DNA of 64,000 nucleotides from the NCBI GenBank assembly GCA_910573755.1, contig CAJTBO010000017.1:1-64000 (forward strand), in the 5' to 3' direction. This DNA comes from Lachnospiraceae bacterium. Lineage in GTDB: Bacteria > Bacillota > Clostridia > Lachnospirales > Lachnospiraceae. Below the pieces are notes generated by a model that saw only the letters and a program-made list of their open reading frames with translations, was not told where the DNA came from and did no database searches. The translations under genes were made by a program, and so were the position numbers. Positions 1 to 64,000 of this stretch are shown here, piece after piece; within the stretch, counting starts at the first letter, position 1; every line of letters begins with the position of its first letter.

Positions 1-108
1 AATGAGAAAGTAATATCGAACTATGTAAAGAACCAAGGAAAAGAGTATAAGAAACTATATCGAAATGATGTGCCGGAAGGACAGTTGAGTGTGTATGATT
101 ATATGTAG
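1..108 (+). CDS. C-terminal end of an unrecognised protein
   Basis: Thirty-five codons open from the first base and ending at a TAG; the start lies outside the window. The tail is Lys/Tyr-rich and ends in SVYDYM. I do not recognise the family. It lies just upstream of a hairpin and a decayed Rpn-family remnant, so it could itself be part of a mobile or decayed gene. Confidence 0.45.
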   Translation, partial: NEKVISNYVKNQGKEYKKLYRNDVPEGQLSVYDYM

Positions 109-168
109 AGGCAGGGACAAGGAAGCCTCCATACCCCGCTTTTGAGGGAGCGGAGCGAGCGAAAAAGT

Positions 169-211
169 CAAGTGCTGTGAGAGGCGACGTAGGAGCCACT
201 CACAGTGCTTG
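169..211. repeat. Imperfect 13-bp inverted repeat (RNA-type hairpin)
   Basis: Arms CAAGTGCTGTGAG (169-181) and CTCACAGTGCTTG (199-211) pair over all 13 positions if two adjacent G-U wobbles are allowed, with a 17-nt loop. Wobble pairs at the RNA level suggest selection on the transcript. The surrounding 109-232 stretch is GC-rich and has no gene I can support. Confidence 0.5.
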
Positions 212-232
212 AGTGCTTGCACCGGGGTGGTT

Positions 233-472
233 GATTATAACGAAGAGGCTGTGCGCCGGGGGATCAGAGATGAGGCTTATGCGTAAGGTGAAACAATAGG
301 AGGGGCAAGAGGGATAGCGAAATCCATACTGCTGATATTGGAAAAAAAGGGCTCCGTTTCGGAGGAATTGAGAGCGGAGATTTTGGAGGAGAAGGATATA
401 GAGATACTGAAAGTCTGGCTGGGTATAGCCGCTGCATCAAATAATGTTGAAGAATATGTGAATGCAACATAA
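233..472 (+). pseudogene. Remnant of Rpn-family nuclease/transposase C-terminus
   Basis: One frame gives a tail like that of Rpn (PD-(D/E)XK) recombination-promoting nucleases: DYNEEAVRRGIRDEAYA, a TAA stop at 281-283, then a helical tail with ILLILEKKGSVSEELRAEI and a final VEEYVNAT before TAA at 470-472. There is no start or nuclease core, and a hairpin-bearing stretch replaces the upstream part. I read this as a decayed copy broken by an in-frame stop. A second Rpn-like fragment lies at 35.2 kb. Confidence 0.55.
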
Positions 473-680
473 GAAATGAACGGTTCCGATTGTTGGATTG
501 CAGCGGCAGCTTCAGGGGGAATGCAGATAAAAGCTTGATGGCTGCGGACAATAATAAGGCAGAAATTTAGCAGAAAAAGCGATAAAAACGCCGGTAGAAC
601 CGGATACTGAGAAAGCAGTTGCGTGCGGCTGCTTTTTTATGTTAAGATGATAAACAAGAGTGTAAAAAGGATATAAGGCG

Positions 681-1181
681 ATGATTAGCTTAAAGATAAA
701 AAATACAAAAGAATTTATGCAGAAGTTTCTGATGTCGGAAGCCTTTGCGGACTTTTTGCTGATGGAGGCAAGAGTTGACACGTTTGTCAGTTTTGATATT
801 GACGGGCGTATCAGGCGGGAATTTTATACGAAAGAAGAGCTGGAACTGCAGGAAATTTATGAATTTGCAGCCTGGGAGTCTGTGCGTCCGCAGGTAGTGC
901 AGATGGTGAAGGGGAAGCGTACACCGCTTCTGATGAAGCTGGTGCTTGTCTATATGCCCGGGAAGGCGGAAGCGCTGCTGGAAAAGGAAGAGCAGCCGGC
1001 AGGCAGCGGGAGTTTTGTTAAGTATCTGCTGTGTACGGTGAAGTATGAGAACGGTGGTATCATCATGACAGGCGGCATTTCCTATCAGGGATTTACGATG
1101 GACAAAGGACCGGAAAAGTGCTGGGATCAGGCGCTGTGCCGTCTGGCGGATGAAATAGGGCTGGAATATGAAATTATTTAG
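681..1181 (+). CDS. DUF5721-like hypothetical protein
   Basis: A 166-residue soluble protein with no signal peptide or membrane segment. The opening (MISLKIKNTKEFMQKFL) and the mixed alpha/beta pattern resemble DUF5721 proteins of Lachnospiraceae, whose role is unknown. The frame is open from an ATG preceded by AAGG. Its 3' end overlaps the next gene by 14 nt, so the two are probably cotranscribed and translationally linked. Family assignment is from memory of the N-terminal pattern only. Confidence 0.6.
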   Translation: MISLKIKNTKEFMQKFLMSEAFADFLLMEARVDTFVSFDIDGRIRREFYTKEELELQEIYEFAAWESVRPQVVQMVKGKRTPLLMKLVLVYMPGKAEALLEKEEQPAGSGSFVKYLLCTVKYENGGIIMTGGISYQGFTMDKGPEKCWDQALCRLADEIGLEYEII

Positions 1182-2163
1182 TTCATATAATAAAAAGGGC
1201 GGGCAGAAAAGCGGTGTCTTCCTGCTCGTGATATCTCTGGCGCTTTTACTGATCTTATTTTTGGCGGAGGGAAAAGGGTTTTCCGGCGGGTTGACCGGGA
1301 CGGTCGAACAGGACGCAGGCACGGAAGTTTCAGGGGATATCGTTAAAAAGGATATCCCTGAAGGCACTTTGGAGGTGCATTTTCTGGATGTGGGGCACGG
1401 GGATTCTACGCTGGTCATCTGCGGGGCGCATGCCATGATGATCGACTGTGGAGATAGTGCACAGGGGATGATGCTGCAGGAATATCTGTCGGATCATCAT
1501 GTGACAAAGCTGGATTATCTGATCTTGACTCATCCGGACAAGGATCATATCGGCGGTGCCCCCGCGGTTTTGACAAAGTTTTCCGTAGGGCAGGTTTTTC
1601 AGTCAGTGTTTCAGAAAGGGAGCGAGACGGAAGAAAGGCTGCAGCAGACATTAAAATTGAAAAATACAGACGCCGTGACTCCTGAGCCGGGAGCGGAATA
1701 TCAGTTGGGAGATGCGTGGTTTACGATCCTGGCTCCGAACGGTATTTATGAGGAGTCGAATGATTCTTCTATTGCCCTTTTGCTGCATTTCGGGGAAAAT
1801 ACCTTTTTATTTACCGGAGACGCAGAGAAAGAAGCGGAAGAAGATATGGTGGAAAACAGCGAAAACCCAGGGCGTTCCCTAAAAGCGGATGTCTATCAGG
1901 CAGGGCATCATGGCGATAAAAGTTCCAGTAAAAAGAAATTTTTATGTGCGGTTTCTCCCGAATACGCGGTGATCAGCTGTGACTATCAGGGGGAGAAGGG
2001 GCATCCCGATGCAGAGGTACTGGAACGGATGAAAGAAGCGGATATTAAGGTTTTTCGTACCGATGAGCAGGGAACCATTGTGGCGGTTTCCGACGGAAAA
2101 GACATTGTCTGGAGTTGTGCGCCTTCTGAGAGCTGGCAGGCAAGGGATTCGGAAAGCAGGTAA
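1168..2163 (+). CDS. ComEC/Rec2-like MBL-fold hydrolase, membrane anchored
   Basis: A 331-residue protein: one N-terminal membrane segment (about residues 12-31), a short linker, then a metallo-beta-lactamase domain. Visible metal-binding motifs are HFLDVGHGDS, LTHPDKDHIGG (the HxxxDH motif), FTGDAE and QAGHHG. This is the layout of free-standing ComEC/Rec2-type hydrolases, outer-face enzymes thought to act on nucleic acid or phosphoester substrates; the actual substrate is unknown. No ComEC channel domain is present, so it is not a full DNA-uptake protein. The start overlaps the previous gene. Confidence 0.8.
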   Translation: MKLFSSYNKKGGQKSGVFLLVISLALLLILFLAEGKGFSGGLTGTVEQDAGTEVSGDIVKKDIPEGTLEVHFLDVGHGDSTLVICGAHAMMIDCGDSAQGMMLQEYLSDHHVTKLDYLILTHPDKDHIGGAPAVLTKFSVGQVFQSVFQKGSETEERLQQTLKLKNTDAVTPEPGAEYQLGDAWFTILAPNGIYEESNDSSIALLLHFGENTFLFTGDAEKEAEEDMVENSENPGRSLKADVYQAGHHGDKSSSKKKFLCAVSPEYAVISCDYQGEKGHPDAEVLERMKEADIKVFRTDEQGTIVAVSDGKDIVWSCAPSESWQARDSESR

Positions 2164-2236
2164 GGACAAAGAGGCGGTCAGCCGGGCGCGAGTGCAAATT
2201 GTATGGTTAGAGGAACAGATCACGAATAAGCGGATT

Positions 2237-3529
2237 ATGAAAATAAAGAAAAGAAAATTCAGGACGGCAGTGTTTCTGACGATATTGTCAGTGCTTTTGC
2301 AGACCGTGCCGGTAAGGGCAACGGAGGAGGATGAGCAGCTGCCCACGGGACCGGACTGGGCGATAGACATGGATACGGCACCGGAAGTGGTGTCGGAAAG
2401 CGCTATTTTGATGGATGCTGACACAGGCGTCATATTATATGAAAAGAATATTCATGAAAAAATGTACCCGGCTTCTGTTACAAAGCTTCTGACTTGTCTG
2501 GTGGCATTTGAGCACAGCGAATTGACCGATGTGGTCACTTTTTCGCATGATGCAGTATTTGGCATTGAAAGAGGTTCTTCCAATATTGGCATAGATGAGG
2601 GGGAAGAGTTGACAATGGAAGAATGCTATTATGCGGCATTGCTGGAATCTGCCAATGAAGTCTCATCGGGGATTGCTGAACATGTGGGCGGCAGTATAGA
2701 AGGGTTTGCGGCGATGATGAATGCAAAGGTACAGGAACTCGGAGGAAGCGATTCTAATTTTGTGAATGCCAACGGACTGCATAACGATGAGCATTATACC
2801 AGCGCCTATGATATGGCGTTGGTCGGCCGTGCGTTTGTCCAAAATGAAGTACTTTTGGAAATGTCAGGGACCCCGTTTTATCATATTGCCGCTACGCCTG
2901 CACAAAAAGACGAAATTGACCTGCGGCATCATCATGGTATGCTGCCGGGGGGACAACGCGGCCAAAGCTGGATTTATGAATATACAATCGGAGGCAAAAA
3001 CGGATTTACTGTTACGTCAAGGCAGACCCTTGTGACTTTTGCGGAGAAGGACGGGCACAGGCTGGTCTGTGTGGTGATGAAGGTAGAGAAACCGGATCAT
3101 TACCGAGACTCTACCCATCTGTTTGATTACGGCTTTGCCTGTTACGAAGATCCTTCCATAAGGGCGCTGATCGACGCGAAGGCTGAAGAACTGAATCCCG
3201 TGCAGGAGGAGGAGACGCCGCAGACAGAGGAGCAGTCCGGGGGACTTACGGCCGGGGAGATGGAAAACGGTGCAGGCAGTCTGGACGATGAAGGGGAAAC
3301 GAATCCGGAGGAAGCGGACGGGCAGGAAGAAGAGAGCAGGGAACCGGAGCAGAAGAAATCCGGCGGGATACCGGTATTGACTATTATAGTCATAGCGGTG
3401 GTCCTGGCAGCGGTGGCAGTCTGTGTGCTGATTATATACCGCAGCTATAGAAGAGAACAGGAGAGACGGCGCAGGCAGGCGGAGATCATGGCAAGGCACC
3501 GGGCGAGAAAGCTGCAGCAGGCGGAATGA
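2237..3529 (+). CDS. D-alanyl-D-alanine carboxypeptidase (DacF-like, S11)
   Basis: A 430-residue penicillin-binding protein that trims the terminal D-Ala from peptidoglycan stem peptides outside the cell. I chose ATG 2237 because it begins a typical signal peptide (MKIKKRKFRTAVFLTILSVL, cleavage near VRAT); the open frame extends further upstream but without secretion features. Motifs: SxxK in PASVTK, SxN in ESANE, and in place of KTG the triad reads KNG (GGKNGFT). An acidic linker (about residues 325-380) leads to a C-terminal membrane helix (GGIPVLTIIVIAVVLAAV) and a basic tail. The altered KTG motif is unusual and may reduce activity or mark a sequence variant. Confidence 0.85.
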   Translation: MKIKKRKFRTAVFLTILSVLLQTVPVRATEEDEQLPTGPDWAIDMDTAPEVVSESAILMDADTGVILYEKNIHEKMYPASVTKLLTCLVAFEHSELTDVVTFSHDAVFGIERGSSNIGIDEGEELTMEECYYAALLESANEVSSGIAEHVGGSIEGFAAMMNAKVQELGGSDSNFVNANGLHNDEHYTSAYDMALVGRAFVQNEVLLEMSGTPFYHIAATPAQKDEIDLRHHHGMLPGGQRGQSWIYEYTIGGKNGFTVTSRQTLVTFAEKDGHRLVCVVMKVEKPDHYRDSTHLFDYGFACYEDPSIRALIDAKAEELNPVQEEETPQTEEQSGGLTAGEMENGAGSLDDEGETNPEEADGQEEESREPEQKKSGGIPVLTIIVIAVVLAAVAVCVLIIYRSYRREQERRRRQAEIMARHRARKLQQAE

Positions 3530-3671
3530 GCCTTTGGCTGTACCCAAATATTAAAGTGCTTCAGAGCGGAAGAATAAATGAAATGGTTAAGCGGGCGGAA
3601 ACGAATGTATTTTGCCGTATAAAAGAACGCAGGACTGCAAAGAACAGCGCAGGATCAGAAAGAGGAAAGAG

Positions 3672-4163
3672 ATGGACCGGGACGAAAGAGAAGATAAAAA
3701 AGCGATATTACAGGAGCCAAGACAGGAACAGGCGGTGGAAGCCTTTCTGAATGGCTGCAACTGCGCGCAGGCCGTATTTTCCACCTATGCGGATCTGTTT
3801 GGGATCGACAGGCAGACGGCGATGAATATGACCAATTCCATGGGAGGCGGCATCAGCAGGCTGCGGGAGGTATGCGGCACCGTATCGGCACTGGCTCTTT
3901 TGACAGGGCTTGCGGAGGGGGATGTAGATCCGCAGGATCTGAAGGCGAGAGAAAAGGTCTATCAGAGGACAAGGGAACTGCTGGCGAAATTTGAGGAGGA
4001 AAACGGCTCTTTGGTCTGCCGGGAACTGCTTGGAATCTTAGGGCGTGAAAAAGCGGCGCGGCCTTCGGAGAGAACGCCGGAATATTATAAAAAGCGTCCC
4101 TGCGCGAAGTTTGTGGCATGTGCGGCGAGGATCGTGGAGGAGGAACTGCTGCAGCTTTCGTAA
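3672..4163 (+). CDS. C_GCAxxG_C_C-type Cys-rich redox protein
   Basis: A 163-residue protein with the spaced-cysteine pattern of the C_GCAxxG_C_C family: GCNCAQAVF, then GGGISRLREVCGTVSAL, later VCRELLG and a C-terminal KRPCAKFVACA. Members are small proteins often encoded near redox or metal genes; the function is not established. ATG 3672 follows AGAGGAAAGAG at good distance; an in-frame start 60 nt upstream has no ribosome site. Nothing nearby reveals a partner. Confidence 0.75.
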   Translation: MDRDEREDKKAILQEPRQEQAVEAFLNGCNCAQAVFSTYADLFGIDRQTAMNMTNSMGGGISRLREVCGTVSALALLTGLAEGDVDPQDLKAREKVYQRTRELLAKFEEENGSLVCRELLGILGREKAARPSERTPEYYKKRPCAKFVACAARIVEEELLQLS

Positions 4164-4284
4164 CAGAGAGGCCGAAGGCTGAGCTATTCCATTTTCCATG
4201 CGACAAATGAACTATTGCCGGATCATAGTCAGGGAAAGGGCAGGTTGACGGACAGCCTGCAGGCAACAGGCAGGATAGGGCATG

Positions 4285-5196
4285 CTATTTCACAATGGTC
4301 ATCGGGTCTTTTTCCGCCTCTGCCAAAATGTTGGTTTTAGATTTATAATAGGTAAAATTCATCGGTTCGCTCCCTGCGATCTGCATATATTCGGAAGGGG
4401 TGCAGCCGGCGATCTCTTTAAAGACGCGGTTGAAATTCCGTACATTCTGAAAACCGCAGGAAAAAGCGATCTGTGTCATCGGCGTATCGGAGCGGATAAG
4501 GAGTTCCGAAGCCAGAGTGATGCGGATCGTATTTAAATATCGGATAAAACCGGTGCCGGTGAGCTGTTTGAATACTTTGGAGAAATGGCTGGGAGAAAAG
4601 TGCATTTTTTCGGCTGCCATTTCCAGTGTGATGTTTTCGGCGGCATGTTCTTCCATATAAGAGAGAAGGTTCTGGAAGTCTTCCAGCATGGCGATCCGGC
4701 GGTTTTTCATAACGCCGCCCTGATCTGCGGGCATAACACGCAAAAGCCGGAACCAGAAGTCCTGCAGGCCGGCGCGGACAATATCCTGATAGTAGGCTTC
4801 CCTTTCGGACAATTCGGTATCGATAAGCTTTTCCAGCGCCAGCAGGCGCTCTTTTAAACCGGATTTTTTCAGTTCTTCTGCAGTCAGGAAGGGCTTTGCA
4901 AAACAATGGTATGTATAGTGGCTGCTGATCAGGCCGGTATCAAAAATGATAAAGTCCAGTATGGAGTCCTTGCTGTAGGAATCGCTGTAGTGGATCTCGC
5001 CGGAATCGCAGACCACAAGATCCCCCTCCCGGGCGGTGAAGGCATGGTTTGTCACCTGCATCCGGATGGAACCGCGTTTGATGTAGAGCAGTTCGATCTC
5101 GCGGTGCCAGTGGGCTACAAAGCTGATATTTTCGTATGCCCGGTGCCAGACCATCAGGTCGGTAGTGTAGTTTCTTACTTCGTGAAAGGCTTTCAT
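4285..5196 (-). CDS. AraC-family regulator with cupin sensor domain
   Basis: A 303-residue transcription factor. The N-terminal half is an AraC-type cupin (HWHREIELLYIKRGSIRMQV, EGDLVVCDSGEIHY) that would bind a sugar; the last 100 residues form the two-helix-turn-helix DNA-binding domain (ITLEMAAEKMHFSPSHFSKV, TQIAFSCGFQNVRNFNRVFK). It is transcribed away from fucI across a 378-bp gap, the usual arrangement for a local activator, so control of the fucose genes is a reasonable inference. The effector is not shown by the sequence. Confidence 0.85.
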   Translation of the reverse strand: MKAFHEVRNYTTDLMVWHRAYENISFVAHWHREIELLYIKRGSIRMQVTNHAFTAREGDLVVCDSGEIHYSDSYSKDSILDFIIFDTGLISSHYTYHCFAKPFLTAEELKKSGLKERLLALEKLIDTELSEREAYYQDIVRAGLQDFWFRLLRVMPADQGGVMKNRRIAMLEDFQNLLSYMEEHAAENITLEMAAEKMHFSPSHFSKVFKQLTGTGFIRYLNTIRITLASELLIRSDTPMTQIAFSCGFQNVRNFNRVFKEIAGCTPSEYMQIAGSEPMNFTYYKSKTNILAEAEKDPMTIVK

Positions 5197-5354
5197 AATA
5201 TTTTAAAGTGAGGGTGCTGTTGTTGAATGGTGGGAATTATGCATAATTGCCAAAAACAGTACATAATTTTTTGTTCTGTAAGAAATTATAACCTAAACAA
5301 CAGGGATAGTCCAGAAAAATCACAAAAATTGTCCATATGATAATGTAAATATGT

Positions 5355-5574
5355 CTACCAATTTCGAAAAAATGTTGTATAATGTAGCTTATGAGAAGAT
5401 GCGGAGCAGATTCTCATAAAAGGCGCGTATTATGCGCCGCAATCTAATGACAGAAAGCGCAGTTTGCTTTCTGGAATGTAGCTTATGAGAAGATGCGGAG
5501 CAAAAATGCGAGGCATTTGAGCGAGTATGGCTTCTGTAAACATCACACAAATTCATTATGGAGGGAAATGTATT
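5355..5574 (+). promoter_or_regulatory. fucI promoter and structured leader with 28-bp direct repeat
   Basis: A consensus TATAAT (5378-5383) has a poor -35 (CTACCA, 17-bp spacer), as expected for an activator-dependent promoter. The leader contains a 28-bp direct repeat (5381-5408 and 5475-5502, identical) and several short hairpins: TATGAGAA/TTCTCATA, GGCGC/GCGCC and AGAAAGC/GCTTTCT. The first repeat copy begins in the -10 element. The AT-rich part upstream (5200-5355) has no gene and probably holds the AraC sites. Confidence 0.5.
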
Positions 5575-7383
5575 ATGGCAAAAAACAGATATATCGGTGA
5601 GTATCCGGTAATCGGCATCAGACCTACGATCGACGGCCGCAGGGGTGCGCTGAAGGTAAGGGAGTCTCTGGAAGAGCAGACAATGAACATGGCGAAATCC
5701 GCTGCGAAATTATTTGAGGAAAATCTGAAATATTCCAACGGTGAACCTGTGAAGGTCGTGATCGCCGATACGACTATCGGGCGCGTTGCGGAATCTGCGG
5801 CATGCGAAGCGAAATTCAGAAAAGAAGGCGTTGCGATCACCCTGACCGTAACTCCCTGCTGGTGCTACGGTTCCGAGACAATGGATATGAATCCGCAGAC
5901 CATCAAGGCAGTCTGGGGCTTTAACGGCACGGAGAGGCCTGGTGCTGTTTATCTGGCATCCGTACTGGCTACCCATGCACAGAAGGGCCTTCCCGCTTTC
6001 GGTATTTACGGTCATGAAGTGCTGGAAGCCGATGATACATCCATCCCGGCTGACGTGGAAGCGAAGCTTCTGCGGTTTGGACGCGCGGCAGTGGCGGCAG
6101 CTTCCATGAGAGATAAATCCTATCTCCAGATCGGTTCCGTTACGATGGGTATCGGCGGTTCCATCATCGATCAGGCATTTATAGAAGAGTATCTCGGCAT
6201 GCGTGTGGAATCCGTTGACGAGGTGGAGATCCTGCGCAGAATAGATGAACATATTTATAACGAAGACGATTATCAGAAGGCTCTTGCATGGATCAAGGAA
6301 AACTGCAAGGAAGGCTGGGACAAGAATCCTGATTTCGTAAGAAGTTCCGATGAGAAGAAGGAAAAAGACTGGGAGTTCATCGCAAAGATGGCGGTGATCA
6401 TCGAAGATCTGTATCAGGGCAACCCGAACCTGCCGGAAGGCTGTGAAGAGGAGGCAGTAGGCCACAACGCGATCTGCGGCGGTTTTCAGGGACAGAGACA
6501 GTGGACGGACCACTGGCCCAACTGTGATTTTCCTGAAGCTATGCTGAATACTTCCTTCGACTGGAACGGCGCAAGAGAGCCCTTCATTCTGGCGACGGAG
6601 AACGATGTGCTGAACGGCCTCGGTATGCTGTTTATGAAGCTTCTCACCAACAGGGCGCAGATGTTTGCCGATGTTCGTACCTGCTGGAGCGACACTTCCG
6701 TGAAGAGAGTGACAGGTTACGATATCGAAGGCCATGCGAAAGATGCAAACGGCTTTATCCATCTGATCAACTCCGGCGCGTGCTGTCTGGATGCATCCGG
6801 CGTCTGCAAGGACGAGAACGGCAACGCTGTTATGAAGGAGTGGTACAATATAACAGAGGAAGACCAGAAAGCCATCATGGATGCAACGGAATGGTGTGCG
6901 GCTGACAACGGATATTTCCGCGGCGGCGGTTTCTCATCAAGATTTGAGACAAAGGCTGAGATGCCTGCGACCATGATCCGTCTGAATCTGGTAAAAGGCA
7001 TTGGCCCCGTACTGCAGATCGCAGAAGGCTGGACCGTGGCTCTGCCGGAAGAAGTTTCCGACACGCTCTGGAAGAGAACGGACTACACATGGCCCTGCAC
7101 ATGGTTCGCTCCGAGAACGGACGGCAGGGAGGGAAGTCCTTTCAAGACCGCTTATGACGTGATGAATAACTGGGGTGCCAACCACGGCGCGATCTCCTAT
7201 GGCCACATCGGTGCAGACCTGATAACCATGTGTTCCATGCTGAGAATTCCGGTGGCAATGCATAATGTACCGGCAGACGATATCTTCCGTCCGGCCGCAT
7301 GGGGCGCTTTCGGTATGGATAAAGAGGGTGCGGACTACAGAGCATGCTCCAACTATGGACCTATGTACAAGACAGTAAAATAA
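5575..7383 (+). CDS. fucI: L-fucose isomerase
   Basis: A 602-residue cytosolic enzyme converting L-fucose to L-fuculose, the first step of fucose breakdown; the family normally has about 590-600 residues. Recognisable blocks include [67 protein letters not shown] followed by the acidic metal ligand in ATENDVLNG, and a C-terminal [12 protein letters not shown] that contributes the metal-binding His. ATG 5575 is preceded by GGAGGG; an upstream in-frame ATG at 5527 lacks a ribosome site. It is the first gene of the fucose module and ends at a strong hairpin. Confidence 0.95.
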
Positions 7384-7397
7384 AATTGCTGAAGTAA

Positions 7398-7437
7398 GAA
7401 ATCCCGGTACAGCAGGTATCATCTGTACCGGGATTTC
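7398..7437 (+). terminator. 15-bp perfect hairpin after fucI
   Basis: GAAATCCCGGTACAG (7398-7412) and CTGTACCGGGATTTC (7423-7437) form a perfect 15-bp stem with a 10-nt loop, 14 bases after the fucI stop. There is no run of T after it, so it may act as an mRNA 3'-end stabiliser or partial attenuator rather than a full terminator. Confidence 0.55.
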
Positions 7438-7456
7438 TGCACTGGTATGTTAAAAG

Positions 7457-7780
7457 GATACTGCGGAACTGGAAACAGCAGTATCAGATGAAGCGCATAA
7501 CTCGATTTACAGACGCAGAGCGGCTGTGGATCGAGTTGGGTGAGTATGTGCAGAATATGATACTGCGGAACTGGAAACAGCAGTATCAGATGAAGCGCAT
7601 AACTCGATTTACAGACGCAGGGCGGCTGTGGATCGAGTTGGACCAGTATGCGCAGAATATGATACTGCGGAACTGGAAACAGCAGTATCAGATGAAGCGC
7701 ATAACTCGATTTACAGACGCAGAGCGGCTGTGGATCGAGTTGGGTGAGTATGTGCAGAATATGATACTGCGGAACTGGAA
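7457..7780. repeat. 102-bp tandem repeat array, three full copies plus 18 bp
   Basis: Units start at 7457, 7559 and 7661, each 102 bp, with a fourth fragment at 7763-7780 that runs straight into the TAGGAGG ribosome site of the next gene. Copies differ at only a few bases. Each unit holds two hairpins: GATACTGC/GCAGTATC and AACTCGAT/ATCGAGTT (8-bp perfect arms). Because 102 is a multiple of 3 the array stays open in one frame as a 34-residue repeat, but the hairpins and position suggest an RNA-level role between fucI and the kinase. Confidence 0.85.
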
Positions 7781-7797
7781 TAGGAGGTATTTGATAT

Positions 7798-9276
7798 ATG
7801 AGTAAAAGAGTACTTGCCTTTGATTTCGGCGCCTCTTCAGGGCGTGCGATCATCGGGGAATATGACGGAGAGAGGATCACATTACAGGAGGTACACAGGT
7901 TTTCCAACGATCCGGTCATCATCGGGGATACGATGTACTGGGATACATTGCGCCTGTTTTTTGAGATGAAACAGGGTATGGTGAAGGCGAAACATGCGGG
8001 CGGCTTCGAGAGCATCGGCATCGATACCTGGGGCGTGGATTTCGGTATGATCGACAAGGGAGGGCGGCTCCTTGAAAATCCGATTCATTACCGGGATGCC
8101 AGAACGGTGGGGCTGATCGAAGAGAGCTTTAAGTTGATCGACAGAGAAAAATTTTACGGCATCACGGGCCTGCAGTTTATGGAATTCAACACGGCGTTCC
8201 AGCTGTTATCCCTTGTCAGGGAGAGACCGGAGGTGTTTGAGAGAACGGATAAGATCCTGCTGACACCGGATCTTCTGGGATATTTCCTGACGGGGGAAAA
8301 GCATGCGGAGTTTTCCATCGCATCCACGACCCAGCTGATGGATGCCTATACCGGCAAGTGGTCGAAGGAAGTGCTGGACGCGCTGGGAATCCCCGGACGG
8401 ATCCTGCCGGAGATCATCCCCTGCGGTACAAAGGCAGGAAAAGTGACGGATGCCATAAAGGAGGAACTGGGACTGGAAGGTGACATTGATGTCATCGCAG
8501 TTGCGGGCCATGATACCCAGAGTGCTATGGTCAGCGTGCCGACACAGGAAAAAGACTTTATCTTTATGAGCTGCGGTACCTGGTCTTTATTCGGGACAGA
8601 ACTGGATAAGCCCCTGATCAACGAAACCTCTTCCAGACTGGATATCACAAACGAGTCCGGCTATGGAGGAAGGATCTCCTTCCTGAAAAATATCATCGGA
8701 CTGTGGATGATTCAGGAGAGCCGCCGTCAGTGGATCCGGGAGGGAAGGGAATACAGCTTCGGCGAGATGGAAAAGATGGCGCAGGAGGCGGAGCCGCTGA
8801 AGTGCTTCGTGGATACGGCGGCGCCGGAATTTAACCCTGCCGGCAATATCCCGAGAAGAATCCGGGAATACTGCGAAAAAACAGGCCAGTATGTGCCGCA
8901 GAGCGACGGTGAGATCGTGCGCTGCATCAACCAGAGCCTTGCCATGAAGTACAGAAACACGATCGATCAGATCAAGGCCTGCACCGGAAAGGAATATCCT
9001 GTGATCTACATGCTGGGCGGCGGTATCCAGAGCCACATGCTCTGTCAGCTCACAGCCAGCGCCTGCCACCGCGAAGTATCCGCAGGCCCCATCGAAGCCA
9101 CGGTATACGGCAACATTGCACTTCAGCTTATGGCAACCGGTGAGATCAAAGATATTAACGAGGCACGCCGCGTCATCGCCGCTTCCGAGCCCATCGCGCA
9201 TTATGCGCCGCAGGATGGGGAAGTGTGGGAGGAAGCATACAAAACCTATCTGAAGGTGACCGGACAGGAAGCATAA
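7798..9276 (+). CDS. Fuculokinase / rhamnulokinase (FGGY family, RhaB-like)
   Basis: A 492-residue FGGY sugar kinase. It opens with the phosphate-binding loop AFDFGASSGRAIIG, has GIDTWGVDFGMID, VAGHDTQSAM and MSCGTWSLFG, and a C-terminal adenine-site block MLGGGIQSHMLCQLTA. Sequence style is closer to rhamnulokinase than to classical FucK, but the position after fucI and the absence of rhamnose genes point to L-fuculose as substrate, giving L-fuculose 1-phosphate. No fuculose-phosphate aldolase is in the window. A TAGGAGG ribosome site lies 10 bases upstream of ATG; the next gene starts one base after its stop. Confidence 0.88.
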   Translation: MSKRVLAFDFGASSGRAIIGEYDGERITLQEVHRFSNDPVIIGDTMYWDTLRLFFEMKQGMVKAKHAGGFESIGIDTWGVDFGMIDKGGRLLENPIHYRDARTVGLIEESFKLIDREKFYGITGLQFMEFNTAFQLLSLVRERPEVFERTDKILLTPDLLGYFLTGEKHAEFSIASTTQLMDAYTGKWSKEVLDALGIPGRILPEIIPCGTKAGKVTDAIKEELGLEGDIDVIAVAGHDTQSAMVSVPTQEKDFIFMSCGTWSLFGTELDKPLINETSSRLDITNESGYGGRISFLKNIIGLWMIQESRRQWIREGREYSFGEMEKMAQEAEPLKCFVDTAAPEFNPAGNIPRRIREYCEKTGQYVPQSDGEIVRCINQSLAMKYRNTIDQIKACTGKEYPVIYMLGGGIQSHMLCQLTASACHREVSAGPIEATVYGNIALQLMATGEIKDINEARRVIAASEPIAHYAPQDGEVWEEAYKTYLKVTGQEA

Positions 9277-9277
9277 T

Positions 9278-10888
9278 ATGTACAAAGTAATCCTTGTAGA
9301 CGACGAATATTTAACCCGTGATGCCATCAGCAAAAACACCCCCTGGGAGGAGGCCGGTTTTATGCTGGCGGGCACCGCGGAAAACGGAAAGGCGGCGATA
9401 GCCCTGATCGAAGAGACAAAGCCGGATCTGATCCTGACGGATATCTGTATGCCGGTGCTGGACGGGATCGGGCTAGCTGCCTATGTCCATGAACATCATC
9501 CGGAGATGATGGTGGTCATCATCAGCGGTTATGATGATTTTGACTATGCGAAACAGGCTATGTCCTATGAGGTGGCGGATTATATATTGAAGCCCATTAC
9601 TTCCGTGGAACTGGTGGAGGAACTGGATAAAATACGCAAAAAACTGGAAGCCTCAAGCCAAAAGCGGGGACAGCTTGAAAAGATACAGCAGGAGTTCAGG
9701 AAAAACATGCCGATCCTGCGCAGCCATTTTCTCAGCAGGCTTCTGGAGGGGAGTTTCCCGCCGGGAGATATCGCATCCCGCATGGAGTATTTCGGGCTAT
9801 TCGCAAAAGGAGCCTTTCAGGCGGTGACGATGATCGAACTGGAGGATACTTCCGCTTTTCTAAAACTCTATCCGGAGACGACCCGGGAACTTCTGGAGTT
9901 TTCCGTCGCCAATATCAGCGAGGAACTGATACAGGAGAACCCTCATGTGATCTTCTTTCAGAATACGGAAAACCGGAGCATCTGCATTCTGGCGGAGGAT
10001 TCCGAGGAGGCGCTGCAGGAAGAGATCGAGAAGGTATGCGGTAATATCGTGGAAGCGATGTGGCGTTTTATGAAGATCAAAGTCTGCATACTGGTGGGAC
10101 AGACCGTCTCAGGCCCTGAAAAGTGGGCGGCAAGTTATGCGGGGGCGCTTCGGGCGAGGGAAAACAGATTTCTGCTGGAGGAACGTGTTTTTGTCTATGA
10201 AAAAGACTTTTCGGGCAGACAGGGAAACGGCTATCTGCGTACTTCGTTCTGGGTGGACAAGCTTGTGCTTTCTATTAAATTAAACCAAAATGCGGAACTG
10301 AAGGAGAAAACCTCTTTGATGTTTCGGGAGTTCAGGGATTCCGGCTGCGAGCGGAAAAAACTTCTTCTGCATATCCAGAATATCGTATTGACCATATTGA
10401 TCAATCTGGAGGATAATGAGGTGGATATCGGCAAGGAGACGGAAGAGGCGGATTTTATCAACCATTTGCCGGAATACAGGCATATTGCCGATGTGGAGAT
10501 TTGTTTTCTGGAATTCTGCAATAAACTGTCCGCCGATATCGCGGGAAAACGGGAGAGTTCCAACCAGAAACAGGCGGTGCTCGCCCTGGATTATATGGAA
10601 AAAAATTACAATAATGTAAATCTGTCGCTGGGCAGCGTGTGCAGTTATCTCTGCGTCAGCACCAGTTATTTCAGCACGATCTTTAAAAGTGCCACGGGGG
10701 AGACTTTTGTGGAGGCGCTGACCAGAATACGGATGGAAAAGGCAAAGGGACTCCTGGAAACTTCCAATATGAAGAGCTATGAGGTGGCGCTGGCGGTAGG
10801 ATACAATGATCCCCACTATTTCAGTTCCATCTTCAAAAAACATACGGGCATGACGCCTACGGAATATGCAAAGCAGTTAAGAAACTGA
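9278..10888 (+). CDS. YesN-like response regulator with AraC output domain
   Basis: A 536-residue response regulator. Receiver domain at residues 1-120 with the acidic pair VDDE and phospho-acceptor Asp55 in LILTDICMPVLDG, and a conserved lysine in YILKPI. A long middle section follows, and two AraC helix-turn-helix units form the end (VNLSLGSVCSYLCVSTSYFS; YEVALAVGYNDPHYFSSIF; MTPTEYAKQLRN). It follows the kinase gene with only a single base between stop and ATG, so it is in the fucose operon. With the next two genes it makes a sensor set that probably controls the importer. Confidence 0.9.
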   Translation: MYKVILVDDEYLTRDAISKNTPWEEAGFMLAGTAENGKAAIALIEETKPDLILTDICMPVLDGIGLAAYVHEHHPEMMVVIISGYDDFDYAKQAMSYEVADYILKPITSVELVEELDKIRKKLEASSQKRGQLEKIQQEFRKNMPILRSHFLSRLLEGSFPPGDIASRMEYFGLFAKGAFQAVTMIELEDTSAFLKLYPETTRELLEFSVANISEELIQENPHVIFFQNTENRSICILAEDSEEALQEEIEKVCGNIVEAMWRFMKIKVCILVGQTVSGPEKWAASYAGALRARENRFLLEERVFVYEKDFSGRQGNGYLRTSFWVDKLVLSIKLNQNAELKEKTSLMFREFRDSGCERKKLLLHIQNIVLTILINLEDNEVDIGKETEEADFINHLPEYRHIADVEICFLEFCNKLSADIAGKRESSNQKQAVLALDYMEKNYNNVNLSLGSVCSYLCVSTSYFSTIFKSATGETFVEALTRIRMEKAKGLLETSNMKSYEVALAVGYNDPHYFSSIFKKHTGMTPTEYAKQLRN

Positions 10889-11018
10889 AGCTGTGCGCGT
10901 TGTGATGATTACATGGCAACGGCTCCATCAATCCGTCTAACGCCGTTTCAACTGAAGCCGTGTGCACATTATGATGATTACGCCCCGCTCTTTCGGAGGG
11001 GTGTTTGGGAAGATAGGT

Positions 11019-12818
11019 ATGGCAAGACAAAACAGCAGTTACGCGAAAAGCCTGCAGGGAAAGATCAATATTTCCCTTTTGTTTATTGTGGCGACGGCGG
11101 TGGTCAGCTTTATGATCATTTCCATCACACAGAGCAGGATCGCTGTGCGGAATACGGCAATTGAATATACATCCCAGTTGATCGACATGATGAACGAGAG
11201 CATTGACTCCTATATCACCAGTATGGAGAGCATTGCCCGGATCGTGGTGGAAAATTCCGATGTGAGAAGCTACCTGTTTACGGAGACGGGGGATGAGCGG
11301 CTGAGAGCGGAATACGGCGAGAGGGCGGCGGAACTGTTTCAGACGCTGACGGATACCGGTAGCGATATCTGCAATATCGGCATTATCGGTGAAAACGGCC
11401 GTTATCTGATCAACGATACCGCCACGAAAATCAATCCCTATGCGGGATACGAAAATACGGACTGGTATCAGGAAGCTCTGCTGGGGGAGGAAGTAATCAC
11501 TTCTTCCCATGTCCAGAATGTAGTGAGCGACGAGTTTCCCTGGGTAGTCACACTCAGCAGGGAGATTCCGGGGAGGGGAGACGGCGAGGCCGCGGTTCTG
11601 TTTGTGGATCTGAATTTCAGTTCGATCAGCCGCCTTTGTGAAAAGACAAATCTCGGGGCAAAGGGCTATGTGTTTATTATGGACGATTCCGGAAATCTGA
11701 TCTATCATCCGAAGCAGAGGCTGATCTACAGCGGGCTGCTGGAGGAAGAGTTCACGCCGGATATGCTGCAGAACGGGGATGTGGTCTTTTCCGGGGACGG
11801 GCAGAAGCTTTATACGGTCTCGAAATCGGAGATAACGGGCTGGACGATGGTCGGCGTTACTTATCTGGATGAGATGATGTCGAGAACAGGCAGGCTGCGG
11901 AATCTGTTTTATCTGATGGCGGTCGTGCTGGTAGGGGTGGCGCTGACAATGTCTGTTTTTCTGACAGATATGGTGACAAAGCCGCTCCGCAAGCTGCGGG
12001 AGACAATGAAGGTGGTGGAGGGCGGAAATTTTGAGGTGGAGATTGAAGAACCCGATACCGGGGATGAGATATCCGATCTGTTCCGTTCCTTCCGGAACAT
12101 GATCTTGAAGATCCGTGAACTGATCGAGCAGAATACGGCGGAACAGCGGGAGAAGAGAAAGAGCGAACTAAATGCCCTGCAGGCGCAGATCAACCCGCAT
12201 TTTTTGTATAATACGCTGGATTCCATTATCTGGATGGCGGAGGGAGGCAATATCAGGGATGTGGTGCTGATGACATCCTCTCTGGCAAAGCTGCTGCGGA
12301 AGAGCATCAGCAACAAAAACGAAATGGTCACGCTGGAGGAGGAGATAGAATATACCAGAAGTTACCTGACCATCCAGAAGATGCGGTATGTAGATAAACT
12401 GGAATACGAGATAGATGTGGAACCTGTGGTGCTGCAGATGGAGATCGTAAAGCTGATCATCCAGCCCATTGTGGAAAACGCGATCTATCACGGCATTAAA
12501 TATAAGGAAGGGAAAGGGCTTATCCGGATAACGGGAGGGTTTCAGGATGACCGGATCGTATTGCGGGTGAGCGATAACGGCGTGGGTATGACGAAGGAGG
12601 CGCTGTCCCATGTATTTGACGAAAGGGTGACGGATACCCGGAAAAACGGCGTGGGTGTTTTGAACGTACATCGCAGGATCCGGTTGTATTACGGTGGAGA
12701 GTACGGGCTGTCCTTTGAGAGTGAGGAAGGGAAAGGGACGTGCGTCAGTATCCATCTGCCGCTGCCGGAGATGGAAAGAGAGTGGATAAAACGGAAAACG
12801 GAGTCTGGAGGAGAATAG
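11019..12818 (+). CDS. YesM-like sensor histidine kinase
   Basis: A membrane sensor kinase of about 600 residues. A first membrane helix (SLLFIVATAVVSFMIISI) leads to an extracellular sensing domain, a second helix (LRNLFYLMAVVLVGVALTMSVF), a HAMP linker, the His_kinase motif QINPHFLYNTLD with the phospho-His near residue 393, and an ATPase domain (IVENAIYHG, SDNGVGM). ATG 11019 is preferred; the frame opens 57 nt earlier within an imperfect duplication of 30-odd bases (10885 and 10949) that has no clear ribosome site. Pairs with the upstream regulator. Confidence 0.88.
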   Translation: MARQNSSYAKSLQGKINISLLFIVATAVVSFMIISITQSRIAVRNTAIEYTSQLIDMMNESIDSYITSMESIARIVVENSDVRSYLFTETGDERLRAEYGERAAELFQTLTDTGSDICNIGIIGENGRYLINDTATKINPYAGYENTDWYQEALLGEEVITSSHVQNVVSDEFPWVVTLSREIPGRGDGEAAVLFVDLNFSSISRLCEKTNLGAKGYVFIMDDSGNLIYHPKQRLIYSGLLEEEFTPDMLQNGDVVFSGDGQKLYTVSKSEITGWTMVGVTYLDEMMSRTGRLRNLFYLMAVVLVGVALTMSVFLTDMVTKPLRKLRETMKVVEGGNFEVEIEEPDTGDEISDLFRSFRNMILKIRELIEQNTAEQREKRKSELNALQAQINPHFLYNTLDSIIWMAEGGNIRDVVLMTSSLAKLLRKSISNKNEMVTLEEEIEYTRSYLTIQKMRYVDKLEYEIDVEPVVLQMEIVKLIIQPIVENAIYHGIKYKEGKGLIRITGGFQDDRIVLRVSDNGVGMTKEALSHVFDERVTDTRKNGVGVLNVHRRIRLYYGGEYGLSFESEEGKGTCVSIHLPLPEMEREWIKRKTESGGE

Positions 12819-12845
12819 GAAAGCCTGCAGGCGCGGGGAGTCGGT

Positions 12846-13856
12846 ATGCTTGAGAGAAACAATCACAAATATATTCTGGTTTTGATCGTGATCGTAACAA
12901 TACTGGCGGCGATCGGTGTATTTTATTATTCCAGCGGGGAAAGCGAGGAGGGGAGCAGCGAACTTTTAGTGCGGATCGTGCTGATCCCCAAAGGACTCAA
13001 TGACTCCAATACATTCTGGAGCGATGTGATCGAGGGGGCGGAGATGGCGGCATCGGAGAGGAATGTGGAGTTGACCGTTCTTGCGCCTTCCTTTGAGACG
13101 GAGGTGGAGGTGCAGAATAAAATGATCGAGGAAGCCATAGAGATGCGGCCGGATGCCATTGTACTGGCGCCGAGCGATTACGTAAAAACGCTGCCCTATG
13201 CAAGAAAGGTGGAGGAGACGGGGATCAAGCTTGTCATTCTGGACTCGGTCATGGCGGAAGAGGCGGGGTGCTGCGTGGTGGCAACGGATAATCTGAAGGC
13301 CGGTTACCGGATGGGGGAATATATGAAGCCCTATTTGAATGAAGACAGTGTGATCGGCATCATGGAACATATCAAGGGCGTATCCACCGCCGTGGAACGG
13401 GAGCAGGGGCTTCTGGAGGCGCTCGGCACATACGGGGATCAGATCGTGGATGTGCGTTATTGTGATTCCAGCAACGATAAATCCTACGAAGAGACGAAAG
13501 CAATGCTGACGGAGAATCCTGACATTAATGTCATATTTTGCCTGAACGAAGATTCTGCTTCCGGCGCGGCGAGAGCGGTCCATGACATGGGGCTGGGCGG
13601 CAAGGTGGCTATGGTGGGGTTCGACAGTTCGCTGGAGGAGATCCAGTTTCTGGAAAGCGGTGTATTTAACGCGATCGTGGTGCAAAGGCCCCTGAATATG
13701 GGATATCTGGGCCTGTCAATGGCTTATCAGGCAGCCAGAAGCCAGGAAGTGCCAAGAACGGTTGAGTCGGGTTCTGTTCTGATCACAAAGGAGACGATCT
13801 ACACGACGGAAAACCAAAAACTCCTGTTTCCGTTCCGGGAAAATGATAAGGAATAA
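12846..13856 (+). CDS. Membrane-anchored sugar-binding protein (sensor accessory)
   Basis: A 336-residue periplasmic-binding-protein fold of the LacI/ribose type: VLIPKGLNDSNTFWSDVIEG, PDAIVLAPSDY, VVATDNLKAGYRMGEYM, VIFCLNEDSASGAARAV, VGFDSS. An N-terminal uncleaved-looking helix (YILVLIVIVTILAAIGVFYY) without a lipobox Cys would tether it outside the membrane. It directly follows the histidine kinase, and it differs from the lipoprotein that serves the importer at 16.7 kb. I infer it presents sugar to the kinase, as in sugar-binding three-component systems. Confidence 0.82.
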   Translation: MLERNNHKYILVLIVIVTILAAIGVFYYSSGESEEGSSELLVRIVLIPKGLNDSNTFWSDVIEGAEMAASERNVELTVLAPSFETEVEVQNKMIEEAIEMRPDAIVLAPSDYVKTLPYARKVEETGIKLVILDSVMAEEAGCCVVATDNLKAGYRMGEYMKPYLNEDSVIGIMEHIKGVSTAVEREQGLLEALGTYGDQIVDVRYCDSSNDKSYEETKAMLTENPDINVIFCLNEDSASGAARAVHDMGLGGKVAMVGFDSSLEEIQFLESGVFNAIVVQRPLNMGYLGLSMAYQAARSQEVPRTVESGSVLITKETIYTTENQKLLFPFRENDKE

Positions 13857-13922
13857 TTTCACCCTTTTTCAGAAAATATTCTATTTAAAAGGAAAGAGAT
13901 TTCTCCTATACTTAAAGGCAGT

Positions 13923-13956
13923 GGGCAGCATATGCTTTCGCTGCCCTTTGTTTTTT
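13923..13956 (+). terminator. Rho-independent terminator
   Basis: GGGCAGC, a 10-nt loop, GCTGCCC, then TTTGTTTTTT. It closes the sensor section and separates it from the importer genes. Confidence 0.85.
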
Positions 13957-14020
13957 CGGAAAAAGCTGTTGAAACCTGTTTTATGGCAGGGGGAATGCAA
14001 AAAGAAGGTAAGGTGATGAT

Positions 14021-15514
14021 GTGGGTGAAGTGATATTGACGATGAAGGGCATCGATAAGTCCTTTCCGGGGGTCCATGCATTGGACCATGTGGACCTGGA
14101 GGTAAGGAAGGGCGAAGTGCATGCGCTGATGGGAGAGAACGGCGCCGGGAAGTCAACGCTGATGAAGGTGCTGACAGGCATCTACTCAAAGGATTCCGGG
14201 ACCATAACCTATGAGGGGAGGGAGATCGAGTTCACGAACCCCCGCGAGGCGCAGGACGCAGGCATCGTGATCGTGCACCAGGAGCTGAACATGATGGGGC
14301 ATTTGACGGTGGCGCAGAACATCTTTATCGGCAGGGAGCCGATGAAGGGAGCGCTGATCGACGATGCGAAGATGAACGAGGAGGCGAAGAGGCTCTTTGA
14401 GATGCTGAGCATCGATATAGACCCGACGGAGAAGATGAGCCGCCTGACGGTCGGCAAGCAGCAGATGTGCGAGATTGCGAAGGCCATCTCCCACGACGCG
14501 AAGGTGATCGTGTTCGACGAGCCTTCGGCGGCGCTGACAGAGGCGGAGATCGAGGAACTGTTCAAGATCATCCGCGACCTGCGGGCGAAGGATATGGGGA
14601 TCGTATACATCTCCCACAGGATGGATGAGATCAAGGTCATCACGGACAGGGTGACGGTGATGCGTGACGGCGGGTATGTGGGAACGCTGATCACGGCGGA
14701 ATGTACAAAGGACGACATCATCAACATGATGGTGGGTCGTGTAATCTATGAAGATCCGAAGACAGAGAGCACGGTAAAGCCCGGGGCGCCGGTGGTCCTG
14801 AAGGTGGAACACTTAAACGCGGGGAAGATGGTGCAGGATGTTAGTTTCGAGTTACATAAAGGGGAGATCCTTGGCTTCTCCGGCCTGATGGGGGCTGGCC
14901 GGACCGAGACAGCCAGGGCACTGTTCGGGGCGGACCCGAAAGAAGGCGGAGACATCTATGTAAACGGTGAAAAGGTAGAGATCAGGACACCGATGGATGC
15001 GGTAAAACACGGTATCGGGTACCTGTCGGAGGACAGGAAGCGCTTCGGTATCGTGACCGCCAAGACAGTGGCGGAGAACACGACGATGGCGTGCTTAGAG
15101 GATTATATGAAGGGCATCTTCATCGACAGCAGGCGCGAGAACGAGGTGGCGCAGAAGTACGTGGAGGACTTAAAGACGAAAACCCCCGGCGTGGACCAGC
15201 TTGTGGTGAACTTATCAGGCGGGAACCAGCAGAAAGTGGTCATAGCGAAATGGCTTGCAAGGAACTGTGATATCCTGATCTTCGACGAGCCGACGAGGGG
15301 TATTGACGTGGGCGCGAAGAGCGAGATCTATCACCTGATGAATGAACTGGTGGCAGAAGGAAAGTCGATCATCATGATTTCCTCTGAAATGACAGAAATA
15401 CTGAGAATGAGTGACCGTATCGTGGTGATGTGCGAAGGGAAGAAGACAGGCGAGATCGACATAGCCGAGGCGACCCAGGAGAACATCATGCATGCGGCAA
15501 CACTGAGAAAATAA
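14021..15514 (+). CDS. Sugar ABC importer ATP-binding protein (MglA/RbsA-like)
   Basis: A 497-residue protein with two fused ATPase domains. First half: Walker A GENGAGKST, signature LTVGKQQMCEIAKA, Walker B VIVFDEPSAALT. Second half: signature LSGGNQQKVVIAKW and Walker B ILIFDEPTRGID; its Walker A is degenerate (GLMGAGRTETA), as is normal for the family. It drives uptake of a monosaccharide, here probably L-fucose. The start is GTG 14021 after AAGGTGATGAT. Permease and binding protein follow. Confidence 0.92.
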   Translation: MGEVILTMKGIDKSFPGVHALDHVDLEVRKGEVHALMGENGAGKSTLMKVLTGIYSKDSGTITYEGREIEFTNPREAQDAGIVIVHQELNMMGHLTVAQNIFIGREPMKGALIDDAKMNEEAKRLFEMLSIDIDPTEKMSRLTVGKQQMCEIAKAISHDAKVIVFDEPSAALTEAEIEELFKIIRDLRAKDMGIVYISHRMDEIKVITDRVTVMRDGGYVGTLITAECTKDDIINMMVGRVIYEDPKTESTVKPGAPVVLKVEHLNAGKMVQDVSFELHKGEILGFSGLMGAGRTETARALFGADPKEGGDIYVNGEKVEIRTPMDAVKHGIGYLSEDRKRFGIVTAKTVAENTTMACLEDYMKGIFIDSRRENEVAQKYVEDLKTKTPGVDQLVVNLSGGNQQKVVIAKWLARNCDILIFDEPTRGIDVGAKSEIYHLMNELVAEGKSIIMISSEMTEILRMSDRIVVMCEGKKTGEIDIAEATQENIMHAATLRK

Positions 15515-15554
15515 ATGATCCGTTTACGGAACTATAAATAGGAGGATGAGAGTG

Positions 15555-16559
15555 ATGGCAAATAATGAGAAAAAGGGTAATGCTTTTACCGAGAATCCGA
15601 TCGTAAGAGCGATAGGTACCCAGAAAATAGTAGTTGTGGCGGTTCTGATTGTGTTATTCGGATTTTTCTGCATCGCGAGCCCGGCATTCAGACAGTATTC
15701 CACAATCCTTAGTATAATGGACTATTCCTATTATACGACATTGATGGCGATCGGCGTTACGTTCTGCCTGATCACAGGCGGTGTTGACCTGTCGATCGGA
15801 ACAGGTATCATCTGTTACGGTCTGCTGGGCGGTTTTCTGATCAACCATAAGGGGATGCCGGTGGCGGTCGGCCTTTTGGTAACACTGCTTGCGGCGCTTG
15901 TGGTCGGTACTGTAAACGGCGCACTGGTGGCGATTCTGGAACTGCCGCCGTTTATCGCAACGCTTTGTACGATGATGATCTGCCGCGGTCTTGGTTCCAT
16001 CGCAACCGGAGGACTTTCCCAGAACTGGCCGCCTGCAGGAAGCGAGACAGGATGGTTCAGAAGTATCTTCAAGCTGGATCTCGGTACAACAAAGATTCCG
16101 CTGGGGTTTGTCTGGGTGCTTCTGCTGGTCATTCTGATGTCGGTTGTATTAAATAAGACAAAAGTGGGCCGTTATATTATCGCGATTGGTTCCAATAAGG
16201 AAGCCACAAGGCTTTCGGGCGTGAATGTGATCAAGTATCAGATGTCTGCCTATATCATTTCCGGTTTCTTCTCAGGACTGGCGGCGATCGCTTACGCGGC
16301 AACCTTCCAGGCGATCGCACCGGGTACCGGCGCAGGTCTGGAACTGGATGCCATCGGCGGCGCGATCATCGGCGGAACTTCCATGAACGGCGGCTCCGGC
16401 TCCGTTGCGGGAACACTGCTCGGCGTATTTATTATGTCCATGTTAAAGACCGGACTTCCGTTTATCGGCCTGCAGGCGAACTGGCAGCAGATCATCACGG
16501 GACTGGTATTGATCGCGGCTGTATACATTGATGTGCTGAAAAACAAAAAAATGGAATAG
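15555..16559 (+). CDS. Sugar ABC importer permease (MglC/RbsC-like)
   Basis: A 334-residue polytopic membrane protein of the branched BPD_transp_2 family, with about 8-10 hydrophobic segments and the family blocks ITGGVDLSIGTGI, LPPFIATLCTMM and AIGGAIIGGTSMNGGSGS. AGGAGG ends at 15545; ATG 15555 gives a normal 9-base spacing, whereas ATG 15546 would touch the ribosome site. The homodimer would form the channel for the two-domain ATPase encoded just upstream. Confidence 0.92.
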   Translation: MANNEKKGNAFTENPIVRAIGTQKIVVVAVLIVLFGFFCIASPAFRQYSTILSIMDYSYYTTLMAIGVTFCLITGGVDLSIGTGIICYGLLGGFLINHKGMPVAVGLLVTLLAALVVGTVNGALVAILELPPFIATLCTMMICRGLGSIATGGLSQNWPPAGSETGWFRSIFKLDLGTTKIPLGFVWVLLLVILMSVVLNKTKVGRYIIAIGSNKEATRLSGVNVIKYQMSAYIISGFFSGLAAIAYAATFQAIAPGTGAGLELDAIGGAIIGGTSMNGGSGSVAGTLLGVFIMSMLKTGLPFIGLQANWQQIITGLVLIAAVYIDVLKNKKME

Positions 16560-16619
16560 CAAGAGGAAAATTTTCTAAAATTGAGGAAAATTTTTACCAA
16601 TTTTAGTAATATATTGTAC

Positions 16620-16699
16620 TTGCAACTTAAAAAAAATACGGTACAATGAAATAGATGTGAAAGTGCACACCCTCATCACAGTATGGTGAGGCGCACTTT
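16620..16699 (+). promoter_or_regulatory. Internal promoter and 5' hairpin for the binding-protein gene
   Basis: TTGCAA (16620-16625), a 16-bp spacer and TACAAT (16642-16647) form a good promoter between the permease and binding-protein genes. Shortly after the expected start, AAAGTGC (16660-16666) and GCACTTT (16693-16699) enclose a further CCTCA/TGAGG pairing. This would give the binding protein its own, possibly stabilised, transcript, in keeping with the excess of binding protein these importers need. Confidence 0.6.
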
Positions 16700-16753
16700 A
16701 CATAAAAAATCATTCAAGGCCGTTACGGCCAGAAATAACAGGAGGAAAACTGA

Positions 16754-17920
16754 ATGAAAAAGAAAGTTTTAGCAAGCCTGCTCTGTGCAGCAATGGTAGC
16801 AGCAACATTAGTTGGCTGCGGCAATTCTTCAGAGCCGGCAACAGAGACACCTGCAGCAGAAGAGCCCGCAGCAGAGGAACCTGCAGCAGAAGAGCCTGCT
16901 GAGGAAGACGGGGGGGCAGATGAAGCGGCACCCGCAGGCGATCTTCATTTTGAAATCGTATCAAAAGGCTTCCAGCATCAGTTCTGGCAGGCAGTATTAA
17001 AAGGTTCTGAGCAGAAAGCGGCAGAACTTGGCGTGACAATGAACTTTGTCGGCCCTAACTCCGAATCTGATATCGCAGATCAGGTACAGATGTTAAACAA
17101 CGCTGTTAACGCACAGCCCGCAGCAATCGGCCTTGCAGCACTTGATACAAACGCAGCACTTGACGGTATCCAGCAGGCTATGGACGCAGGTATTCCTATT
17201 ATCGGATTTGACTCCGGCGTACCGGGCGCTCCCGAAGGTTCTATCTGGGCAAACTGCTCCACAGATAACTATGCGGCAGGCGAAATGGCAGCAGAAGAAA
17301 CATACAAGCTGATCAAAGACCAGATCACAGGCGCAACAGGTAAAGTAAGAATCGGTGTTATGAACCAGGATGCTACAGGCGAATCCCTGATCAACCGTGG
17401 TCTTGGCTTTATGGATAAGATTGCTGAGCTGATCGAAGCTGACGGCAAGACTGTTTCCGTAATCGGTAACGACAAGTATGTTACAGACTGTAAGATCGAG
17501 GCAAAGAACTCCGAAGACGGCGATGTAGTTATTGAAGTTCTGGTACCTGCACAGGTTACATCCGAACTGTCCGCTATCGACTGCCAGACTCTGCTGAACA
17601 AAGAAGACACGATCTGCATCTATGGTTCAAATCAGCACTCTGCAGAAGGTATGGTAACAGCAAATGAAAATATCGGCAGACTTGGCAAGGACGTTGTAGG
17701 CGTTGGCTTTGACTCCGGTGCGGTTATCAAGGCAGCTGTAAAAGACGGCACATTCGCAGGTTGTATTACACAGGCTCCGGTAGCTATGGGTGAAGCAGTG
17801 ATCCAGCAGCTTTACAATGCAGCAACAGGCGCAACTGTAGAAGATGTTGACACAGGATGTCAGTGGTTCACAGCTGAAAATATGGACGATCCTGAGATCG
17901 CTCAGAACCTGTATGACTAA
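16754..17920 (+). CDS. Sugar-binding lipoprotein of the ABC importer (MglB/RbsB-like)
   Basis: A 388-residue lipoprotein: signal peptide with lipobox LVGC (mature Cys about residue 22), a flexible linker with repeated PAAEE units (about residues 31-50), then a periplasmic-binding fold (FEIVSKGFQHQFWQAVLKGS, AAIGLAALDTNAALDGI, IIGFDSGVPGAPEGS, VGFDSGAVIKAAV). It would catch the sugar outside the cell and deliver it to the permease. AGGAGG lies 8 bases before ATG. Fucose is the likely ligand from context only. Confidence 0.9.
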   Translation: MKKKVLASLLCAAMVAATLVGCGNSSEPATETPAAEEPAAEEPAAEEPAEEDGGADEAAPAGDLHFEIVSKGFQHQFWQAVLKGSEQKAAELGVTMNFVGPNSESDIADQVQMLNNAVNAQPAAIGLAALDTNAALDGIQQAMDAGIPIIGFDSGVPGAPEGSIWANCSTDNYAAGEMAAEETYKLIKDQITGATGKVRIGVMNQDATGESLINRGLGFMDKIAELIEADGKTVSVIGNDKYVTDCKIEAKNSEDGDVVIEVLVPAQVTSELSAIDCQTLLNKEDTICIYGSNQHSAEGMVTANENIGRLGKDVVGVGFDSGAVIKAAVKDGTFAGCITQAPVAMGEAVIQQLYNAATGATVEDVDTGCQWFTAENMDDPEIAQNLYD

Positions 17921-17961
17921 TCCTTACGGATTATGAGAATATTGCATAAGAATTAAAAAGG

Positions 17962-17988
17962 CGCTCCGCAAAATGCGGAGCGTTTTTA
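17962..17988 (+). terminator. Rho-independent terminator
   Basis: CGCTCCGCA, loop AAA, TGCGGAGCG followed by TTTTT, 40 bases after the binding-protein stop; it ends the fucose module. Confidence 0.9.
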
Positions 17989-18045
17989 ATGTTATATCAT
18001 GTTATATGTTCAGCGCTTATAAATGATAAAAGAGATTTCGGGATT

Positions 18046-18993
18046 TTATTTCCCGGGATTGTTTTCGTTGATGATCAGAGGAATCTGGGACATCATGTTG
18101 TCAATATCTTCAAACATAGCACTTTTTGTAGTACCGAGACGTTCGGCATTTGTAATATGATCCATAACATCCTGATATCTGTCCTTGATCTGTTCAAAGA
18201 ATCCGCAGAGAGTCTGCAGAGAGTCCTGGGAGTTTCCGATCACGTTGGAAATCTCATCATGTACTGCGCCTGCGCCTTCAGCAGAATGCGTGATCTCATC
18301 AAAAGTCTGATAGGTCTTATCCACTTTTTCAAGGCTTTCACTCAATGCCTTTTGGGAAGTGGTGATATTGCCGTAGAGATGATTTGCCCCCTGTTCTACA
18401 TCATGGACTCCGTTGTTGACATCTATGGTAAGGGTTTTGATCTCATCTCCCAGCTTTCTGACCTGTTCCGCAACAACGGCAAAACCGCGTCCCTGTGCGC
18501 CGGCACGGGCTGCTTCAATGGATGCGTTCAGCGCAAGGATATTGGTCTGATTAGTGATGGAAACGATCTTGTCGGTACATTGCTTTATTTTTTCAATGGC
18601 TTCCTGCAGGCCGGTAAAGGTGTGTTCCATCTCCTCAAAATAGGTTTTTACCCGGGCGGAACTGTCTTTGAGTTCCTGCACATCGTTCTGCGCCTGCGAG
18701 ACGGAATCCGTGATCGTATTTTTTACGGTTACAAATTCCGCAGATACATCTTCAATGCTGGAAAAATTGCTGCCGAAATCCAGAAGCTGTTCATGAAATT
18801 CGTCCGTTTCCGTAAGTACCTCGCCGAAGGAACTGCCTATTTTATCTATTTCGATCAGAGAAGACACTTCTTTCTCTACGAGCTCTGTATGGTAGTCCTT
18901 TAGGCTGCTCATGACATGCAGTACAGGATACAGATTTTTTTGAGTTTCAGGAGCTTTGATTACCTCCTGTTTGGGTTTATGTAAGAATGACAC
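18046..18993 (-). CDS. Cytoplasmic methyl-accepting chemotaxis-type signalling protein
   Basis: A 315-residue protein that is almost all coiled coil and carries the MCP hairpin tip ([30 protein letters not shown]). There is no membrane helix or periplasmic domain, so it is a soluble receptor, and it must get its input from a partner. The start is GTG 18993 with AGGAGG upstream. It follows the FIST gene on the same strand after a 59-bp gap, which suggests FIST supplies the sensing. No other chemotaxis genes are nearby. Confidence 0.85.
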
Positions 18994-19052
18994 GGTGCTA
19001 TCCTCCTAATTCGGTTGACTTTAAAAAGTACGGGAACTTTCGCGGTCGGTTT

Positions 19053-20108
19053 TTATTCAAATACGACACAGGTCATGGACTGGTTTACGAAACAGTTGTT
19101 GTAATGCTCGCCATATCCGACAAGGCCCGCGTGGTTTCCAAGTTTTCCCATTTCGTTCAGATATTCCTGCATATAGTGATTCTGGTTAAACAGCAGGTAT
19201 CTGAACAGGCAGTTTACCGAAAATACCGCGGAGATTCTTGAGAAATCCCGTTGTATCTGGCGTATGGTCTCTCTGACTGTTTCCTTATAGTCTCCAAGTT
19301 CCAGCAAGAGGAGAACGTCGGAATCGTTTACCTGCCGGAAGCAGGTCAGTGCATTTCCGGTCACTTCTTTTATGGATATGATACAGGTGTCATCTCCGTT
19401 GAGTTTTCCGAATGGATTTTTGAAGGTCTGCGTTGTGATCTGCTGCTCCGTTACATGCAGGATGTCTTGATATACCTGTTTTGCCGGCTGACCGTTCAAG
19501 GCGCCGATCATATACTTTGCCTTATCTGTCCGGGAAGCAATAAAACGGTAATTTTCCATCGGATGATAAATGTTTTCTTTATACGCTTTCACTTTACCGT
19601 TCAGATTTTTGACAATGGCATAGGCGACGGCATTATAATATATTCTTCCGTTGGCAGATACTTTTCCATCGTCTCCGGTTCCGCCTACAAGCGAGATATT
19701 GCGGTGTTTTAAAACACTGTAGAGAGTTGTAAGTACGCAGGCGTCATTTCCGCTGCACAGGTCGATACAGATGGTATTTTCCTTTGTGCCGTTGACATTT
19801 CGGACATCCTGTTCCAGACGCTGAATATATTTTACCGGCATGGTAGATACTTCTTCAAGTACATTGGCCGCCACACTGACACCGTCTGAAAAGGCGATAA
19901 GGCCTACGCCTTTTTCCACCATTCTGGTATCGTAACTCATACCGATACATCCAATGCTTGGAACGCCGGGAAAGATCTGTTCCAGTTGTATTACATGTGA
20001 TTCAAACTGTTCTTTGTTTGAAAACAGCATAATAAACTGTGGCCTTGAAATGCCTTTGGAAGCTGCTTTCAGGTCACCGGACATGCTCATTCCAAAAGTT
20101 TGTTTCAT
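19053..20108 (-). CDS. FIST N/C sensory domain protein
   Basis: A 351-residue protein matching the FIST (F-box and intracellular signal transduction) layout: N-terminal domain with FPGVPSIGCIGM and CIDLCSGNDACV, then LVGGTGDDGK, and a C-terminal FIST_C part ending CFVNQSMTCVVFE. FIST domains are thought to sense small ligands, possibly amino acids. I start at ATG 20108 (preceded by AAAGGAATCCCAC) because the upstream extension would overlap the promoter. Expressed from a strong promoter together with the MCP-type gene. Confidence 0.8.
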   Translation of the reverse strand: MKQTFGMSMSGDLKAASKGISRPQFIMLFSNKEQFESHVIQLEQIFPGVPSIGCIGMSYDTRMVEKGVGLIAFSDGVSVAANVLEEVSTMPVKYIQRLEQDVRNVNGTKENTICIDLCSGNDACVLTTLYSVLKHRNISLVGGTGDDGKVSANGRIYYNAVAYAIVKNLNGKVKAYKENIYHPMENYRFIASRTDKAKYMIGALNGQPAKQVYQDILHVTEQQITTQTFKNPFGKLNGDDTCIISIKEVTGNALTCFRQVNDSDVLLLLELGDYKETVRETIRQIQRDFSRISAVFSVNCLFRYLLFNQNHYMQEYLNEMGKLGNHAGLVGYGEHYNNCFVNQSMTCVVFE

Positions 20109-20165
20109 TGTGGGATTCCTTTCTCTTAAAATATACTTTTTTACGATTGTATATATACACTGAAT

Positions 20166-20195
20166 ATTATATGGTATTTCCATATTCTGTGTCAA
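20166..20195 (-). promoter_or_regulatory. Strong sigma-A-type promoter for the FIST/MCP pair
   Basis: On the minus strand TTGACA (20195-20190), 18-bp spacer, TATAAT (20171-20166): both hexamers are perfect consensus. It lies about 60 bp before the FIST start codon. Confidence 0.85.
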
Positions 20196-20254
20196 CGAAA
20201 AACTTTCAGGATACAGCCTGCCAGCCTCCGGCCGAAGTCTGGCAGAAATTTCAC

Positions 20255-20284
20255 TTTACAAAAAAGGCTGTTTGGGGTTACAAT
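20255..20284 (+). promoter_or_regulatory. Promoter for the T-box leader
   Basis: TTTACA (20255-20260), 18-bp spacer, TACAAT (20279-20284). It places the transcript start just upstream of the T-box stem I. An inverted repeat CTGCCAG/CTGGCAG lies shortly upstream. Confidence 0.6.
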
Positions 20285-20289
20285 AGATA

Positions 20290-20618
20290 AATATAAAACA
20301 GAATGAAATGAAAGCGTTGATGAGACGAGTACCTGTGCAGAACGTACCCAGAGAGAGGAAACGGAATGTCGAAGCGTTGCTTTTCGGATTTTTGTGCTGA
20401 AAGTTCCTTTGCGGGAGCATATGGGAAAACTACCTCGGAGTGGCCCCAATCCGGTCCGCAGGCCTGCGTTATGGGCAAATTGAGTGGTTCTGACAACAGC
20501 GGCATGGAACCCGTAAGATGGATCTTACGGAGGAAAGAGTGCGTCGGTCAGGGCAAGTAGGGTGGAACCGCGTATATTACGTCCCTTACATTGCAAAAGC
20601 AGTGCAGGGGATTTTTTA
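20290..20618 (+). ncRNA. T-box riboswitch leader (threonine) upstream of thrS
   Basis: The antiterminator core AGGGTGGAACCGCG (20559-20572) is the T-box hallmark and is followed by a terminator (CCCTTACATTGC, AAAA loop, GCAGTGCAGGGG, T-run) at 20583-20618. Upstream is the long stem I with AGAGAG and a likely specifier ACC (Thr) at 20432-20434 within CTACCTCGGAG. Uncharged tRNA-Thr would pair with specifier and core, favouring readthrough into the small membrane gene and thrS. The specifier position is my estimate. Confidence 0.9.
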
Positions 20619-20689
20619 TGTGCAGAGAAAGTATGCCGCGGAAGCGGTGCATTCTATGAAAATCTGAAGAACTGAAACAGGAGGAAAAA

Positions 20690-21067
20690 ATGGAGGACAA
20701 AAAGAAAGTGAAAAAAAGGAAGAGCGGCCTTCCGACACATATGGGGCTGATTTTCCGGATCGTGGCAGGAGCCTATCTGATTTATCTTGCCTATAGTATT
20801 TATACCGGTTCCGGAAATGTAGAAGGCGGGGAGAAGATCGCGTTTATCGCGTCTATTGTTATCTTTGTGATCGTCGGTGCCGGCATTGTGCTTACTTCCC
20901 TGCGCGCTCTGCAGCGGGGCGAGTATGAAGGAGGAGCGGCTGATCCCGGAAAGGGCGGGGACCGGAAGGAGGAAAAGAAGGAAGAGGTTTCCGGAGAGCA
21001 GAGAATCCGGTTCGGCGAGCCGGAGACGGTGCCAAAGAAGCCTGCCGATGACGGCGGCAGTACCTGA
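20690..21067 (+). CDS. Small two-helix membrane protein, unknown
   Basis: A 125-residue protein: basic N-terminus (KKKVKKRKSG), two membrane helices (about residues 21-39 and 50-68) and a charged Glu/Lys-rich cytosolic tail. I do not recognise a family. A strong AGGAGG precedes ATG. It lies between the T-box leader and thrS with no terminator in between, so it should be induced by threonine starvation; whether it has any role in that response is unknown. Confidence 0.7.
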   Translation: MEDKKKVKKRKSGLPTHMGLIFRIVAGAYLIYLAYSIYTGSGNVEGGEKIAFIASIVIFVIVGAGIVLTSLRALQRGEYEGGAADPGKGGDRKEEKKEEVSGEQRIRFGEPETVPKKPADDGGST

Positions 21068-21191
21068 CGCTGCCGATAGTTAAGTATAATAAATATAGAT
21101 AATATATTAAAGCGGGGCTGCGAAAAATAGACAAAAGACATGAAAACAGTATATGGATCAAAGAAAAAGCATAAAGGAGGATCAGATCAGA

Positions 21192-23147
21192 ATGAAGATT
21201 ACGTTAAAAGACGGCAGTGTGAAGGAGTATGAAGCCGGTACCAGTGTTATGGAGATCGCTAAGGATATCAGCGGGGGTTTAGCAAGAGCCGCCTGTGCCG
21301 GGGAGGTAAACGGCAGGGTGGTTGATTTACGGACCGAGGTCAGTGAAGACTGCGAACTGAATATTTTGACTGCGAATGATAAAGAAGGACTGCAGACAGT
21401 ACGCCATACGGCGTCCCATGTGATGGCGGAAGCGGTAAAGAGGCTGTTTCCCGAGGCAAAGCTGGCAATCGGGCCCAGCATTGACACCGGATTTTATTAT
21501 GACTTCGAACATGCGCCCTTTTCCAGAGAGGATCTGGATAAGATCGAGGCCGAGATGAAAAAGATCATCAAGGAAGGACATGAGTTAAAACGCTTTACGC
21601 TGCCGAGGGCGGAAGCGATCAGGTTTATGCAGGAGAGGAATGAGCCTTATAAGGTGGAACTGATTCAGGATCTGCCGGAGGATGCGGAAATTTCCTTTTA
21701 TGATCAGGGAGAGTTTGTGGATCTGTGCGCAGGGCCGCATCTGATGAATACAAAATCCATTAAAGCTTATAAGCTGATCTCTTCTTCGATGGCATACTGG
21801 AGAGGGGACTCTGAAAAAGCACAGCTTCAGAGGATTTACGGTACCGCATTTAATAAGAAGGAAGAACTGGAAGCTTATCTGGTGCATCTGGAGGATATTA
21901 AGAAACGTGACCATAACAGGCTGGGGCGTGAGATGGAGCTGTTTACGACCGTAGATGTGGTGGGACAGGGGCTGCCGCTGTTTCTTCCGAACGGTACAAA
22001 AATGATCATGAAGCTGCAGAGATGGATCGAGGATCTGGAAGATAAGGAATGGGGGTATGTACGCACCAGAACTCCTATGATGGCAAAGAGCGATCTGTAT
22101 AAGATATCGGGACATTGGGATCATTATAAAGAGGGCATGTTTATATTGGGAGATGAGGAGACGGATAAAGAGGTCTTTGCGCTTCGTCCGATGACCTGCC
22201 CGTTCCAGTATTATTGCTATAAAAATACGCAGAAATCCTATCGTGACCTGCCCTACAGAATGTCCGAGACATCCACCATTTACAGAAATGAGGATTCCGG
22301 TGAGATGCACGGGCTGACGAGGGTGCGCCAGTTTACGATCACGGAGGGGCATAATGTGATCCGGCCGGATCAGGTGGAGGAAGAGATCAGAAACTGCCTG
22401 CATCTGACACTTCATATTTTAAGGACACTGGGACTGCAGGATGAAGTGACTTTCCGGCTCTCCAAATGGGACCCCGATAATAAAGAGAAATATCTCGGGG
22501 ATGAGGAGTACTGGGAGAAGACGCAGAATGCGCTGCGCCAGGTGCTGATTGAGGAGAATATGCCGTTTGTGGAAGCGGAAGGCGAAGCGGCATTCTACGG
22601 ACCTAAGATCGATACGCAGGCTAAGAATGTGTACGGCAAGGAGGATACGATGTGTACGGTGCAGCTTGACTGTGCCATCGCTGAAAATTTTGATATGTAC
22701 TATATTGATCAGAACGGCGAGAGGATCCGCCCGTATATCATTCACAGGACTTCTCTGGGCTGTTATGAGAGAACGCTGGCATGGCTGATCGAGCACTTTG
22801 CGGGGAAATTCCCGACATGGCTCTGTCCGGAACAGGTGCGTATTTTGCCGATCTCTGAAAAGTATGAGGCTTATGCGGAGGAAGTCCGGAAGGAACTGGC
22901 AAAAAATGATATTGATGTCACAGTGGATAACCGCTCCGAGAAGATCGGTTTTAAGATCCGGGAGGCAAGACTTGCGAGACTGCCCTATATGCTTGTGGTG
23001 GGACAGCAGGAAGAGGCGGATAAGACGGTGTCTGTGAGGAGCCGCTTTGCGGGTGATGAAGGCGTTAAGCCGCTTTCCGTGTTTATCGATCAGATCTGTG
23101 AGGAGATCAGGACGAAGGAGATCCGGCAGGAGGAGCAGGAGAAATAA
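21192..23147 (+). CDS. thrS: Threonyl-tRNA synthetase
   Basis: A 651-residue class II aminoacyl-tRNA synthetase that charges tRNA-Thr. Domains: TGS (residues 1-62), editing domain with HTASHVMAEAVKRLFP and LCAGPHLMN, catalytic core with motif 2 around RNEDSGEMHGLTRVRQF, zinc ligands in MTCPFQYYCYK, motif 3 HRTSLGCYERTLAWLIEH, and the anticodon-binding end (VRILPISEKYEAYAEEV). ATG 21192 follows AAAGGAGG at 11 bases; an earlier in-frame ATG at 21153 has none. Controlled by the T-box leader upstream. Confidence 0.97.
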   Translation: MKITLKDGSVKEYEAGTSVMEIAKDISGGLARAACAGEVNGRVVDLRTEVSEDCELNILTANDKEGLQTVRHTASHVMAEAVKRLFPEAKLAIGPSIDTGFYYDFEHAPFSREDLDKIEAEMKKIIKEGHELKRFTLPRAEAIRFMQERNEPYKVELIQDLPEDAEISFYDQGEFVDLCAGPHLMNTKSIKAYKLISSSMAYWRGDSEKAQLQRIYGTAFNKKEELEAYLVHLEDIKKRDHNRLGREMELFTTVDVVGQGLPLFLPNGTKMIMKLQRWIEDLEDKEWGYVRTRTPMMAKSDLYKISGHWDHYKEGMFILGDEETDKEVFALRPMTCPFQYYCYKNTQKSYRDLPYRMSETSTIYRNEDSGEMHGLTRVRQFTITEGHNVIRPDQVEEEIRNCLHLTLHILRTLGLQDEVTFRLSKWDPDNKEKYLGDEEYWEKTQNALRQVLIEENMPFVEAEGEAAFYGPKIDTQAKNVYGKEDTMCTVQLDCAIAENFDMYYIDQNGERIRPYIIHRTSLGCYERTLAWLIEHFAGKFPTWLCPEQVRILPISEKYEAYAEEVRKELAKNDIDVTVDNRSEKIGFKIREARLARLPYMLVVGQQEEADKTVSVRSRFAGDEGVKPLSVFIDQICEEIRTKEIRQEEQEK

Positions 23148-23191
23148 AGGCATGAAATCCGGGGTGGAAAATCCGGGATAAAACAGATGGG

Positions 23192-23312
23192 TATCGCTAT
23201 GATAATTACCGGACGGGTAAGTACCGGGCTGGTAAGTATCGAAAGGATAACTGTCAAACGGGTAAGCGCCTGACGGGTGAGTATCGGACGGATAACTGTC
23301 AAACAGGGGAAG
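23192..23312. repeat. 15-bp tandem repeat array, about eight degenerate units
   Basis: Consecutive 15-bp units near TATCGGACGGGTAAG start at 23192, 23207, 23222, 23237, 23252, 23267, 23282 and 23297 (the last 16 bp). They lie between the thrS stop and the HTH gene. On the minus strand the array would read as pentapeptides like YPSDT, but no start or ribosome site supports a gene. Units 23237-23266 and 23282-23312 look like a higher-order copy (GGATAACTGTCAAAC recurs). Confidence 0.75.
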
Positions 23313-23323
23313 CTCAAAGAATA

Positions 23324-23361
23324 AAATACCGCGGTATGGTGAAAACCGTACTGCGGTATTT
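23324..23361. promoter_or_regulatory. 9-bp inverted repeat around the HTH start codon
   Basis: AAATACCGC (23324-23332) and GCGGTATTT (23353-23361) flank the presumed ATG at 23336. It could be the thrS terminator (short T-run only) or an operator bound by the HTH protein itself. Confidence 0.45.
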
Positions 23362-23641
23362 ATATGCGGGAATATCTTTTGAAGAAGTAAGAGCGGAACT
23401 GCTGAGGGATGAGGAATTTGCAGCGGAATATGAAAAGCTGCGTCCAAGATACGAGACGATTGAGCAGATCGTAAAGGCAAGGAAAGAGCAGAATATAACG
23501 CAGGAAGAACTAGCCAGACGCATCGGAACACAAAAAAGCAATATTTCCAGACTGGAAAGCGGGAATTATAACCCCGCGCTTGATCTGCTGATCAAAATTG
23601 CGGGAGTGCCGGGAAAAAAATTAAATGTTCAATTACAATAG
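23336..23641 (+). CDS. HigA-like XRE helix-turn-helix protein
   Basis: A 101-residue protein. The N-terminal third (LLRDEEFAAEYEKLRPRYE) and the following XRE helix-turn-helix (ARKEQNITQEELARRIGTQKSNISRLESGNYNPALDLLIKI) match antitoxins of HigBA-type modules, which bind DNA and a toxin. No HigB-like toxin gene is next to it, so it may be an orphan antitoxin or a lone regulator. The start is uncertain: ATG 23336 has no good ribosome site and lies in an inverted repeat. Confidence 0.7.
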   Translation: MVKTVLRYLYAGISFEEVRAELLRDEEFAAEYEKLRPRYETIEQIVKARKEQNITQEELARRIGTQKSNISRLESGNYNPALDLLIKIAGVPGKKLNVQLQ

Positions 23642-23753
23642 CATAAATCATGCCGGATCTGCTCATACTGATTTTGTAGAGAGTATAAAGATTGCGGGTA
23701 TATTGGTGAATTCCGGATTCATCAGGCCTGCTGTAAAATCAGGAGGTGGAAAG

Positions 23754-24071
23754 ATGGCTGAATTACGTTGTTCTGTGGAAAACTGTACCTATAATTGCGA
23801 CAGGTGCTGCTGCAAAGGGGATATCATGGTAGAAGGCAGACATGCCTGCCGAAAGGATGATACCTGCTGCGGAAGTTTTAAGGACAGAAGCGACATGGGA
23901 GCATTTACAAGCGCCATATCGCATCCCAGCAGAACCATTAGTATTGACTGCGAGGCGGATAAATGCATTTATAATACAAATTATAAGTGCTATGCGGACC
24001 ACGTGGATATTAAAGGCTGTGGGGCAGATAATTGCGGAGAAACTACATGTGCTACGTTTAAAGAAAAATAA
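23754..24071 (+). CDS. DUF1540 Cys-rich protein (two copies)
   Basis: A 105-residue protein with two DUF1540 units: RCSVENCTYNCDRCCCKGDI (from residue 5) and IDCEADKCIYNTNYKCYADH (about residue 63), each followed by further Cys (CCGSF; CGETTCATF). About one residue in seven is Cys, which suggests metal binding, but the role of DUF1540 is unknown. ATG 23754 follows AGGAGGTGGAAAG. The open frame runs upstream without a better start. Confidence 0.85.
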   Translation: MAELRCSVENCTYNCDRCCCKGDIMVEGRHACRKDDTCCGSFKDRSDMGAFTSAISHPSRTISIDCEADKCIYNTNYKCYADHVDIKGCGADNCGETTCATFKEK

Positions 24072-24183
24072 ATCAATATTTTGTGGTTTTTTTTTCTGGA
24101 AGTAGCGCTTTGGTAGCACTCCGTGCAGTATGATGATTCTTGTAAAAGGGGAATGGCTAACGGAAATAACTCCGGAAGCCGAA

Positions 24184-24217
24184 AGGAGCCGGAAAGAGAT
24201 TTCCGGCTCCTTTCTTT
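24184..24217 (+). terminator. Rho-independent terminator
   Basis: GGAGCCGGAAA, loop GAGA, TTTCCGGCTCC and TTTCTTT. It lies in the 442-bp gap between the DUF1540 gene and the LacI regulator. A second hairpin (CTGCCGCG/CGCGGCAG near 24292-24312) follows; otherwise I see no gene in the gap. Confidence 0.85.
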
Positions 24218-24393
24218 GGCATATAGGAAAGTTCGTCCTATATGACAAAACCCTCCGGGTAATGCGCACTGTGCGCATAAGAAAAACGGCTGCTGCCGCG
24301 CCAAATCGCGGCAGTGTAAATAATTTCGGGAAAATGGCATTCAGGGTACAAAAACAGCATTGACTTTTTCCGGTCCGGACTATAATATAATAT

Positions 24394-24413
24394 AAAGCGA
24401 AACGTTTCGCTTT
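24394..24413. promoter_or_regulatory. LacI-type operator (20-bp perfect palindrome)
   Basis: AAAGCGAAACGTTTCGCTTT is a perfect 20-bp palindrome with the central CG of LacI-family sites. TTGACT (24360-24365) and overlapping TATAAT boxes at 24381-24391 sit immediately upstream, so the repressor would limit its own transcription. An 18-bp identical core recurs before the kinase gene at 25623. Confidence 0.85.
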
Positions 24414-24513
24414 ATGTTCGGGCAGAACCGGCTGTTTTTGCAGCAAATGAAGAAGATATGTGTCAGGCACAGGAGTGATTATATTTTCCCGTGCAGGCAG
24501 AGAAGGAGCAGGT

Positions 24514-25515
24514 ATGGCGGCAACCATTCGCGACATCAAAGAGCAGACAGGGTTATCTCTGGCGACGATTTCCAAATATTTAAACGGCGGCAATGTGCTT
24601 CCGGAAAACAGGATGAAAATTGAGGCTGCGATCAAAGAACTCCACTATGAAGTGAATGAGATCGCAAGGGGGCTGGTGACAAACCGCACGCGGACGGTGG
24701 GAGTGCTTGCCTACAGTGTGGAGAGCATTTTCAACGGGACGCTCCTTCGGCATATCGGCAACAGTCTGCGGAAAGCGGGTTACGGGCTGATGATCTGTGA
24801 TTCCTGCGACGATCCGAAGATAGAGGCGGAGAATGTAAATTTTTTGCTGGGTAAAAAGGTGGACGGCATTATCGCGCTGCCTGTTTCCACCGAAACGGAT
24901 TCCCTGAAGAGCGCGAAAAAAGCGAAAGTGCCGGTGGTTTTACTGGATCGCCCCTCCCGGGACGCGGAGTTTGACTGCGTCAGGATCGATAACTGCCGGG
25001 CGGCTTATCAGGCGGTGAAGTTTTTGCTGGACAACGGGCACAAAAGAATAGGGATCGTGTGTTCCCGCACGGAATACACCGGAAGAGAGCGCTGCAAAGG
25101 CTACCGGAAGGCGATGGAGGAGGCGGGGTGTGTACTGCGCAAGGAGTATTGCGCATCGGGGACACATTCCATTGAGTTCGGATTTGAGGGAATGAGCAGG
25201 CTGCTTTCTTTGAAGGAGCGTCCTACGGCGGTTTTTATGACAAATTATGAGGTGGCGCTGGGGGCGGTGATGGCGCTGAATAAGACGAACCTTCATTGTC
25301 CGGAGGATATTTCACTGATGGGATTTGATGATCTGATCATGTCCCATGTGATCCATCCGCGGCTGCATATGGTGGTTCAGCCGATGAAGGAGATGGGAGA
25401 GAAGGCTGCGGAACTTCTGCTGGAGCGGATCGGGAGCGGGCAGCAGGAGATGGCGATGGAGATCGTGCTGGGGACGCGTATCAGTGAGGGGGATTCGGTT
25501 GCGGAGATCGGGTAG
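24514..25515 (+). CDS. LacI-family transcriptional repressor
   Basis: A 333-residue regulator. N-terminal helix-turn-helix and hinge (TIRDIKEQTGLSLATISKYL, AAIKELHYEVNEIARGL), then a periplasmic-binding-like effector domain (RTVGVLAYSVESIFNG, DGIIALPVSTE, VVLLDRPSRDAEFDCVRIDN, RIGIVCSR, SLMGFDDLIMS). ATG 24514 follows AGAAGGAGCAGG; the frame opens 54 nt earlier but without a ribosome site. Palindromes before this gene and the kinase are its likely operators, so it should respond to the sugar handled by the cluster downstream. Confidence 0.9.
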   Translation: MAATIRDIKEQTGLSLATISKYLNGGNVLPENRMKIEAAIKELHYEVNEIARGLVTNRTRTVGVLAYSVESIFNGTLLRHIGNSLRKAGYGLMICDSCDDPKIEAENVNFLLGKKVDGIIALPVSTETDSLKSAKKAKVPVVLLDRPSRDAEFDCVRIDNCRAAYQAVKFLLDNGHKRIGIVCSRTEYTGRERCKGYRKAMEEAGCVLRKEYCASGTHSIEFGFEGMSRLLSLKERPTAVFMTNYEVALGAVMALNKTNLHCPEDISLMGFDDLIMSHVIHPRLHMVVQPMKEMGEKAAELLLERIGSGQQEMAMEIVLGTRISEGDSVAEIG

Positions 25516-25622
25516 CCGGCAGGGAAAAAAGAGAGAGGGAGAAGGCTGCGGTAATAATTTTTTTCCTGCCGGTGCAGGCAGAATGTCAGGTTTCGCAGAA
25601 TCAGAAAAATATAAGTACGAAA

Positions 25623-25740
25623 AAGCGAAACGTTTCGCTTCAAATGTATTGACATAGAAAGAAAGGAGTATTATAATAAATGAAAATATAAGCGTAAATC
25701 AATGGAATTTTGTGAGTGCATAAAACGAAACGGTTTGTTT
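25623..25740 (+). promoter_or_regulatory. Promoter of the kinase operon flanked by two LacI-type operators
   Basis: Operator 1 AAGCGAAACGTTTCGCTT (25623-25640) lies just upstream of a near-perfect promoter TTGACA (25649-25654), 17-bp spacer, TATAAT (25672-25677). A weaker operator, AAACGAAACGGTTTGTTT (25723-25740), lies downstream beside the ribosome site TTGGAGG. The 100-bp spacing would allow repression by looping. Confidence 0.85.
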
Positions 25741-25750
25741 TGGAGGGGCT

Positions 25751-27223
25751 ATGGGGAAACTGTTGTTGGGAATTGATATCGGAACTTCCGCCTGTAAAGT
25801 GGCGGTTTTTGATGAAGACGGGAGGGTGCTGGCGCAGGCGAGCAGGGATTACCGGGTATACTATCCAAAGAGCGGCCGGGCGGAACAGGACCCGGAGGAG
25901 TGGTGGAGCGCGATCTGCGAAGGGATAAAGGAAGTTCTGTCCGGGCGGGAAGCGGCGGCGGATGAGATATGCGGTATCGGTGTGGACGGGCAGAGCTGGT
26001 CGGCGATCCCGGTGGACAGGGACGGAAAGGTGCTTTGCAGAACGCCGATCTGGATGGACACCAGAGCCAGAGATATCTGTGAGAGGATAAAGCAGGAAGC
26101 GTTTGCGGAGGAGATTTTTGAGGTGGCGGGTAATGATTTCCTGCCGTCTTATACAACGCCGAAGATGCTCTGGTTCAAGCAGGAGATGCCGGAAGTCTTT
26201 GCAAAGACTTATCAATTTCTGCAGAGCAACAGTTATATTGTATATAAGCTGACTGACCGGATGAGTCAAGACTGCTCTCAAGGGTACGGGATACACTTTT
26301 TTGATATCAATCGTCTTACATATCATGAGGAACTGGCGAATAAGCTGGGGCTGAGTCAGGAACTGGTTCCGGCTCTTTACAGGTGTGATGAGGTGGTCGG
26401 AGAAGTGACAAAACAGGCTGCGGAACTGACCGGCTTAAAGGCGGGGACGCCGGTGGTTGCAGGCGGTCTGGATGCGGCCTGCGGGACGCTGGGAGCAGGC
26501 GTTTACCAGGTCGGTCAAACGCAGGAGCAGGGCGGTCAGGCGGGCGGAATGAGTATTTGTACCGACAAAGCCTCAGCCCATAAAAAGCTGATACTGGGAA
26601 CCCATGCGGTGCCGGGACTGTGGCTTTTGCAGGGGGGGACGGTCGGCGGAGGCGGTACCTTGAGGTGGTTCAGACAGGAACTGGGACAGGGTATGAGTTT
26701 CGACGAGCTGACAAAAGAAGCCGAAAAGGTGCCGGCAGGCTCGGAAGGGGTGCTGTTTCTCCCTTATATGGCGGGGGAGCGGTCTCCCGTCTGGAATCCG
26801 GATGCCAAAGGAGTGTTTTACGGCCTTTCTTATGATAAGACGAGAGCGCATATGATCCGGGCGGTTTTGGAGGGCGTTGCATTTTCGCTGGAACACAATC
26901 TGCGGACGGCGAAAGAAACGGGAGTCGAGGCAGGTGTTTTAAATGCGATGGGAGGTGCCGCCAATTCCCGGCTCTGGACGCAGATCAAGGCGGATGTCAC
27001 GGGAAAGACCATACAGGTGCCCGCATCCGACACGGCAACCACGCTGGGTGCGGCACTGCTTGCCGGGGTGGGCTGCGGGATCTATAAGGATTATGAAGAG
27101 GCAGTGCGCCGCACCATCAGGATTACCAGAATACAGGAGCCGGATATGGAGCGGCATGCGGTTTATAAAAAGATGATGGAGCGGTATCTGGAACTGTCAG
27201 AAAAAATGCAGGAAATATATTAA
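25751..27223 (+). CDS. FGGY-family sugar kinase (xylulokinase-like)
   Basis: A 490-residue kinase. Phosphate loop GIDIGTSACKVAVFDEDG, substrate region GIGVDGQSWSAIPVD and PIWMDTRARDICE, then GGLDAACGTLGAGV and the adenine block GGAANSRLWTQIKADVTG. The pattern is closest to xylulokinase. In this cluster the substrate may be a ketose or polyol made or used by the neighbouring dehydrogenase; the sequence alone does not fix it. It is the first gene of the LacI-controlled operon. Confidence 0.85.
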   Translation: MGKLLLGIDIGTSACKVAVFDEDGRVLAQASRDYRVYYPKSGRAEQDPEEWWSAICEGIKEVLSGREAAADEICGIGVDGQSWSAIPVDRDGKVLCRTPIWMDTRARDICERIKQEAFAEEIFEVAGNDFLPSYTTPKMLWFKQEMPEVFAKTYQFLQSNSYIVYKLTDRMSQDCSQGYGIHFFDINRLTYHEELANKLGLSQELVPALYRCDEVVGEVTKQAAELTGLKAGTPVVAGGLDAACGTLGAGVYQVGQTQEQGGQAGGMSICTDKASAHKKLILGTHAVPGLWLLQGGTVGGGGTLRWFRQELGQGMSFDELTKEAEKVPAGSEGVLFLPYMAGERSPVWNPDAKGVFYGLSYDKTRAHMIRAVLEGVAFSLEHNLRTAKETGVEAGVLNAMGGAANSRLWTQIKADVTGKTIQVPASDTATTLGAALLAGVGCGIYKDYEEAVRRTIRITRIQEPDMERHAVYKKMMERYLELSEKMQEIY

Positions 27224-27289
27224 ACATACTAAAAAGCCGGGGATGCAGAGGACAGGCATATCCGGAACCGTAACAGAAAGGATGAAAAG

Positions 27290-28339
27290 ATGAAAGCAGG
27301 AGTTGTTCACGCAAAAAATGATATTCGGTATGAGGAGATTCCGAAACCCGCGGCGGAGCCGGGAAAGGTGGTTGTCAAGGTAAAATATACCGGCATCTGC
27401 GGTTCGGATATCCCGCGGGTAAACGGGGATGCCTGCCATTATTTTCCGAATGTTCTCGGACATGAGTTTTCGGGAACGGTGGAGGAAGTGGGAGAAGGAG
27501 TAACAAGAGTAAAGCCGGGTGACCGGGTGGCAGGCGTGCCGCTGGTGCCCTGTATGGCGTGCGGGGATTGCCGGAAGGGGGATTATTCTCTCTGCAAACA
27601 TTACAGCTTTATCGGTTCAAGGGAGTTTGGCAGCTTTGCGGAGTATGTGGCGATGCCGGAGCAGAACGTGGTAAAGTTTGACGATGCTGTGAGTTTTGAG
27701 ATGGGGGCATTTTTTGAGCCTGCCACCGTGGCGCTGCACGGTTTGCGGAGAGTGGATTATAAAGGCGGAAAGACCGTGGCGATCCTAGGCGGCGGCACGA
27801 TCGGGATGCTGACCATGCAGTGGGCGAAGATTTTCGGCGCAAAAACTGCGGCGGTCTTTGATATTCTGGAGGAGAGACTGGATCTGGCAGGAAGGCTGGG
27901 CGCCGATGCCGTTATAAATTCCGGCTTGGAAGGCTGGCAGGAGCAGGCAAAGGAACTGACGGGCGGCCGCGGTTTTGACTATGTGTACGAAACGGCAGGC
28001 AATACTGTCACGATGAAGATGGCGTTTGAGCTGGCGGGCAATAAGGCGCAGGTGTGCTTTATCGGAACGCCTACAAAAGAACTTACTTTCAGCGTGGCGG
28101 AATGGGAGAACATCAATCGAAAGGAGTTTTATCTGACCGGCTCCTGGATGAGTTACTCGGCGCCCTTCCCCGGGGATGAGTGGGAGCTTGCGGCCCATTA
28201 TTTTAAGACAGGGGAACTGAAATTTGACGATTCCTTTATCTTTCAGAAGATACCGCTTTCCCGGATCGATACGGCATTTGAGATGTTTAAGACGCCCGGC
28301 AAGGTCAAAGGAAAGATACTGATCGACAGCGAGGCTTAA
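27290..28339 (+). CDS. Zinc-dependent polyol/sugar-phosphate dehydrogenase (GatD-like)
   Basis: A 349-residue medium-chain dehydrogenase. Catalytic zinc ligands in TGICGSDIPR and GHEFSG; the structural zinc lobe CMACGDCRKGDYSLC has four Cys; the NAD(P) site is AILGGGTIGMLTMQWAKIFG. The LGHEFSGTVEEVGEGV and FFEPATVALHGLRR blocks are typical of galactitol-1-phosphate 5-dehydrogenase and related sorbitol/L-iditol dehydrogenases. It would interconvert a polyol (phosphate) and a ketose (phosphate). It has no PTS genes beside it, which argues for caution with the galactitol name. Confidence 0.85.
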   Translation: MKAGVVHAKNDIRYEEIPKPAAEPGKVVVKVKYTGICGSDIPRVNGDACHYFPNVLGHEFSGTVEEVGEGVTRVKPGDRVAGVPLVPCMACGDCRKGDYSLCKHYSFIGSREFGSFAEYVAMPEQNVVKFDDAVSFEMGAFFEPATVALHGLRRVDYKGGKTVAILGGGTIGMLTMQWAKIFGAKTAAVFDILEERLDLAGRLGADAVINSGLEGWQEQAKELTGGRGFDYVYETAGNTVTMKMAFELAGNKAQVCFIGTPTKELTFSVAEWENINRKEFYLTGSWMSYSAPFPGDEWELAAHYFKTGELKFDDSFIFQKIPLSRIDTAFEMFKTPGKVKGKILIDSEA

Positions 28340-28395
28340 GGGAAATAACCGAAACAGGGATGAAAATTGTCCTACATAAAAAAGGAGGTACTACT

Positions 28396-29412
28396 ATGGC
28401 AGTAGAAGCAGCAAAAGTTCCACAAATCACATTAAACACAGGAGATAAGGTGCCGTGCATCGGCATGGGCACCTTCGGCTCCGACAGATTTACCGCGGAG
28501 CAGGTATCGAACGCGGTGGCGGGCGCGATCCGTGCCGGTTACCGGATGTTTGACTGTGCTGCATGTTACGGTAACGAAGACCAGATCGGAGAGGTGTTTG
28601 AGGCGGCTTTCAAGGAAGGCGTTGTGGAGAGAAAAGATCTTTACATTATGACAAAGGTATGGAATGATATGCACAGAGAGGTGGAGAAGTCCTGCAGAAA
28701 GAGCATCGAAGATTTGAAATGCGGCTATATCGACCTGTTCTTTATCCACTGGCCGTTCCCCAATTACCATGCACCGCATTGCACGGTGGATTCGAGGAAC
28801 CCGGATTCCAAACCGTTTTCCGTGGCGGAATTCATGGATACCTACAGACAGTGTGAGGAACTGGTGAGAAAAGGGCTGATCCGGCATATCGGAATCTCCA
28901 ATATGACGATCCCGAAGCTGAACGCGGTCATTGATAAATTTGAGATCAAACCCGTGGCATGTGAATTGGAGCTTCACCCCTGCTTCCAGCAGCAGGAGCT
29001 GTTTGATTATCTGAAGGCACATGATATCCAGCCCATCGGCTTTATGCCTCTTGGCTCACCCCAGAGGCCGGAGCGGGATATGGAGCCTACGGATATCGCG
29101 GATATGCAGGTGCCGGAGTTTAAGGCGATCGCCGGGGCGCACGGCGTGCATCCTGCGATCATTGCGCTGAAATGGGCCGTGCAGAGGGGACAGATTCCGA
29201 TCCCGTTCTCAATCCATGAGATGGAATATACGAGCAATCTGGAATCCACAATGACGGAACCGTTGACAGAAGAAGAGATGAAGGTGATCGCAGGGCTTGA
29301 GAAGAATAATCGTCTGGTAAAGGGACAGGTGTTCTTGTGGGAAGGCGCAGATGACTGGCACGACCTCTGGGATGAAGACGGCGTGATCGTGGATTGTTCG
29401 GACGCGGAGTAA
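28396..29412 (+). CDS. Aldo/keto reductase
   Basis: A 338-residue NADPH-dependent oxidoreductase with a TIM-barrel fold. The catalytic tetrad is visible: Asp and Tyr in FDCAACYGNEDQIG, Lys in IMTKVW, His in LFFIHWPFP. The GIGT-type opening reads CIGMGTFGSDR. ATG 28396 follows AAAGGAGGT. In this operon it probably reduces a sugar aldehyde or ketone intermediate. Confidence 0.9.
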   Translation: MAVEAAKVPQITLNTGDKVPCIGMGTFGSDRFTAEQVSNAVAGAIRAGYRMFDCAACYGNEDQIGEVFEAAFKEGVVERKDLYIMTKVWNDMHREVEKSCRKSIEDLKCGYIDLFFIHWPFPNYHAPHCTVDSRNPDSKPFSVAEFMDTYRQCEELVRKGLIRHIGISNMTIPKLNAVIDKFEIKPVACELELHPCFQQQELFDYLKAHDIQPIGFMPLGSPQRPERDMEPTDIADMQVPEFKAIAGAHGVHPAIIALKWAVQRGQIPIPFSIHEMEYTSNLESTMTEPLTEEEMKVIAGLEKNNRLVKGQVFLWEGADDWHDLWDEDGVIVDCSDAE

Positions 29413-29549
29413 ACGGACGGCACAGGCGGTTTCGGGCAGGGCGGTGCAGGTGCCGTGTACCTGAGTGCGGAAAGTTTGTATGATGACAACAGTCGTGAAC
29501 AGCGTGTGCAGCTATGCGTCCGGTGTACCGGAATGCGGGGAGTTGGTAT

Positions 29550-30482
29550 ATGATTACAACAGTTACATTAAATGCATCGATCGACAAAGCATATTATATG
29601 GAGAGCAGTATCGAAAACGGTACCGTGATGCGGGTGAAGGCCGTTCATAATTCTGCCGGTGGAAAAGGGCTGAATGTGGCGAGGGCGGTGCACCTTTGCG
29701 GAGAAGAGGTGCTTGCAACCGGGCTGGTGGGCGGTTATAATGGAAAATATCTGGAGGCGCTTCTGGATAAAGACGGCGTTTCCCATGATTTCGTGCATAT
29801 ACAGGGAGAAACAAGAAGCTGTATCAATATTCTGGATGAAGCTTACGGCTCCACGGAATATCTGGAGCCGGGCTGTCTTGTGACCGGATGGGAGATACAG
29901 CAGTTTCTGAAACAGTTTCCGGAGATCATAAAGGAAAGTTCGGTGGTCACCATGTCCGGCAGTGTGCCTGCCGGGGTAGGAAAAGAGATTTACAAGGAAC
30001 TGACTGATATGGTCAAAACTGCCGGAAAACAGGTGATCCTGGATACCAGCGGGGAATTGCTGAAACAGGGCATCGAAAGCTGCCCTACGGTGGTAAAGCC
30101 CAATCAGGAGGAACTGGAAATGCTTTTTCACACAAAGATCCGCGGCAGGGAAGATGTGATAGAGCGGGCAAAGGAGATCCGGGAAAAAGGGATACCTTAT
30201 GTGATCGTTTCTCTTGGCGGGGAGGGAGCGCTGATGGCGTGCCGGGAAGGTGTATTTCAGGCTGTCCCGCCCGGGATAGAAGCGGTGAATACGGTGGGAT
30301 GCGGGGATTCCATGGTGGGTGCCGTGGCAGCGGCGCTGCACAGAGGATGGGAGCCGGAAAAGATGCTGCGGTATGCGGTGGCAGTGGCGTCCGCCAATGC
30401 GCTCTCGCCGAATACCGGGGATTTTGATCCGGCAGTCAGTGAAAGGCTGTTCGGGCAGGTCGAATGCAGGAGGATTTGCTGA
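29550..30482 (+). CDS. PfkB-family 1-phosphofructokinase / tagatose-6-phosphate kinase
   Basis: A 310-residue ribokinase-fold kinase of the FruK/LacC branch: TTVTLNASIDKAYYM opening, NSAGGKGLNVARAVHLCG (substrate loop), VKPNQEELEMLF, and the anion-hole motif VNTVGCGDSMVGAVAAAL with the catalytic Asp. It would add the second phosphate to a ketohexose phosphate, feeding the aldolase encoded next. ATG 29550 is preferred over the frame opening 36 nt upstream because of GGGGAG before it. Confidence 0.88.
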   Translation: MITTVTLNASIDKAYYMESSIENGTVMRVKAVHNSAGGKGLNVARAVHLCGEEVLATGLVGGYNGKYLEALLDKDGVSHDFVHIQGETRSCINILDEAYGSTEYLEPGCLVTGWEIQQFLKQFPEIIKESSVVTMSGSVPAGVGKEIYKELTDMVKTAGKQVILDTSGELLKQGIESCPTVVKPNQEELEMLFHTKIRGREDVIERAKEIREKGIPYVIVSLGGEGALMACREGVFQAVPPGIEAVNTVGCGDSMVGAVAAALHRGWEPEKMLRYAVAVASANALSPNTGDFDPAVSERLFGQVECRRIC

Positions 30483-30610
30483 AGCGTTTCAATATGCAGT
30501 GAAAAGCAGTGAAAAACAGGTAAGGCAGCGAAGAAACAGACAGGAACTTTAGGCGGAAGGATACAGGAACTGTATTCCCGAAAGCGGAAAAAAGAAAGAA
30601 GGATGAAATT

Positions 30611-31459
30611 ATGTCATTGGTTACATCAAAACAACTGTTGCTGGATGCGCAGAAGGGCGGCTATGCGGTAGGCGCGTTTAATGTGGAGAATATGGAGATG
30701 GTGATGGCGGTGGTAAAGGCTGCCGGGGAGATGAAGGCGCCTGTTATTTTACAGACCACGCCTTCCACGATCCAATATGCGGGAATCGATATGTATTATG
30801 CCAATGTGAAGGCGGCAGCCATGCAGGCGCAGGTGCCGGTGGCGCTGCATCTGGATCATGGCAGCAGTTTTGCCCTTGCCATGCAGGCGCTGCGTGCCGG
30901 ATATACTTCCATTATGATCGACGGATCGAAAGAAGCCTTTGAGGAGAATATCGCGTTATCAAGAAAAGTGGTGGATGCCTGCAGGCCCTCCGGAATTCCT
31001 GTGGAGGCGGAACTCGGCAAGGTGGGCGGAAAGGAAGACGATCTGGAGTGCAATGATCCGGGCTATACGGATCCGGAAGATGCGGTGCGGTTTGTGGAGG
31101 AGGCACAGATCGATTCTCTGGCGGTTGCCATCGGTACAGCCCACGGCATCTACAAAGGGGAGCCGAAACTGGATCTGGAAAGGCTCTCCGAGATCAGAAG
31201 GAGGGTATCGATCCCGCTGGTGCTTCACGGTGCTTCCGGCGTGCCGGATGAAACAGTGCGGCAGTGTATCGGCAGAGGGATCTGCAAAGTAAATTTTGCG
31301 ACGGAACTCAGGATCGCCTACAGCGACGGCGTGAAGGAGTATCTGAAGGAGAATCCGGAGGCTTTTGATCCGAAGAAGTACGGGGCGCCGGGCATGAAGA
31401 AAGTGACAAAACTGGTAGCTGAGAAGATCAGGCTTTGCGGAAGCGAAGGGAAAGCCTGA
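30611..31459 (+). CDS. Class II ketose-bisphosphate aldolase (GatY/Fba-like)
   Basis: A 282-residue zinc aldolase. Zinc and catalytic residues: ALHLDHGSS, AELGKVGGKED, GTAHGIYKGEP and LVLHGASGVPDE, plus CKVNFATELR. It splits fructose- or tagatose-1,6-bisphosphate to DHAP and glyceraldehyde 3-phosphate, completing the path from kinase and dehydrogenase to glycolysis. The short 282-residue form fits the tagatose/GatY-KbaY group as well as FbaA. A terminator follows. Confidence 0.9.
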   Translation: MSLVTSKQLLLDAQKGGYAVGAFNVENMEMVMAVVKAAGEMKAPVILQTTPSTIQYAGIDMYYANVKAAAMQAQVPVALHLDHGSSFALAMQALRAGYTSIMIDGSKEAFEENIALSRKVVDACRPSGIPVEAELGKVGGKEDDLECNDPGYTDPEDAVRFVEEAQIDSLAVAIGTAHGIYKGEPKLDLERLSEIRRRVSIPLVLHGASGVPDETVRQCIGRGICKVNFATELRIAYSDGVKEYLKENPEAFDPKKYGAPGMKKVTKLVAEKIRLCGSEGKA

Positions 31460-31507
31460 GAGATAACTGCGGAAACTTCATGGAGCGGTTTTGATATGGA
31501 CTAAGAG

Positions 31508-31535
31508 GCGGAGAGTTTGATGGCTCTCCGCTTTT
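31508..31535 (+). terminator. Rho-independent terminator
   Basis: GCGGAGAG, 8-nt loop, CTCTCCGC, TTTT. It closes the LacI-controlled operon. Confidence 0.85.
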
Positions 31536-31536
31536 A

Positions 31537-32091
31537 GTGTATGACGGACATACTAGTATCAAAAAAGGTATTTTTGTTCCGATTGATGCGGATATTGATG
31601 GATTTGCGCTGCTTCAGGTTCAGTGTTCCAGCCTTGTATATTCTTATGGTACAGTTCTTTATGTTTGGGGCTTGACAGACATTATCCCGCATACATTCCA
31701 TATCTCGGTTCCACAGGGAGAAAATATTTCAAGATTAGTTCGAGATAATCAAAAGATAAAGGCTCATTATGTCATGAAGGGCTTTTACAATCTCGGCATT
31801 ACGGAAACGCAGTCTCCGCAGGGAGCGGTCATTCGTCTGCATGATAAAGAACGCTGCCTTTGCGATTTGATTAAAGACAGAAGTCAAATCGAAAAACAGC
31901 TTTATGTTCAGGCAATCAGGGATTATTTCAAAAGTCAGCCGGATATCCGTAAATTGTTGAAATATGGAAAAGCTTTTGGAATAAAAAAACAGCTCTGCGG
32001 CGATTTTTTTCTTCCGGGAAATCGTTATACAGGTAATATGCAGGACAGATATGGTAGGATAATTTTTGCGGGCAGAGACCGGCATACTTAA
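31537..32091 (+). pseudogene. Truncated AbiEi-like antitoxin (type IV TA remnant)
   Basis: The translation resembles the middle and C-terminal parts of AbiEi-type antitoxins: GIFVPIDADIDGFALLQVQC, a block VLYVWGLTDIIPHTFHISVP, then VIRLHDKERCLCDLIKDRS and LLKYGKAFGIKKQL. The usual N-terminal winged helix (about 40 residues) is absent, the frame begins right after the preceding terminator, and the last 30 residues look unrelated. No AbiEii toxin follows. I read this as a decayed copy whose 5' part was lost, next to the recombination switch. Confidence 0.6.
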
Positions 32092-32156
32092 AACGTTTCT
32101 GTCGGTTTGTATATCTGATCGTACAAAAATTTTATATTCTGCAGGAGGAAGGAACG

Positions 32157-33002
32157 ATGAAAAGACGCATGATAACAAACCGGAAATTAGCGGAATTCGG
32201 ACAGTACCTGAGAGAGGAGGAGTATGGGAAGGCAACAATGGAAAAATATCTGCGGGAGGTCGGATACTTTTGCCGATGGCTGGAAAACCGGAAGGTGGAT
32301 AAAAAAATCACTGCGGAATTCAAGAATGACCTGCAGGAAAAGGGATATGCACCGTCTACGATCAACGGGAAGCTTTCGGCTTTAAATGCTTTTTTCCGCT
32401 TTGCCGGATGGGAGGAGTGCAGAGTAAAATTCCTGCGCATCCAGAGGCAGATATTTAGAGAACAGAAAAAAGAACTGAACAGGGAGGAGTACAGAAGGCT
32501 TTTAAAGGCGGCGAAAGACAGGAAAAACGAGAGACTGGCGCTTCTTATGGAGACGATCTGCGGCACAGGCATCCGGATCAGCGAGATGTCCTATATTACT
32601 GTGGAAGCGCTGAGGAGAGGGCGGGCGGAGGTTGTACTGAAAGGAAAGGTGCGCATTATCTTCCTCTCGGGAAAACTTTGCCGCAGGCTGTCAGAATATG
32701 CTGAAAAAACAGGGATCGTCTCGGGAGAAATTTTTCTGACCGGAAACGGCAGGAGACTTTCGAGAAGACAGATATGGCGGGAGATGAAGGGACTCTGCCA
32801 ATATGCCGGCCTGGAGGAGGCAAAGGTATTTCCGCACAATCTCCGCCATCTGTTTGCCGAGGAATTTTACCGGGTGAGCGGTGATATTGTAAAACTCGCG
32901 GATGTGTTGGGACACAGTTCGATCGAAACGACAAGAATCTACCTGAAGACCAGCGGAAAAGAACATACACGTTATCTGGATAATATGGGGCTGTTGATGT
33001 AG
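32157..33002 (+). CDS. Small tyrosine recombinase beside an invertible element
   Basis: A 281-residue XerC/D-like recombinase: SAM-like core-binding domain (about residues 10-85), then the catalytic domain with Arg in ICGTGIRISEM, Lys in LKGKVRIIF, the HxLR box in PHNLRHLFAEE, a second His in DVLGHSSIETT and the nucleophile Tyr in TRIYLKTS. AGGAGG upstream supports ATG 32157. Its TAG stop (33000-33002) lies inside the left 31-bp inverted repeat, so inversion leaves the protein unchanged. It is the natural candidate to flip the segment. Confidence 0.9.
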   Translation: MKRRMITNRKLAEFGQYLREEEYGKATMEKYLREVGYFCRWLENRKVDKKITAEFKNDLQEKGYAPSTINGKLSALNAFFRFAGWEECRVKFLRIQRQIFREQKKELNREEYRRLLKAAKDRKNERLALLMETICGTGIRISEMSYITVEALRRGRAEVVLKGKVRIIFLSGKLCRRLSEYAEKTGIVSGEIFLTGNGRRLSRRQIWREMKGLCQYAGLEEAKVFPHNLRHLFAEEFYRVSGDIVKLADVLGHSSIETTRIYLKTSGKEHTRYLDNMGLLM

Positions 33003-33058
33003 ACAGAATTCACATTCTGTCCACAAAAGAAATCGCACAACAACATATTTTTTTTGTT

Positions 33059-33088
33059 ATTATAGCATATCTGACAGCTTATTGGCAA
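33059..33088 (-). promoter_or_regulatory. Promoter inside the invertible segment
   Basis: Minus strand: TTGCCA (33088-33083), 18-bp spacer, TATAAT (33064-33059). As drawn it transcribes leftward, antisense to the recombinase. After inversion its -10 would sit near 33213-33218 and fire toward the gene at 33331. Confidence 0.8.
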
Positions 33089-33202
33089 TAATATTCCTGT
33101 ATCAGGGAATATTTCAGGGCACGGGAGATAAAGCCGAAATGTTTTATTTCGACTTTTGTTTTTCGTATTCTAAAATAAATGACCGGACAGCTGCAAAAGA
33201 TG

Positions 33203-33239
33203 GCAGCATTTGGGTATCGGACCCAAATGCTGCTTTTTT
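33203..33239 (+). terminator. Terminator inside the invertible segment
   Basis: GCAGCATTTGGGT, loop ATCGG, ACCCAAATGCTGC (13-bp perfect stem) and TTTTTT. It would stop rightward readthrough from the recombinase in the present orientation and would face the other way after inversion. Confidence 0.9.
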
Positions 33240-33330
33240 GATGCCGTTTTTTGTGGACAGAATGTGAATTCTGTCTACAAGATACATGAGGAAATTCAGG
33301 AGATTTTCCGGACAGAAGGTGAAAAGCGGT

Positions 33331-33738
33331 ATGAAAGAATCGGAAATAAAAATCGAGCCGGAAAAAATCTTTTTCCGGAACAGCGGGATCATGATGGAAG
33401 TGTCACAGAACGAAAAATGCAGGATTCCCTATCGGGATATTGTCTGGGCGTATGTGAAAACGGGTAAAGACGGGGAGGAAAAGCACGGGGAGCCGAGACT
33501 TGCGGATATCACGGAAAGCACGAAGGGGGATCTGATTGTTTATGACAGGCGGCATTTCGGATGGACGATCGGGACCGGCAGGGTGGACCGGGAGGCGGGC
33601 GCCCTGCTGAAAGAACTCTGCCTGCATGCCCCTTATATTGTGGCAGGCGGGCAGGACTGGTTTGATGATTCAGAAGATACTGATTTTGGCATGGTAGAAG
33701 AAATGGTAGAACTTATGAGGGCATGCGGCAAGGGTTAG
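33331..33738 (+). CDS. Hypothetical protein, first gene after the switch
   Basis: A 135-residue soluble protein with no signal or membrane segment. A beta-rich stretch (IFFRNSGIMMEV, KCRIPYRDIVWAYVK, GDLIVYDRRHFGWTIGTGRV) recalls a PH-like or LytTR-like fold, but I do not recognise the family. ATG 33331 lies 52 bp beyond the right inverted repeat; its end overlaps the upstream extension of the next frame, with the next ATG 26 bp after the stop. It would be the first gene expressed when the promoter is flipped. Confidence 0.7.
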   Translation: MKESEIKIEPEKIFFRNSGIMMEVSQNEKCRIPYRDIVWAYVKTGKDGEEKHGEPRLADITESTKGDLIVYDRRHFGWTIGTGRVDREAGALLKELCLHAPYIVAGGQDWFDDSEDTDFGMVEEMVELMRACGKG

Positions 33739-33764
33739 CGCCGTGCCAAAAGGGGGATACGGCT

Positions 33765-35015
33765 ATGCCGGAAAAAGTATTGCAGATACAGATGCTTGGC
33801 GGATTTTCCATGCACTATGGAAATGAAGCTGTTGTAATGAACAAGGCAGGAAGTTCAAAATCCGTAAGGCTTCTTCAGATGCTTCTTTTGTCTGTGCCGA
33901 AAGGGATTTCCAAAATCGAGATCATGGATAATCTGTACGGCTGGAATGAAAAGTCGGATACGGCTAACCGCAATAAAAATCTGAATAACCTGATCTACCG
34001 TCTGAAGGGACAGCTGGCGGCAGGGGGTTTACCGGAACAGGATTATGTGGAAATCAGGGAGGGAATGTGCTGTTTTAAGAGTAAAATCCCTATCAAAATG
34101 GATATTCTTGAATTTGAAGAGACGATCCAGCAGGCGAGACGGGAAAAAGGGGCGGGGCGGAGTAATCTTCTCTGGCGGGCGAACGAGATCTACCGCGGGG
34201 AACTGCTCCCGGCGAACCTGTCAGAAGTGTGGTTTTTTCAGAAGAGCAGATATTATAAGGCTCTGTATGTCTGGGCCGTGGAGGAACTGGAGAGGGAACT
34301 TCAGAAAAACAGGGATTATAAAAACAGGCTGCTGCTTTATGCGAGGGCTGCGGCAATCTATCCTTTTGAGAACTGGCAGCTTCGGCAGATGCGCTGTAAT
34401 CTGGAACTGTACCGCTATGATGAGGCTTTGAACATCTATAATGAAACAATGGAGCTGTATGCCCGGGAAATGGGCGGAACTGCGCCGGCGGAGGAGATGC
34501 AGGAGTGTTTTGAGGCGTTGAAACTGATGGATGAAAATCACAGGAGAAGCACGGATGATGTGGAAGGCTGGAGAAATATGGACAAAGCATTCCGCGGGAA
34601 GCGGGGCGACATCATGCGGACGCTCCTTGCCGAGGAGGATGTAGAGGGGGCATACTACTGCAATTATCCGAGCTTTGTAGATTATTGCCACCTTGTGGTG
34701 AGGGCGAAGGTGAGAAACGAGTTTTCAGCGGTATTGATGTTTCTGACCCTGAGCCAGAAGAAGGCGCAGAAGCCCGTGGATCTGCCGGAGGAGATGCAGC
34801 TTTTAAAGGAAGTTCTGGGAGGGTGCCTTCGCGTCGGGGATGCCTACACCAGATACGGGAACCGGCATTTTATTTTGATGCTTGTGAATACGGAGATGGA
34901 GTACTGCGGCACTATTTTCAGAAGAGTAGAGACGGCTTATACGAAAAGGGCTGGAAAAGGTGATCTGTGGTATTATGCGGATATGACGCAGGAACTCAGA
35001 AGATCGCTGGTGTAG
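33765..35015 (+). CDS. SARP/BTAD-type regulator with degenerate GGDEF-like C-terminus
   Basis: A 416-residue regulator. Residues 1-90: OmpR-like winged helix (IQMLGGFSMHYGNEAVVM, ISKIEIMDNLYGWNEKSDTANRNKNLNNLIYRL). Residues 110-250: BTAD tetratricopeptide domain (LWRANEIYRGELLP, YDEALNIYNETMELYAREMG). The last 130 residues resemble a nucleotide-cyclase/GGDEF fold (VGDAYTRYGNRHFILMLVNT), but the GG[DE]EF loop reads GNRHF, so it is probably sensory or structural. AAAAGGGGG precedes ATG 33765. It is in line after the invertible promoter and two genes before the giant surface protein. Confidence 0.8.
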   Translation: MPEKVLQIQMLGGFSMHYGNEAVVMNKAGSSKSVRLLQMLLLSVPKGISKIEIMDNLYGWNEKSDTANRNKNLNNLIYRLKGQLAAGGLPEQDYVEIREGMCCFKSKIPIKMDILEFEETIQQARREKGAGRSNLLWRANEIYRGELLPANLSEVWFFQKSRYYKALYVWAVEELERELQKNRDYKNRLLLYARAAAIYPFENWQLRQMRCNLELYRYDEALNIYNETMELYAREMGGTAPAEEMQECFEALKLMDENHRRSTDDVEGWRNMDKAFRGKRGDIMRTLLAEEDVEGAYYCNYPSFVDYCHLVVRAKVRNEFSAVLMFLTLSQKKAQKPVDLPEEMQLLKEVLGGCLRVGDAYTRYGNRHFILMLVNTEMEYCGTIFRRVETAYTKRAGKGDLWYYADMTQELRRSLV

Positions 35016-35032
35016 CGGGTAAAGCATGTATG

Positions 35033-35062
35033 CCCGGAAGGTGCAAATATGTGTTTTCCGGG
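35033..35062 (+). terminator. CCCGGAAGGTG-type hairpin, copy 1
   Basis: CCCGGAA at 35033 and TTCCGGG ending at 35062 with inner GTGCA/TGTGT pairing. No T-run follows, so termination is uncertain. A related hairpin lies at 35722-35751, on the other side of an Rpn remnant. Confidence 0.45.
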
Positions 35063-35211
35063 AGGAATTCATTAAAAAATGTTGCGGCGGCAGATTATTT
35101 GTAGTAGTATATAAATACATATCTGGGAACTTCTGATGGTATCATTTCTGTCACGTTCGTGAATCAAAAGACTCCCTTATATGAAAAAACAGAATAAGGG
35201 AGGAAGAAGGC

Positions 35212-35595
35212 GTGGGAAAAGCTGTCAGGCAGTTTCATTCGGAACTGGAAGCTGTTTTCGAGTTTTTGAGATATTCGGAGGATAAGGAAGCCCTGAAGGT
35301 GAAAATGACGGAACATAAAGGAAAGTATGAAGAATTGAGCAATCAGGCGAAGGTGCTGCTGATGCAGTTGTCCGGTATTGACGCATTGCCGGATATAGGG
35401 GAAGAAGAATTTAAGAAAGGAGAGTTCAGCATGTGTAAAGCATTTGCGGATATGAAAGAGGAAGGAAAGATAGAAGGAAAGATAGAAGGAAAGATAGAGG
35501 GAAGAGCGGAGGAAATAGTCGAGTCAGGTTATGAATTCAATTTATCCGAAACGGATATTCTGGAAAGACTGCAGAAAAAACTGGATATCTCCTAG
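35212..35595 (+). pseudogene. Rpn-family nuclease C-terminal fragment
   Basis: A 127-residue frame with GTG start after AGGGAGGAAGAAGG. It matches the C-terminal part of Rpn/PD-(D/E)XK transposase-like proteins: LEAVFEFLRYSEDKEALKVK, KVLLMQLSG, then the family's Glu-Gly-Lys run (EGKIEGKIEGKIEGRAEE, encoded by three copies of a 12-bp unit). The N-terminal nuclease core is missing. It may still be translated, but I treat it as a fragment. Flanked by two similar hairpins. Confidence 0.6.
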
Positions 35596-35721
35596 GAGGA
35601 GGCACAGAAGTTTTTGACAGTGTATGGGAAAAGCAAGTCTGACGGACAGTCGGAAATAAATACGGGAGATGGGCGGTATATTCTGTGAAAGCAGATAAAG
35701 AGAAAGCCTGTATTATTAGAT

Positions 35722-35757
35722 ACCCGGAAGGTGTGAAAGCACTTTCCGGGTAAAATT
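35722..35757 (+). terminator. CCCGGAAGGTG-type hairpin, copy 2
   Basis: ACCCGGAAGGTG, short loop, CACTTTCCGGGT then AAAATTTT. It lies in the 329-bp gap between the Rpn fragment and the giant gene. The rest of that gap (35758-35924) shows no confident promoter; GGAGGTGAT near 35870 could serve a 10-codon leader frame but this is weak. Confidence 0.55.
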
Positions 35758-35924
35758 TTGCCTGAAATTGAAAAAGAAAGTTGTCTGATGGGAAATGAGG
35801 CAGTTCGCGGGATACCTTTTTTGATACGATTATTTCAAGATAGAAATATCTGCGCAGTGACTTTCCAACGGAGGTGATGTGCTGAAGGGAAGTTCAAAAA
35901 TTATATTCTAAGAAAGGAGAGATT

Positions 35925-38900
35925 ATGATGAAGTTCAAAAGATGGAAGAAAATGATTGTTATGCTGATGATAGCGACCATGTTCCTCCAGAACGTAGTTG
36001 TGTACGCGGACGACGGTACGAGTACGATGCCGTCACAGACGGAAACGCCGGATGCGCGGACAGCTGCGGAAGAAGAATCGACGACATCGGAGACACCGAC
36101 GGACGACACATCCTCTGTAATAGAGGCGGATGGCAGTGGTGATGCCGATAATCCGGTTGATTCGGACGGAAAAGGCGACGCCGATCATCCGGATGATCCG
36201 GATGGGAAAGCCGATGCCAATAATCCGGATAATTCGGACAGGAAAGATGATGACGAAGATTCGAAAGAAGTAACCGAATCGGTCAATAACGAAGCCAACG
36301 GCAACGATGTTGACACAGATGAGGGAACAGACGAAGAAACGCAAGAGACCGAAACGGTCAACGATGAAGTGCCGGAAGAGGTGAAAGCGTTTTTGGACGC
36401 GGTGGCGAAACTGCCGGCACCCGAGGACGTGACAAAAGAGAACGCTGAGGAGACCGGTGAACAGGTCAAAGCGGTATTTGATCTGTATGACATGTTAGTT
36501 GAGGTTGATCTCGGCTATGAAGAGCGCGAAGACGTGGCGGAGGCGATGGAAAAAGCCAATGCAGTCTTTGAGGCGGTGCTGATGGCGGAGGAGATTGACG
36601 ACAGTGTCATATTCAGTACTGTGGTAAAAACCGACAATGTGACTGAGACAGCATACAGCAAGTTTAACCCCAATACCTCAACATCCAATACGGTAAGTGG
36701 TTACTGGGCGGAAGACGGCCACGGGACGGTTCTTCTCACCGAAGAGAATCCTACCGCTACCGATGTAGCGTTCTGTCACTACTGGGGAGCTCATTTTGCC
36801 GGCTGGCCTAACGGCTTTCAGATGATTACTGCTAGTAGTAGCAACCCTGATGTTGCGACCGCTACAGCCAGAAGTTCTGAGAATGGCCTGATTGTGGATT
36901 TTCAGAAGGGAACTGTTGAGGGAACAGCGAATATCACGATCGAGTTTACGATTACAACCCTGCGGCCCACCGCGAACATCGCGTCCAGCGATCAGACATA
37001 TGCGGGGTTTAATGGGTGTCTCTACTATACTGTTACCAACGGTAGAGGCGGCACGGTGACGCCGGTTATTCCTGATTACCCAAAACCTATTAATTTGCAG
37101 GATATTAAGGTTACCACCCGTTGTACTTATAACTCGAACAATAACATTTTCTATAGTGAGGGATGCTATCAAGTACCTCGCAAATTGTCCGAACATCCCG
37201 ACGGTTATGTATGTTCGGACATTCGGGAAAATAAGGGAGAACTTGATACTGGTAATTTATTGGCAAGATATCCTTATGCGTGTACGCTGACCCTGAACAG
37301 AGAGTACTGGGTTGATTATTTTAACCAAGTTCTCAAATCTAATAATATTAATAAAACGCATTATCTCAACACCTTGCAGAATTCCAGCGAGACAACGATG
37401 ACTCTTTTGTATAATGCTGAGAAGGATCAATGGGATTACGATACGGATTCTTTGGAGGTTTATGTAATCGAATCTGCCCCTGGCACATCCTATACCGTTA
37501 ATCACACGTACTATACCAACGGGAAGTGTGATGGAACTGTAACGGAGAGCATTTCCGGTGTGAAAACGGGACAGACGATCTATGCCGAAAATATTACCAA
37601 GAAGCCGGAGTACAACAACAATACCTATGAGTACAAGTCCGCCGATCCCGCTTCTTTGAAGCTGGTGACTGCTGCAACGGATAATGTCATCACTCTGCGG
37701 TATGAGCGGGAGAACATTCCCGGTGCTCCTGCCGAGAAAGAAGCGGAGACCATTTTAAGCGGCAGATATACCGTCAAGGTGAGGTGTACTAACGAAAAAC
37801 GCGGGCACACTCTTGGTGAGAAGGATTACAGCATTACGGCGGCGGATATTACCGGTATTTCTGAAGTGAGGAAGAACAATTCAGGCAAATGGGAAGTTGA
37901 AGTTTACTCTACCAATAACACATTTATTAGCAAGTTCAATGATGAGACTAATGTCAACTGCATGCACGACGAGAAATCAGGTGGCTTCAGCATCAAGTTG
38001 GTTTGGAACGGCAGTGCATGGACGTATGAGAACACCTCTTATACCCGTACGGTTGAGACAGAGTGCCATCCCGAAACCGGCAGGGCGATCACCTACACCG
38101 TGGTCTACAAGGCAAATGACGGTGAAAAGAATGAGGTCAGCAATCTGCCTGCGTCCGAGAGTAAGCAGGGAACCGCACCCGGTTCTGTAGATTTCGTTGT
38201 CTCCAAGCAGATTCCTATCCGCGACGGCTACGAGTTCGCAGGCTGGGCTGTGCAGGGCACGACGAAGAACGGCGGCGACAAGCTTACTGTAACGGGCAGT
38301 GAGTATGCAGACAGCGTAACAGAATACCTGTACGCTACATGGGCGGAGAAACCTAATAAGCCCGTGATTCCCGGAGATAAAGGAAAACTCCGTGTTCTGG
38401 TGGCATGCGACAGCGTGGAAAGCGGTCACAGGGGCAAAAAGGAAAAACTGCGTCTGCGGACGGTGCAGAATGGGATTACAGAGTATACCGACGGTGAAGT
38501 GGTCAAGACTGAAAAGTACGGCTACGACTGGGAGTATACGGTTACCCTTCATAAGAGCGATTTTGCAGACCGGTTTCAACATAATAAGAATGATGACCAC
38601 AAATATGTGGAGAACACCAAAGATACCGTGAATGTGACATTCTACTACAGGAACGGCGAGTGGGATTATGAGAATCTCAAGACTCACAATTCCGATGTGG
38701 AGATTGTTTATGAAAAGAACGGCAGCGATGATTATTTTTGCAACTATGTAGTGTACCATGTGGAACCTAAAACGACCACTAAGACCCCTAAAATAGAAGT
38801 CAAAAAGTCCAATACGGACTTTAAGGTGGATCCGGAGAGCGGAAATGCTAAAGTAGACTACACTGTAACTATTAAGAATGTCAGCGGCTTTGATATCTAC

Positions 38901-41546
38901 GGATTGAGGCTGACTGATACCCTGACCCCGACTCTTACGAAGACGGGGAACGGCGAAGGTACGCCCGGCGCGGCTTACACCTTTAGCAACTGGAAAGTTG
39001 ATGGAAAAGAGATCACACCTATAAGCGGCGGGGCTGGTGAGTTGGAGCATGAACTTGGGATTCTGCCCCGAAATACAATCTTTGAGGATCAGCAGATTGT
39101 CACCTTGACTTATACCGTTGAAATCGAGACAAACGATGTTCCGGCCGAGGTGAAACTGGAAAACAAGGCGAAAGCGGATTCCTGGTCTAAAGAATACACA
39201 ACTTCGCGGCTTGCGAAAGTGGCAGCCGTCTTCCTCATGAAGACGCGAACTGTCGGTGACGACATCGGGTATCCCGATGAGCCGGATATTCATGGCAGTG
39301 CTACCAGCACTACCGGAGGTGATGTCAGCGGCAGCGGCAGCAGTACTGCAGGAGGCGAACTTCCGGCTAAGTACACTCTGACTTATGAGTGGAATCTGCC
39401 TGAGGGAGCGAGTCCTGTAAAGAATCTGCCTGTCGACACACGAAAGAGCCGGCCGGCGGGTTCCCACTTTATAGTGGATACCGTGAACAAAGCGGGCGAT
39501 GAAATAACTGGAAGCGACGGCAAGACTTATGTGTTCTCCGGCTGGCGGGTACCTGATGATGTTGCCACAGAAGAGAACGAGGGCGACTATAAAGGACAAT
39601 GTGTTATGCCCGCTCATGCGGTAATTATCACGGGTGAATGGATTCTTAAGGAAGCTGTACCCAAAAAGCCAACCACAGAAGATCTCCAGCAGGTAGGAGT
39701 TATGGTTAAATGTTCCGACAACTCCGAACACGACAGTGGAACCGGATGGTGGCAGCTGGGCGGTGAATTCAAAGATGGTAATTTGCACCCCTGGTATGAT
39801 GAGTGGCGCACCATCGGCGAGGTTACAAAGGTTGACGACACTTACCAGTGCATTGTAACCCTCCATGCTGAGCCGTGGGCGAATTTGCGTATCAACGGTC
39901 CGACCCTTACCAATATCAAGAAAAACGAAGGGATTGGGCACATTTTTGACGAAACGAAGACCGGCGGAAAAGAAATTCCGGTAACATTCACTTATGAGGA
40001 CGGCGCCTGGACGGCAGATAAAGAAGTTGCTGAAGTGTGGCTCAAGGAAGACACCGTGAAGAAGAACGTTGATATTTTCAAAGCGTTCTATGGTCCTGGC
40101 AAGGACGAAGTTGAAAGGATTAAGGATAACTTCAGCATCACCTATACCTACAAGCTGAATGGTAAGACCACGACCGGCACCCTGAATGGCAGGGACGCTG
40201 AATTTGTGGAGGGTGAAGAACTCTTTTTGGGCTGCGAAGCCGTGATGAAATGGACGGTTGAGTTCGAAATGAACAATGGCTCTACTAAGGACTCCGGTGC
40301 TGGTGAGATTTCCTTTGCAGAGACAGGCAAAGAGATTGATGGCTGGACATGGTACAATATCGATGAAACGCTGACAGATATACCCAATGCCAATATGAGC
40401 GGCTTCAGTCATCCGCAGTTCATCGCTGACGGTCACAAATCCATCGGTCTGAGCAACAACTACGAGCAGGACAATATGGTGACTATCACTGTCAGGTTTG
40501 TGGATGAGGAAGGCAACGTGGTTAAAAGCGTGACGATGGAAAATGTAAAGAAGGGCAGCGAGTACGATGTGGAGGAGGAGACCGAGAAGATTCCTGATGG
40601 CTACGAGAAAAACGGCGAGCCTATGGGCGATCCTGTATCCGGCATCGCTGACACAAACAAGACTATCATTGTTCCGGTGAAGACTATCACGTACACCGTG
40701 ACCTATACGGACGGTGTGAACGGCACAGCGTTTACGGATCAAGTGACAACGGGCTTGAAAGAGGGAGTTACGACTCCTGTATTTAGCGGAACACCCGGCC
40801 GAAGCGGTTATACTTTTGCAGGCTGGACACCGACGGTAGCGGAGATTGTGACAGGTAACGCAACTTATACCGCACAGTGGACTTTGATACCGGAGAACCC
40901 GACCACCCCGACTACACCTTCCGGAGGAGGCGGTGGAGGCGGAGGAGGTGGTGGAACACCGGATCCGACACCCGCACCTCCCACACCGGAGATCACACCG
41001 ATCATACCGGGACCTGTTCCCACAGCGGGACCTACGCCGGTCGTTCCGACAGTAACACCTGTAGCAGCTACACCGGCAGCACCGACACCGACTGCGGCGT
41101 TGGCAAGCCCGACACCGGAAGCGGTGGAGCTGGCGGATGAAGCGGTACCGCTTGCGGCGGAAGAAGAAAAACAGCCGGAAATGAAAATGGTGGATGAAGA
41201 AGAGACACCGTTAGCAGGCGGCAAAGGAGCAGCCTGGGCACTCATCAACTTCGCATTGATGAATCTGGCAATCTTTGAATCGGTAATGCTTCTGATCGGT
41301 TACTTTGTAAAGACAAAGAATGATGAAGAAGAGGAGAAGAGAAAACTGAAAAAGAAAGGCATATTCCGAATTATCAGCCTTCCGGTAGCGATCATCTCCC
41401 TTATCGTATTCATTCTGACAGAGGATATCACCCTGCCGACAGCATTTGTTGATAAGTATACGATCGTTATGCTGATCATCGCAATTGTGCAGACGGTTAT
41501 GGTAGCGCTCTCCAATAAGAAATATGCGGATGAGGAAGAAGCATAA
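35925..41546 (+). CDS. Giant cell-surface protein with InlB/Flg_new-type and DUF11-like repeats
   Basis: A 1873-residue secreted protein. Signal peptide 1-28 (MIVMLMIATMFLQNVVVYA). Residues 30-150: acidic Asp/Ser/Thr-rich low-complexity stalk with repeated DNPDxxDGKxDA units. Middle: several beta-rich modules, including Flg_new/InlB-B-like repeats (IRDGYEFAGWAVQG near 770; GRSGYTFAGWTPTVAEI near 1625), a DUF11-like module near 955 (FKVDPESGNAKVDYTVTIKN) and three modules ending in similar VTFYYRNGEWDYENL / VTFTYEDGAWT strands. Then a run of 11 Gly (about 1667), a Pro/Thr-rich stretch and three C-terminal membrane helices after TPLAG. Probably an adhesin. AAGGAGAG precedes ATG. Confidence 0.85.
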   Translation: MMKFKRWKKMIVMLMIATMFLQNVVVYADDGTSTMPSQTETPDARTAAEEESTTSETPTDDTSSVIEADGSGDADNPVDSDGKGDADHPDDPDGKADANNPDNSDRKDDDEDSKEVTESVNNEANGNDVDTDEGTDEETQETETVNDEVPEEVKAFLDAVAKLPAPEDVTKENAEETGEQVKAVFDLYDMLVEVDLGYEEREDVAEAMEKANAVFEAVLMAEEIDDSVIFSTVVKTDNVTETAYSKFNPNTSTSNTVSGYWAEDGHGTVLLTEENPTATDVAFCHYWGAHFAGWPNGFQMITASSSNPDVATATARSSENGLIVDFQKGTVEGTANITIEFTITTLRPTANIASSDQTYAGFNGCLYYTVTNGRGGTVTPVIPDYPKPINLQDIKVTTRCTYNSNNNIFYSEGCYQVPRKLSEHPDGYVCSDIRENKGELDTGNLLARYPYACTLTLNREYWVDYFNQVLKSNNINKTHYLNTLQNSSETTMTLLYNAEKDQWDYDTDSLEVYVIESAPGTSYTVNHTYYTNGKCDGTVTESISGVKTGQTIYAENITKKPEYNNNTYEYKSADPASLKLVTAATDNVITLRYERENIPGAPAEKEAETILSGRYTVKVRCTNEKRGHTLGEKDYSITAADITGISEVRKNNSGKWEVEVYSTNNTFISKFNDETNVNCMHDEKSGGFSIKLVWNGSAWTYENTSYTRTVETECHPETGRAITYTVVYKANDGEKNEVSNLPASESKQGTAPGSVDFVVSKQIPIRDGYEFAGWAVQGTTKNGGDKLTVTGSEYADSVTEYLYATWAEKPNKPVIPGDKGKLRVLVACDSVESGHRGKKEKLRLRTVQNGITEYTDGEVVKTEKYGYDWEYTVTLHKSDFADRFQHNKNDDHKYVENTKDTVNVTFYYRNGEWDYENLKTHNSDVEIVYEKNGSDDYFCNYVVYHVEPKTTTKTPKIEVKKSNTDFKVDPESGNAKVDYTVTIKNVSGFDIYGLRLTDTLTPTLTKTGNGEGTPGAAYTFSNWKVDGKEITPISGGAGELEHELGILPRNTIFEDQQIVTLTYTVEIETNDVPAEVKLENKAKADSWSKEYTTSRLAKVAAVFLMKTRTVGDDIGYPDEPDIHGSATSTTGGDVSGSGSSTAGGELPAKYTLTYEWNLPEGASPVKNLPVDTRKSRPAGSHFIVDTVNKAGDEITGSDGKTYVFSGWRVPDDVATEENEGDYKGQCVMPAHAVIITGEWILKEAVPKKPTTEDLQQVGVMVKCSDNSEHDSGTGWWQLGGEFKDGNLHPWYDEWRTIGEVTKVDDTYQCIVTLHAEPWANLRINGPTLTNIKKNEGIGHIFDETKTGGKEIPVTFTYEDGAWTADKEVAEVWLKEDTVKKNVDIFKAFYGPGKDEVERIKDNFSITYTYKLNGKTTTGTLNGRDAEFVEGEELFLGCEAVMKWTVEFEMNNGSTKDSGAGEISFAETGKEIDGWTWYNIDETLTDIPNANMSGFSHPQFIADGHKSIGLSNNYEQDNMVTITVRFVDEEGNVVKSVTMENVKKGSEYDVEEETEKIPDGYEKNGEPMGDPVSGIADTNKTIIVPVKTITYTVTYTDGVNGTAFTDQVTTGLKEGVTTPVFSGTPGRSGYTFAGWTPTVAEIVTGNATYTAQWTLIPENPTTPTTPSGGGGGGGGGGGTPDPTPAPPTPEITPIIPGPVPTAGPTPVVPTVTPVAATPAAPTPTAALASPTPEAVELADEAVPLAAEEEKQPEMKMVDEEETPLAGGKGAAWALINFALMNLAIFESVMLLIGYFVKTKNDEEEEKRKLKKKGIFRIISLPVAIISLIVFILTEDITLPTAFVDKYTIVMLIIAIVQTVMVALSNKKYADEEEA

Positions 41547-41555
41547 AAACATATA

Positions 41556-41801
41556 TCATTTATAACACAGCAACATGATAAAACCGGCGCCGGGGGAAAC
41601 CCTGGAGCCGGTTTTATCATGTTGCTGTGTTGATTCTTCCTGTGCCGGATTTTCTATTGGAATCGGTTCTGTAACAGGAAGTGTTGACTGTTGCTGACTG
41701 TTGCTTCCGCATCCTGTTATGGTACAAGTTAATAGCAGTATAAAGCCAGTCAGTAAAACGATAGTTTTCCGATCTATGGCAGACAGGGGGAATTTTAACA
41801 A
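41556..41801 (-). pseudogene. Small lipoprotein, possibly truncated
   Basis: An 81-residue frame with a convincing lipoprotein signal (RKTIVLLTGFILLLTCTITGC, lipobox TITGC) and a short Gln/Pro/Glu-rich tail. The only start is TTG 41801 and no ribosome site is visible. The last 20 codons run through the 25-bp palindrome next to the giant gene, which suggests the original 3' end was lost. It could be a short lipoprotein of unknown role. Confidence 0.4.
41564..41631. repeat. 25-bp perfect inverted repeat after the giant gene
   Basis: Arms 41564-41588 (AACACAGCAACATGATAAAA..., ending ACCGGC) and 41607-41631 are exact reverse complements over 25 bp, with an 18-nt loop that can pair further (CCGGGG/CCCTGG). 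It lies 17 bp after the giant gene's stop. It may serve as a terminator, but its length exceeds normal terminators and it lacks a T-run at the base. Confidence 0.8.
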
Positions 41802-42158
41802 AATTTTTTTTGAAATAATTTATTTGTTTGTTTCATTTTCTGTTACTCCTTTTATACCTATAAGTTTTGATTTATCGGTTTGCGCCGAGAAAAATTATAG
41901 CATGCTCAATTATGAAAAGCAATCTCCGCCCTAAGTCCGTTCCGACTATTGCAGCGGCTGCCGGTAGGTTTTGCGGTGGCTCTGGCTCTGCCCCTGCGCC
42001 CCTGACATCCCCCAAAGAACAGAATGGAGTGTTTTGCGTCAATAACTCAAAAAAACACTTGACAAAACGCTTCATGTTTCGGAAAAAAGGAAGCGGAGGA
42101 GTAAGCGGAAAAAGGATGCCGGACTGCATGCATGTTAAAAAAATATTCCCGTAAAGCA
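41802..42158. other. Gap with no gene seen
   Basis: The first 100 bases are AT-rich, the rest mixed. Short open frames exist on both strands but none has a ribosome site plus protein-like composition. I see no repeat, RNA or promoter until the infC promoter. Confidence 0.5.
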
Positions 42159-42187
42159 TTGACATTTAGCAGAAGCGGTGTTAAGAT
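42159..42187 (+). promoter_or_regulatory. Promoter of the infC operon
   Basis: TTGACA (42159-42164), 17-bp spacer, TAAGAT (42182-42187). Confidence 0.75.
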
Positions 42188-42229
42188 ATCAAAGTGCGAT
42201 GTGAGCCATATAACAATGTTTATATGGAT

Positions 42230-42444
42230 GTCGTATAAAAACAAGCAGAGTATCCACTCTCACCCTGCGGCTTTGCTGGCAGGTGTTCAGACTTTTGATT
42301 TTCCGGGTCCGGCGTAAGGAATGCCGGATTTATTGAGAAGCTTGATCTGGTGGATAGCGCTGCTGTCCACTTTTTGCGTATAGAGAAAAGAAAAGTCGCT
42401 GGGGCGGGCGAAGCCGGCTTCAGATCAAGGGGGAGGGAAAGACC
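42230..42444 (+). ncRNA. L20-type leader / attenuator of infC-rpmI-rplT
   Basis: The leader contains GTATCCACTCTCACCCTG (42250 region), which resembles the conserved start of L20 leaders. An attenuator hairpin GTGGATAGC/GCTGTCCAC (42350-42370) is followed by TTTTT. CTTGATCTG (42341-42349) can instead pair with CAGATCAAG (42421-42429) beside the infC ribosome site. L20 protein binding is known to control such leaders in Bacillota. Confidence 0.65.
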
Positions 42445-42951
42445 ATTAGCGATTATTTCATTAACGAACAGATTAGAGACAGAGAAGTGCGTGTCATAGG
42501 TGAAGACGGCCAGCAGCTTGGCGTTATGTCATCCAGAGATGCTATGAAACTGGCGGAAGAAGCCGGTGTGGATCTGGTAAAGATTGCACCTACGGCAAAG
42601 CCTCCGGTCTGCAGGATTGTTGATTATGGAAAGTTCAGATATGAGCAGACCAGAAAAGAAAAGGATGCTAAGAAGAAGCAGAAGACTACGGAAGTAAAGG
42701 AACTGCGGCTGTCTCCCAATATTGATACAAATGACTTGAATACCAAAGTCAATGCGGCAAGGAAGTTCCTGAGCAAAGGGGACAAGGTGAAGATCACCCT
42801 TCGTTTCAGGGGACGTGAGATGGCGCATATGAACAGCAGCAAGCATATTCTGGACGATTTTGCCCGGGCGCTTGCGGATATCGCGGTAGTTGACAAAGCG
42901 CCTAAAGTGGAAGGACGAAGCATGACCATGTTCTTGACACAGAAAAGGTAG
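42445..42951 (+). CDS. infC: Translation initiation factor IF-3
   Basis: A 168-residue protein that binds the 30S subunit and checks start-codon pairing. I start at ATT 42445, preceded by AAGGGGGAGGG, giving SDYFINEQIRDREVRVIGED, the normal IF-3 N-terminus; the rare ATT start is a known autoregulatory feature of infC. The N-domain (VKIAPTAKPPVCRIVDYGKF) and C-domain (KVKITLRFRGREMAH, GRSMTMFLTQK) are intact. A GTG start at 42487 would cut off the N-terminus. Confidence 0.93.
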   Translation: MSDYFINEQIRDREVRVIGEDGQQLGVMSSRDAMKLAEEAGVDLVKIAPTAKPPVCRIVDYGKFRYEQTRKEKDAKKKQKTTEVKELRLSPNIDTNDLNTKVNAARKFLSKGDKVKITLRFRGREMAHMNSSKHILDDFARALADIAVVDKAPKVEGRSMTMFLTQKR

Positions 42952-42994
42952 CTTCCATCTATGGAAAATAATGAAAGTACAGGAGGAATGAATT

Positions 42995-43192
42995 ATGCCA
43001 AAAATGAAAACAAGCAGAGCGGCTGCAAAGCGTTTCAAAGTAACCGGAACAGGGAAACTGAAAAGAAATAAAGCTTATAAGCGCCATATCTTAACCAAAA
43101 AGAGCACAAAGAATAAGAGAAATTTAAGAAAAGCTGCAATGACAGATGCAACAAATGTAAAGAATATGAAGAAAATTCTGCCTTATCTGTAA
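42995..43192 (+). CDS. rpmI: 50S ribosomal protein L35
   Basis: A 65-residue very basic protein of normal length, opening [20 protein letters not shown] and ending KKILPYL. AGGAGG lies before ATG. Second gene of infC-rpmI-rplT. A small hairpin with CCCTGT/ACAGGG (43202-43226) follows before rplT and may take part in L20 control. Confidence 0.96.
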
Positions 43193-43280
43193 AAAGACAA
43201 GCCCTGTGAAATGGAATACAGGGTGTATTTTTCGGGAAACTGGCAGAACAGTAAGTAATATCGGTTAGGAGGATAAAAGG

Positions 43281-43634
43281 ATGGCAAGAATAAAAGGCGG
43301 CATGAGCGCCAGAAGAAAACATAACAGAGTATTAAAACTTGCGAAAGGTTACAGAGGCGCAAGATCAAAACAGTACAGAATTGCCAAGCAGTCCGTTATG
43401 CGGGCACTGGCAAGTTCCTACGCAGGAAGAAAAGAAAGAAAACGTCAGTTCAGACAGCTGTGGATCGCCCGTATCAATGCGGCGGCAAGAATGAATGGTT
43501 TATCCTACAGCAGATTTATGCATGGCCTGAAACTGGCTGAGGTGGATATCAACAGAAAGATGCTTGCGGAGCTTGCGGTAAATGATGCGGAAGGCTTTGC
43601 TTCCCTTGCAGAACTTGCAAAGAGCAAACTGTAA
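43281..43634 (+). CDS. rplT: 50S ribosomal protein L20
   Basis: A 117-residue protein with the standard L20 opening [20 protein letters not shown], then [15 protein letters not shown] and [17 protein letters not shown]. It is essential for early 50S assembly and in Bacillota represses its own operon through the leader upstream. TTAGGAGG precedes ATG. Confidence 0.97.
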
Positions 43635-43726
43635 GGCGGGGCTGCCGGAGGGCGGATAAAACTGTCTGTTGCTTTTCAGGTGGTACAGACAGGCGGGAAA
43701 AGTTCTATCATAAGATAAGAATAGAG

Positions 43727-43762
43727 GAAAATCGGGTGGGCAGCCACTCGATTTTCGCTTTA
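43727..43762 (+). terminator. Hairpin terminator after rplT
   Basis: GAAAATCGGGTGG, short loop, CCACTCGATTTTC with a weak downstream T content. It lies in the 236-bp gap before pepD and ends the ribosomal operon. Confidence 0.6.
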
Positions 43763-43870
43763 TGTGCGGGTCCGTGCAGAGGAATGTGCGCTAAAGCGGT
43801 GCGCGGACCGCAGGGCAATACGGGAATGTTGCCGGATTTTAAATTTGATGGAAAGGAAGGGATTATTTGT

Positions 43871-45313
43871 ATGGGAGTATTAGGAGAATTGGAGCCCAAG
43901 GCGGTATTTCGGTTTTTTGAGGAGATCTGCGCGATTCCTCACGGTTCCGGGAATGTGGACAGACTGAGCGATTATCTGGTTGCATTTGCAAAAGAAAGAG
44001 GGCTCGCCTGCAGGCAGGACGGGATGAAAAATGTCATCATATCCAAAGATGCGGCACCGGGCTATGAGGAGCAGGAAGGTATCATCCTGCAGGGGCATAT
44101 GGATATGGTGGCGGTGAAAAAGCCGGACTGTGATATCGATATGAGGACGGAAGGATTAAAGCCGGCGGTGGATGGCGACTATATTTACGCGGAACATACC
44201 AGTCTCGGCGGAGACGACGGTATCGCAGTTGCCTATGCGCTGGCGATCCTGGACGATGACAGCATCCCCCATCCCCGTCTGGAGGTGATCATCACGGTGG
44301 ATGAAGAAGTGGGAATGGACGGCGCCAAAGCCCTTGATCTGTCGGAGATAAAAGGAACAAGGCTGCTGAATCTGGATTCGGAGGATGAAGGATATTTTCT
44401 GACAGGCTGCGCGGGGGGAGCCAGTGTAAAGCATTTTCTGCCGGTGGCATGGGAGAAAAGAACCGGAACGCTCTATACCTGTAAGATCTGCGGGCTTGCG
44501 GGAGGGCACTCCGGCGGGGAGATCCATAAAGAGCGGGGGAATTCCAACAGCCTTGCCGGCAGGCTTCTTGCGGAAATGTCTGCCGTAACGGATATCGGTA
44601 TCTGCGGGATAGAGGGCGGTCTGGCGGACAACGCGATCCCAAGAGAGACAATGCTTCGATTTGTTGTTTCCGGAAAGGAAGCAGAATTAACTGAATCAGT
44701 CAAACGTCTGGAAGAGGTATTACAGTCGGAATTTTCGACAAAAGATCCGGGCGTAAAAATAGTATTGACAAAGGAAAAAACGGAGGAAGTTTCCTGTCTG
44801 GACCGGGCGTCCTGCGATAAAGTGAAAAATTTATTGCTGTTGATGCCGAACGGTGTGCAGGCGATGAGTGCGGATATGCCCGGCCTTGTGCAGACTTCCC
44901 TGAACAACGGAATCATGAAACTGGAAGAACAGGATCTGACAATCGTAACTTCCGTCAGAAGTTCCGTTGCCAGTGAAAAGGAGGCGCTGATCACAAAAAT
45001 CTCCGCCCTGACCGGCATTTTGGGCGGCAGTGTGGAGGTGACAGGCGATTATCCGGGCTGGGCTTATAGAAAAGAGTCTCCGTTCCGTGATCTGTGCGTC
45101 AGGGTCTACGAGGAGATGTACGGAAAGAAACCTGAGATCCATGCGATCCATGCCGGCGTGGAGTGCGGTATCCTTCTGGAAAAACGCCCCGATCTGGACT
45201 GCATCTCTCTGGGGCCTGACATGAAGGATATCCATACGACGGAGGAGAAATTGAGTATTTCTTCCGCTAAACGGGTATTTGAGTATGTGTGCAGGGTGCT
45301 TGCGGAGAAATAG
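43871..45313 (+). CDS. pepD: Aminoacyl-histidine dipeptidase (M20C, PepD-like)
   Basis: A 480-residue cytosolic metallopeptidase cleaving dipeptides such as Xaa-His. M20 metal motifs: LQGHMDMVAV (His, Asp), TSLGGDDGIAVAYALAI (bridging Asp), TVDEEVGMDGA (catalytic Glu pair), LLNLDSEDEG and a late HAGVECGILL. ATG 43871 follows AAGGAAGGG; the frame extends 135 nt upstream through the ribosomal terminator without a start signal. It stands alone between two terminators. Confidence 0.9.
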   Translation: MGVLGELEPKAVFRFFEEICAIPHGSGNVDRLSDYLVAFAKERGLACRQDGMKNVIISKDAAPGYEEQEGIILQGHMDMVAVKKPDCDIDMRTEGLKPAVDGDYIYAEHTSLGGDDGIAVAYALAILDDDSIPHPRLEVIITVDEEVGMDGAKALDLSEIKGTRLLNLDSEDEGYFLTGCAGGASVKHFLPVAWEKRTGTLYTCKICGLAGGHSGGEIHKERGNSNSLAGRLLAEMSAVTDIGICGIEGGLADNAIPRETMLRFVVSGKEAELTESVKRLEEVLQSEFSTKDPGVKIVLTKEKTEEVSCLDRASCDKVKNLLLLMPNGVQAMSADMPGLVQTSLNNGIMKLEEQDLTIVTSVRSSVASEKEALITKISALTGILGGSVEVTGDYPGWAYRKESPFRDLCVRVYEEMYGKKPEIHAIHAGVECGILLEKRPDLDCISLGPDMKDIHTTEEKLSISSAKRVFEYVCRVLAEK

Positions 45314-45412
45314 CCTGATATTTTTGAAAGATTGAGTGCCGGTGTTTTTCCATAGTTTTCACAGGATATATTCCCGGTCATGCGGCGCGGCTTATCAGCG
45401 ATAAAAATCCCC

Positions 45413-45441
45413 TTGTGAGATAAGGAAACTTCTGGTAAGAT
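45413..45441 (+). promoter_or_regulatory. Promoter of fucU
   Basis: TTGTGA (45413-45418), 17-bp spacer, TAAGAT (45436-45441), 104 bp before the fucU start. Confidence 0.55.
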
Positions 45442-45544
45442 AGTATTCAGGGCGGATCTGACAGGGGGCTGGCAGGTCCGGAACAGCAAAAACTGCCGGT
45501 GAGCTGAATGACTGCCGCCGGTACACCACGAAGGAGGTTACAAC

Positions 45545-46000
45545 ATGTTAAAAGGAATTCCTACTATTATATCGCCGGAATTACTGAAAATTCTGGACGA
45601 GATGGGTCATACGGATGAGATCACCATCGCAGACGGCAATTTTCCGGGACATACCTACGGAAAAAAGGTGATCCGTCTGGACGGACACGGCGTACCGGAG
45701 ATTCTGGATGCTATTTTGCAGTTAATGCCGCTTGATACCTATCCGAACGCAAAGGGCGAAGTTGATCCGCCCTGTACGCTGATGGCAGTGGAGCCGGGGG
45801 ATGACGCGAAAACACCGATCTGGGATGAGTATAAAGATATCGTAAAAAAATATGACGACAGAGGCGCCGACTGTTTTCAGGAAATCAATAAATGGGATTT
45901 CTACAAACAGACGCAGGAGAAATCCACCTGTGTTATCATGTCCACGGAGACGGCGATCTACGCGAATATCATTTTGAGAAAAGGCGTTGTGATCGTATAA
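45545..46000 (+). CDS. fucU: RbsD/FucU-family sugar mutarotase
   Basis: A 151-residue protein that interconverts the alpha and beta anomers of L-fucose (or a related sugar). Family blocks: SPELLKILDEMGHTDEITIADGNFP with the catalytic His in MGHTD, and FYKQTQEKSTCVIMSTETAIYANIILRKGVV at the end. Length fits FucU. GAAGGAGG precedes ATG. It has its own promoter and terminator 28 kb from the end of the fucose importer, yet fits that pathway. Confidence 0.88.
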   Translation: MLKGIPTIISPELLKILDEMGHTDEITIADGNFPGHTYGKKVIRLDGHGVPEILDAILQLMPLDTYPNAKGEVDPPCTLMAVEPGDDAKTPIWDEYKDIVKKYDDRGADCFQEINKWDFYKQTQEKSTCVIMSTETAIYANIILRKGVVIV

Positions 46001-46071
46001 GACATTGTGATCCTGCGGAAAGATACTGCCTGAGAGGTTTTTGCGCTATGGCGGTATAAGACAGAGCGATG

Positions 46072-46107
46072 CTCCCCCGGCACGAAAAGCGTGCAGGGGG
46101 AGTTTTT
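46072..46107 (+). terminator. Rho-independent terminator
   Basis: CTCCCCC-GGCACG / CGTGC-A-GGGGGAG followed by TTTTTA, between fucU and the nickel importer. Confidence 0.88.
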
Positions 46108-46136
46108 AAAAAAGACAAGAAAGAGGGATAATAGTT

Positions 46137-47132
46137 ATGCATATGGCGGATGCGTTGGTAGTGCCTGCTGTGGCGGGCACTATGTATGCTGCTTCCACGG
46201 CGGCGGCAGCTTATTCGATCAGGAAGGTACGGCTGGAGAATGAACCGAAAAAAATTCCGGCGATGGGAGTCATGGGTGCTTTTGTATTTGCGGCGCAGAT
46301 GATCAACTTTACGATTCCGGGAACAGGCTCGTCGGGGCATTTGTGCGGCGGTATGCTGCTGACAGCCATGCTGGGGCCCTTTGCGGGCTTTCTGACAATG
46401 ACGGGAATATTGCTGATCCAGTGTCTGGTCTTTGCGGACGGCGGCCTTTTGGCGCTGGGGTGCAATATCTGGAATATGGCATTTTACGGCTGTTTTGTCG
46501 GCGGGCTTCTGATCTGGAAACCCTTTATGAAACGGAATATGACAAAAAGACGGATCACGGCGGTTTCCGTTGCAGCCTGTGTGATAACGCTGCAGATGGG
46601 GGCATTTTCCGTGACGTTGGAAACCCTAGCTTCCGGGATCACGGAGCTGCCGTTCTCTGTTTTTATCGGCGCCATGCAGCCGATCCATCTGGCGATCGGA
46701 CTGGTGGAAGGGCTGATCACGGCGGCAGTGCTTTTGTTTGTTTATGAAGCGAGGCCCGGGATGCTGTGGGCGGAGACTGCTGCGAAAGAGGAAGGAAGGT
46801 TCAGTTTCCGCAGGACGCTTGTTATATTGGCGGCGGCAGCCGCGTTTATCGGGGGCGTGGTATCCCTGTTTGCGTCCGCTCTGCCGGATGGACTGGAGTG
46901 GTCAATGGAACGGACAGCCGGTACGTCGGAACTGGCGGCATCCGGCGGTGCCTATGAACTGGCGGAGAGTATTCAGGGCACAACGGCTATTTTGCCGGAT
47001 TATGCGTTTTCTTTCAGTGATTCCGCAGCGGGGACGACCGTTTCGGGGCTTGTCGGAGGTGTGCTGGTGATCGCGCTTTGTATAGCGGTATGTTATGGCA
47101 TGAAATTTTTCAGAAAAGGGAAAAACGGATAA
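46137..47132 (+). CDS. Nickel/cobalt ECF importer, fused CbiM-CbiN (LarMN type)
   Basis: A 331-residue membrane protein. N-terminal CbiM part begins MHMADAL, whose residues form the metal site with the free N-terminus, and includes FTIPGTGSSGHLCGG and FADGGLLALGCNIWNM. Residues about 220-331 form a CbiN-like part (SLFASALPDGLEW, a PDGLE box, then a last helix and basic tail). It captures Ni2+ or Co2+ at the membrane. The LarBCE genes downstream point to nickel. AGAGGG lies upstream of ATG; the stop overlaps the next start. Confidence 0.88.
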   Translation: MHMADALVVPAVAGTMYAASTAAAAYSIRKVRLENEPKKIPAMGVMGAFVFAAQMINFTIPGTGSSGHLCGGMLLTAMLGPFAGFLTMTGILLIQCLVFADGGLLALGCNIWNMAFYGCFVGGLLIWKPFMKRNMTKRRITAVSVAACVITLQMGAFSVTLETLASGITELPFSVFIGAMQPIHLAIGLVEGLITAAVLLFVYEARPGMLWAETAAKEEGRFSFRRTLVILAAAAAFIGGVVSLFASALPDGLEWSMERTAGTSELAASGGAYELAESIQGTTAILPDYAFSFSDSAAGTTVSGLVGGVLVIALCIAVCYGMKFFRKGKNG

Positions 47133-47932
47133 TGGCGAAGCTTGGGAGAGCGATCCGTGAAATACATAGTCTGGAGAATCTGGCAGAGCGGAATACGTTT
47201 TTTAACAGGATACATCCGACGGCAAAGGTGCTTGTGACGATCTGGTATCTGATCCTGGTGATGAGTTTCGGAAAGTATGATGTGACCGGACTTTTCGGGA
47301 TGTGCCTTTATCCGCTGATCCTGATGATATCAGGGGATATTTCCATAGGACAGGCAGTGCGGCGTCTGAAACCGGTGCTGCTTATGGTGTTTCTGATCGG
47401 GGCGGCGAATCCGTTTTTTGACAGGACGCCTGTTCTGGAAGCGGGAGGGATTACCGTCACGGCAGGGATGCTTTCCATGTTGACATTGTTTTGTAAGACA
47501 GGGTTTGCGGTTTTTGCATCCTATGTTCTGATTGCCACAACAACGATGGAGCAGATCTGTTATGCCCTGCGCAGACTCCATATGCCGCAGATACTGGTGA
47601 CGGTGCTGCTGCTGATATACCGCTATCTGGTGCTGATGCTGAAAGAGGCGGACCGGATCACACAGGCTTATATGCTGCGCGCGCCCGGTGAAAAAGGAGT
47701 GAAAAAGAGCGCCTGGGGGCCTTTGGCGGGGCAGATGCTGCTGCGCAGTATGGACAGGGCGCAGAGAGTGTATGAGAGTATGACGATGAGAGGGTTTCGG
47801 GGAGAGTTTTTTCTGCGGGGGAGTTTTATCCCGCTGCGGCAGAGCGTTTTGTACGGGGTCATCTGGTATCTGGTGCTGGCGGTATTTCGGCTGGTGCCGG
47901 TGTTTGAACTGGTCGGGCGGATTTTTATATGA
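47132..47932 (+). CDS. cbiQ: ECF importer transmembrane coupling protein CbiQ
   Basis: A 266-residue membrane protein with about five helices and the coupling motifs of EcfT proteins near the end: AYMLRAPGEKG and VYESMTMRGFRGEF, which dock on the ATPase. ATG 47132 shares one base with the stop of the previous gene. Together with CbiMN and CbiO it forms the metal importer. Confidence 0.88.
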   Translation: MAKLGRAIREIHSLENLAERNTFFNRIHPTAKVLVTIWYLILVMSFGKYDVTGLFGMCLYPLILMISGDISIGQAVRRLKPVLLMVFLIGAANPFFDRTPVLEAGGITVTAGMLSMLTLFCKTGFAVFASYVLIATTTMEQICYALRRLHMPQILVTVLLLIYRYLVLMLKEADRITQAYMLRAPGEKGVKKSAWGPLAGQMLLRSMDRAQRVYESMTMRGFRGEFFLRGSFIPLRQSVLYGVIWYLVLAVFRLVPVFELVGRIFI

Positions 47933-47985
47933 TAACGTGCGGCCCTCATGTTTTCGATCATAACTTTAATGAGGCAGGAAGGGAT

Positions 47986-48732
47986 ATGGATTCGATCATA
48001 GAGATAGAAGATCTGCGGTTTTGTTATCATGCGGACAGGTATGTTCTGGATGGCATCAACCTTGCCGTGGCGCCGGGGGAGTCGGTTGGCGTGATCGGCG
48101 CGAACGGTGTGGGAAAGTCCACGTTTTTAAAGATTCTGGCGGGGCTTTTGCCGGAATATGAGGGGAGTATCCGGATCGCGGATCATTTGCTGGAAAAGAA
48201 AAATTACGGGGAGATCCGGCGGAGGCTGGGATATGTATTTCAGGATTCGGACAGCCAGCTTTTTATGAATACCGTGGAGGAGGATGTGGCGTTCGGGCCG
48301 CTGAATTACGGGTTTTCAAGGGAAGAGGCGGATAGGTCTGTGAAAGAGGCGCTCAGAAAGACGCATATGGAGGGACTGGCGGGGCGGCATATTTACAGGC
48401 TTTCCGGCGGGGAGAAGAAGCTGGCGGCAATAGCGGGGATACTGGCGCTGCAGCAGGATGACGGTGTTATCCTGATGGATGAACCATCGGTCTCCTTAGA
48501 TCCTGCAAACCGGGAAAATCTGATAGAGGTAATACGGGAACTTAAGGCCGCAAAACTTCTGGCATCCCATGATCTGGACTTTATCTACGACACCTGTGAG
48601 AGAACGATACTGCTCTCGGGGGGAGAGGTTGTCTATGACGGAGATACAAAAAGACTGCTGCGGGATAAAACGCTTTTGGAGGAGAACGGGCTGCGGCTTC
48701 CGCTGTCTTTCCGTTTTCCGGGGAATATATGA
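47986..48732 (+). CDS. cbiO: ECF importer ATPase CbiO
   Basis: A 248-residue ABC ATPase. Walker A GANGVGKST, Q-loop YVFQDSDSQLF, signature RLSGGEKKLAAIA, Walker B GVILMDEPSVSLD and switch SHDLDF. ATG 47986 follows AGGAAGGGAT; a start overlapping the cbiQ stop (47929) is possible but has no ribosome site. It powers nickel uptake for the Lar enzymes. Confidence 0.9.
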   Translation: MDSIIEIEDLRFCYHADRYVLDGINLAVAPGESVGVIGANGVGKSTFLKILAGLLPEYEGSIRIADHLLEKKNYGEIRRRLGYVFQDSDSQLFMNTVEEDVAFGPLNYGFSREEADRSVKEALRKTHMEGLAGRHIYRLSGGEKKLAAIAGILALQQDDGVILMDEPSVSLDPANRENLIEVIRELKAAKLLASHDLDFIYDTCERTILLSGGEVVYDGDTKRLLRDKTLLEENGLRLPLSFRFPGNI

Positions 48733-48900
48733 TCCTGAAGGGCTATTATTGTGACAAGCAGGCGCGACTGTACGGCAGATAGGAAGATCTGCGCATAAGA
48801 GGGATAAAAGATAAAAGAAATGTTTCGGATATGCGGGCAGGAACGGCTGAAATGCGGAATTTGTCTGCGGTGTGATACATAGCGGCGGTTTGCGGGAATA

Positions 48901-49028
48901 GTGTGAGAAGTACTTCCAGAACTCAGCAGCAGAGGCTGCTTCGTTAAGAAGTACTAAGTCTCACACAGGAGAATGCCCAAAATACGGGCATTCTCCGCAC
49001 AGATTTGTGTCGCTGTGAAGCAGCGACA
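48901..49028 (+). ncRNA. Structured leader RNA candidate upstream of larB
   Basis: The 332-bp gap between cbiO and larB has no gene but holds three hairpins in a row. Hairpin 1 (48901-48966) is layered: GTGTGAGA/TCTCACAC, AGTACTTC/GAAGTACT, then AGCAGC/GCTGCT around AGAG, with asymmetric internal loops. Hairpin 2: GGAGAATGCCC/GGGCATTCTCC (48968-48996). Hairpin 3: TGTCGCTG/CAGCGACA (49008-49028), which directly precedes the TGGAGG at 49029. I do not recognise a known riboswitch class. Confidence 0.55.
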
Positions 49029-49064
49029 TGGAGGTTAGAATGAAGGGAATAAAGGCAGGGAACA

Positions 49065-49829
49065 ATGGAATTACGGGATATGCTTGAAAAAGTAAAGGCG
49101 GGCGAGGTATCCGTAGAGGAAGCGGAGAAATATTTTGCGCGGAAATCCTTCGAGGATATGGGGTATGCCAAACTGGACACTTATCGGGAGATCCGTTCCG
49201 GTTATCCCGAGGTGGTTTACTGCAGCGGAAAGGCGGATCAGCATCTGCTGAAGATTTTTGAGACATTGTATCGGGAAAACGGGGAAGTGCTGGGGACAAG
49301 GGCATCTAAAGAACAGTATGAACTGGTGAAAAAGAGCATTCCCGATATTTGTTATGATGCGGTGTCCCGCATTCTGAAAACGGAAAAGGCACAGAAGGAG
49401 CATACCGGCAATATAGCGGTCTGTACGGCGGGCACGGCGGATATACCGGTGGCGGAAGAGGCGGCCCAGACGGCGGAATATTTCGGGAATAAGGTGGAAC
49501 GGATTTATGACGTGGGTGTCAGCGGCATACACCGCCTGCTGGCAAGAGTCGATGTGATCCGGGCGGCAAACTGTGTGGTGGCGGTGGCAGGTATGGAGGG
49601 CGCCCTTGCCAGTGTGATCGGCGGTCTGGTGGAGAGGCCGGTGATTGCCGTTCCGACATCCGTGGGATACGGGGCGAATATGGGCGGGATATCGGCGCTT
49701 CTCACGATGATCAATTCCTGTGCGAATGGGATCGCGGTGGTGAATATCGATAACGGCTACGGCGCAGGATACATGGCGTCCCAGATCAACCGGCTGGCGG
49801 TGCGGGGATGCGTGGAAATGAGGCAATAA
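49065..49829 (+). CDS. larB: NPN cofactor biosynthesis protein LarB
   Basis: A 254-residue enzyme related to AIR carboxylase (PurE) that carboxylates and hydrolyses nicotinic acid adenine dinucleotide in the first step of nickel-pincer nucleotide synthesis. N-terminal helices (residues 1-110), then the PurE-like core: VCTAGTADIPVAEEAAQTAE, VGVSGIHRLL, VAVAGMEGALASVIGGL, PTSVGYGANMGG and NIDNGYGAGYMAS. It follows the nickel importer and precedes larC, as in Lar operons. Confidence 0.93.
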   Translation: MELRDMLEKVKAGEVSVEEAEKYFARKSFEDMGYAKLDTYREIRSGYPEVVYCSGKADQHLLKIFETLYRENGEVLGTRASKEQYELVKKSIPDICYDAVSRILKTEKAQKEHTGNIAVCTAGTADIPVAEEAAQTAEYFGNKVERIYDVGVSGIHRLLARVDVIRAANCVVAVAGMEGALASVIGGLVERPVIAVPTSVGYGANMGGISALLTMINSCANGIAVVNIDNGYGAGYMASQINRLAVRGCVEMRQ

Positions 49830-49897
49830 CGATATGCGGCGGTCAGAAGCAGTATTTGAACATGTGAATAAATTTGAAAGTGATCGGGGGAAATGAG

Positions 49898-51643
49898 ATG
49901 GAACAACAGAAAAACACATTATATCTGGAATGTAACAGCGGGATCAGCGGGGATATGGCGGTGGCAGCTTTGCTGGATCTGGGCGCGGATAAGGAAGTAC
50001 TGAAAAAAGCGCTGAAGAGTATTCCGATCCATGGATTTCGGATAAAGATCAGCAGAGTGAAAAAAGCGGGGCTGGATGTCTGTGATTTTCATGTTATTCT
50101 GGATGAGGCCCATGAAAATCACGATCATGATATGGCGTATTTATTCGGAGAGAGACACATGCATGCGGAGGAGCATGGGCATGGAGTGAGGCATGCGTAT
50201 GCCGGTGAGAAGGCTCATAGTGAAAGGCATGGGTATACGGAGGAGCATGGGCATGGAGAGAGGCATGCGTATGCCGGTGAGCAAAATCATAGTGAAAAGT
50301 GTGAATCAGCAGGGCTGCATACTTACAGCACAGAAGCACATATCCCTGCAGGAGAAGAACGGCGCCATGAGCACAGGCATAACCATCACGATCATGAATA
50401 CGAATATGTTCATCATGGCCATGCCGGTCATGGACATGACCATGATCACGACCACGGCAATGCCAGCCACGGTCATGATCACGACCATACCCATCATCAT
50501 GATCACGACCACGCTCATACCTATCATCATGAGCACAGGGGCCTGCCTGAAATTCTGCATATTATCAGGCACACGCATATGACAGAAGGCGCCAGAGAAA
50601 TTGCGGTACGTATTTTCAGGATTCTGGCGGGTGCGGAGGCGAAAGCCCACGGACTGCCTGAAAATGAAGTGCATTTTCACGAAGTAGGTGCGGTGGATTC
50701 CATCGTGGATATCATTTCCGCTGCGGTATGTCTGGATAATCTGGGAATAACACGGTGCATCGTGCCGGGACTCTGTGAGGGAACGGGAACCATACGCTGT
50801 CAGCACGGTATTATGAACGTGCCGGTGCCGGCTGTGGTAAATATTGTACAGGCGCATCAGCTGAAACTTTCCGTGACCGATATCAGAGGAGAACTTGTGA
50901 CGCCTACCGGCGCCGCGATCGTGGCGGCTGTAAAAACGGCGGATGATCTTCCGGAGAGTTTTCGCATTATAAAGACAGGTATGGGGGGCGGAAAACGCGC
51001 CTATGAAAGACCGAGCATTCTGAGAGCGATGCTGATAGAGGATCTGGATGAATCAGCCGGTCAGAAGGTGGATGATAAGGCGGAAAAGGCGGATAAGAAC
51101 AGAGAATACAGCGGAGAAGATTCAGACGGCAAAGATGTCATTTACAAGCTGGAAAGCAATATTGATGACTGTTCCGGTGAGGCATTGGGGTATGTGATGG
51201 ACAGACTTTTGGAGGCAGGGGCGAGGGATGTGCATTATATGCCGGTCTATATGAAAAAGAACCGTCCGGCTTATCAGCTTAATGTGATCTGCAGGAAGGA
51301 GCAGATCCCGGAACTGGAAAACATTATTTTTGCGGAGACCACAACAATAGGTATCCGAAGGCAGAGAATGGAACGTTCCGTATTGCCGCGCCGCAGCGTG
51401 GAGATCATGACGGATTTGGGAGGAGCGGTGGTCAAGGAATGCCGCCTGCCGAAAGATGCGGGAGTAAGATACTATCCGGAATATGACAGTATAGTGAAGC
51501 TGTGCAGGATAAGCGGGAAATCTTATCAGGAAGTATATCATCTGGTACTGGAGCAGTGTAAAACGGGGAAAAACGGCGGGATAAAAAGAACGGAAAAGAG
51601 GAACGCGAAAGTACATCGCTTTTTCGGAAAAGCACAGAAGTAG
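49898..51643 (+). CDS. larC: Nickel-insertion protein LarC with large His-rich insert
   Basis: A 581-residue protein that inserts Ni into the pincer cofactor (pyridinium-3,5-bisthiocarboxylate). N-terminal CNSGISGDMAVAALLDLG and later FHEVGAVDSIVDIISAA, TPTGAAIVAA, KTGMGGGKRAYERPSILR and LESNIDDCSGEALG match LarC/DUF111. Residues about 71-214 are a His/Asp/Gly-rich insert, part of which is a 72-bp direct duplication (units near 50168 and 50240), likely a nickel store. The frame is continuous; no split or frameshift as seen in Lactobacillus larC1/larC2. ATG 49898 follows GGGGGAAATGAG. Confidence 0.92.
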   Translation: MEQQKNTLYLECNSGISGDMAVAALLDLGADKEVLKKALKSIPIHGFRIKISRVKKAGLDVCDFHVILDEAHENHDHDMAYLFGERHMHAEEHGHGVRHAYAGEKAHSERHGYTEEHGHGERHAYAGEQNHSEKCESAGLHTYSTEAHIPAGEERRHEHRHNHHDHEYEYVHHGHAGHGHDHDHDHGNASHGHDHDHTHHHDHDHAHTYHHEHRGLPEILHIIRHTHMTEGAREIAVRIFRILAGAEAKAHGLPENEVHFHEVGAVDSIVDIISAAVCLDNLGITRCIVPGLCEGTGTIRCQHGIMNVPVPAVVNIVQAHQLKLSVTDIRGELVTPTGAAIVAAVKTADDLPESFRIIKTGMGGGKRAYERPSILRAMLIEDLDESAGQKVDDKAEKADKNREYSGEDSDGKDVIYKLESNIDDCSGEALGYVMDRLLEAGARDVHYMPVYMKKNRPAYQLNVICRKEQIPELENIIFAETTTIGIRRQRMERSVLPRRSVEIMTDLGGAVVKECRLPKDAGVRYYPEYDSIVKLCRISGKSYQEVYHLVLEQCKTGKNGGIKRTEKRNAKVHRFFGKAQK

Positions 51644-51656
51644 AAAGTGAGACGGG

Positions 51657-52586
51657 ATGGAGAAAGAGCTGGCAGAAAAATATGAAAAGCTGCAGAAAAA
51701 AATGGAAGGTTATCTTCCGGCAGGAATCGTTGTGGCTTTTTCCGGCGGCGTGGATTCGGCGCTCCTGTTAAAGCTGGCATGCAGCACGGCGGCGGGGAAG
51801 GGGAAAAAGGTATATGCCGTCACAATGCAGACAAAGCTTCATCCGGCAGGGGATCTGGAGTCGGCAGGGCGCTGTGCGGCGGAAGCAGGGGCGGTACACA
51901 AAGTGCTGCAGATCGATGAACTGATAGAAAGCGGTATAGAGGATAATCCTTTGAACCGCTGCTATCTTTGTAAACGGGAAATTTTCCGGAAAATAAAAAA
52001 ATTTGCCGGAGAACTGGGGGCAGGCTGTGTATTGGAAGGAACCAATGCGGATGACCTGCATCAGTACCGGCCCGGGATCAGGGCGCTGCGGGAACTTCAG
52101 ATCATCAGTCCTTTGTGTGAGTGCGGGCTGACGAAGGCGGAGATCCGGGAACTGGCGGGATATCTGGGGATATCCGCGGCAAATCGTCCCTCATCCCCCT
52201 GCCTTGCCACAAGGCTTCCTTACGGGACGAGGATCAGTTATGAATTGCTGGAGAGGATTGACGAAGGGGAACGTTATCTGCGTGATCTGGGATTTTATAA
52301 TGTACGGCTGCGGGTGCATGGTTTGACTTCTGTAGTCAATACAGAGACGGAAGCTGAAGGCGGGGCGGCTGCGGAAAATATACCCTGCAGCGCACAGGTT
52401 TTGGAAAATGGAACAAACGAAGGGACAGAATGGCTTGCCCGTATTGAGGTTGACCGGGAAGATCTGCCAAAACTTTTAGATGTCCGGAAAGAATTGATTG
52501 AGAAGATAAAGAAACTGGGATTTAACAGGGTGACAGTTGACCTGGAGGGGTTCCGCTCCGGGAGTATGGACCGGGTGAAGCCGTAA
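51657..52586 (+). CDS. larE: Sulfur transferase LarE
   Basis: A 309-residue ATP pyrophosphatase-like enzyme that adds sulfur to the cofactor precursor. PP-loop FSGGVDSALLLKL, the NRCYLCKREIF Cys pair, TNADDLHQYRPG, and a conserved SPCLATRLPYG whose Cys lies where the sulfur-donor (or cluster) Cys is found in the family. Starts 14 bp after larC. The presence of three Cys leaves open whether it is the sacrificial-Cys type or a cluster-using type. Confidence 0.9.
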   Translation: MEKELAEKYEKLQKKMEGYLPAGIVVAFSGGVDSALLLKLACSTAAGKGKKVYAVTMQTKLHPAGDLESAGRCAAEAGAVHKVLQIDELIESGIEDNPLNRCYLCKREIFRKIKKFAGELGAGCVLEGTNADDLHQYRPGIRALRELQIISPLCECGLTKAEIRELAGYLGISAANRPSSPCLATRLPYGTRISYELLERIDEGERYLRDLGFYNVRLRVHGLTSVVNTETEAEGGAAAENIPCSAQVLENGTNEGTEWLARIEVDREDLPKLLDVRKELIEKIKKLGFNRVTVDLEGFRSGSMDRVKP

Positions 52587-52698
52587 CAGAGAATCCGGTA
52601 GTATTTGCTGAACGAAATGTCAGGTTTGGTCTCACATAAATGAAAACATTGGGAATTTAAGGCGAAAAGCAAAAAATGGAGAATCCCTGTAACTCAAA

Positions 52699-52726
52699 AA
52701 CACCGCATCTCTGCGGTGTTTTTTAT
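52699..52726. terminator. Bidirectional terminator at the chromosome/prophage border
   Basis: AAAAACACCGCA, loop TCTC, TGCGGTGTTTTTT: T-runs on both strands. It would end the lar operon from the left and the former tRNA transcript from the right. Confidence 0.88.
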
Positions 52727-52750
52727 CGGAGTGACAAGATTCGAACTTGA
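52726..52750 (-). other. Attachment site: displaced 3' end of a tRNA gene
   Basis: Read on the minus strand, TCAAGTTCGAATCTTGTCACTCCGA has the T-loop TTCGAAT with its stem and a 7-nt acceptor strand CACTCCG plus discriminator A, but nothing upstream forms the rest of a tRNA. A C1-G72 acceptor with A73 fits tRNA-Pro. An integrase gene follows at once, so this is the left att core of an integrated element; the intact tRNA should lie at the other end, outside the window. Confidence 0.75.
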
Positions 52751-52903
52751 GAAGTGTAAGAACGAAAATACCCATAAAAGCGTGATTTTTTCAACAAAAT
52801 CAAGGCTTTGCGGGTATTTTTCATCTGTTCTTAACAAGTGTTATTTTTGGTGTAAAACTGATATTTTTACAATTTTTTGTCATGGAATTTGTCATGAGAA
52901 TTA

Positions 52904-53899
52904 CTATGAAAAAAGCGCATTCCTCAGCTTTTCAGAAGCCTCTCTTTTCGCTTTTTCTTCTTTATCCATCATAGAATGGCGGTATACAGATTTCATAACA
53001 TGATCGGTTTCCCATCCCCCCATTTTGAGGATGTCCGCTTCCGGTACACCGAGGGCAGACATCTGGCTTGCAAAATAATGTCTCAATTTATGCAACGAAA
53101 ATGTTTCTATTCCAAGCTTCTTTTCGATTCTTTCCAGATAATGTGTTATAGATCCAGGATACCCTTTATATACATACCCCTGGGCCTTTATCTTTTCTGC
53201 AAGTTCTGCTGCTATGATGATATCTCTTGTACTCTCTGTAGTCTTTGTGCTTTTTAATACCCATTCCTTTTTTTCGTTCTGGACCAGCGCTTTGTTTATG
53301 TGTACTATATCGCCATCTATATCATCAATCGTGAGAGCACAGATTTCTGATCGGCGCATCCCATAACAGGCTAAAGTTATTGGCACTTCAAAAGCACTTC
53401 CTTTTGCCGCTTCCAATATTCTTTTTACGTCATCCTGTGATGGCGTGTAAGGATCAGATTTAACCTTTTGTGGAAGAGTAGTAGAAATTCTAAGTGAAGG
53501 ATAAAAGGTCCCCATCACAGCAGTTATCAGTCCATGATAATCACGTACAGTCTTTGGTGATCTGCCACATGATAATTCATTTACAAGCTTATTGATCTCT
53601 ACTTGAGATATATCTGATATCGGAAGCCTGCAGAACCAATCGGGTAATCTGTTTATTTTTTCTGAATATTCTTTTAGTGTTTTCGGGGAAAGTACATTTC
53701 TTTTCATATCGACATAGCTTTTAGCGGCTTTTTGAAAATCCATGTTTACTTTTGCTGTTTTTATTTTTTCCAGTTCTTTAGCCATAGCCATTACGGCTTC
53801 TTTTTGCGTTGGCTTTCCATCGAATGTAACAGTATAGGTTTGTCCCTTGTACATTTTCCGGATTCTGTAAGAGCCGGACGGTAGTTTTTCAATCTTCAT
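52904..53899 (-). CDS. Prophage-type tyrosine integrase
   Basis: A 331-residue integrase: N-terminal AP2-like arm-binding part (LPSGSYRIRKMYKGQTYTVTF), core-binding domain (about residues 50-150) and catalytic domain with Arg in LACYGMRRSEI, Lys in LKSTKTTEST, HxLR in LHKLRHYFAS, a Trp/His region MGGWETDHVMKSVYRH and the nucleophile Tyr. AGGAGGATGATACT precedes ATG 53899. It points toward the tRNA-derived att site, as usual. An inverted repeat AAATACCC/GGGTATTT downstream (52770-52822) may end its transcript. Confidence 0.93.
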   Translation of the reverse strand: MKIEKLPSGSYRIRKMYKGQTYTVTFDGKPTQKEAVMAMAKELEKIKTAKVNMDFQKAAKSYVDMKRNVLSPKTLKEYSEKINRLPDWFCRLPISDISQVEINKLVNELSCGRSPKTVRDYHGLITAVMGTFYPSLRISTTLPQKVKSDPYTPSQDDVKRILEAAKGSAFEVPITLACYGMRRSEICALTIDDIDGDIVHINKALVQNEKKEWVLKSTKTTESTRDIIIAAELAEKIKAQGYVYKGYPGSITHYLERIEKKLGIETFSLHKLRHYFASQMSALGVPEADILKMGGWETDHVMKSVYRHSMMDKEEKAKREASEKLRNALFS

Positions 53900-54090
53900 A
53901 GTATCATCCTCCTGTAATCTGGCAGCAGGGCATAAAAATGCCCGGCACTTGCGTTTTTGCCGGGAGAATGATATAATTCACTTGCTTAGGGTGAGTTATA
54001 TCGGTACTCCCGGTATAGTTCCGATCCGCTCCGGTGCTGGTAACACTGGGGCGGATTTTATTTTTTAATAAAATACATTTTTGCCACTTT
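53900..54090. other. Gap with hairpins between integrase and Sel1 gene
   Basis: Contains CCCGGCA/TGCCGGG (minus-strand terminator-like, 53940-53966) and ATCCGCTCC/GGGGCGGAT followed by TTTTATTTTTT on the plus strand (54028-54065). A minus-strand frame reads across it but overlaps the Sel1 gene and is probably not coding. Confidence 0.45.
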
Positions 54091-55017
54091 TCAAAAACAC
54101 TGGCAACGCGAACTACTTTCATAATACGCTCCGTTCCAACTTCTTCTGGAACAGAATTGGCAAACATTCATATTATCTTCATTACGACAGTATCCATCAG
54201 ACATAGGCAAGAAATAGTCTCCAGTTACTGGTGTTAGGTAACTAAATTTTTTAAAATCATACCGTGAATATATATCTAATAAAAGTGTTTGTAAAGTTGT
54301 TTCGAATTCTGAAAGGGAGTTATTTGAGTTTCTATATGTATCTAAAAATTTATTGTACCAATATTTAGATTGCGTATAATTTTTTTCAATACCTTGCCCC
54401 ATCATGTATGCACAAGCAACTGATATTTGTGCTTCTCTATATCCGCCTTCAGCTGATTTTAAATGCCATTGAAAAGAAGCTATTTTATCACCTTTATTAA
54501 AATAATGAGAACCAACCCGAAATTCTGATTCGTGATCACCCTGAAGAGCTGATTTATAATACCATTTTTGACCGTTTTCATTGTCTTGCATTACTCCATA
54601 GCCATTCGTATAACAATTTCCCATATATCTTTGGGCAGAACGATGACCTTTTTCAGCAGCAATTTGAAATAAGCTAAATGCTTTTGATAAATCTTGTGGC
54701 ACTCCGCGACCGTAATAATACATCCAGCCCTGCGAAAAAATTGCTTCAGTGTATCCCAATGTAGATGCTTCAGCGTATTTCTCAAATGCCATTGCATCAT
54801 TTTGAGATTTCCCATTTCTGCCATAAAAGTATTCTTCGCCAATTATATATATTTCTTCGGCACTTTTAAAAGATGATAAAACAGATTCATTAGTTACATT
54901 TGTAGGTGCGTCATTTACTTCATGTGTTATGAGGTTATATCCACATCTCGGGCAAAAATTTTCAGGATTTACTATTGGTTTTCCACAATGCGGACACAGT
55001 ATAGGTATATAACTCAT
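54091..55017 (-). CDS. Zinc-ribbon plus Sel1-repeat protein (prophage cargo)
   Basis: A 308-residue protein. Residues 1-27: zinc ribbon (ILCPHCGKPIVNPENFCPRCGYN). Residues about 65-225: four to five Sel1-like repeats (GYTEAIFSQGWMYYYGRGVP, GHRSAQRYMGNCYTNGYGV, GGYREAQISVACAYMMGQGI). End: a second Cys cluster (CQFCSRRSWNGAYYESSSRC). It sits alone between integrase and repressor and is AT-richer than the host genes. Such positions often carry lysogeny-expressed cargo; a defence or host-interaction role is possible but unproven. Confidence 0.75.
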   Translation of the reverse strand: MSYIPILCPHCGKPIVNPENFCPRCGYNLITHEVNDAPTNVTNESVLSSFKSAEEIYIIGEEYFYGRNGKSQNDAMAFEKYAEASTLGYTEAIFSQGWMYYYGRGVPQDLSKAFSLFQIAAEKGHRSAQRYMGNCYTNGYGVMQDNENGQKWYYKSALQGDHESEFRVGSHYFNKGDKIASFQWHLKSAEGGYREAQISVACAYMMGQGIEKNYTQSKYWYNKFLDTYRNSNNSLSEFETTLQTLLLDIYSRYDFKKFSYLTPVTGDYFLPMSDGYCRNEDNMNVCQFCSRRSWNGAYYESSSRCQCF

Positions 55018-55291
55018 TTTTACTTGTATGATGTTTATAGAAGCAAAACACCATAACTTCCTTTCTTTTTAATATCGTGGTTCAATACAACTCAGATACT
55101 GTGGACTTTTGATTATTGCCCTGTAGCTTGACTACTCAACAGGAGTGTATTGCCACTGTCTTTATCTGAATTGTTTATCTGCTGGATGAGCCGGAGCGTC
55201 TGTTCCTGAGTTCTTATTTCAATCAAGTCTACAATGATAATTGCCTGTGGATATCACGGTATCAGACTTTATGAAAGGGAGGTACAACCTC

Positions 55292-55426
55292 ATGATTTAC
55301 GCAGGCATTGACATTGCCAAACTTAACCATTTTGCATCAGCCATATCTTCTGATGGACAAGAACTCATGAAGCCGTTCAAATGTCTTGTCAAGTATTCAA
55401 ATGTATTAGAACTTATACAATTTTAG
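55292..55426 (+). pseudogene. N-terminal fragment of IS110-family transposase
   Basis: MIYAGIDIAKLNHFASAISS is the start of IS110-type DEDD transposases (first Asp in GIDIAK). The frame ends after 44 residues, so only the 5' end of the element remains. GGGAGGT precedes ATG. The region 55080-55290 upstream is probably the left end of the IS; I see no other gene there. Confidence 0.8.
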
Positions 55427-55459
55427 GATTTTTTATATTTAGTTGCGACGTCGCAACAG

Positions 55460-56230
55460 TTATAATTTTCCAACAACCCTGCCCATACACAGAGAGTCCT
55501 CTGTAAGTGGGACATCACCATATCCCTTATTCAGCGATATAAGCTTATCTTTCCCAAGTTTTTTAACATATGCTTGTCCATTGACGTTAAAGATACCAAT
55601 CTCACCGATCTGAACCTCACAGGTAGGTTCGATCAGAAGGACATCACCATCATTATACAGTGGCTCCATGCTCCTTCCGTCCACTTTTACAGCATAAGCC
55701 ACACGCCGGTACTCAGGGATGTCCGGCAGTGTGATGCGTTCAGAGTACACATCGTCAAAGATGACTTCTCCAGATCCGGCAGACACGCTGCGATAGTAAT
55801 CTATGAGGCGGCCTTTTTCATTGGAGCCGTTATGTAACTCGACGATGGCAGCAGGTGCCTGTTTTAGTTTTTCAGCAATAGCATACTCACGATTCAAAAC
55901 GGTATCGACCACGACTGCGCCATCTGGAGATTCTTCAGTAATAAAACGGTATTTTTCGATTATATCAATTTCTTTAATATTTAACTGTATACTTCCATCT
56001 TCATTATACCCGTTATACCCAAAGGTGTTAAGTACATTTTTAATACCGTAGGTTCCACACATTACAAGAAATGCTCCAGGAGTGGGCTGACTATTTTCGT
56101 TTTCCCAACTATAGATTGTTGATTCAGATGCTTTATATCCTTTGCTTACCAGTATATCGGATATTTCTTTTACACTAATTCCAGATGAAATTCTGGATTC
56201 TTTTAAGATTTTTCCAATGTTTTTATTCAT
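55460..56230 (-). CDS. Prophage CI/LexA-like repressor (XRE + S24 peptidase)
   Basis: A 256-residue regulator. N-terminal XRE helix-turn-helix (ISSGISVKEISDILVSKGYKAS), linker, then an S24 self-cleavage domain with the Ser in VDGRSMEPLYNDGDVLLIE and the Lys in VAYAVKVDG. It would keep the prophage silent and be inactivated by RecA after DNA damage. It is divergent from a Cro-like gene across a promoter region with four repeated operators. Confidence 0.9.
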   Translation of the reverse strand: MNKNIGKILKESRISSGISVKEISDILVSKGYKASESTIYSWENENSQPTPGAFLVMCGTYGIKNVLNTFGYNGYNEDGSIQLNIKEIDIIEKYRFITEESPDGAVVVDTVLNREYAIAEKLKQAPAAIVELHNGSNEKGRLIDYYRSVSAGSGEVIFDDVYSERITLPDIPEYRRVAYAVKVDGRSMEPLYNDGDVLLIEPTCEVQIGEIGIFNVNGQAYVKKLGKDKLISLNKGYGDVPLTEDSLCMGRVVGKL

Positions 56231-56257
56231 ATTAACACCACCTTATAAATGGAGAAT

Positions 56258-56360
56258 ATCACAAGGATTTTGGCAAGTCAACAAAAAATCACGAGAATCT
56301 CAAAAAAAGTATTGACATCACAAGAAACTAATGATAATATGTGCAATATCACAAGAATCT
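56258..56360. promoter_or_regulatory. Lysogeny switch region with four direct-repeat operators
   Basis: Copies of ATCACAAGAATCT-like sequence start at 56258, 56288, 56317 and 56348, spaced 30, 29 and 31 bp, i.e. about three helical turns. A rightward promoter TTGACA (56312-56317), 17-bp spacer, TAATAT (56335-56340) overlaps the third copy. The repressor would occupy these on one face of the helix. Confidence 0.75.
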
Positions 56361-56379
56361 AATGAAAGGAGAAAGAGAG

Positions 56380-56598
56380 ATGGATATTCCTACAAAAAAC
56401 TTAGGGGAATATGTTCGGGAGAAGGGAATCACTTTGACGAATATGTCAAGATGCACTGGAATTCCATATGGAGCACTTTATGATAGCCTGCTTAGTCCAA
56501 AAAGAAAAAGAGATTTGCGACTTGGAGAAGCATTAGCGATATGCAAATTCCTCGGAGTAGATCCAATGAAGTTTTCAGAGCATGAGGAAGGGAGGTGA
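56380..56598 (+). CDS. Cro-like small helix-turn-helix protein
   Basis: A 72-residue protein with a short helix-turn-helix (REKGITLTNMSRCTGIPYGALYDSL) and a SPKRKRDLRLGEALAICKFLG tail. AAAGGAGAAAG precedes ATG 56380. Position directly after the rightward promoter suggests the early anti-repressor (Cro) role. Confidence 0.75.
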   Translation: MDIPTKNLGEYVREKGITLTNMSRCTGIPYGALYDSLLSPKRKRDLRLGEALAICKFLGVDPMKFSEHEEGR

Positions 56599-56606
56599 GA
56601 GAGGAA

Positions 56607-56810
56607 ATGATAGATGCAAAAAAGTATACAGATAAAGCAGAATTGATTGAGGATAAGATACAGCAGATTGAGAAGATTCTTATGGAAGAGGATATTACTT
56701 TTGGGGTGGCTAAGACTATTATCCAATCGATTGAGGCAGATCTTTTTAGAGATGGAGATACGTTTCTGAATAAGTCATCACTCAAAAACGTATTTCCACG
56801 TTGGGCTTAG
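56607..56810 (+). CDS. Small prophage protein, unknown
   Basis: A 67-residue, acidic, helical protein (ELIEDKIQQIEKILMEEDI). A GTG start at 56595 is possible; ATG 56607 has GGGAGG at 11 bases. Unrecognised; follows the Cro-like gene. Confidence 0.55.
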   Translation: MIDAKKYTDKAELIEDKIQQIEKILMEEDITFGVAKTIIQSIEADLFRDGDTFLNKSSLKNVFPRWA

Positions 56811-56812
56811 TT

Positions 56813-57025
56813 TCATCCATCACTGATATGACGAGAATGGTAAGAATACTGCAATTTTTGAACAACATCATATAAGTCAGTTACCATTTCATCATAGTTT
56901 GGATTGGATAAGTCATGACTATGAGCAACAATCAAAGCGGCAAGAACGCCTAAACTGTCTCTGGTTACTACTGCAGGCTTTCTAAGAGCATGATCGTTGT
57001 CGTTGTAAAATTCCGAGTTGGACAT
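56813..57025 (-). CDS. Small prophage protein, unknown (minus strand)
   Basis: A 70-residue protein starting MSNSEFYNDNDHALRKPAVV, preceded by GAAAGGAG on the minus strand. No recognised domain. It is convergent with the gene at 56607 and separated from its stop by two bases. Confidence 0.6.
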   Translation of the reverse strand: MSNSEFYNDNDHALRKPAVVTRDSLGVLAALIVAHSHDLSNPNYDEMVTDLYDVVQKLQYSYHSRHISDG

Positions 57026-57148
57026 AATAATTCTCCTTTCTTTCATACTCAGGTATGCCAGTACCCTGTAAGTACAGTATAGGAAAGAAGGAAGAAAATG
57101 ACAATATAGAATTTGCAGAGCAGGAGGAAAGGGGGTGAGGGAGATAAA

Positions 57149-57511
57149 TTATAATCCAAGATACTGGCGGAGGTAAGAAATAATAAGAGCACTAAGGATA
57201 CCAAGTAAAAAGCCAAGCATACCATGAAGCAATGAAAATAGCTTTTTGATAAAAAAAGAAAAATAAGAGGTTTGCTTAATAAAAGCAAGACCGGCTTCAG
57301 AGACGATGATGTTTCCTGTTTTTTGAAAGTGATAGTTACCATTAACTGTTTGACAGCACGGAAGATTTAAAACATATCCGTGTTCACAACAACAGAAAAG
57401 AGCATATGCCATATCTTTATCATGTTCGATATCGGGTAAATCATTGTTTTTTTTCAGATTAATAAGTATAGAACGCATAGTTGTTTTAAGAGAGTGAAGG
57501 TTTTTAAACAT
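57149..57511 (-). CDS. Small membrane-tailed prophage protein, unknown
   Basis: A 120-residue protein with a Cys cluster (ALFCCCEHGYVLNLPCC) and one C-terminal membrane helix (LLHGMLGFLLGILSALIISYL). ATG 57511 follows TAGGAGATAC on the minus strand. Unrecognised; the layout could fit an immunity or exclusion protein, but nothing proves it. Confidence 0.6.
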   Translation of the reverse strand: MFKNLHSLKTTMRSILINLKKNNDLPDIEHDKDMAYALFCCCEHGYVLNLPCCQTVNGNYHFQKTGNIIVSEAGLAFIKQTSYFSFFIKKLFSLLHGMLGFLLGILSALIISYLRQYLGL

Positions 57512-57608
57512 AAAAGTATCTCCTAATGTTTTAAAGAAGTATAGCATATTTGAAAAAGAAGAGCAATGGAGATTGTAAGAAACGAAATGATATGAAGAGG
57601 TGAGGGAA

Positions 57609-57797
57609 ATGACAGTAGTATTGTTGATTATCATTTTTATTTTGGTAATAATGTTGATTTCCATAAAATTAGGCTTGACAGCCTATGTGGCGTGGATGGA
57701 AGAAAATCACTTCCGGCAACCATCCGAAAAAGACATACAACGGCTTATCGGATGGTGCGCCAAGAAGTACATACAGGATTTATTTAGAAAATCCTAA
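57609..57797 (+). CDS. Small single-helix membrane protein
   Basis: A 62-residue protein: one membrane helix (VVLLIIIFILVIMLISI) and a short charged tail. AGGTGAGGG precedes ATG 57609. Its last 18 bases overlap the 3' end of the opposite-strand gene. Confidence 0.55.
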   Translation: MTVVLLIIIFILVIMLISIKLGLTAYVAWMEENHFRQPSEKDIQRLIGWCAKKYIQDLFRKS

Positions 57798-58163
57798 CTC
57801 ATAATTGATTGCGGCGGTTGCAACACCTTCGGCTATTGCAGATATAATTTTGAGGCTTGCAAATCCGACATTAGAAGAAATGTCTTTAATCTTTTTCCAA
57901 TTATTATCTTCTCTGATATTTGCAAGAAATTCATGGCCATCTGGTGTTAAGTCATAAGTATTTGGAATTGATTTGTCAGGGAGATATATCATTCCTTTCA
58001 TTACAAGGTATCTTACATGATATAAAACTTTTCCTGTTTCCTTATACTTTTCCAATTTCTGGTACTTATTAGCAGCGCCTATCATAAAACATCCTTTTTC
58101 AAAGGTAGTTTTTTCTTCAATAGTAAACAAAATATCACGCACACATTCGTTGTCAATTTGCAT
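57780..58163 (-). CDS. DUF2513-like phage protein
   Basis: A 127-residue protein beginning MQIDNECVRDILFTIEE and containing HVRYLVMKGMIYLP and YDLTPDGHEFLANIRED, a pattern typical of DUF2513 phage proteins with a winged-helix look. ATG 58163 follows GAAAGGAGAAAG on the minus strand. Function unknown. Confidence 0.75.
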   Translation of the reverse strand: MQIDNECVRDILFTIEEKTTFEKGCFMIGAANKYQKLEKYKETGKVLYHVRYLVMKGMIYLPDKSIPNTYDLTPDGHEFLANIREDNNWKKIKDISSNVGFASLKIISAIAEGVATAAINYELGFSK

Positions 58164-58373
58164 GTACTTTCTCCTTTCTTTTGTAATCAGCTCTGGCAGG
58201 GGCCTGTAAGGAAAGTATAAGGGAAAAAGCGGAAAAAGGCAATGAAAATGCTCCAAAGGTGGTAGCGCACCAAAGGAGCAGTAACCAGTAAACCAACATA
58301 CCGGATATAGGTAGATTCTAGCATATCTCTCCTGATCCGGCAATAGAAAAGCGGAAAGAAAGGAGGGACAGGG

Positions 58374-58613
58374 ATGCCACGGGTATCAATCAATAAAAAA
58401 AAGTATCTGCAGACAGATTTGAGAGAGTGGATGAAAGGCAGAATGGACACTCTGGGGAAAAATCAGGCTTACATGGGAGAAAAACTTAATATTACCCAAC
58501 AGGCATTTGGGTGCAGGCTCAGAAGAGGAGTTTTTGATAATACGCAGTTATATGTGATTTTCAAAGAATTGGAAGCTACAGGGGAAGAGATTCTTCGTTT
58601 AATGACACTTTGA
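58374..58613 (+). CDS. Small helix-turn-helix phage protein
   Basis: A 79-residue protein with a Cro/C1-like helix-turn-helix (KNQAYMGEKLNITQQAFGCRLRR). AAAGGAGGGACAGGG precedes ATG. It starts the rightward early gene run that continues to the window end. Confidence 0.7.
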   Translation: MPRVSINKKKYLQTDLREWMKGRMDTLGKNQAYMGEKLNITQQAFGCRLRRGVFDNTQLYVIFKELEATGEEILRLMTL

Positions 58614-58665
58614 GAAAGGAGCCAGCCTCCGGCCGGGGCAACGTGTACACAGGCTTCTTGAAAAA

Positions 58666-59793
58666 ATGAGTGAGCAATATAAAAGCAGGGTATATACAGA
58701 CAGGCCGGATTATGCGGATCTGGATGCACCAGAAAAATTTCAGGCGATATTAGGCATCATAATGACGCATCTCAGGCAGCATCCAAGAGCCATATGTTCC
58801 TATTCCGGGGGGGCGGACAGCGACATCATGATCGATCTGATTGAAACGGCACGGGAGATCGTACCATCACTTCCACCAGTAAAGTATGTATTCTTCAATA
58901 CCGGATTGGAAATGAAAGCCACTAAAGACCATGTAAAAGCTACCGCGGAGAAATATGGAGTGGAAATCGAGGAAGTCAGGCCAAAAGTCGGCATCGTTCA
59001 GGCGGTCAGGGAGCATGGTGTTCCATTTGTATCAAAGATAATGTCATCAGGACTGGAAGGATGGCAGAAAAAGGGAATCCCGCTATCAATAGCTGATGAA
59101 TATGCGCAGGCAGAGGATAAGGCGACAAAAAGGCTGGAATTAAGTGAGAGGTTTCCCAAGTGTGAGAGCATAATCAATTTTTTATGCTGTTGCAATTCCG
59201 CGGGAGAGCCACGGCCTAATATTCAGCTAGTGATAAATTCATCAAAGTATATGAGAGAATTTATCAGCGAGAATCCGCCGGATTTTCGGATCAGCGCAAA
59301 GTGTTGCGATTATTGCAAAAAGCAAGTGGCGCATGAAGTACAAAAAGACTACGAGATGATTATCACGGGAGAACGCCGGGACGAGGGTGGAATGAGGTCG
59401 GTGCCGCGGAAAGATAACACTGCGCTCTGTTTCACGGAAACCAGTGACGGGCAATATAGATTCAGGCCGCTTTACTACGTTACGGACAAAGATAAAGAAT
59501 GGTACAAAGAACGATTTGAAATCAGATACTCAGATGCTTATGAAGTTTATGGTCTTACGAGGACAGGATGCTGTGGGTGTCCAATCTCGTATAAAGCGGT
59601 TGATGATCTGGAACTGATACGGCCACACGAGCCAAATGTTGTCAAGGCGGCGTGGAACATATTTGGGAAAAGCTATGAATACCGGAAAAAATACAATGAC
59701 TATAAGGATGCCAGAATGAGGGAAGAGAAAAAAAGAAGGGCAAATATTGAAGGGCAGATGGATTTCTTTGACTTATTAGAGGGAAAATCATGA
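58666..59793 (+). CDS. PAPS reductase/ATP-pyrophosphatase-like phage protein
   Basis: A 375-residue protein of the PAPS-reductase fold: PP-loop AICSYSGGADSDIMIDLI, KYVFFNTGLEMKATKDHV, then ITGERRDEGGMRS. Paired Cys clusters (INFLCCCN, KCCDYCKK, GCCGCPIS) suggest metal or Fe-S binding. Such proteins are common in Clostridia phages; a role in DNA sulfur or base modification has been suggested for relatives. The stop overlaps the next start (ATGA at 59790), so it is translationally coupled to the methyltransferase. Confidence 0.8.
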   Translation: MSEQYKSRVYTDRPDYADLDAPEKFQAILGIIMTHLRQHPRAICSYSGGADSDIMIDLIETAREIVPSLPPVKYVFFNTGLEMKATKDHVKATAEKYGVEIEEVRPKVGIVQAVREHGVPFVSKIMSSGLEGWQKKGIPLSIADEYAQAEDKATKRLELSERFPKCESIINFLCCCNSAGEPRPNIQLVINSSKYMREFISENPPDFRISAKCCDYCKKQVAHEVQKDYEMIITGERRDEGGMRSVPRKDNTALCFTETSDGQYRFRPLYYVTDKDKEWYKERFEIRYSDAYEVYGLTRTGCCGCPISYKAVDDLELIRPHEPNVVKAAWNIFGKSYEYRKKYNDYKDARMREEKKRRANIEGQMDFFDLLEGKS

Positions 59794-61421
59794 AAAATAA
59801 TATCATAATTGACTGCTTTGCCGGCGGCGGTGGTGCAAGCGTCGGGATAGAGATGGCGCTGGGACGATATGTAGATATCGCCGTGAATCATGATCCTGAG
59901 GCAATCAGGATGCATACTGTCAACCATCCGAATACGCTGCATCTGACGGAAGATATCTTCAAAGTTGATCTGCAGAAGTATGTTAATGGACGCCAAGTGG
60001 CGTTGATGTGGGCAAGTCCGGACTGCACAAGCCACAGCAAAGCAAAAGGAGGCAAGCCGAGAAAACATGGCCTGCGCATCCTTCCGTGGGCGGTGTATAA
60101 ACATGCAAAGGCAATCCTTCCGGATGTGATAATCATGGAAAATGTGGAAGAGATACAGCAGTGGGGACCGCTGGATGCTGCCGGGCATCCGATACCAGAG
60201 AGAAAGGGAGAAGACTATAAGAAATTCATCACTGCGATGAAGTCGCTTGGGTATATATTTGACAGCAGGGAACTGGTAGCGGCAGATTATGGGGCGCCGA
60301 CAACGCGGAAGCGCTGGTATGCTGTGTTCCGCAGGGATGGCAGGGAAATAGCCTGGCCGGAGCCTACACACAGCAAAGGAGGTGTAAATGGCTTAATGTC
60401 ATGGGAACCAATCTGCAAATATTTGGATTTATGGGATTTTGGAAAATCAATCTTTGGGCGTAAGAAGCCATTGGCAGAAAAGACCATGAATCGGATAGCA
60501 AGAGGGCTTGACAAGTTTGTATTCCAAAATCCGGAGCCATTCATCGTACAGGTGGATCATGGAGGTGATAACTTCCGGGGACAGAGCATCCATGAACCAA
60601 TGCCGACCATCACATCAAAGCATGGATTCGGCGTGGTAACAGTGGAAACCGCGCCATTTATAGAAAAATCATATGGCGGAAATTATAAAGGATCTGGAAG
60701 CGGAGTGGAAAAACCGGTTCATACGATCACTACTGTAGACCATAACCATCTGGTATCTCCGCTGCTGATCCAGTATCACTCGGAGACCACAAAGAGCGGG
60801 GTAAGAGGGCAGAAAGTTACAGATCCAATCCAGACAATAGACACCAGCAACCGTTATGGTCTGGTAATGTCCTTTGTGACTAAATTTTATAAAAGCGGTA
60901 CCGGTCAGAGCCTGGCAGAACCAATACATACCATCACTACATCCCCGGGGCATTTTGGAACAGTATCTGTACTGGCGATGAACATGAGGGAACTGCAGGA
61001 AGCAGGAATTGATGAAGAAGCAGCGCGGAAATGTACCTGGGTGAGCCAGTTCGTGATGGAATATTATAGCTGTGGAACCGGTCAGAGCCTGACAGAACCG
61101 CTCCATACTGTAGTCACAAAAGACAGGTTTGCGCTGATCACGGTACTTGGGAACGAATATGTGATACTGGATATATTCTTAAGAATGCTGAAGCCGGAAG
61201 AATTAAAGCTGGGGCAGGGGTTTCCGGCAGACTACATCATAGACCGCGACATTAATTACAGACCATATCCGGCAAAAGAGCAGGTAGCAAGGATCGGAAA
61301 TAGTGTGGTGCCGATCATGGCGCAGAAACTGGTGGAGGCGAACTGCGGATATCTGAAGGTGGGGAACAGGGCACCATCCCTTAAATTGGATACAAGTGAA
61401 CCCCAGATTAAATTTGCATAG
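59790..61421 (+). CDS. C5-cytosine DNA methyltransferase with five internal repeats
   Basis: A 543-residue m5C methyltransferase. AdoMet motif DCFAGGGGASVGIEMA, catalytic-loop region ASPDCTSHSKAKGG (Cys present; PC replaced by DC), ENVEEIQQWG, TTRKRWYAVFR and the closing GNSVVPIMAQKL. Between about residues 250 and 455, where the target-recognition domain should be, five similar segments recur with a core like GQSLxEPxHTITT (from 60585, 60700, 60810, 60905 and 61082). They may be several recognition modules. It probably protects phage DNA. Confidence 0.85.
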   Translation: MKNNIIIDCFAGGGGASVGIEMALGRYVDIAVNHDPEAIRMHTVNHPNTLHLTEDIFKVDLQKYVNGRQVALMWASPDCTSHSKAKGGKPRKHGLRILPWAVYKHAKAILPDVIIMENVEEIQQWGPLDAAGHPIPERKGEDYKKFITAMKSLGYIFDSRELVAADYGAPTTRKRWYAVFRRDGREIAWPEPTHSKGGVNGLMSWEPICKYLDLWDFGKSIFGRKKPLAEKTMNRIARGLDKFVFQNPEPFIVQVDHGGDNFRGQSIHEPMPTITSKHGFGVVTVETAPFIEKSYGGNYKGSGSGVEKPVHTITTVDHNHLVSPLLIQYHSETTKSGVRGQKVTDPIQTIDTSNRYGLVMSFVTKFYKSGTGQSLAEPIHTITTSPGHFGTVSVLAMNMRELQEAGIDEEAARKCTWVSQFVMEYYSCGTGQSLTEPLHTVVTKDRFALITVLGNEYVILDIFLRMLKPEELKLGQGFPADYIIDRDINYRPYPAKEQVARIGNSVVPIMAQKLVEANCGYLKVGNRAPSLKLDTSEPQIKFA

Positions 61422-61430
61422 GAGACAGAA

Positions 61431-61703
61431 ATGGAAAATAAAGACAAACTGGTAGAGAGTATGACTATATTAGATTTTTCGGATATGAAACTACCTATGG
61501 TCGTAGTGTATGACCATCCGGCGGATTATCCGGATGCATATGTAGCGAGAGTGTGGGAGATGAAAGGAAATCTTCCGACCAATACATTCATCAAGATGGA
61601 TACATTGGAGAAAATAAGAGAAGATGTACAGTCCGCAGGGTTTATACACTGTATACAGAGGGCAGTGGAAGATGATCCAGTTATTGTGGAAGCGTGGATG
61701 TAA
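61431..61703 (+). CDS. Prophage hypothetical protein
   Basis: A 90-residue acidic protein (LDFSDMKLPMVVVYDHPADYP, ends VEAWM). AGGAGACAG precedes ATG. Not recognised. Confidence 0.6.
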   Translation: MENKDKLVESMTILDFSDMKLPMVVVYDHPADYPDAYVARVWEMKGNLPTNTFIKMDTLEKIREDVQSAGFIHCIQRAVEDDPVIVEAWM

Positions 61704-61726
61704 TACAATTGAGAGGAGAAAAAGAT

Positions 61727-62191
61727 ATGGCTTATGCTGAAAAAACGTCCGTATCAGTCAGCAGGACAAAAGCAGATATAGAAGATTTGGTACAGAAGCA
61801 TGGAGCAGATCAATTTGTAAGTGGCTATAAGGGGGATATTGCTGTAATAGGTTTTTCAATGGAAGGAAGGCAGATACGGTTTTTCCTGCCTCTGCCAGAC
61901 AAGAATGCCAGTGAATACTGGCATACGCCCGGGCGGGGACAGCGCCGGACAGAAGAAGGCGCGTATGCGGCATGGGAACAGGCCTGCAGGAGCCGGTGGC
62001 GGGCCCTGTATCTGATCGTGAAAGCGAAGCTGGAAGCAGTAGAAGCGGGAATCAGCACAGTGGAACGGGAATTTTTTTATGATATCGTCCTTCCTGACGG
62101 CCGTACCGCAGGGGAATGGATGGCGCCACAGATCGAGGAGGCATATCAGACCGGGCAGATGCCTGCAATGTTGCCGATGTTCAGTAATTAA
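61727..62191 (+). CDS. Prophage hypothetical protein
   Basis: A 154-residue protein; includes GFSMEGRQIRFFLPLP and a Trp/Arg-rich WEQACRSRWRALYLIVKAKL. Similar proteins are frequent in Clostridia prophages near DNA-modification genes; function unknown. GAGAGGAG precedes ATG 61727; an in-frame upstream ATG at 61694 overlaps the previous gene. Confidence 0.65.
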   Translation: MAYAEKTSVSVSRTKADIEDLVQKHGADQFVSGYKGDIAVIGFSMEGRQIRFFLPLPDKNASEYWHTPGRGQRRTEEGAYAAWEQACRSRWRALYLIVKAKLEAVEAGISTVEREFFYDIVLPDGRTAGEWMAPQIEEAYQTGQMPAMLPMFSN

Positions 62192-62203
62192 GGAGGAGAG
62201 GAG

Positions 62204-62401
62204 ATGTCCAAATGTCACGATTGTGGAGCGGAGACGACCAATATAGTCTGGGAACCGAACATATGCGAACATATCCCGTTGTGCAATTACTGCAAAGATG
62301 CATTTTACAGGAAATGTAAAATATGTGGGCAATATTATCCGATTGGAAAGATCAATATGGTAACGTCGATTTGTGACTGTTGCAAGGAGGTGCCATGTTA
62401 A
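62204..62401 (+). CDS. Small zinc-ribbon-like phage protein
   Basis: A 65-residue protein with eleven Cys in CxxC-type pairs (KCHDCGAE, LCNYCKD, KCKICGQYY, CDCCKEVPC). Probably binds zinc. GGAGGAGAGG precedes ATG; its end overlaps the next start. Confidence 0.65.
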   Translation: MSKCHDCGAETTNIVWEPNICEHIPLCNYCKDAFYRKCKICGQYYPIGKINMVTSICDCCKEVPC

Positions 62402-62700
62402 AAATTTGCTATTTATCTGACAATGAGCGCCGGATAATGAATTCCAGACGGATATTGGCGGAGATGGAGACAGAAAATATATTGTACGAAAACAAAAGAG
62501 TATTTCGTACAGAAAATATGGAATATAGATTTGTAAATTGTGGGAATGAGGACAATTATATGGGGCTTTATGCAGATCAGGTAATTATCGATTTCAGGAA
62601 TCCGATGATAGAAATCGCTCGGATAATAACTGCGGCATCATGCGTTCCGGATGAGTATAAAATCATTGATGATCGAAAAATGGGAGTAACTGATTATTGA
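62395..62700 (+). CDS. Prophage hypothetical protein
   Basis: A 101-residue protein (MLKICYLSDNERRIMNSRRI, later GLYADQVIIDFRNP). ATG 62395 follows CAAGGAGGT inside the end of the preceding gene. Not recognised. Confidence 0.6.
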   Translation: MLKICYLSDNERRIMNSRRILAEMETENILYENKRVFRTENMEYRFVNCGNEDNYMGLYADQVIIDFRNPMIEIARIITAASCVPDEYKIIDDRKMGVTDY

Positions 62701-62720
62701 CTTATGAAGGAGATGAGGAT

Positions 62721-63188
62721 ATGAGAGAAATTTTGTTCAGGGCAAAACATATTCACAAATTACCACAGAACGAACATCTTAACGGGACATGGGTGTATGG
62801 TTATTTGTGTGATAAAAACTATATCAATTCGTCAGAATTGGAGGGTGAATTTCTGGTGGATCAAGACACTGTCTGCCAGTACACCGGATTAACTGACAAG
62901 AATGGTAAAAAGATTTTTGAGGGGGATATTATGAAGCTGATTCTTCCGAGCGGAGAGATAAGATATTTCAAGGTATCCATTAAAAGCGTTGTAAGAAAGG
63001 TTTTGTGTCACCCGGATTTTGAAGATGAAGTTTTAAGAGTTGAGATAACCGGCATAGTATTTGAATGGAACGGGTATGAATTGTTTCCATGTATCGACAC
63101 ATATGAAGTGCCAGACTATAAGGTGATGGAAGTTGTCGGCAACATTTTTGACAACCCAGAACTCTTGGCGGAGGAATTTCATAAGTGA
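62721..63188 (+). CDS. YopX-like phage protein
   Basis: A 155-residue protein matching the YopX pattern: REILFRAKHI, GTWVYGYL, VCQYTGLTDKNGKKIFEGDI and the closing VVGNIFDNPELL. YopX proteins are widespread in phages; function is unknown. ATG 62721 follows GAAGGAGATGAGG. Overlaps the next gene by 4 nt. Confidence 0.88.
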   Translation: MREILFRAKHIHKLPQNEHLNGTWVYGYLCDKNYINSSELEGEFLVDQDTVCQYTGLTDKNGKKIFEGDIMKLILPSGEIRYFKVSIKSVVRKVLCHPDFEDEVLRVEITGIVFEWNGYELFPCIDTYEVPDYKVMEVVGNIFDNPELLAEEFHK

Positions 63189-63970
63189 AAACTGTGCTGA
63201 AATATCCGGGGGCAAAGAACAGAATAGCTGAGTGGATATGCAGCTATATCCCTCAGCATAATGTGTATCTGGAGCCATATGCTGGCAGCCTTGCGGTATT
63301 TTTCAATAAGTCTCCCTGCCATATAGAGACTGTGAATGACCTGGATGACGAGATCGTTAACTATTTCAGAGTTTTGCGGGAAAATACGGAAGCGCTGCGA
63401 ACATTGATCAGGATGACTCCATACTCAAGGCGAGAGTATGAAAATGCATATGATCCGGCGAAGGAAAGTGTAGAACGGGCGAGGCGGTTCTGCGTGAGGT
63501 GTTTCATGGGGTTTGGGTGTGGAAATTTATACAAAAATGGATTCAAGACTGGCCAGCAGACTAAATCACCAAATCCGGCAGAGGCCTGGGCGAAGCTTTC
63601 AGACATAATGAAAGAGGCGGCAGATCGGCTGAAAAATGTGCAGATAGAGCATATGCCGGCATTAGAGCTGATCAGGAGATATGATACAGAGGATGTATTC
63701 ATGTACCTTGATCCACCATATCTGCATGGAACAAGAAAGAATTACTTATACAGGCATGAAATGGATGACTATGAGCATGAGGATCTGTTGAAAGAGATCA
63801 TATCTCATCCCGGGAGAATCCTTATATCTGGATATGATAATGAGATGTATAACGATTATCTACATAATTGGCATAAGGCTTATAAAACGACAGTAGCTGA
63901 AGCCGGACAGAAAAGAACTGAAATCCTATGGATGAATTATCCGATGGAGCAGCAGATGACGTTATTTTAA
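63185..63970 (+). CDS. Dam-type N6-adenine DNA methyltransferase (D12 class)
   Basis: A 261-residue methyltransferase: KYPGAKNRIAEWI (AdoMet-binding N-terminus), YLEPYAGSLAVFFNK, and catalytic DPPY in MYLDPPYLHGTRKNYLYRH. GTG 63185 overlaps the YopX stop. Likely modifies phage DNA at short adenine sites, possibly GATC. Together with the C5 enzyme it would guard against host restriction. Confidence 0.9.
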   Translation: MKTVLKYPGAKNRIAEWICSYIPQHNVYLEPYAGSLAVFFNKSPCHIETVNDLDDEIVNYFRVLRENTEALRTLIRMTPYSRREYENAYDPAKESVERARRFCVRCFMGFGCGNLYKNGFKTGQQTKSPNPAEAWAKLSDIMKEAADRLKNVQIEHMPALELIRRYDTEDVFMYLDPPYLHGTRKNYLYRHEMDDYEHEDLLKEIISHPGRILISGYDNEMYNDYLHNWHKAYKTTVAEAGQKRTEILWMNYPMEQQMTLF

Positions 63971-63980
63971 GGAGGGAGCG

Positions 63981-64000
63981 ATGGGTTACAGACCAAAAAT
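63981..64000 (+). CDS. Start of a further phage gene, cut by the window end
   Basis: ATG 63981 after AAGGAGGGAGCG; reads MGYRPK before the window ends. No identification is possible. Confidence 0.5.

Follow-up and report, generated by a model that had tools for sequence, protein, structure and literature searches.

Can the short segment enclosed by inverted repeats at the 3' end of a tyrosine recombinase gene in a Lachnospiraceae genome act as a switch for the genes that follow it, and is the adjacent recombinase the enzyme that turns it? To answer this question we analysed a stretch of 64 kb (hereafter "the window"), which is part of a 4.9-Mb genome in 87 contigs, and compared the segment with its counterparts in related genomes. 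Our analysis indicates that the segment is very probably a phase-variation switch, in which the adjacent recombinase inverts a promoter and thereby turns an operon on or off. The features discussed below are collected in Table 1.

Table 1. Features of the predicted switch and of the operon behind it (window coordinates)
Feature	Position	Strand	Details
Tyrosine recombinase, 281 aa, presumed flipper of the switch	32157..33002	+	Phage_integrase 4.5e-26; SAM-like N-terminal domain
Left inverted repeat	32998..33028	+	28-bp site 32998-33025 (11-6-11, core TTCACA); recombinase stop codon within
Invertible promoter TTGCCA-18-TATAAT, TG before -10 (extended -10), predicted	33059..33088	-	Faces left = OFF; also in orthologs, rightward in paralog
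Long hairpin within inverton, T-rich right side, possible first terminator	33110..33178	+	Hairpins at corresponding place in relatives
Intrinsic terminator facing right, predicted	33202..33234	+	14 pairs and T tail; predicted to insulate the operon when OFF
Right inverted repeat	33249..33279	-	28-bp site 33252-33279
ORF150-like leader, ~135 aa, first operon gene	33331..33738	+	Open frame from 33286; start from homologs and ribosome-binding-like sequence
BTAD-domain transcriptional regulator	33765..35015	+	PF03704, 4.8e-06; open frame from 33723
127-aa ORF	35212..35595	+	Without family hit; without homolog among ORFs of compared loci
1873-aa surface protein, C-terminal FILTED domain, probable switch effector	35925..41546	+	NF052597, 7e-28
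Strong hairpin just past surface-protein gene	41564..41631	+	32-nt arms, 94% complementary, 4-nt loop

Xer-type tyrosine recombinases are characterized by a Phage_integrase domain with the R-K-HxxR-H-Y residues, and the window protein possesses both. R140, H227 and H253 are found in all of 85 aligned homologs, R230 and Y262 in 84, and K162 and K164 in 83; we take R140, K162/K164, H227, R230, H253 and Y262 to be the catalytic residues. Comparison with the ortholog from a sister genome (G004) yielded dN of 0.091 and dS of 0.840, values that indicate purifying selection on the recombinase. The best NCBIfam models are XerA, XerD and XerC, every one of them below its cut-off, and we rejected a function in XerC/XerD chromosome dimer resolution on the basis of the scores (123.1 vs. 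the cut-off of 329.6 for XerD, 121 vs. 335.15 for XerC) and of the paired inverted sites. Assignments to a phage or a plasmid module were also rejected: viral contigs gave one match of 22% over part of the recombinase, and plasmid records gave one of 63.9% over 34% of the query. When the sequences preceding six recombinase genes were aligned, no clear common promoter emerged.

A scan of the whole window for inverted pairs (arms of at least 20 nt, spacing of up to 2 kb, 12-base seeds) revealed four of them, and the pair at the end of the recombinase gene is the sole perfect one, the rest being 78-94% complementary. The two perfect 31-bp repeats enclosing 220 bp, described earlier in a sequence-only reading of this DNA, were thus borne out (31 bp each, 100% complementary, 220 nt between them). 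Within each repeat the outermost 28 bp, TGTAGACAGAA-TTCACA-TTCTGTCCACA, are likely the recombination site proper and consist of two 11-bp arms and a 6-bp core. Xer-type sites have two 11-bp arms around a 6-bp core that is common to the partner sites; by sequence, both window sites conform to this layout, which agrees with the proposal of the same reading that each repeat is a two-arm recombinase site. Its further claim, that the recombinase stop codon lies within the left repeat and that inversion is therefore harmless to the gene, also held: the stop codon is TAG at 33000-33002, and a simulated flip left both repeats and the recombinase C-terminus unaltered. The right repeat itself folds with -19.4 kcal/mol (z -6.5).

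Between the sites, the leftward promoter and the rightward stem terminator postulated earlier were both recovered. The promoter (33088-33059) agrees with the consensus at 11 of 12 positions, in addition to the TG before its -10 element, while the next best of the six promoter-like sites in 31400-36200 scores 10. The terminator region (33190-33245) folds with -28.7 kcal/mol (z -5.5), and the region of the long hairpin (33099-33180) with -19.4 kcal/mol (z -3.1). As the numbers of promoter-like sites (six vs. 7.2 expected from shuffles) and terminator-like sites (three vs. 3.6 expected) in 31400-36200 show no excess, both calls depend on how strong the individual sites are and on their conservation. 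The inverted sites surround a promoter recognized by consensus and conservation alone; both promoter and terminator are presumably functional. After the simulated flip the promoter precedes the operon, with the -10 element ending 113 bp before 33331.

According to the mechanism we propose, the neighbouring tyrosine recombinase would bind both 28-bp sites, and strand exchange at the core would invert the intervening 226 bp. In the OFF state, which is the one present in the window, the promoter would fire to the left, antisense to the 3' end of the recombinase gene, and the rightward terminator would block read-through from the recombinase into the operon. In the ON state the promoter would face right and drive the leader gene and the BTAD regulator, and probably the surface protein too. 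Both states are expected to occur within one strain.

The leader gene, which probably starts at 33331 and not at the first ATG past the repeat, gave zero hits in the Pfam and NCBIfam scans. Homologs of the BTAD regulator (65-82%) were found downstream of the switch in three other loci (L050, L051 and L036). The region 34900-36100, which leads from the regulator to the surface-protein gene, contains zero promoter- or terminator-like sites. The hairpin that follows the surface-protein gene is the probable end of the operon, although it was not called terminator-like under the rule of our terminator scan. The FILTED surface proteins of the window and of L050 and L051 have a common C-terminal domain and are otherwise alignable only in pieces, as if their middle part diversified fast.

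Recombinase matches at E 1e-60 or better were found in 70 of 397 genomes of the family, the genome of the window included. For the survey of neighbouring sites we pooled recombinase loci from the genus search, from a scan of the genome contigs, and from the better matches of the family search (29 best matches and 40 stretches, some with two matches), and merged loci that hold the same recombinase. This procedure resulted in 87 distinct places, two of which, with weak matches (33% and 30% identity), were dropped, so that all counts refer to 85 loci, including the window; nearly all matches weaker than approximately E 1e-75 were left out, as were six stronger ones, in G119, G171, G027, G065, G037:C83 and G279:C46. 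Sites were searched within 600 bp to either side of the recombinase gene, with a threshold of at least 23 matches of 28. An inverted pair is present just downstream of the recombinase in 60 of the 85 loci, its left site starting between -33 and +76 nt from the stop codon. Base-shuffled control regions reached a maximum of 21/28 in 164 trials, below the threshold of 23, and in the 600 bp upstream of the recombinase 3 of 84 loci reached 23/28, with sequences unlike the sites. The 25 loci without a pair at this threshold comprise 11 with at most 306 bp before the contig end and 14 in which over 310 bp follow the gene. There are 15 loci with recombinase identity of at least 58%, of which 11 possess a pair and two are at a contig end; the other two, L053 and L082, which are among the 14, have no pair at the threshold, even at a recombinase identity of 58%.

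The architecture of the sites is highly uniform across these loci. The 11-6-11 arrangement is the best fit in 58 of 60 pairs (core lengths from 5 to 8 were tried, with ties given to 6), and over these 58 pairs the middle 17 positions show 0 to 3 mismatches each, as opposed to up to 39 at the ends. The 6-bp core is identical within the pair in 59 of 60 cases, an agreement that is favoured to some degree by choosing pairs with an identity threshold, and 45 distinct cores occur over all loci. Cores that are alike within pairs and unlike between loci fit the homology need of strand exchange at the core. The recombinase stop codon falls within the left site in 22 of the 60 loci, evidently a recurrent feature across the family. 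Together with the architecture of the window segment, the adjacency of the recombinase and the core agreement in the 60 loci support the earlier interpretation of the segment as a switch. The 60 natural pairs with their 45 different cores also constitute a ready set for learning which site pairs recombine. In genomes with several cassettes, these seldom share a core; avoidance of shared cores within a genome was considered and rejected, as the numbers are too small and G004 has one sharing pair (L049 and L050).

The contigs themselves end more often on the downstream side, even when a downstream end at 241 bp that belongs to one of the two dropped loci is left aside. Contig ends lie within 310 bp of the recombinase downstream in 11 of the 85 loci and upstream in one, and the addition of six further matches near a contig start, assigned by coordinates (four downstream, two upstream), changes these numbers to 15 and 3; as a sign of mixed orientations this excess is suggestive only, since hairpins or repeats could also break contigs.

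Direct comparison of orientations is more informative. The promoter direction, called by a simple consensus score, could be assigned in 43 of the 60 loci, leaving 17 uncalled; 38 of the 43 are OFF, with the promoter pointing away from the downstream genes, and five are ON. The window's own locus is OFF in three of three genomes (the window, L050 and L051, orthologs with common upstream genes). The second cassette of the same genome (G000 C4, L047) is ON: its TTGCCA-18-TATAAT promoter faces right and points at the operon, at a distance from the site nearly equal to that in the window. The ortholog of L047 in the sister genome (G004 C4, L048) is OFF; the gene order around the two loci agrees, and both repeats are kept. 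Their interiors are 73.6% identical when one is read as reverse complement and 49.8% identical as read (mean of 43.5% and maximum of 55.6% in 50 shuffles), and on the two flanks, which are co-oriented, the identity is 85.6% and 82.3%. Both orientations of one locus are thus seen between sister genomes at the second locus, and the alignments indicate that this homologous locus has inverted since the two sister species parted; by extension, we infer that flipping also takes place within one strain. In another genome (G315, L088) two cassettes are reversed relative to each other. The remaining alignable interior pairs are co-oriented, except pairs with L047 and one short match of 34 bp. The sequence-only reading had named conservation of one orientation accompanied by decay of a repeat as evidence against a switch; what we found is an opposite orientation at the second copy, flipped with respect to its ortholog, and both repeats retained.

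These comparisons bear on the idea that the element is static, i.e. composed of paired operators or terminators, or of dead ends of a mobile element, with a recombinase that belongs to the element and flips nothing today. The single orientation shared by the window locus and its two orthologs would agree with it. We nevertheless regard it as very unlikely, given that the ortholog of the second copy is opposite in orientation with both sites kept, that the cores agree within pairs and differ between loci, as strand exchange needs, and that the recombinase is under purifying selection. The prevalence of OFF copies (38 vs. 5) could mean that flipping is rare or strongly biased.

A promoter that points mostly towards the recombinase could also matter mainly in its present direction, with antisense RNA restraining the recombinase and the operon relying on a promoter of its own. 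Both the consensus-like strength of the leftward promoter and its recombinase-ward direction in 38 of 43 called loci would be expected in this case. From the right repeat up to the surface-protein gene, however, our scans showed zero rightward promoter-like sites and one weak leftward site (34691-34663); moreover, in L047, which is ON, this promoter points at the operon. The antisense role as the main function is thus extremely improbable.

The predicted terminator shows a more restricted pattern. It opposes the promoter in 10 of the 11 paired loci of the window's clade, while in the 43 called loci the two are opposed in 23, agree in nine, lack a terminator in nine and are accompanied by a two-way terminator in two; in shuffled interiors a terminator appeared on the one tested strand in 52 of 300 cases. 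Insulation of the operon hence appears to be the rule in the window's clade only. In nine of the 11 loci of this clade, 30 to 33 bp separate the -10 element from the inner edge of the site; the others are L045 (~42 bp) and L040 (~83 bp; hand-derived values).

The position of the inverton at the 3' end of the recombinase gene in all 60 counted loci implies that orientation should alter the recombinase transcript. This opens a further, rather doubtful possibility, namely that the switch senses its own state, the orientation feeding back on the recombinase via the 3' end of its mRNA and antisense RNA, with the leader as a dedicated partner. In the OFF state the recombinase mRNA would be terminated and met by antisense RNA, and in the ON state it would be extended, with no antisense RNA; the leader gene, which follows eight site pairs in the window's genome and one sister genome, might e.g. 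report or lock the ON state. The excess of OFF copies (38/43) would be in keeping with such feedback on the recombinase transcript. If true, feedback would make the flipping rate specific to each state and account for the OFF excess.

The distribution of the leader, common to four operons in each of two genomes, provides a second lead. Among 299 genomes of the family, ORF150-like genes were found only in the window's genome, apart from one weak match (26%). In the genus they are present in two of nine genomes (G000, which is that of the window, and G004), with four copies each, and 8 of 8 copies sit after an inverted site pair, so that the window's genome contains three further pairs besides the one described above, each ahead of an ORF150-like gene. 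Five of the pairs are of the window type (G000 C17 and C4; G004 C88, C30 and C4), and three are of another type, like GTCGCAGAGTRTGAACCTCTGCG (G000 C21 and C3; G004 C38). In G000:C21:7049-8196 (L132), a second kind of switch, the segment between the GTCGCAGAGTGTGAACCTCTGCG sites holds its own recombinase of 343 aa, and genes for an ORF150-like protein, a BTAD regulator and a surface protein with a FILTED domain come after it. At G004:C38, sites of this kind enclose a related recombinase, and an ORF150-like gene is present as well. The best promoter-like site in both segments (8.4 each) points away from the operon, and C38 has another (8.1) pointing towards it. The third case, G000:C3:125787-126014 (L133), is a segment of 178 bp with its best promoter-like site (7.9) directed towards an ORF150-like gene and an exopolysaccharide operon of the Pel type. 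We saw no gene resembling a recombinase next to this site pair, and the C21 recombinase may flip the segment in trans.

The last case raises the question of whether the window segment, too, is flipped chiefly by another recombinase in trans, the neighbouring gene not being the main agent. Candidates exist, as nine matches to the recombinase are listed in its own genome (including itself and the second copy), and the C3 pair may be served by the C21 system. We consider this unlikely on three grounds. Sites of the window type (at most three mismatches) were found in that genome only at the two loci carrying the window's recombinase family, in a search that missed the divergent right site at C4; site and recombinase are adjacent in 60 loci; and the site arms are mostly GACAGAA-like in the window's clade but mostly CACATAA-like in the wider family. 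We therefore favour the neighbouring recombinase as the enzyme that does the flipping.

Among the genes behind these switches, PelF (365.7 bits, cut-off of 100) is encoded at C3, and the operon at G004 C88 (L049) encodes DUF3492/GT4 and PelG proteins. Similar operons of the Pel type are thus preceded in the two genomes by switches that use different recombinase systems, a pattern suggesting that switch modules have been exchanged. The operon of the ON copy (G000 C4) encodes a protein with an intact GGDEF motif, a BTAD regulator and a serine-rich protein of 1584 aa, whose matches to adhesins are weak and below the cut-off. Within this single genome, phase variation is connected with giant surface proteins, with regulators of the BTAD and GGDEF types, and with an exopolysaccharide operon of the Pel type. 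Downstream genes across the wider family are of many kinds: among the 57 scanned (of 59 picked, two short ones being left out) no Pfam family occurs in more than four, and the domains include GGDEF, BTAD, epimerase, polysaccharide, capsule and cell-wall-binding ones.

Invertible promoters between inverted repeats before surface genes have reportedly been described in gut bacteria by Jiang et al. 2019, using PhaseFinder, and the window segment resembles them in this respect. It also resembles the E. coli fim switch, where the promoter likewise lies within the invertible segment; the fim system has two recombinases (FimB and FimE), whereas the window segment has one, with its stop codon within the site. 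According to PMC2784873, the transcript of the fimE recombinase has a 3' end that changes with the orientation of the fim switch. The same source describes the cwpV switch of C. difficile, with 21-bp inverted repeats located 195 bp apart before a surface-protein gene, an intrinsic terminator proposed for the OFF state, and a recombinase of the XerC/XerD family, RecV, found by testing seven recombinases. The window's switch shares with cwpV/RecV the short inverted repeats, the surface-protein gene, the recombinase family, the OFF-state terminator and a similar site size; in contrast, the cwpV promoter lies outside the segment and only the terminator changes, while the window promoter is inside, and the window recombinase adjoins its switch, whereas RecV was identified among the seven tested. 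In a 2025 study of the defined gut community hCom2 (PMC11892184), invertons were called from reads in both orientations, and 32 of the 33 members of inverton group 139 are from Clostridia, nearly all near a tyrosine recombinase gene (invertase group 35). The window's switch presents the same combination of a Clostridia inverton with a tyrosine recombinase close by and may belong to group 139. The same text assigns the six repeat motifs of the PhaseFinder study to Bacteroidota and Akkermansia; the terms symbiosum, Lachno... and transcriptional activator were not found in its main text. Our literature search returned no paper joining phase variation, tyrosine recombinase, inverted repeats and Lachnospiraceae, none joining PhaseFinder, Clostridia and tyrosine recombinase, none joining pelF and invertible promoter, and none joining symbiosum and inverton. 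The description of the segment as a complete, compact phase-variation switch is accordingly right as to its make-up, and its kind is already known, not new: it is a new example of a type represented by fim, by the RecV switches of C. difficile and possibly by group 139. Its value lies in a self-contained ON/OFF cassette from a gut Lachnospiraceae lineage, with recombinase, sites, predicted promoter and predicted terminator in ~1.1 kb.

Elsewhere in the window, two copies of the palindrome AAAGCGAAACGTTTCGCTT (24390-24413 and 25622-25645) flank the gene 24460-25515, presumably encoding a LacI-type regulator, and are likely its operators.
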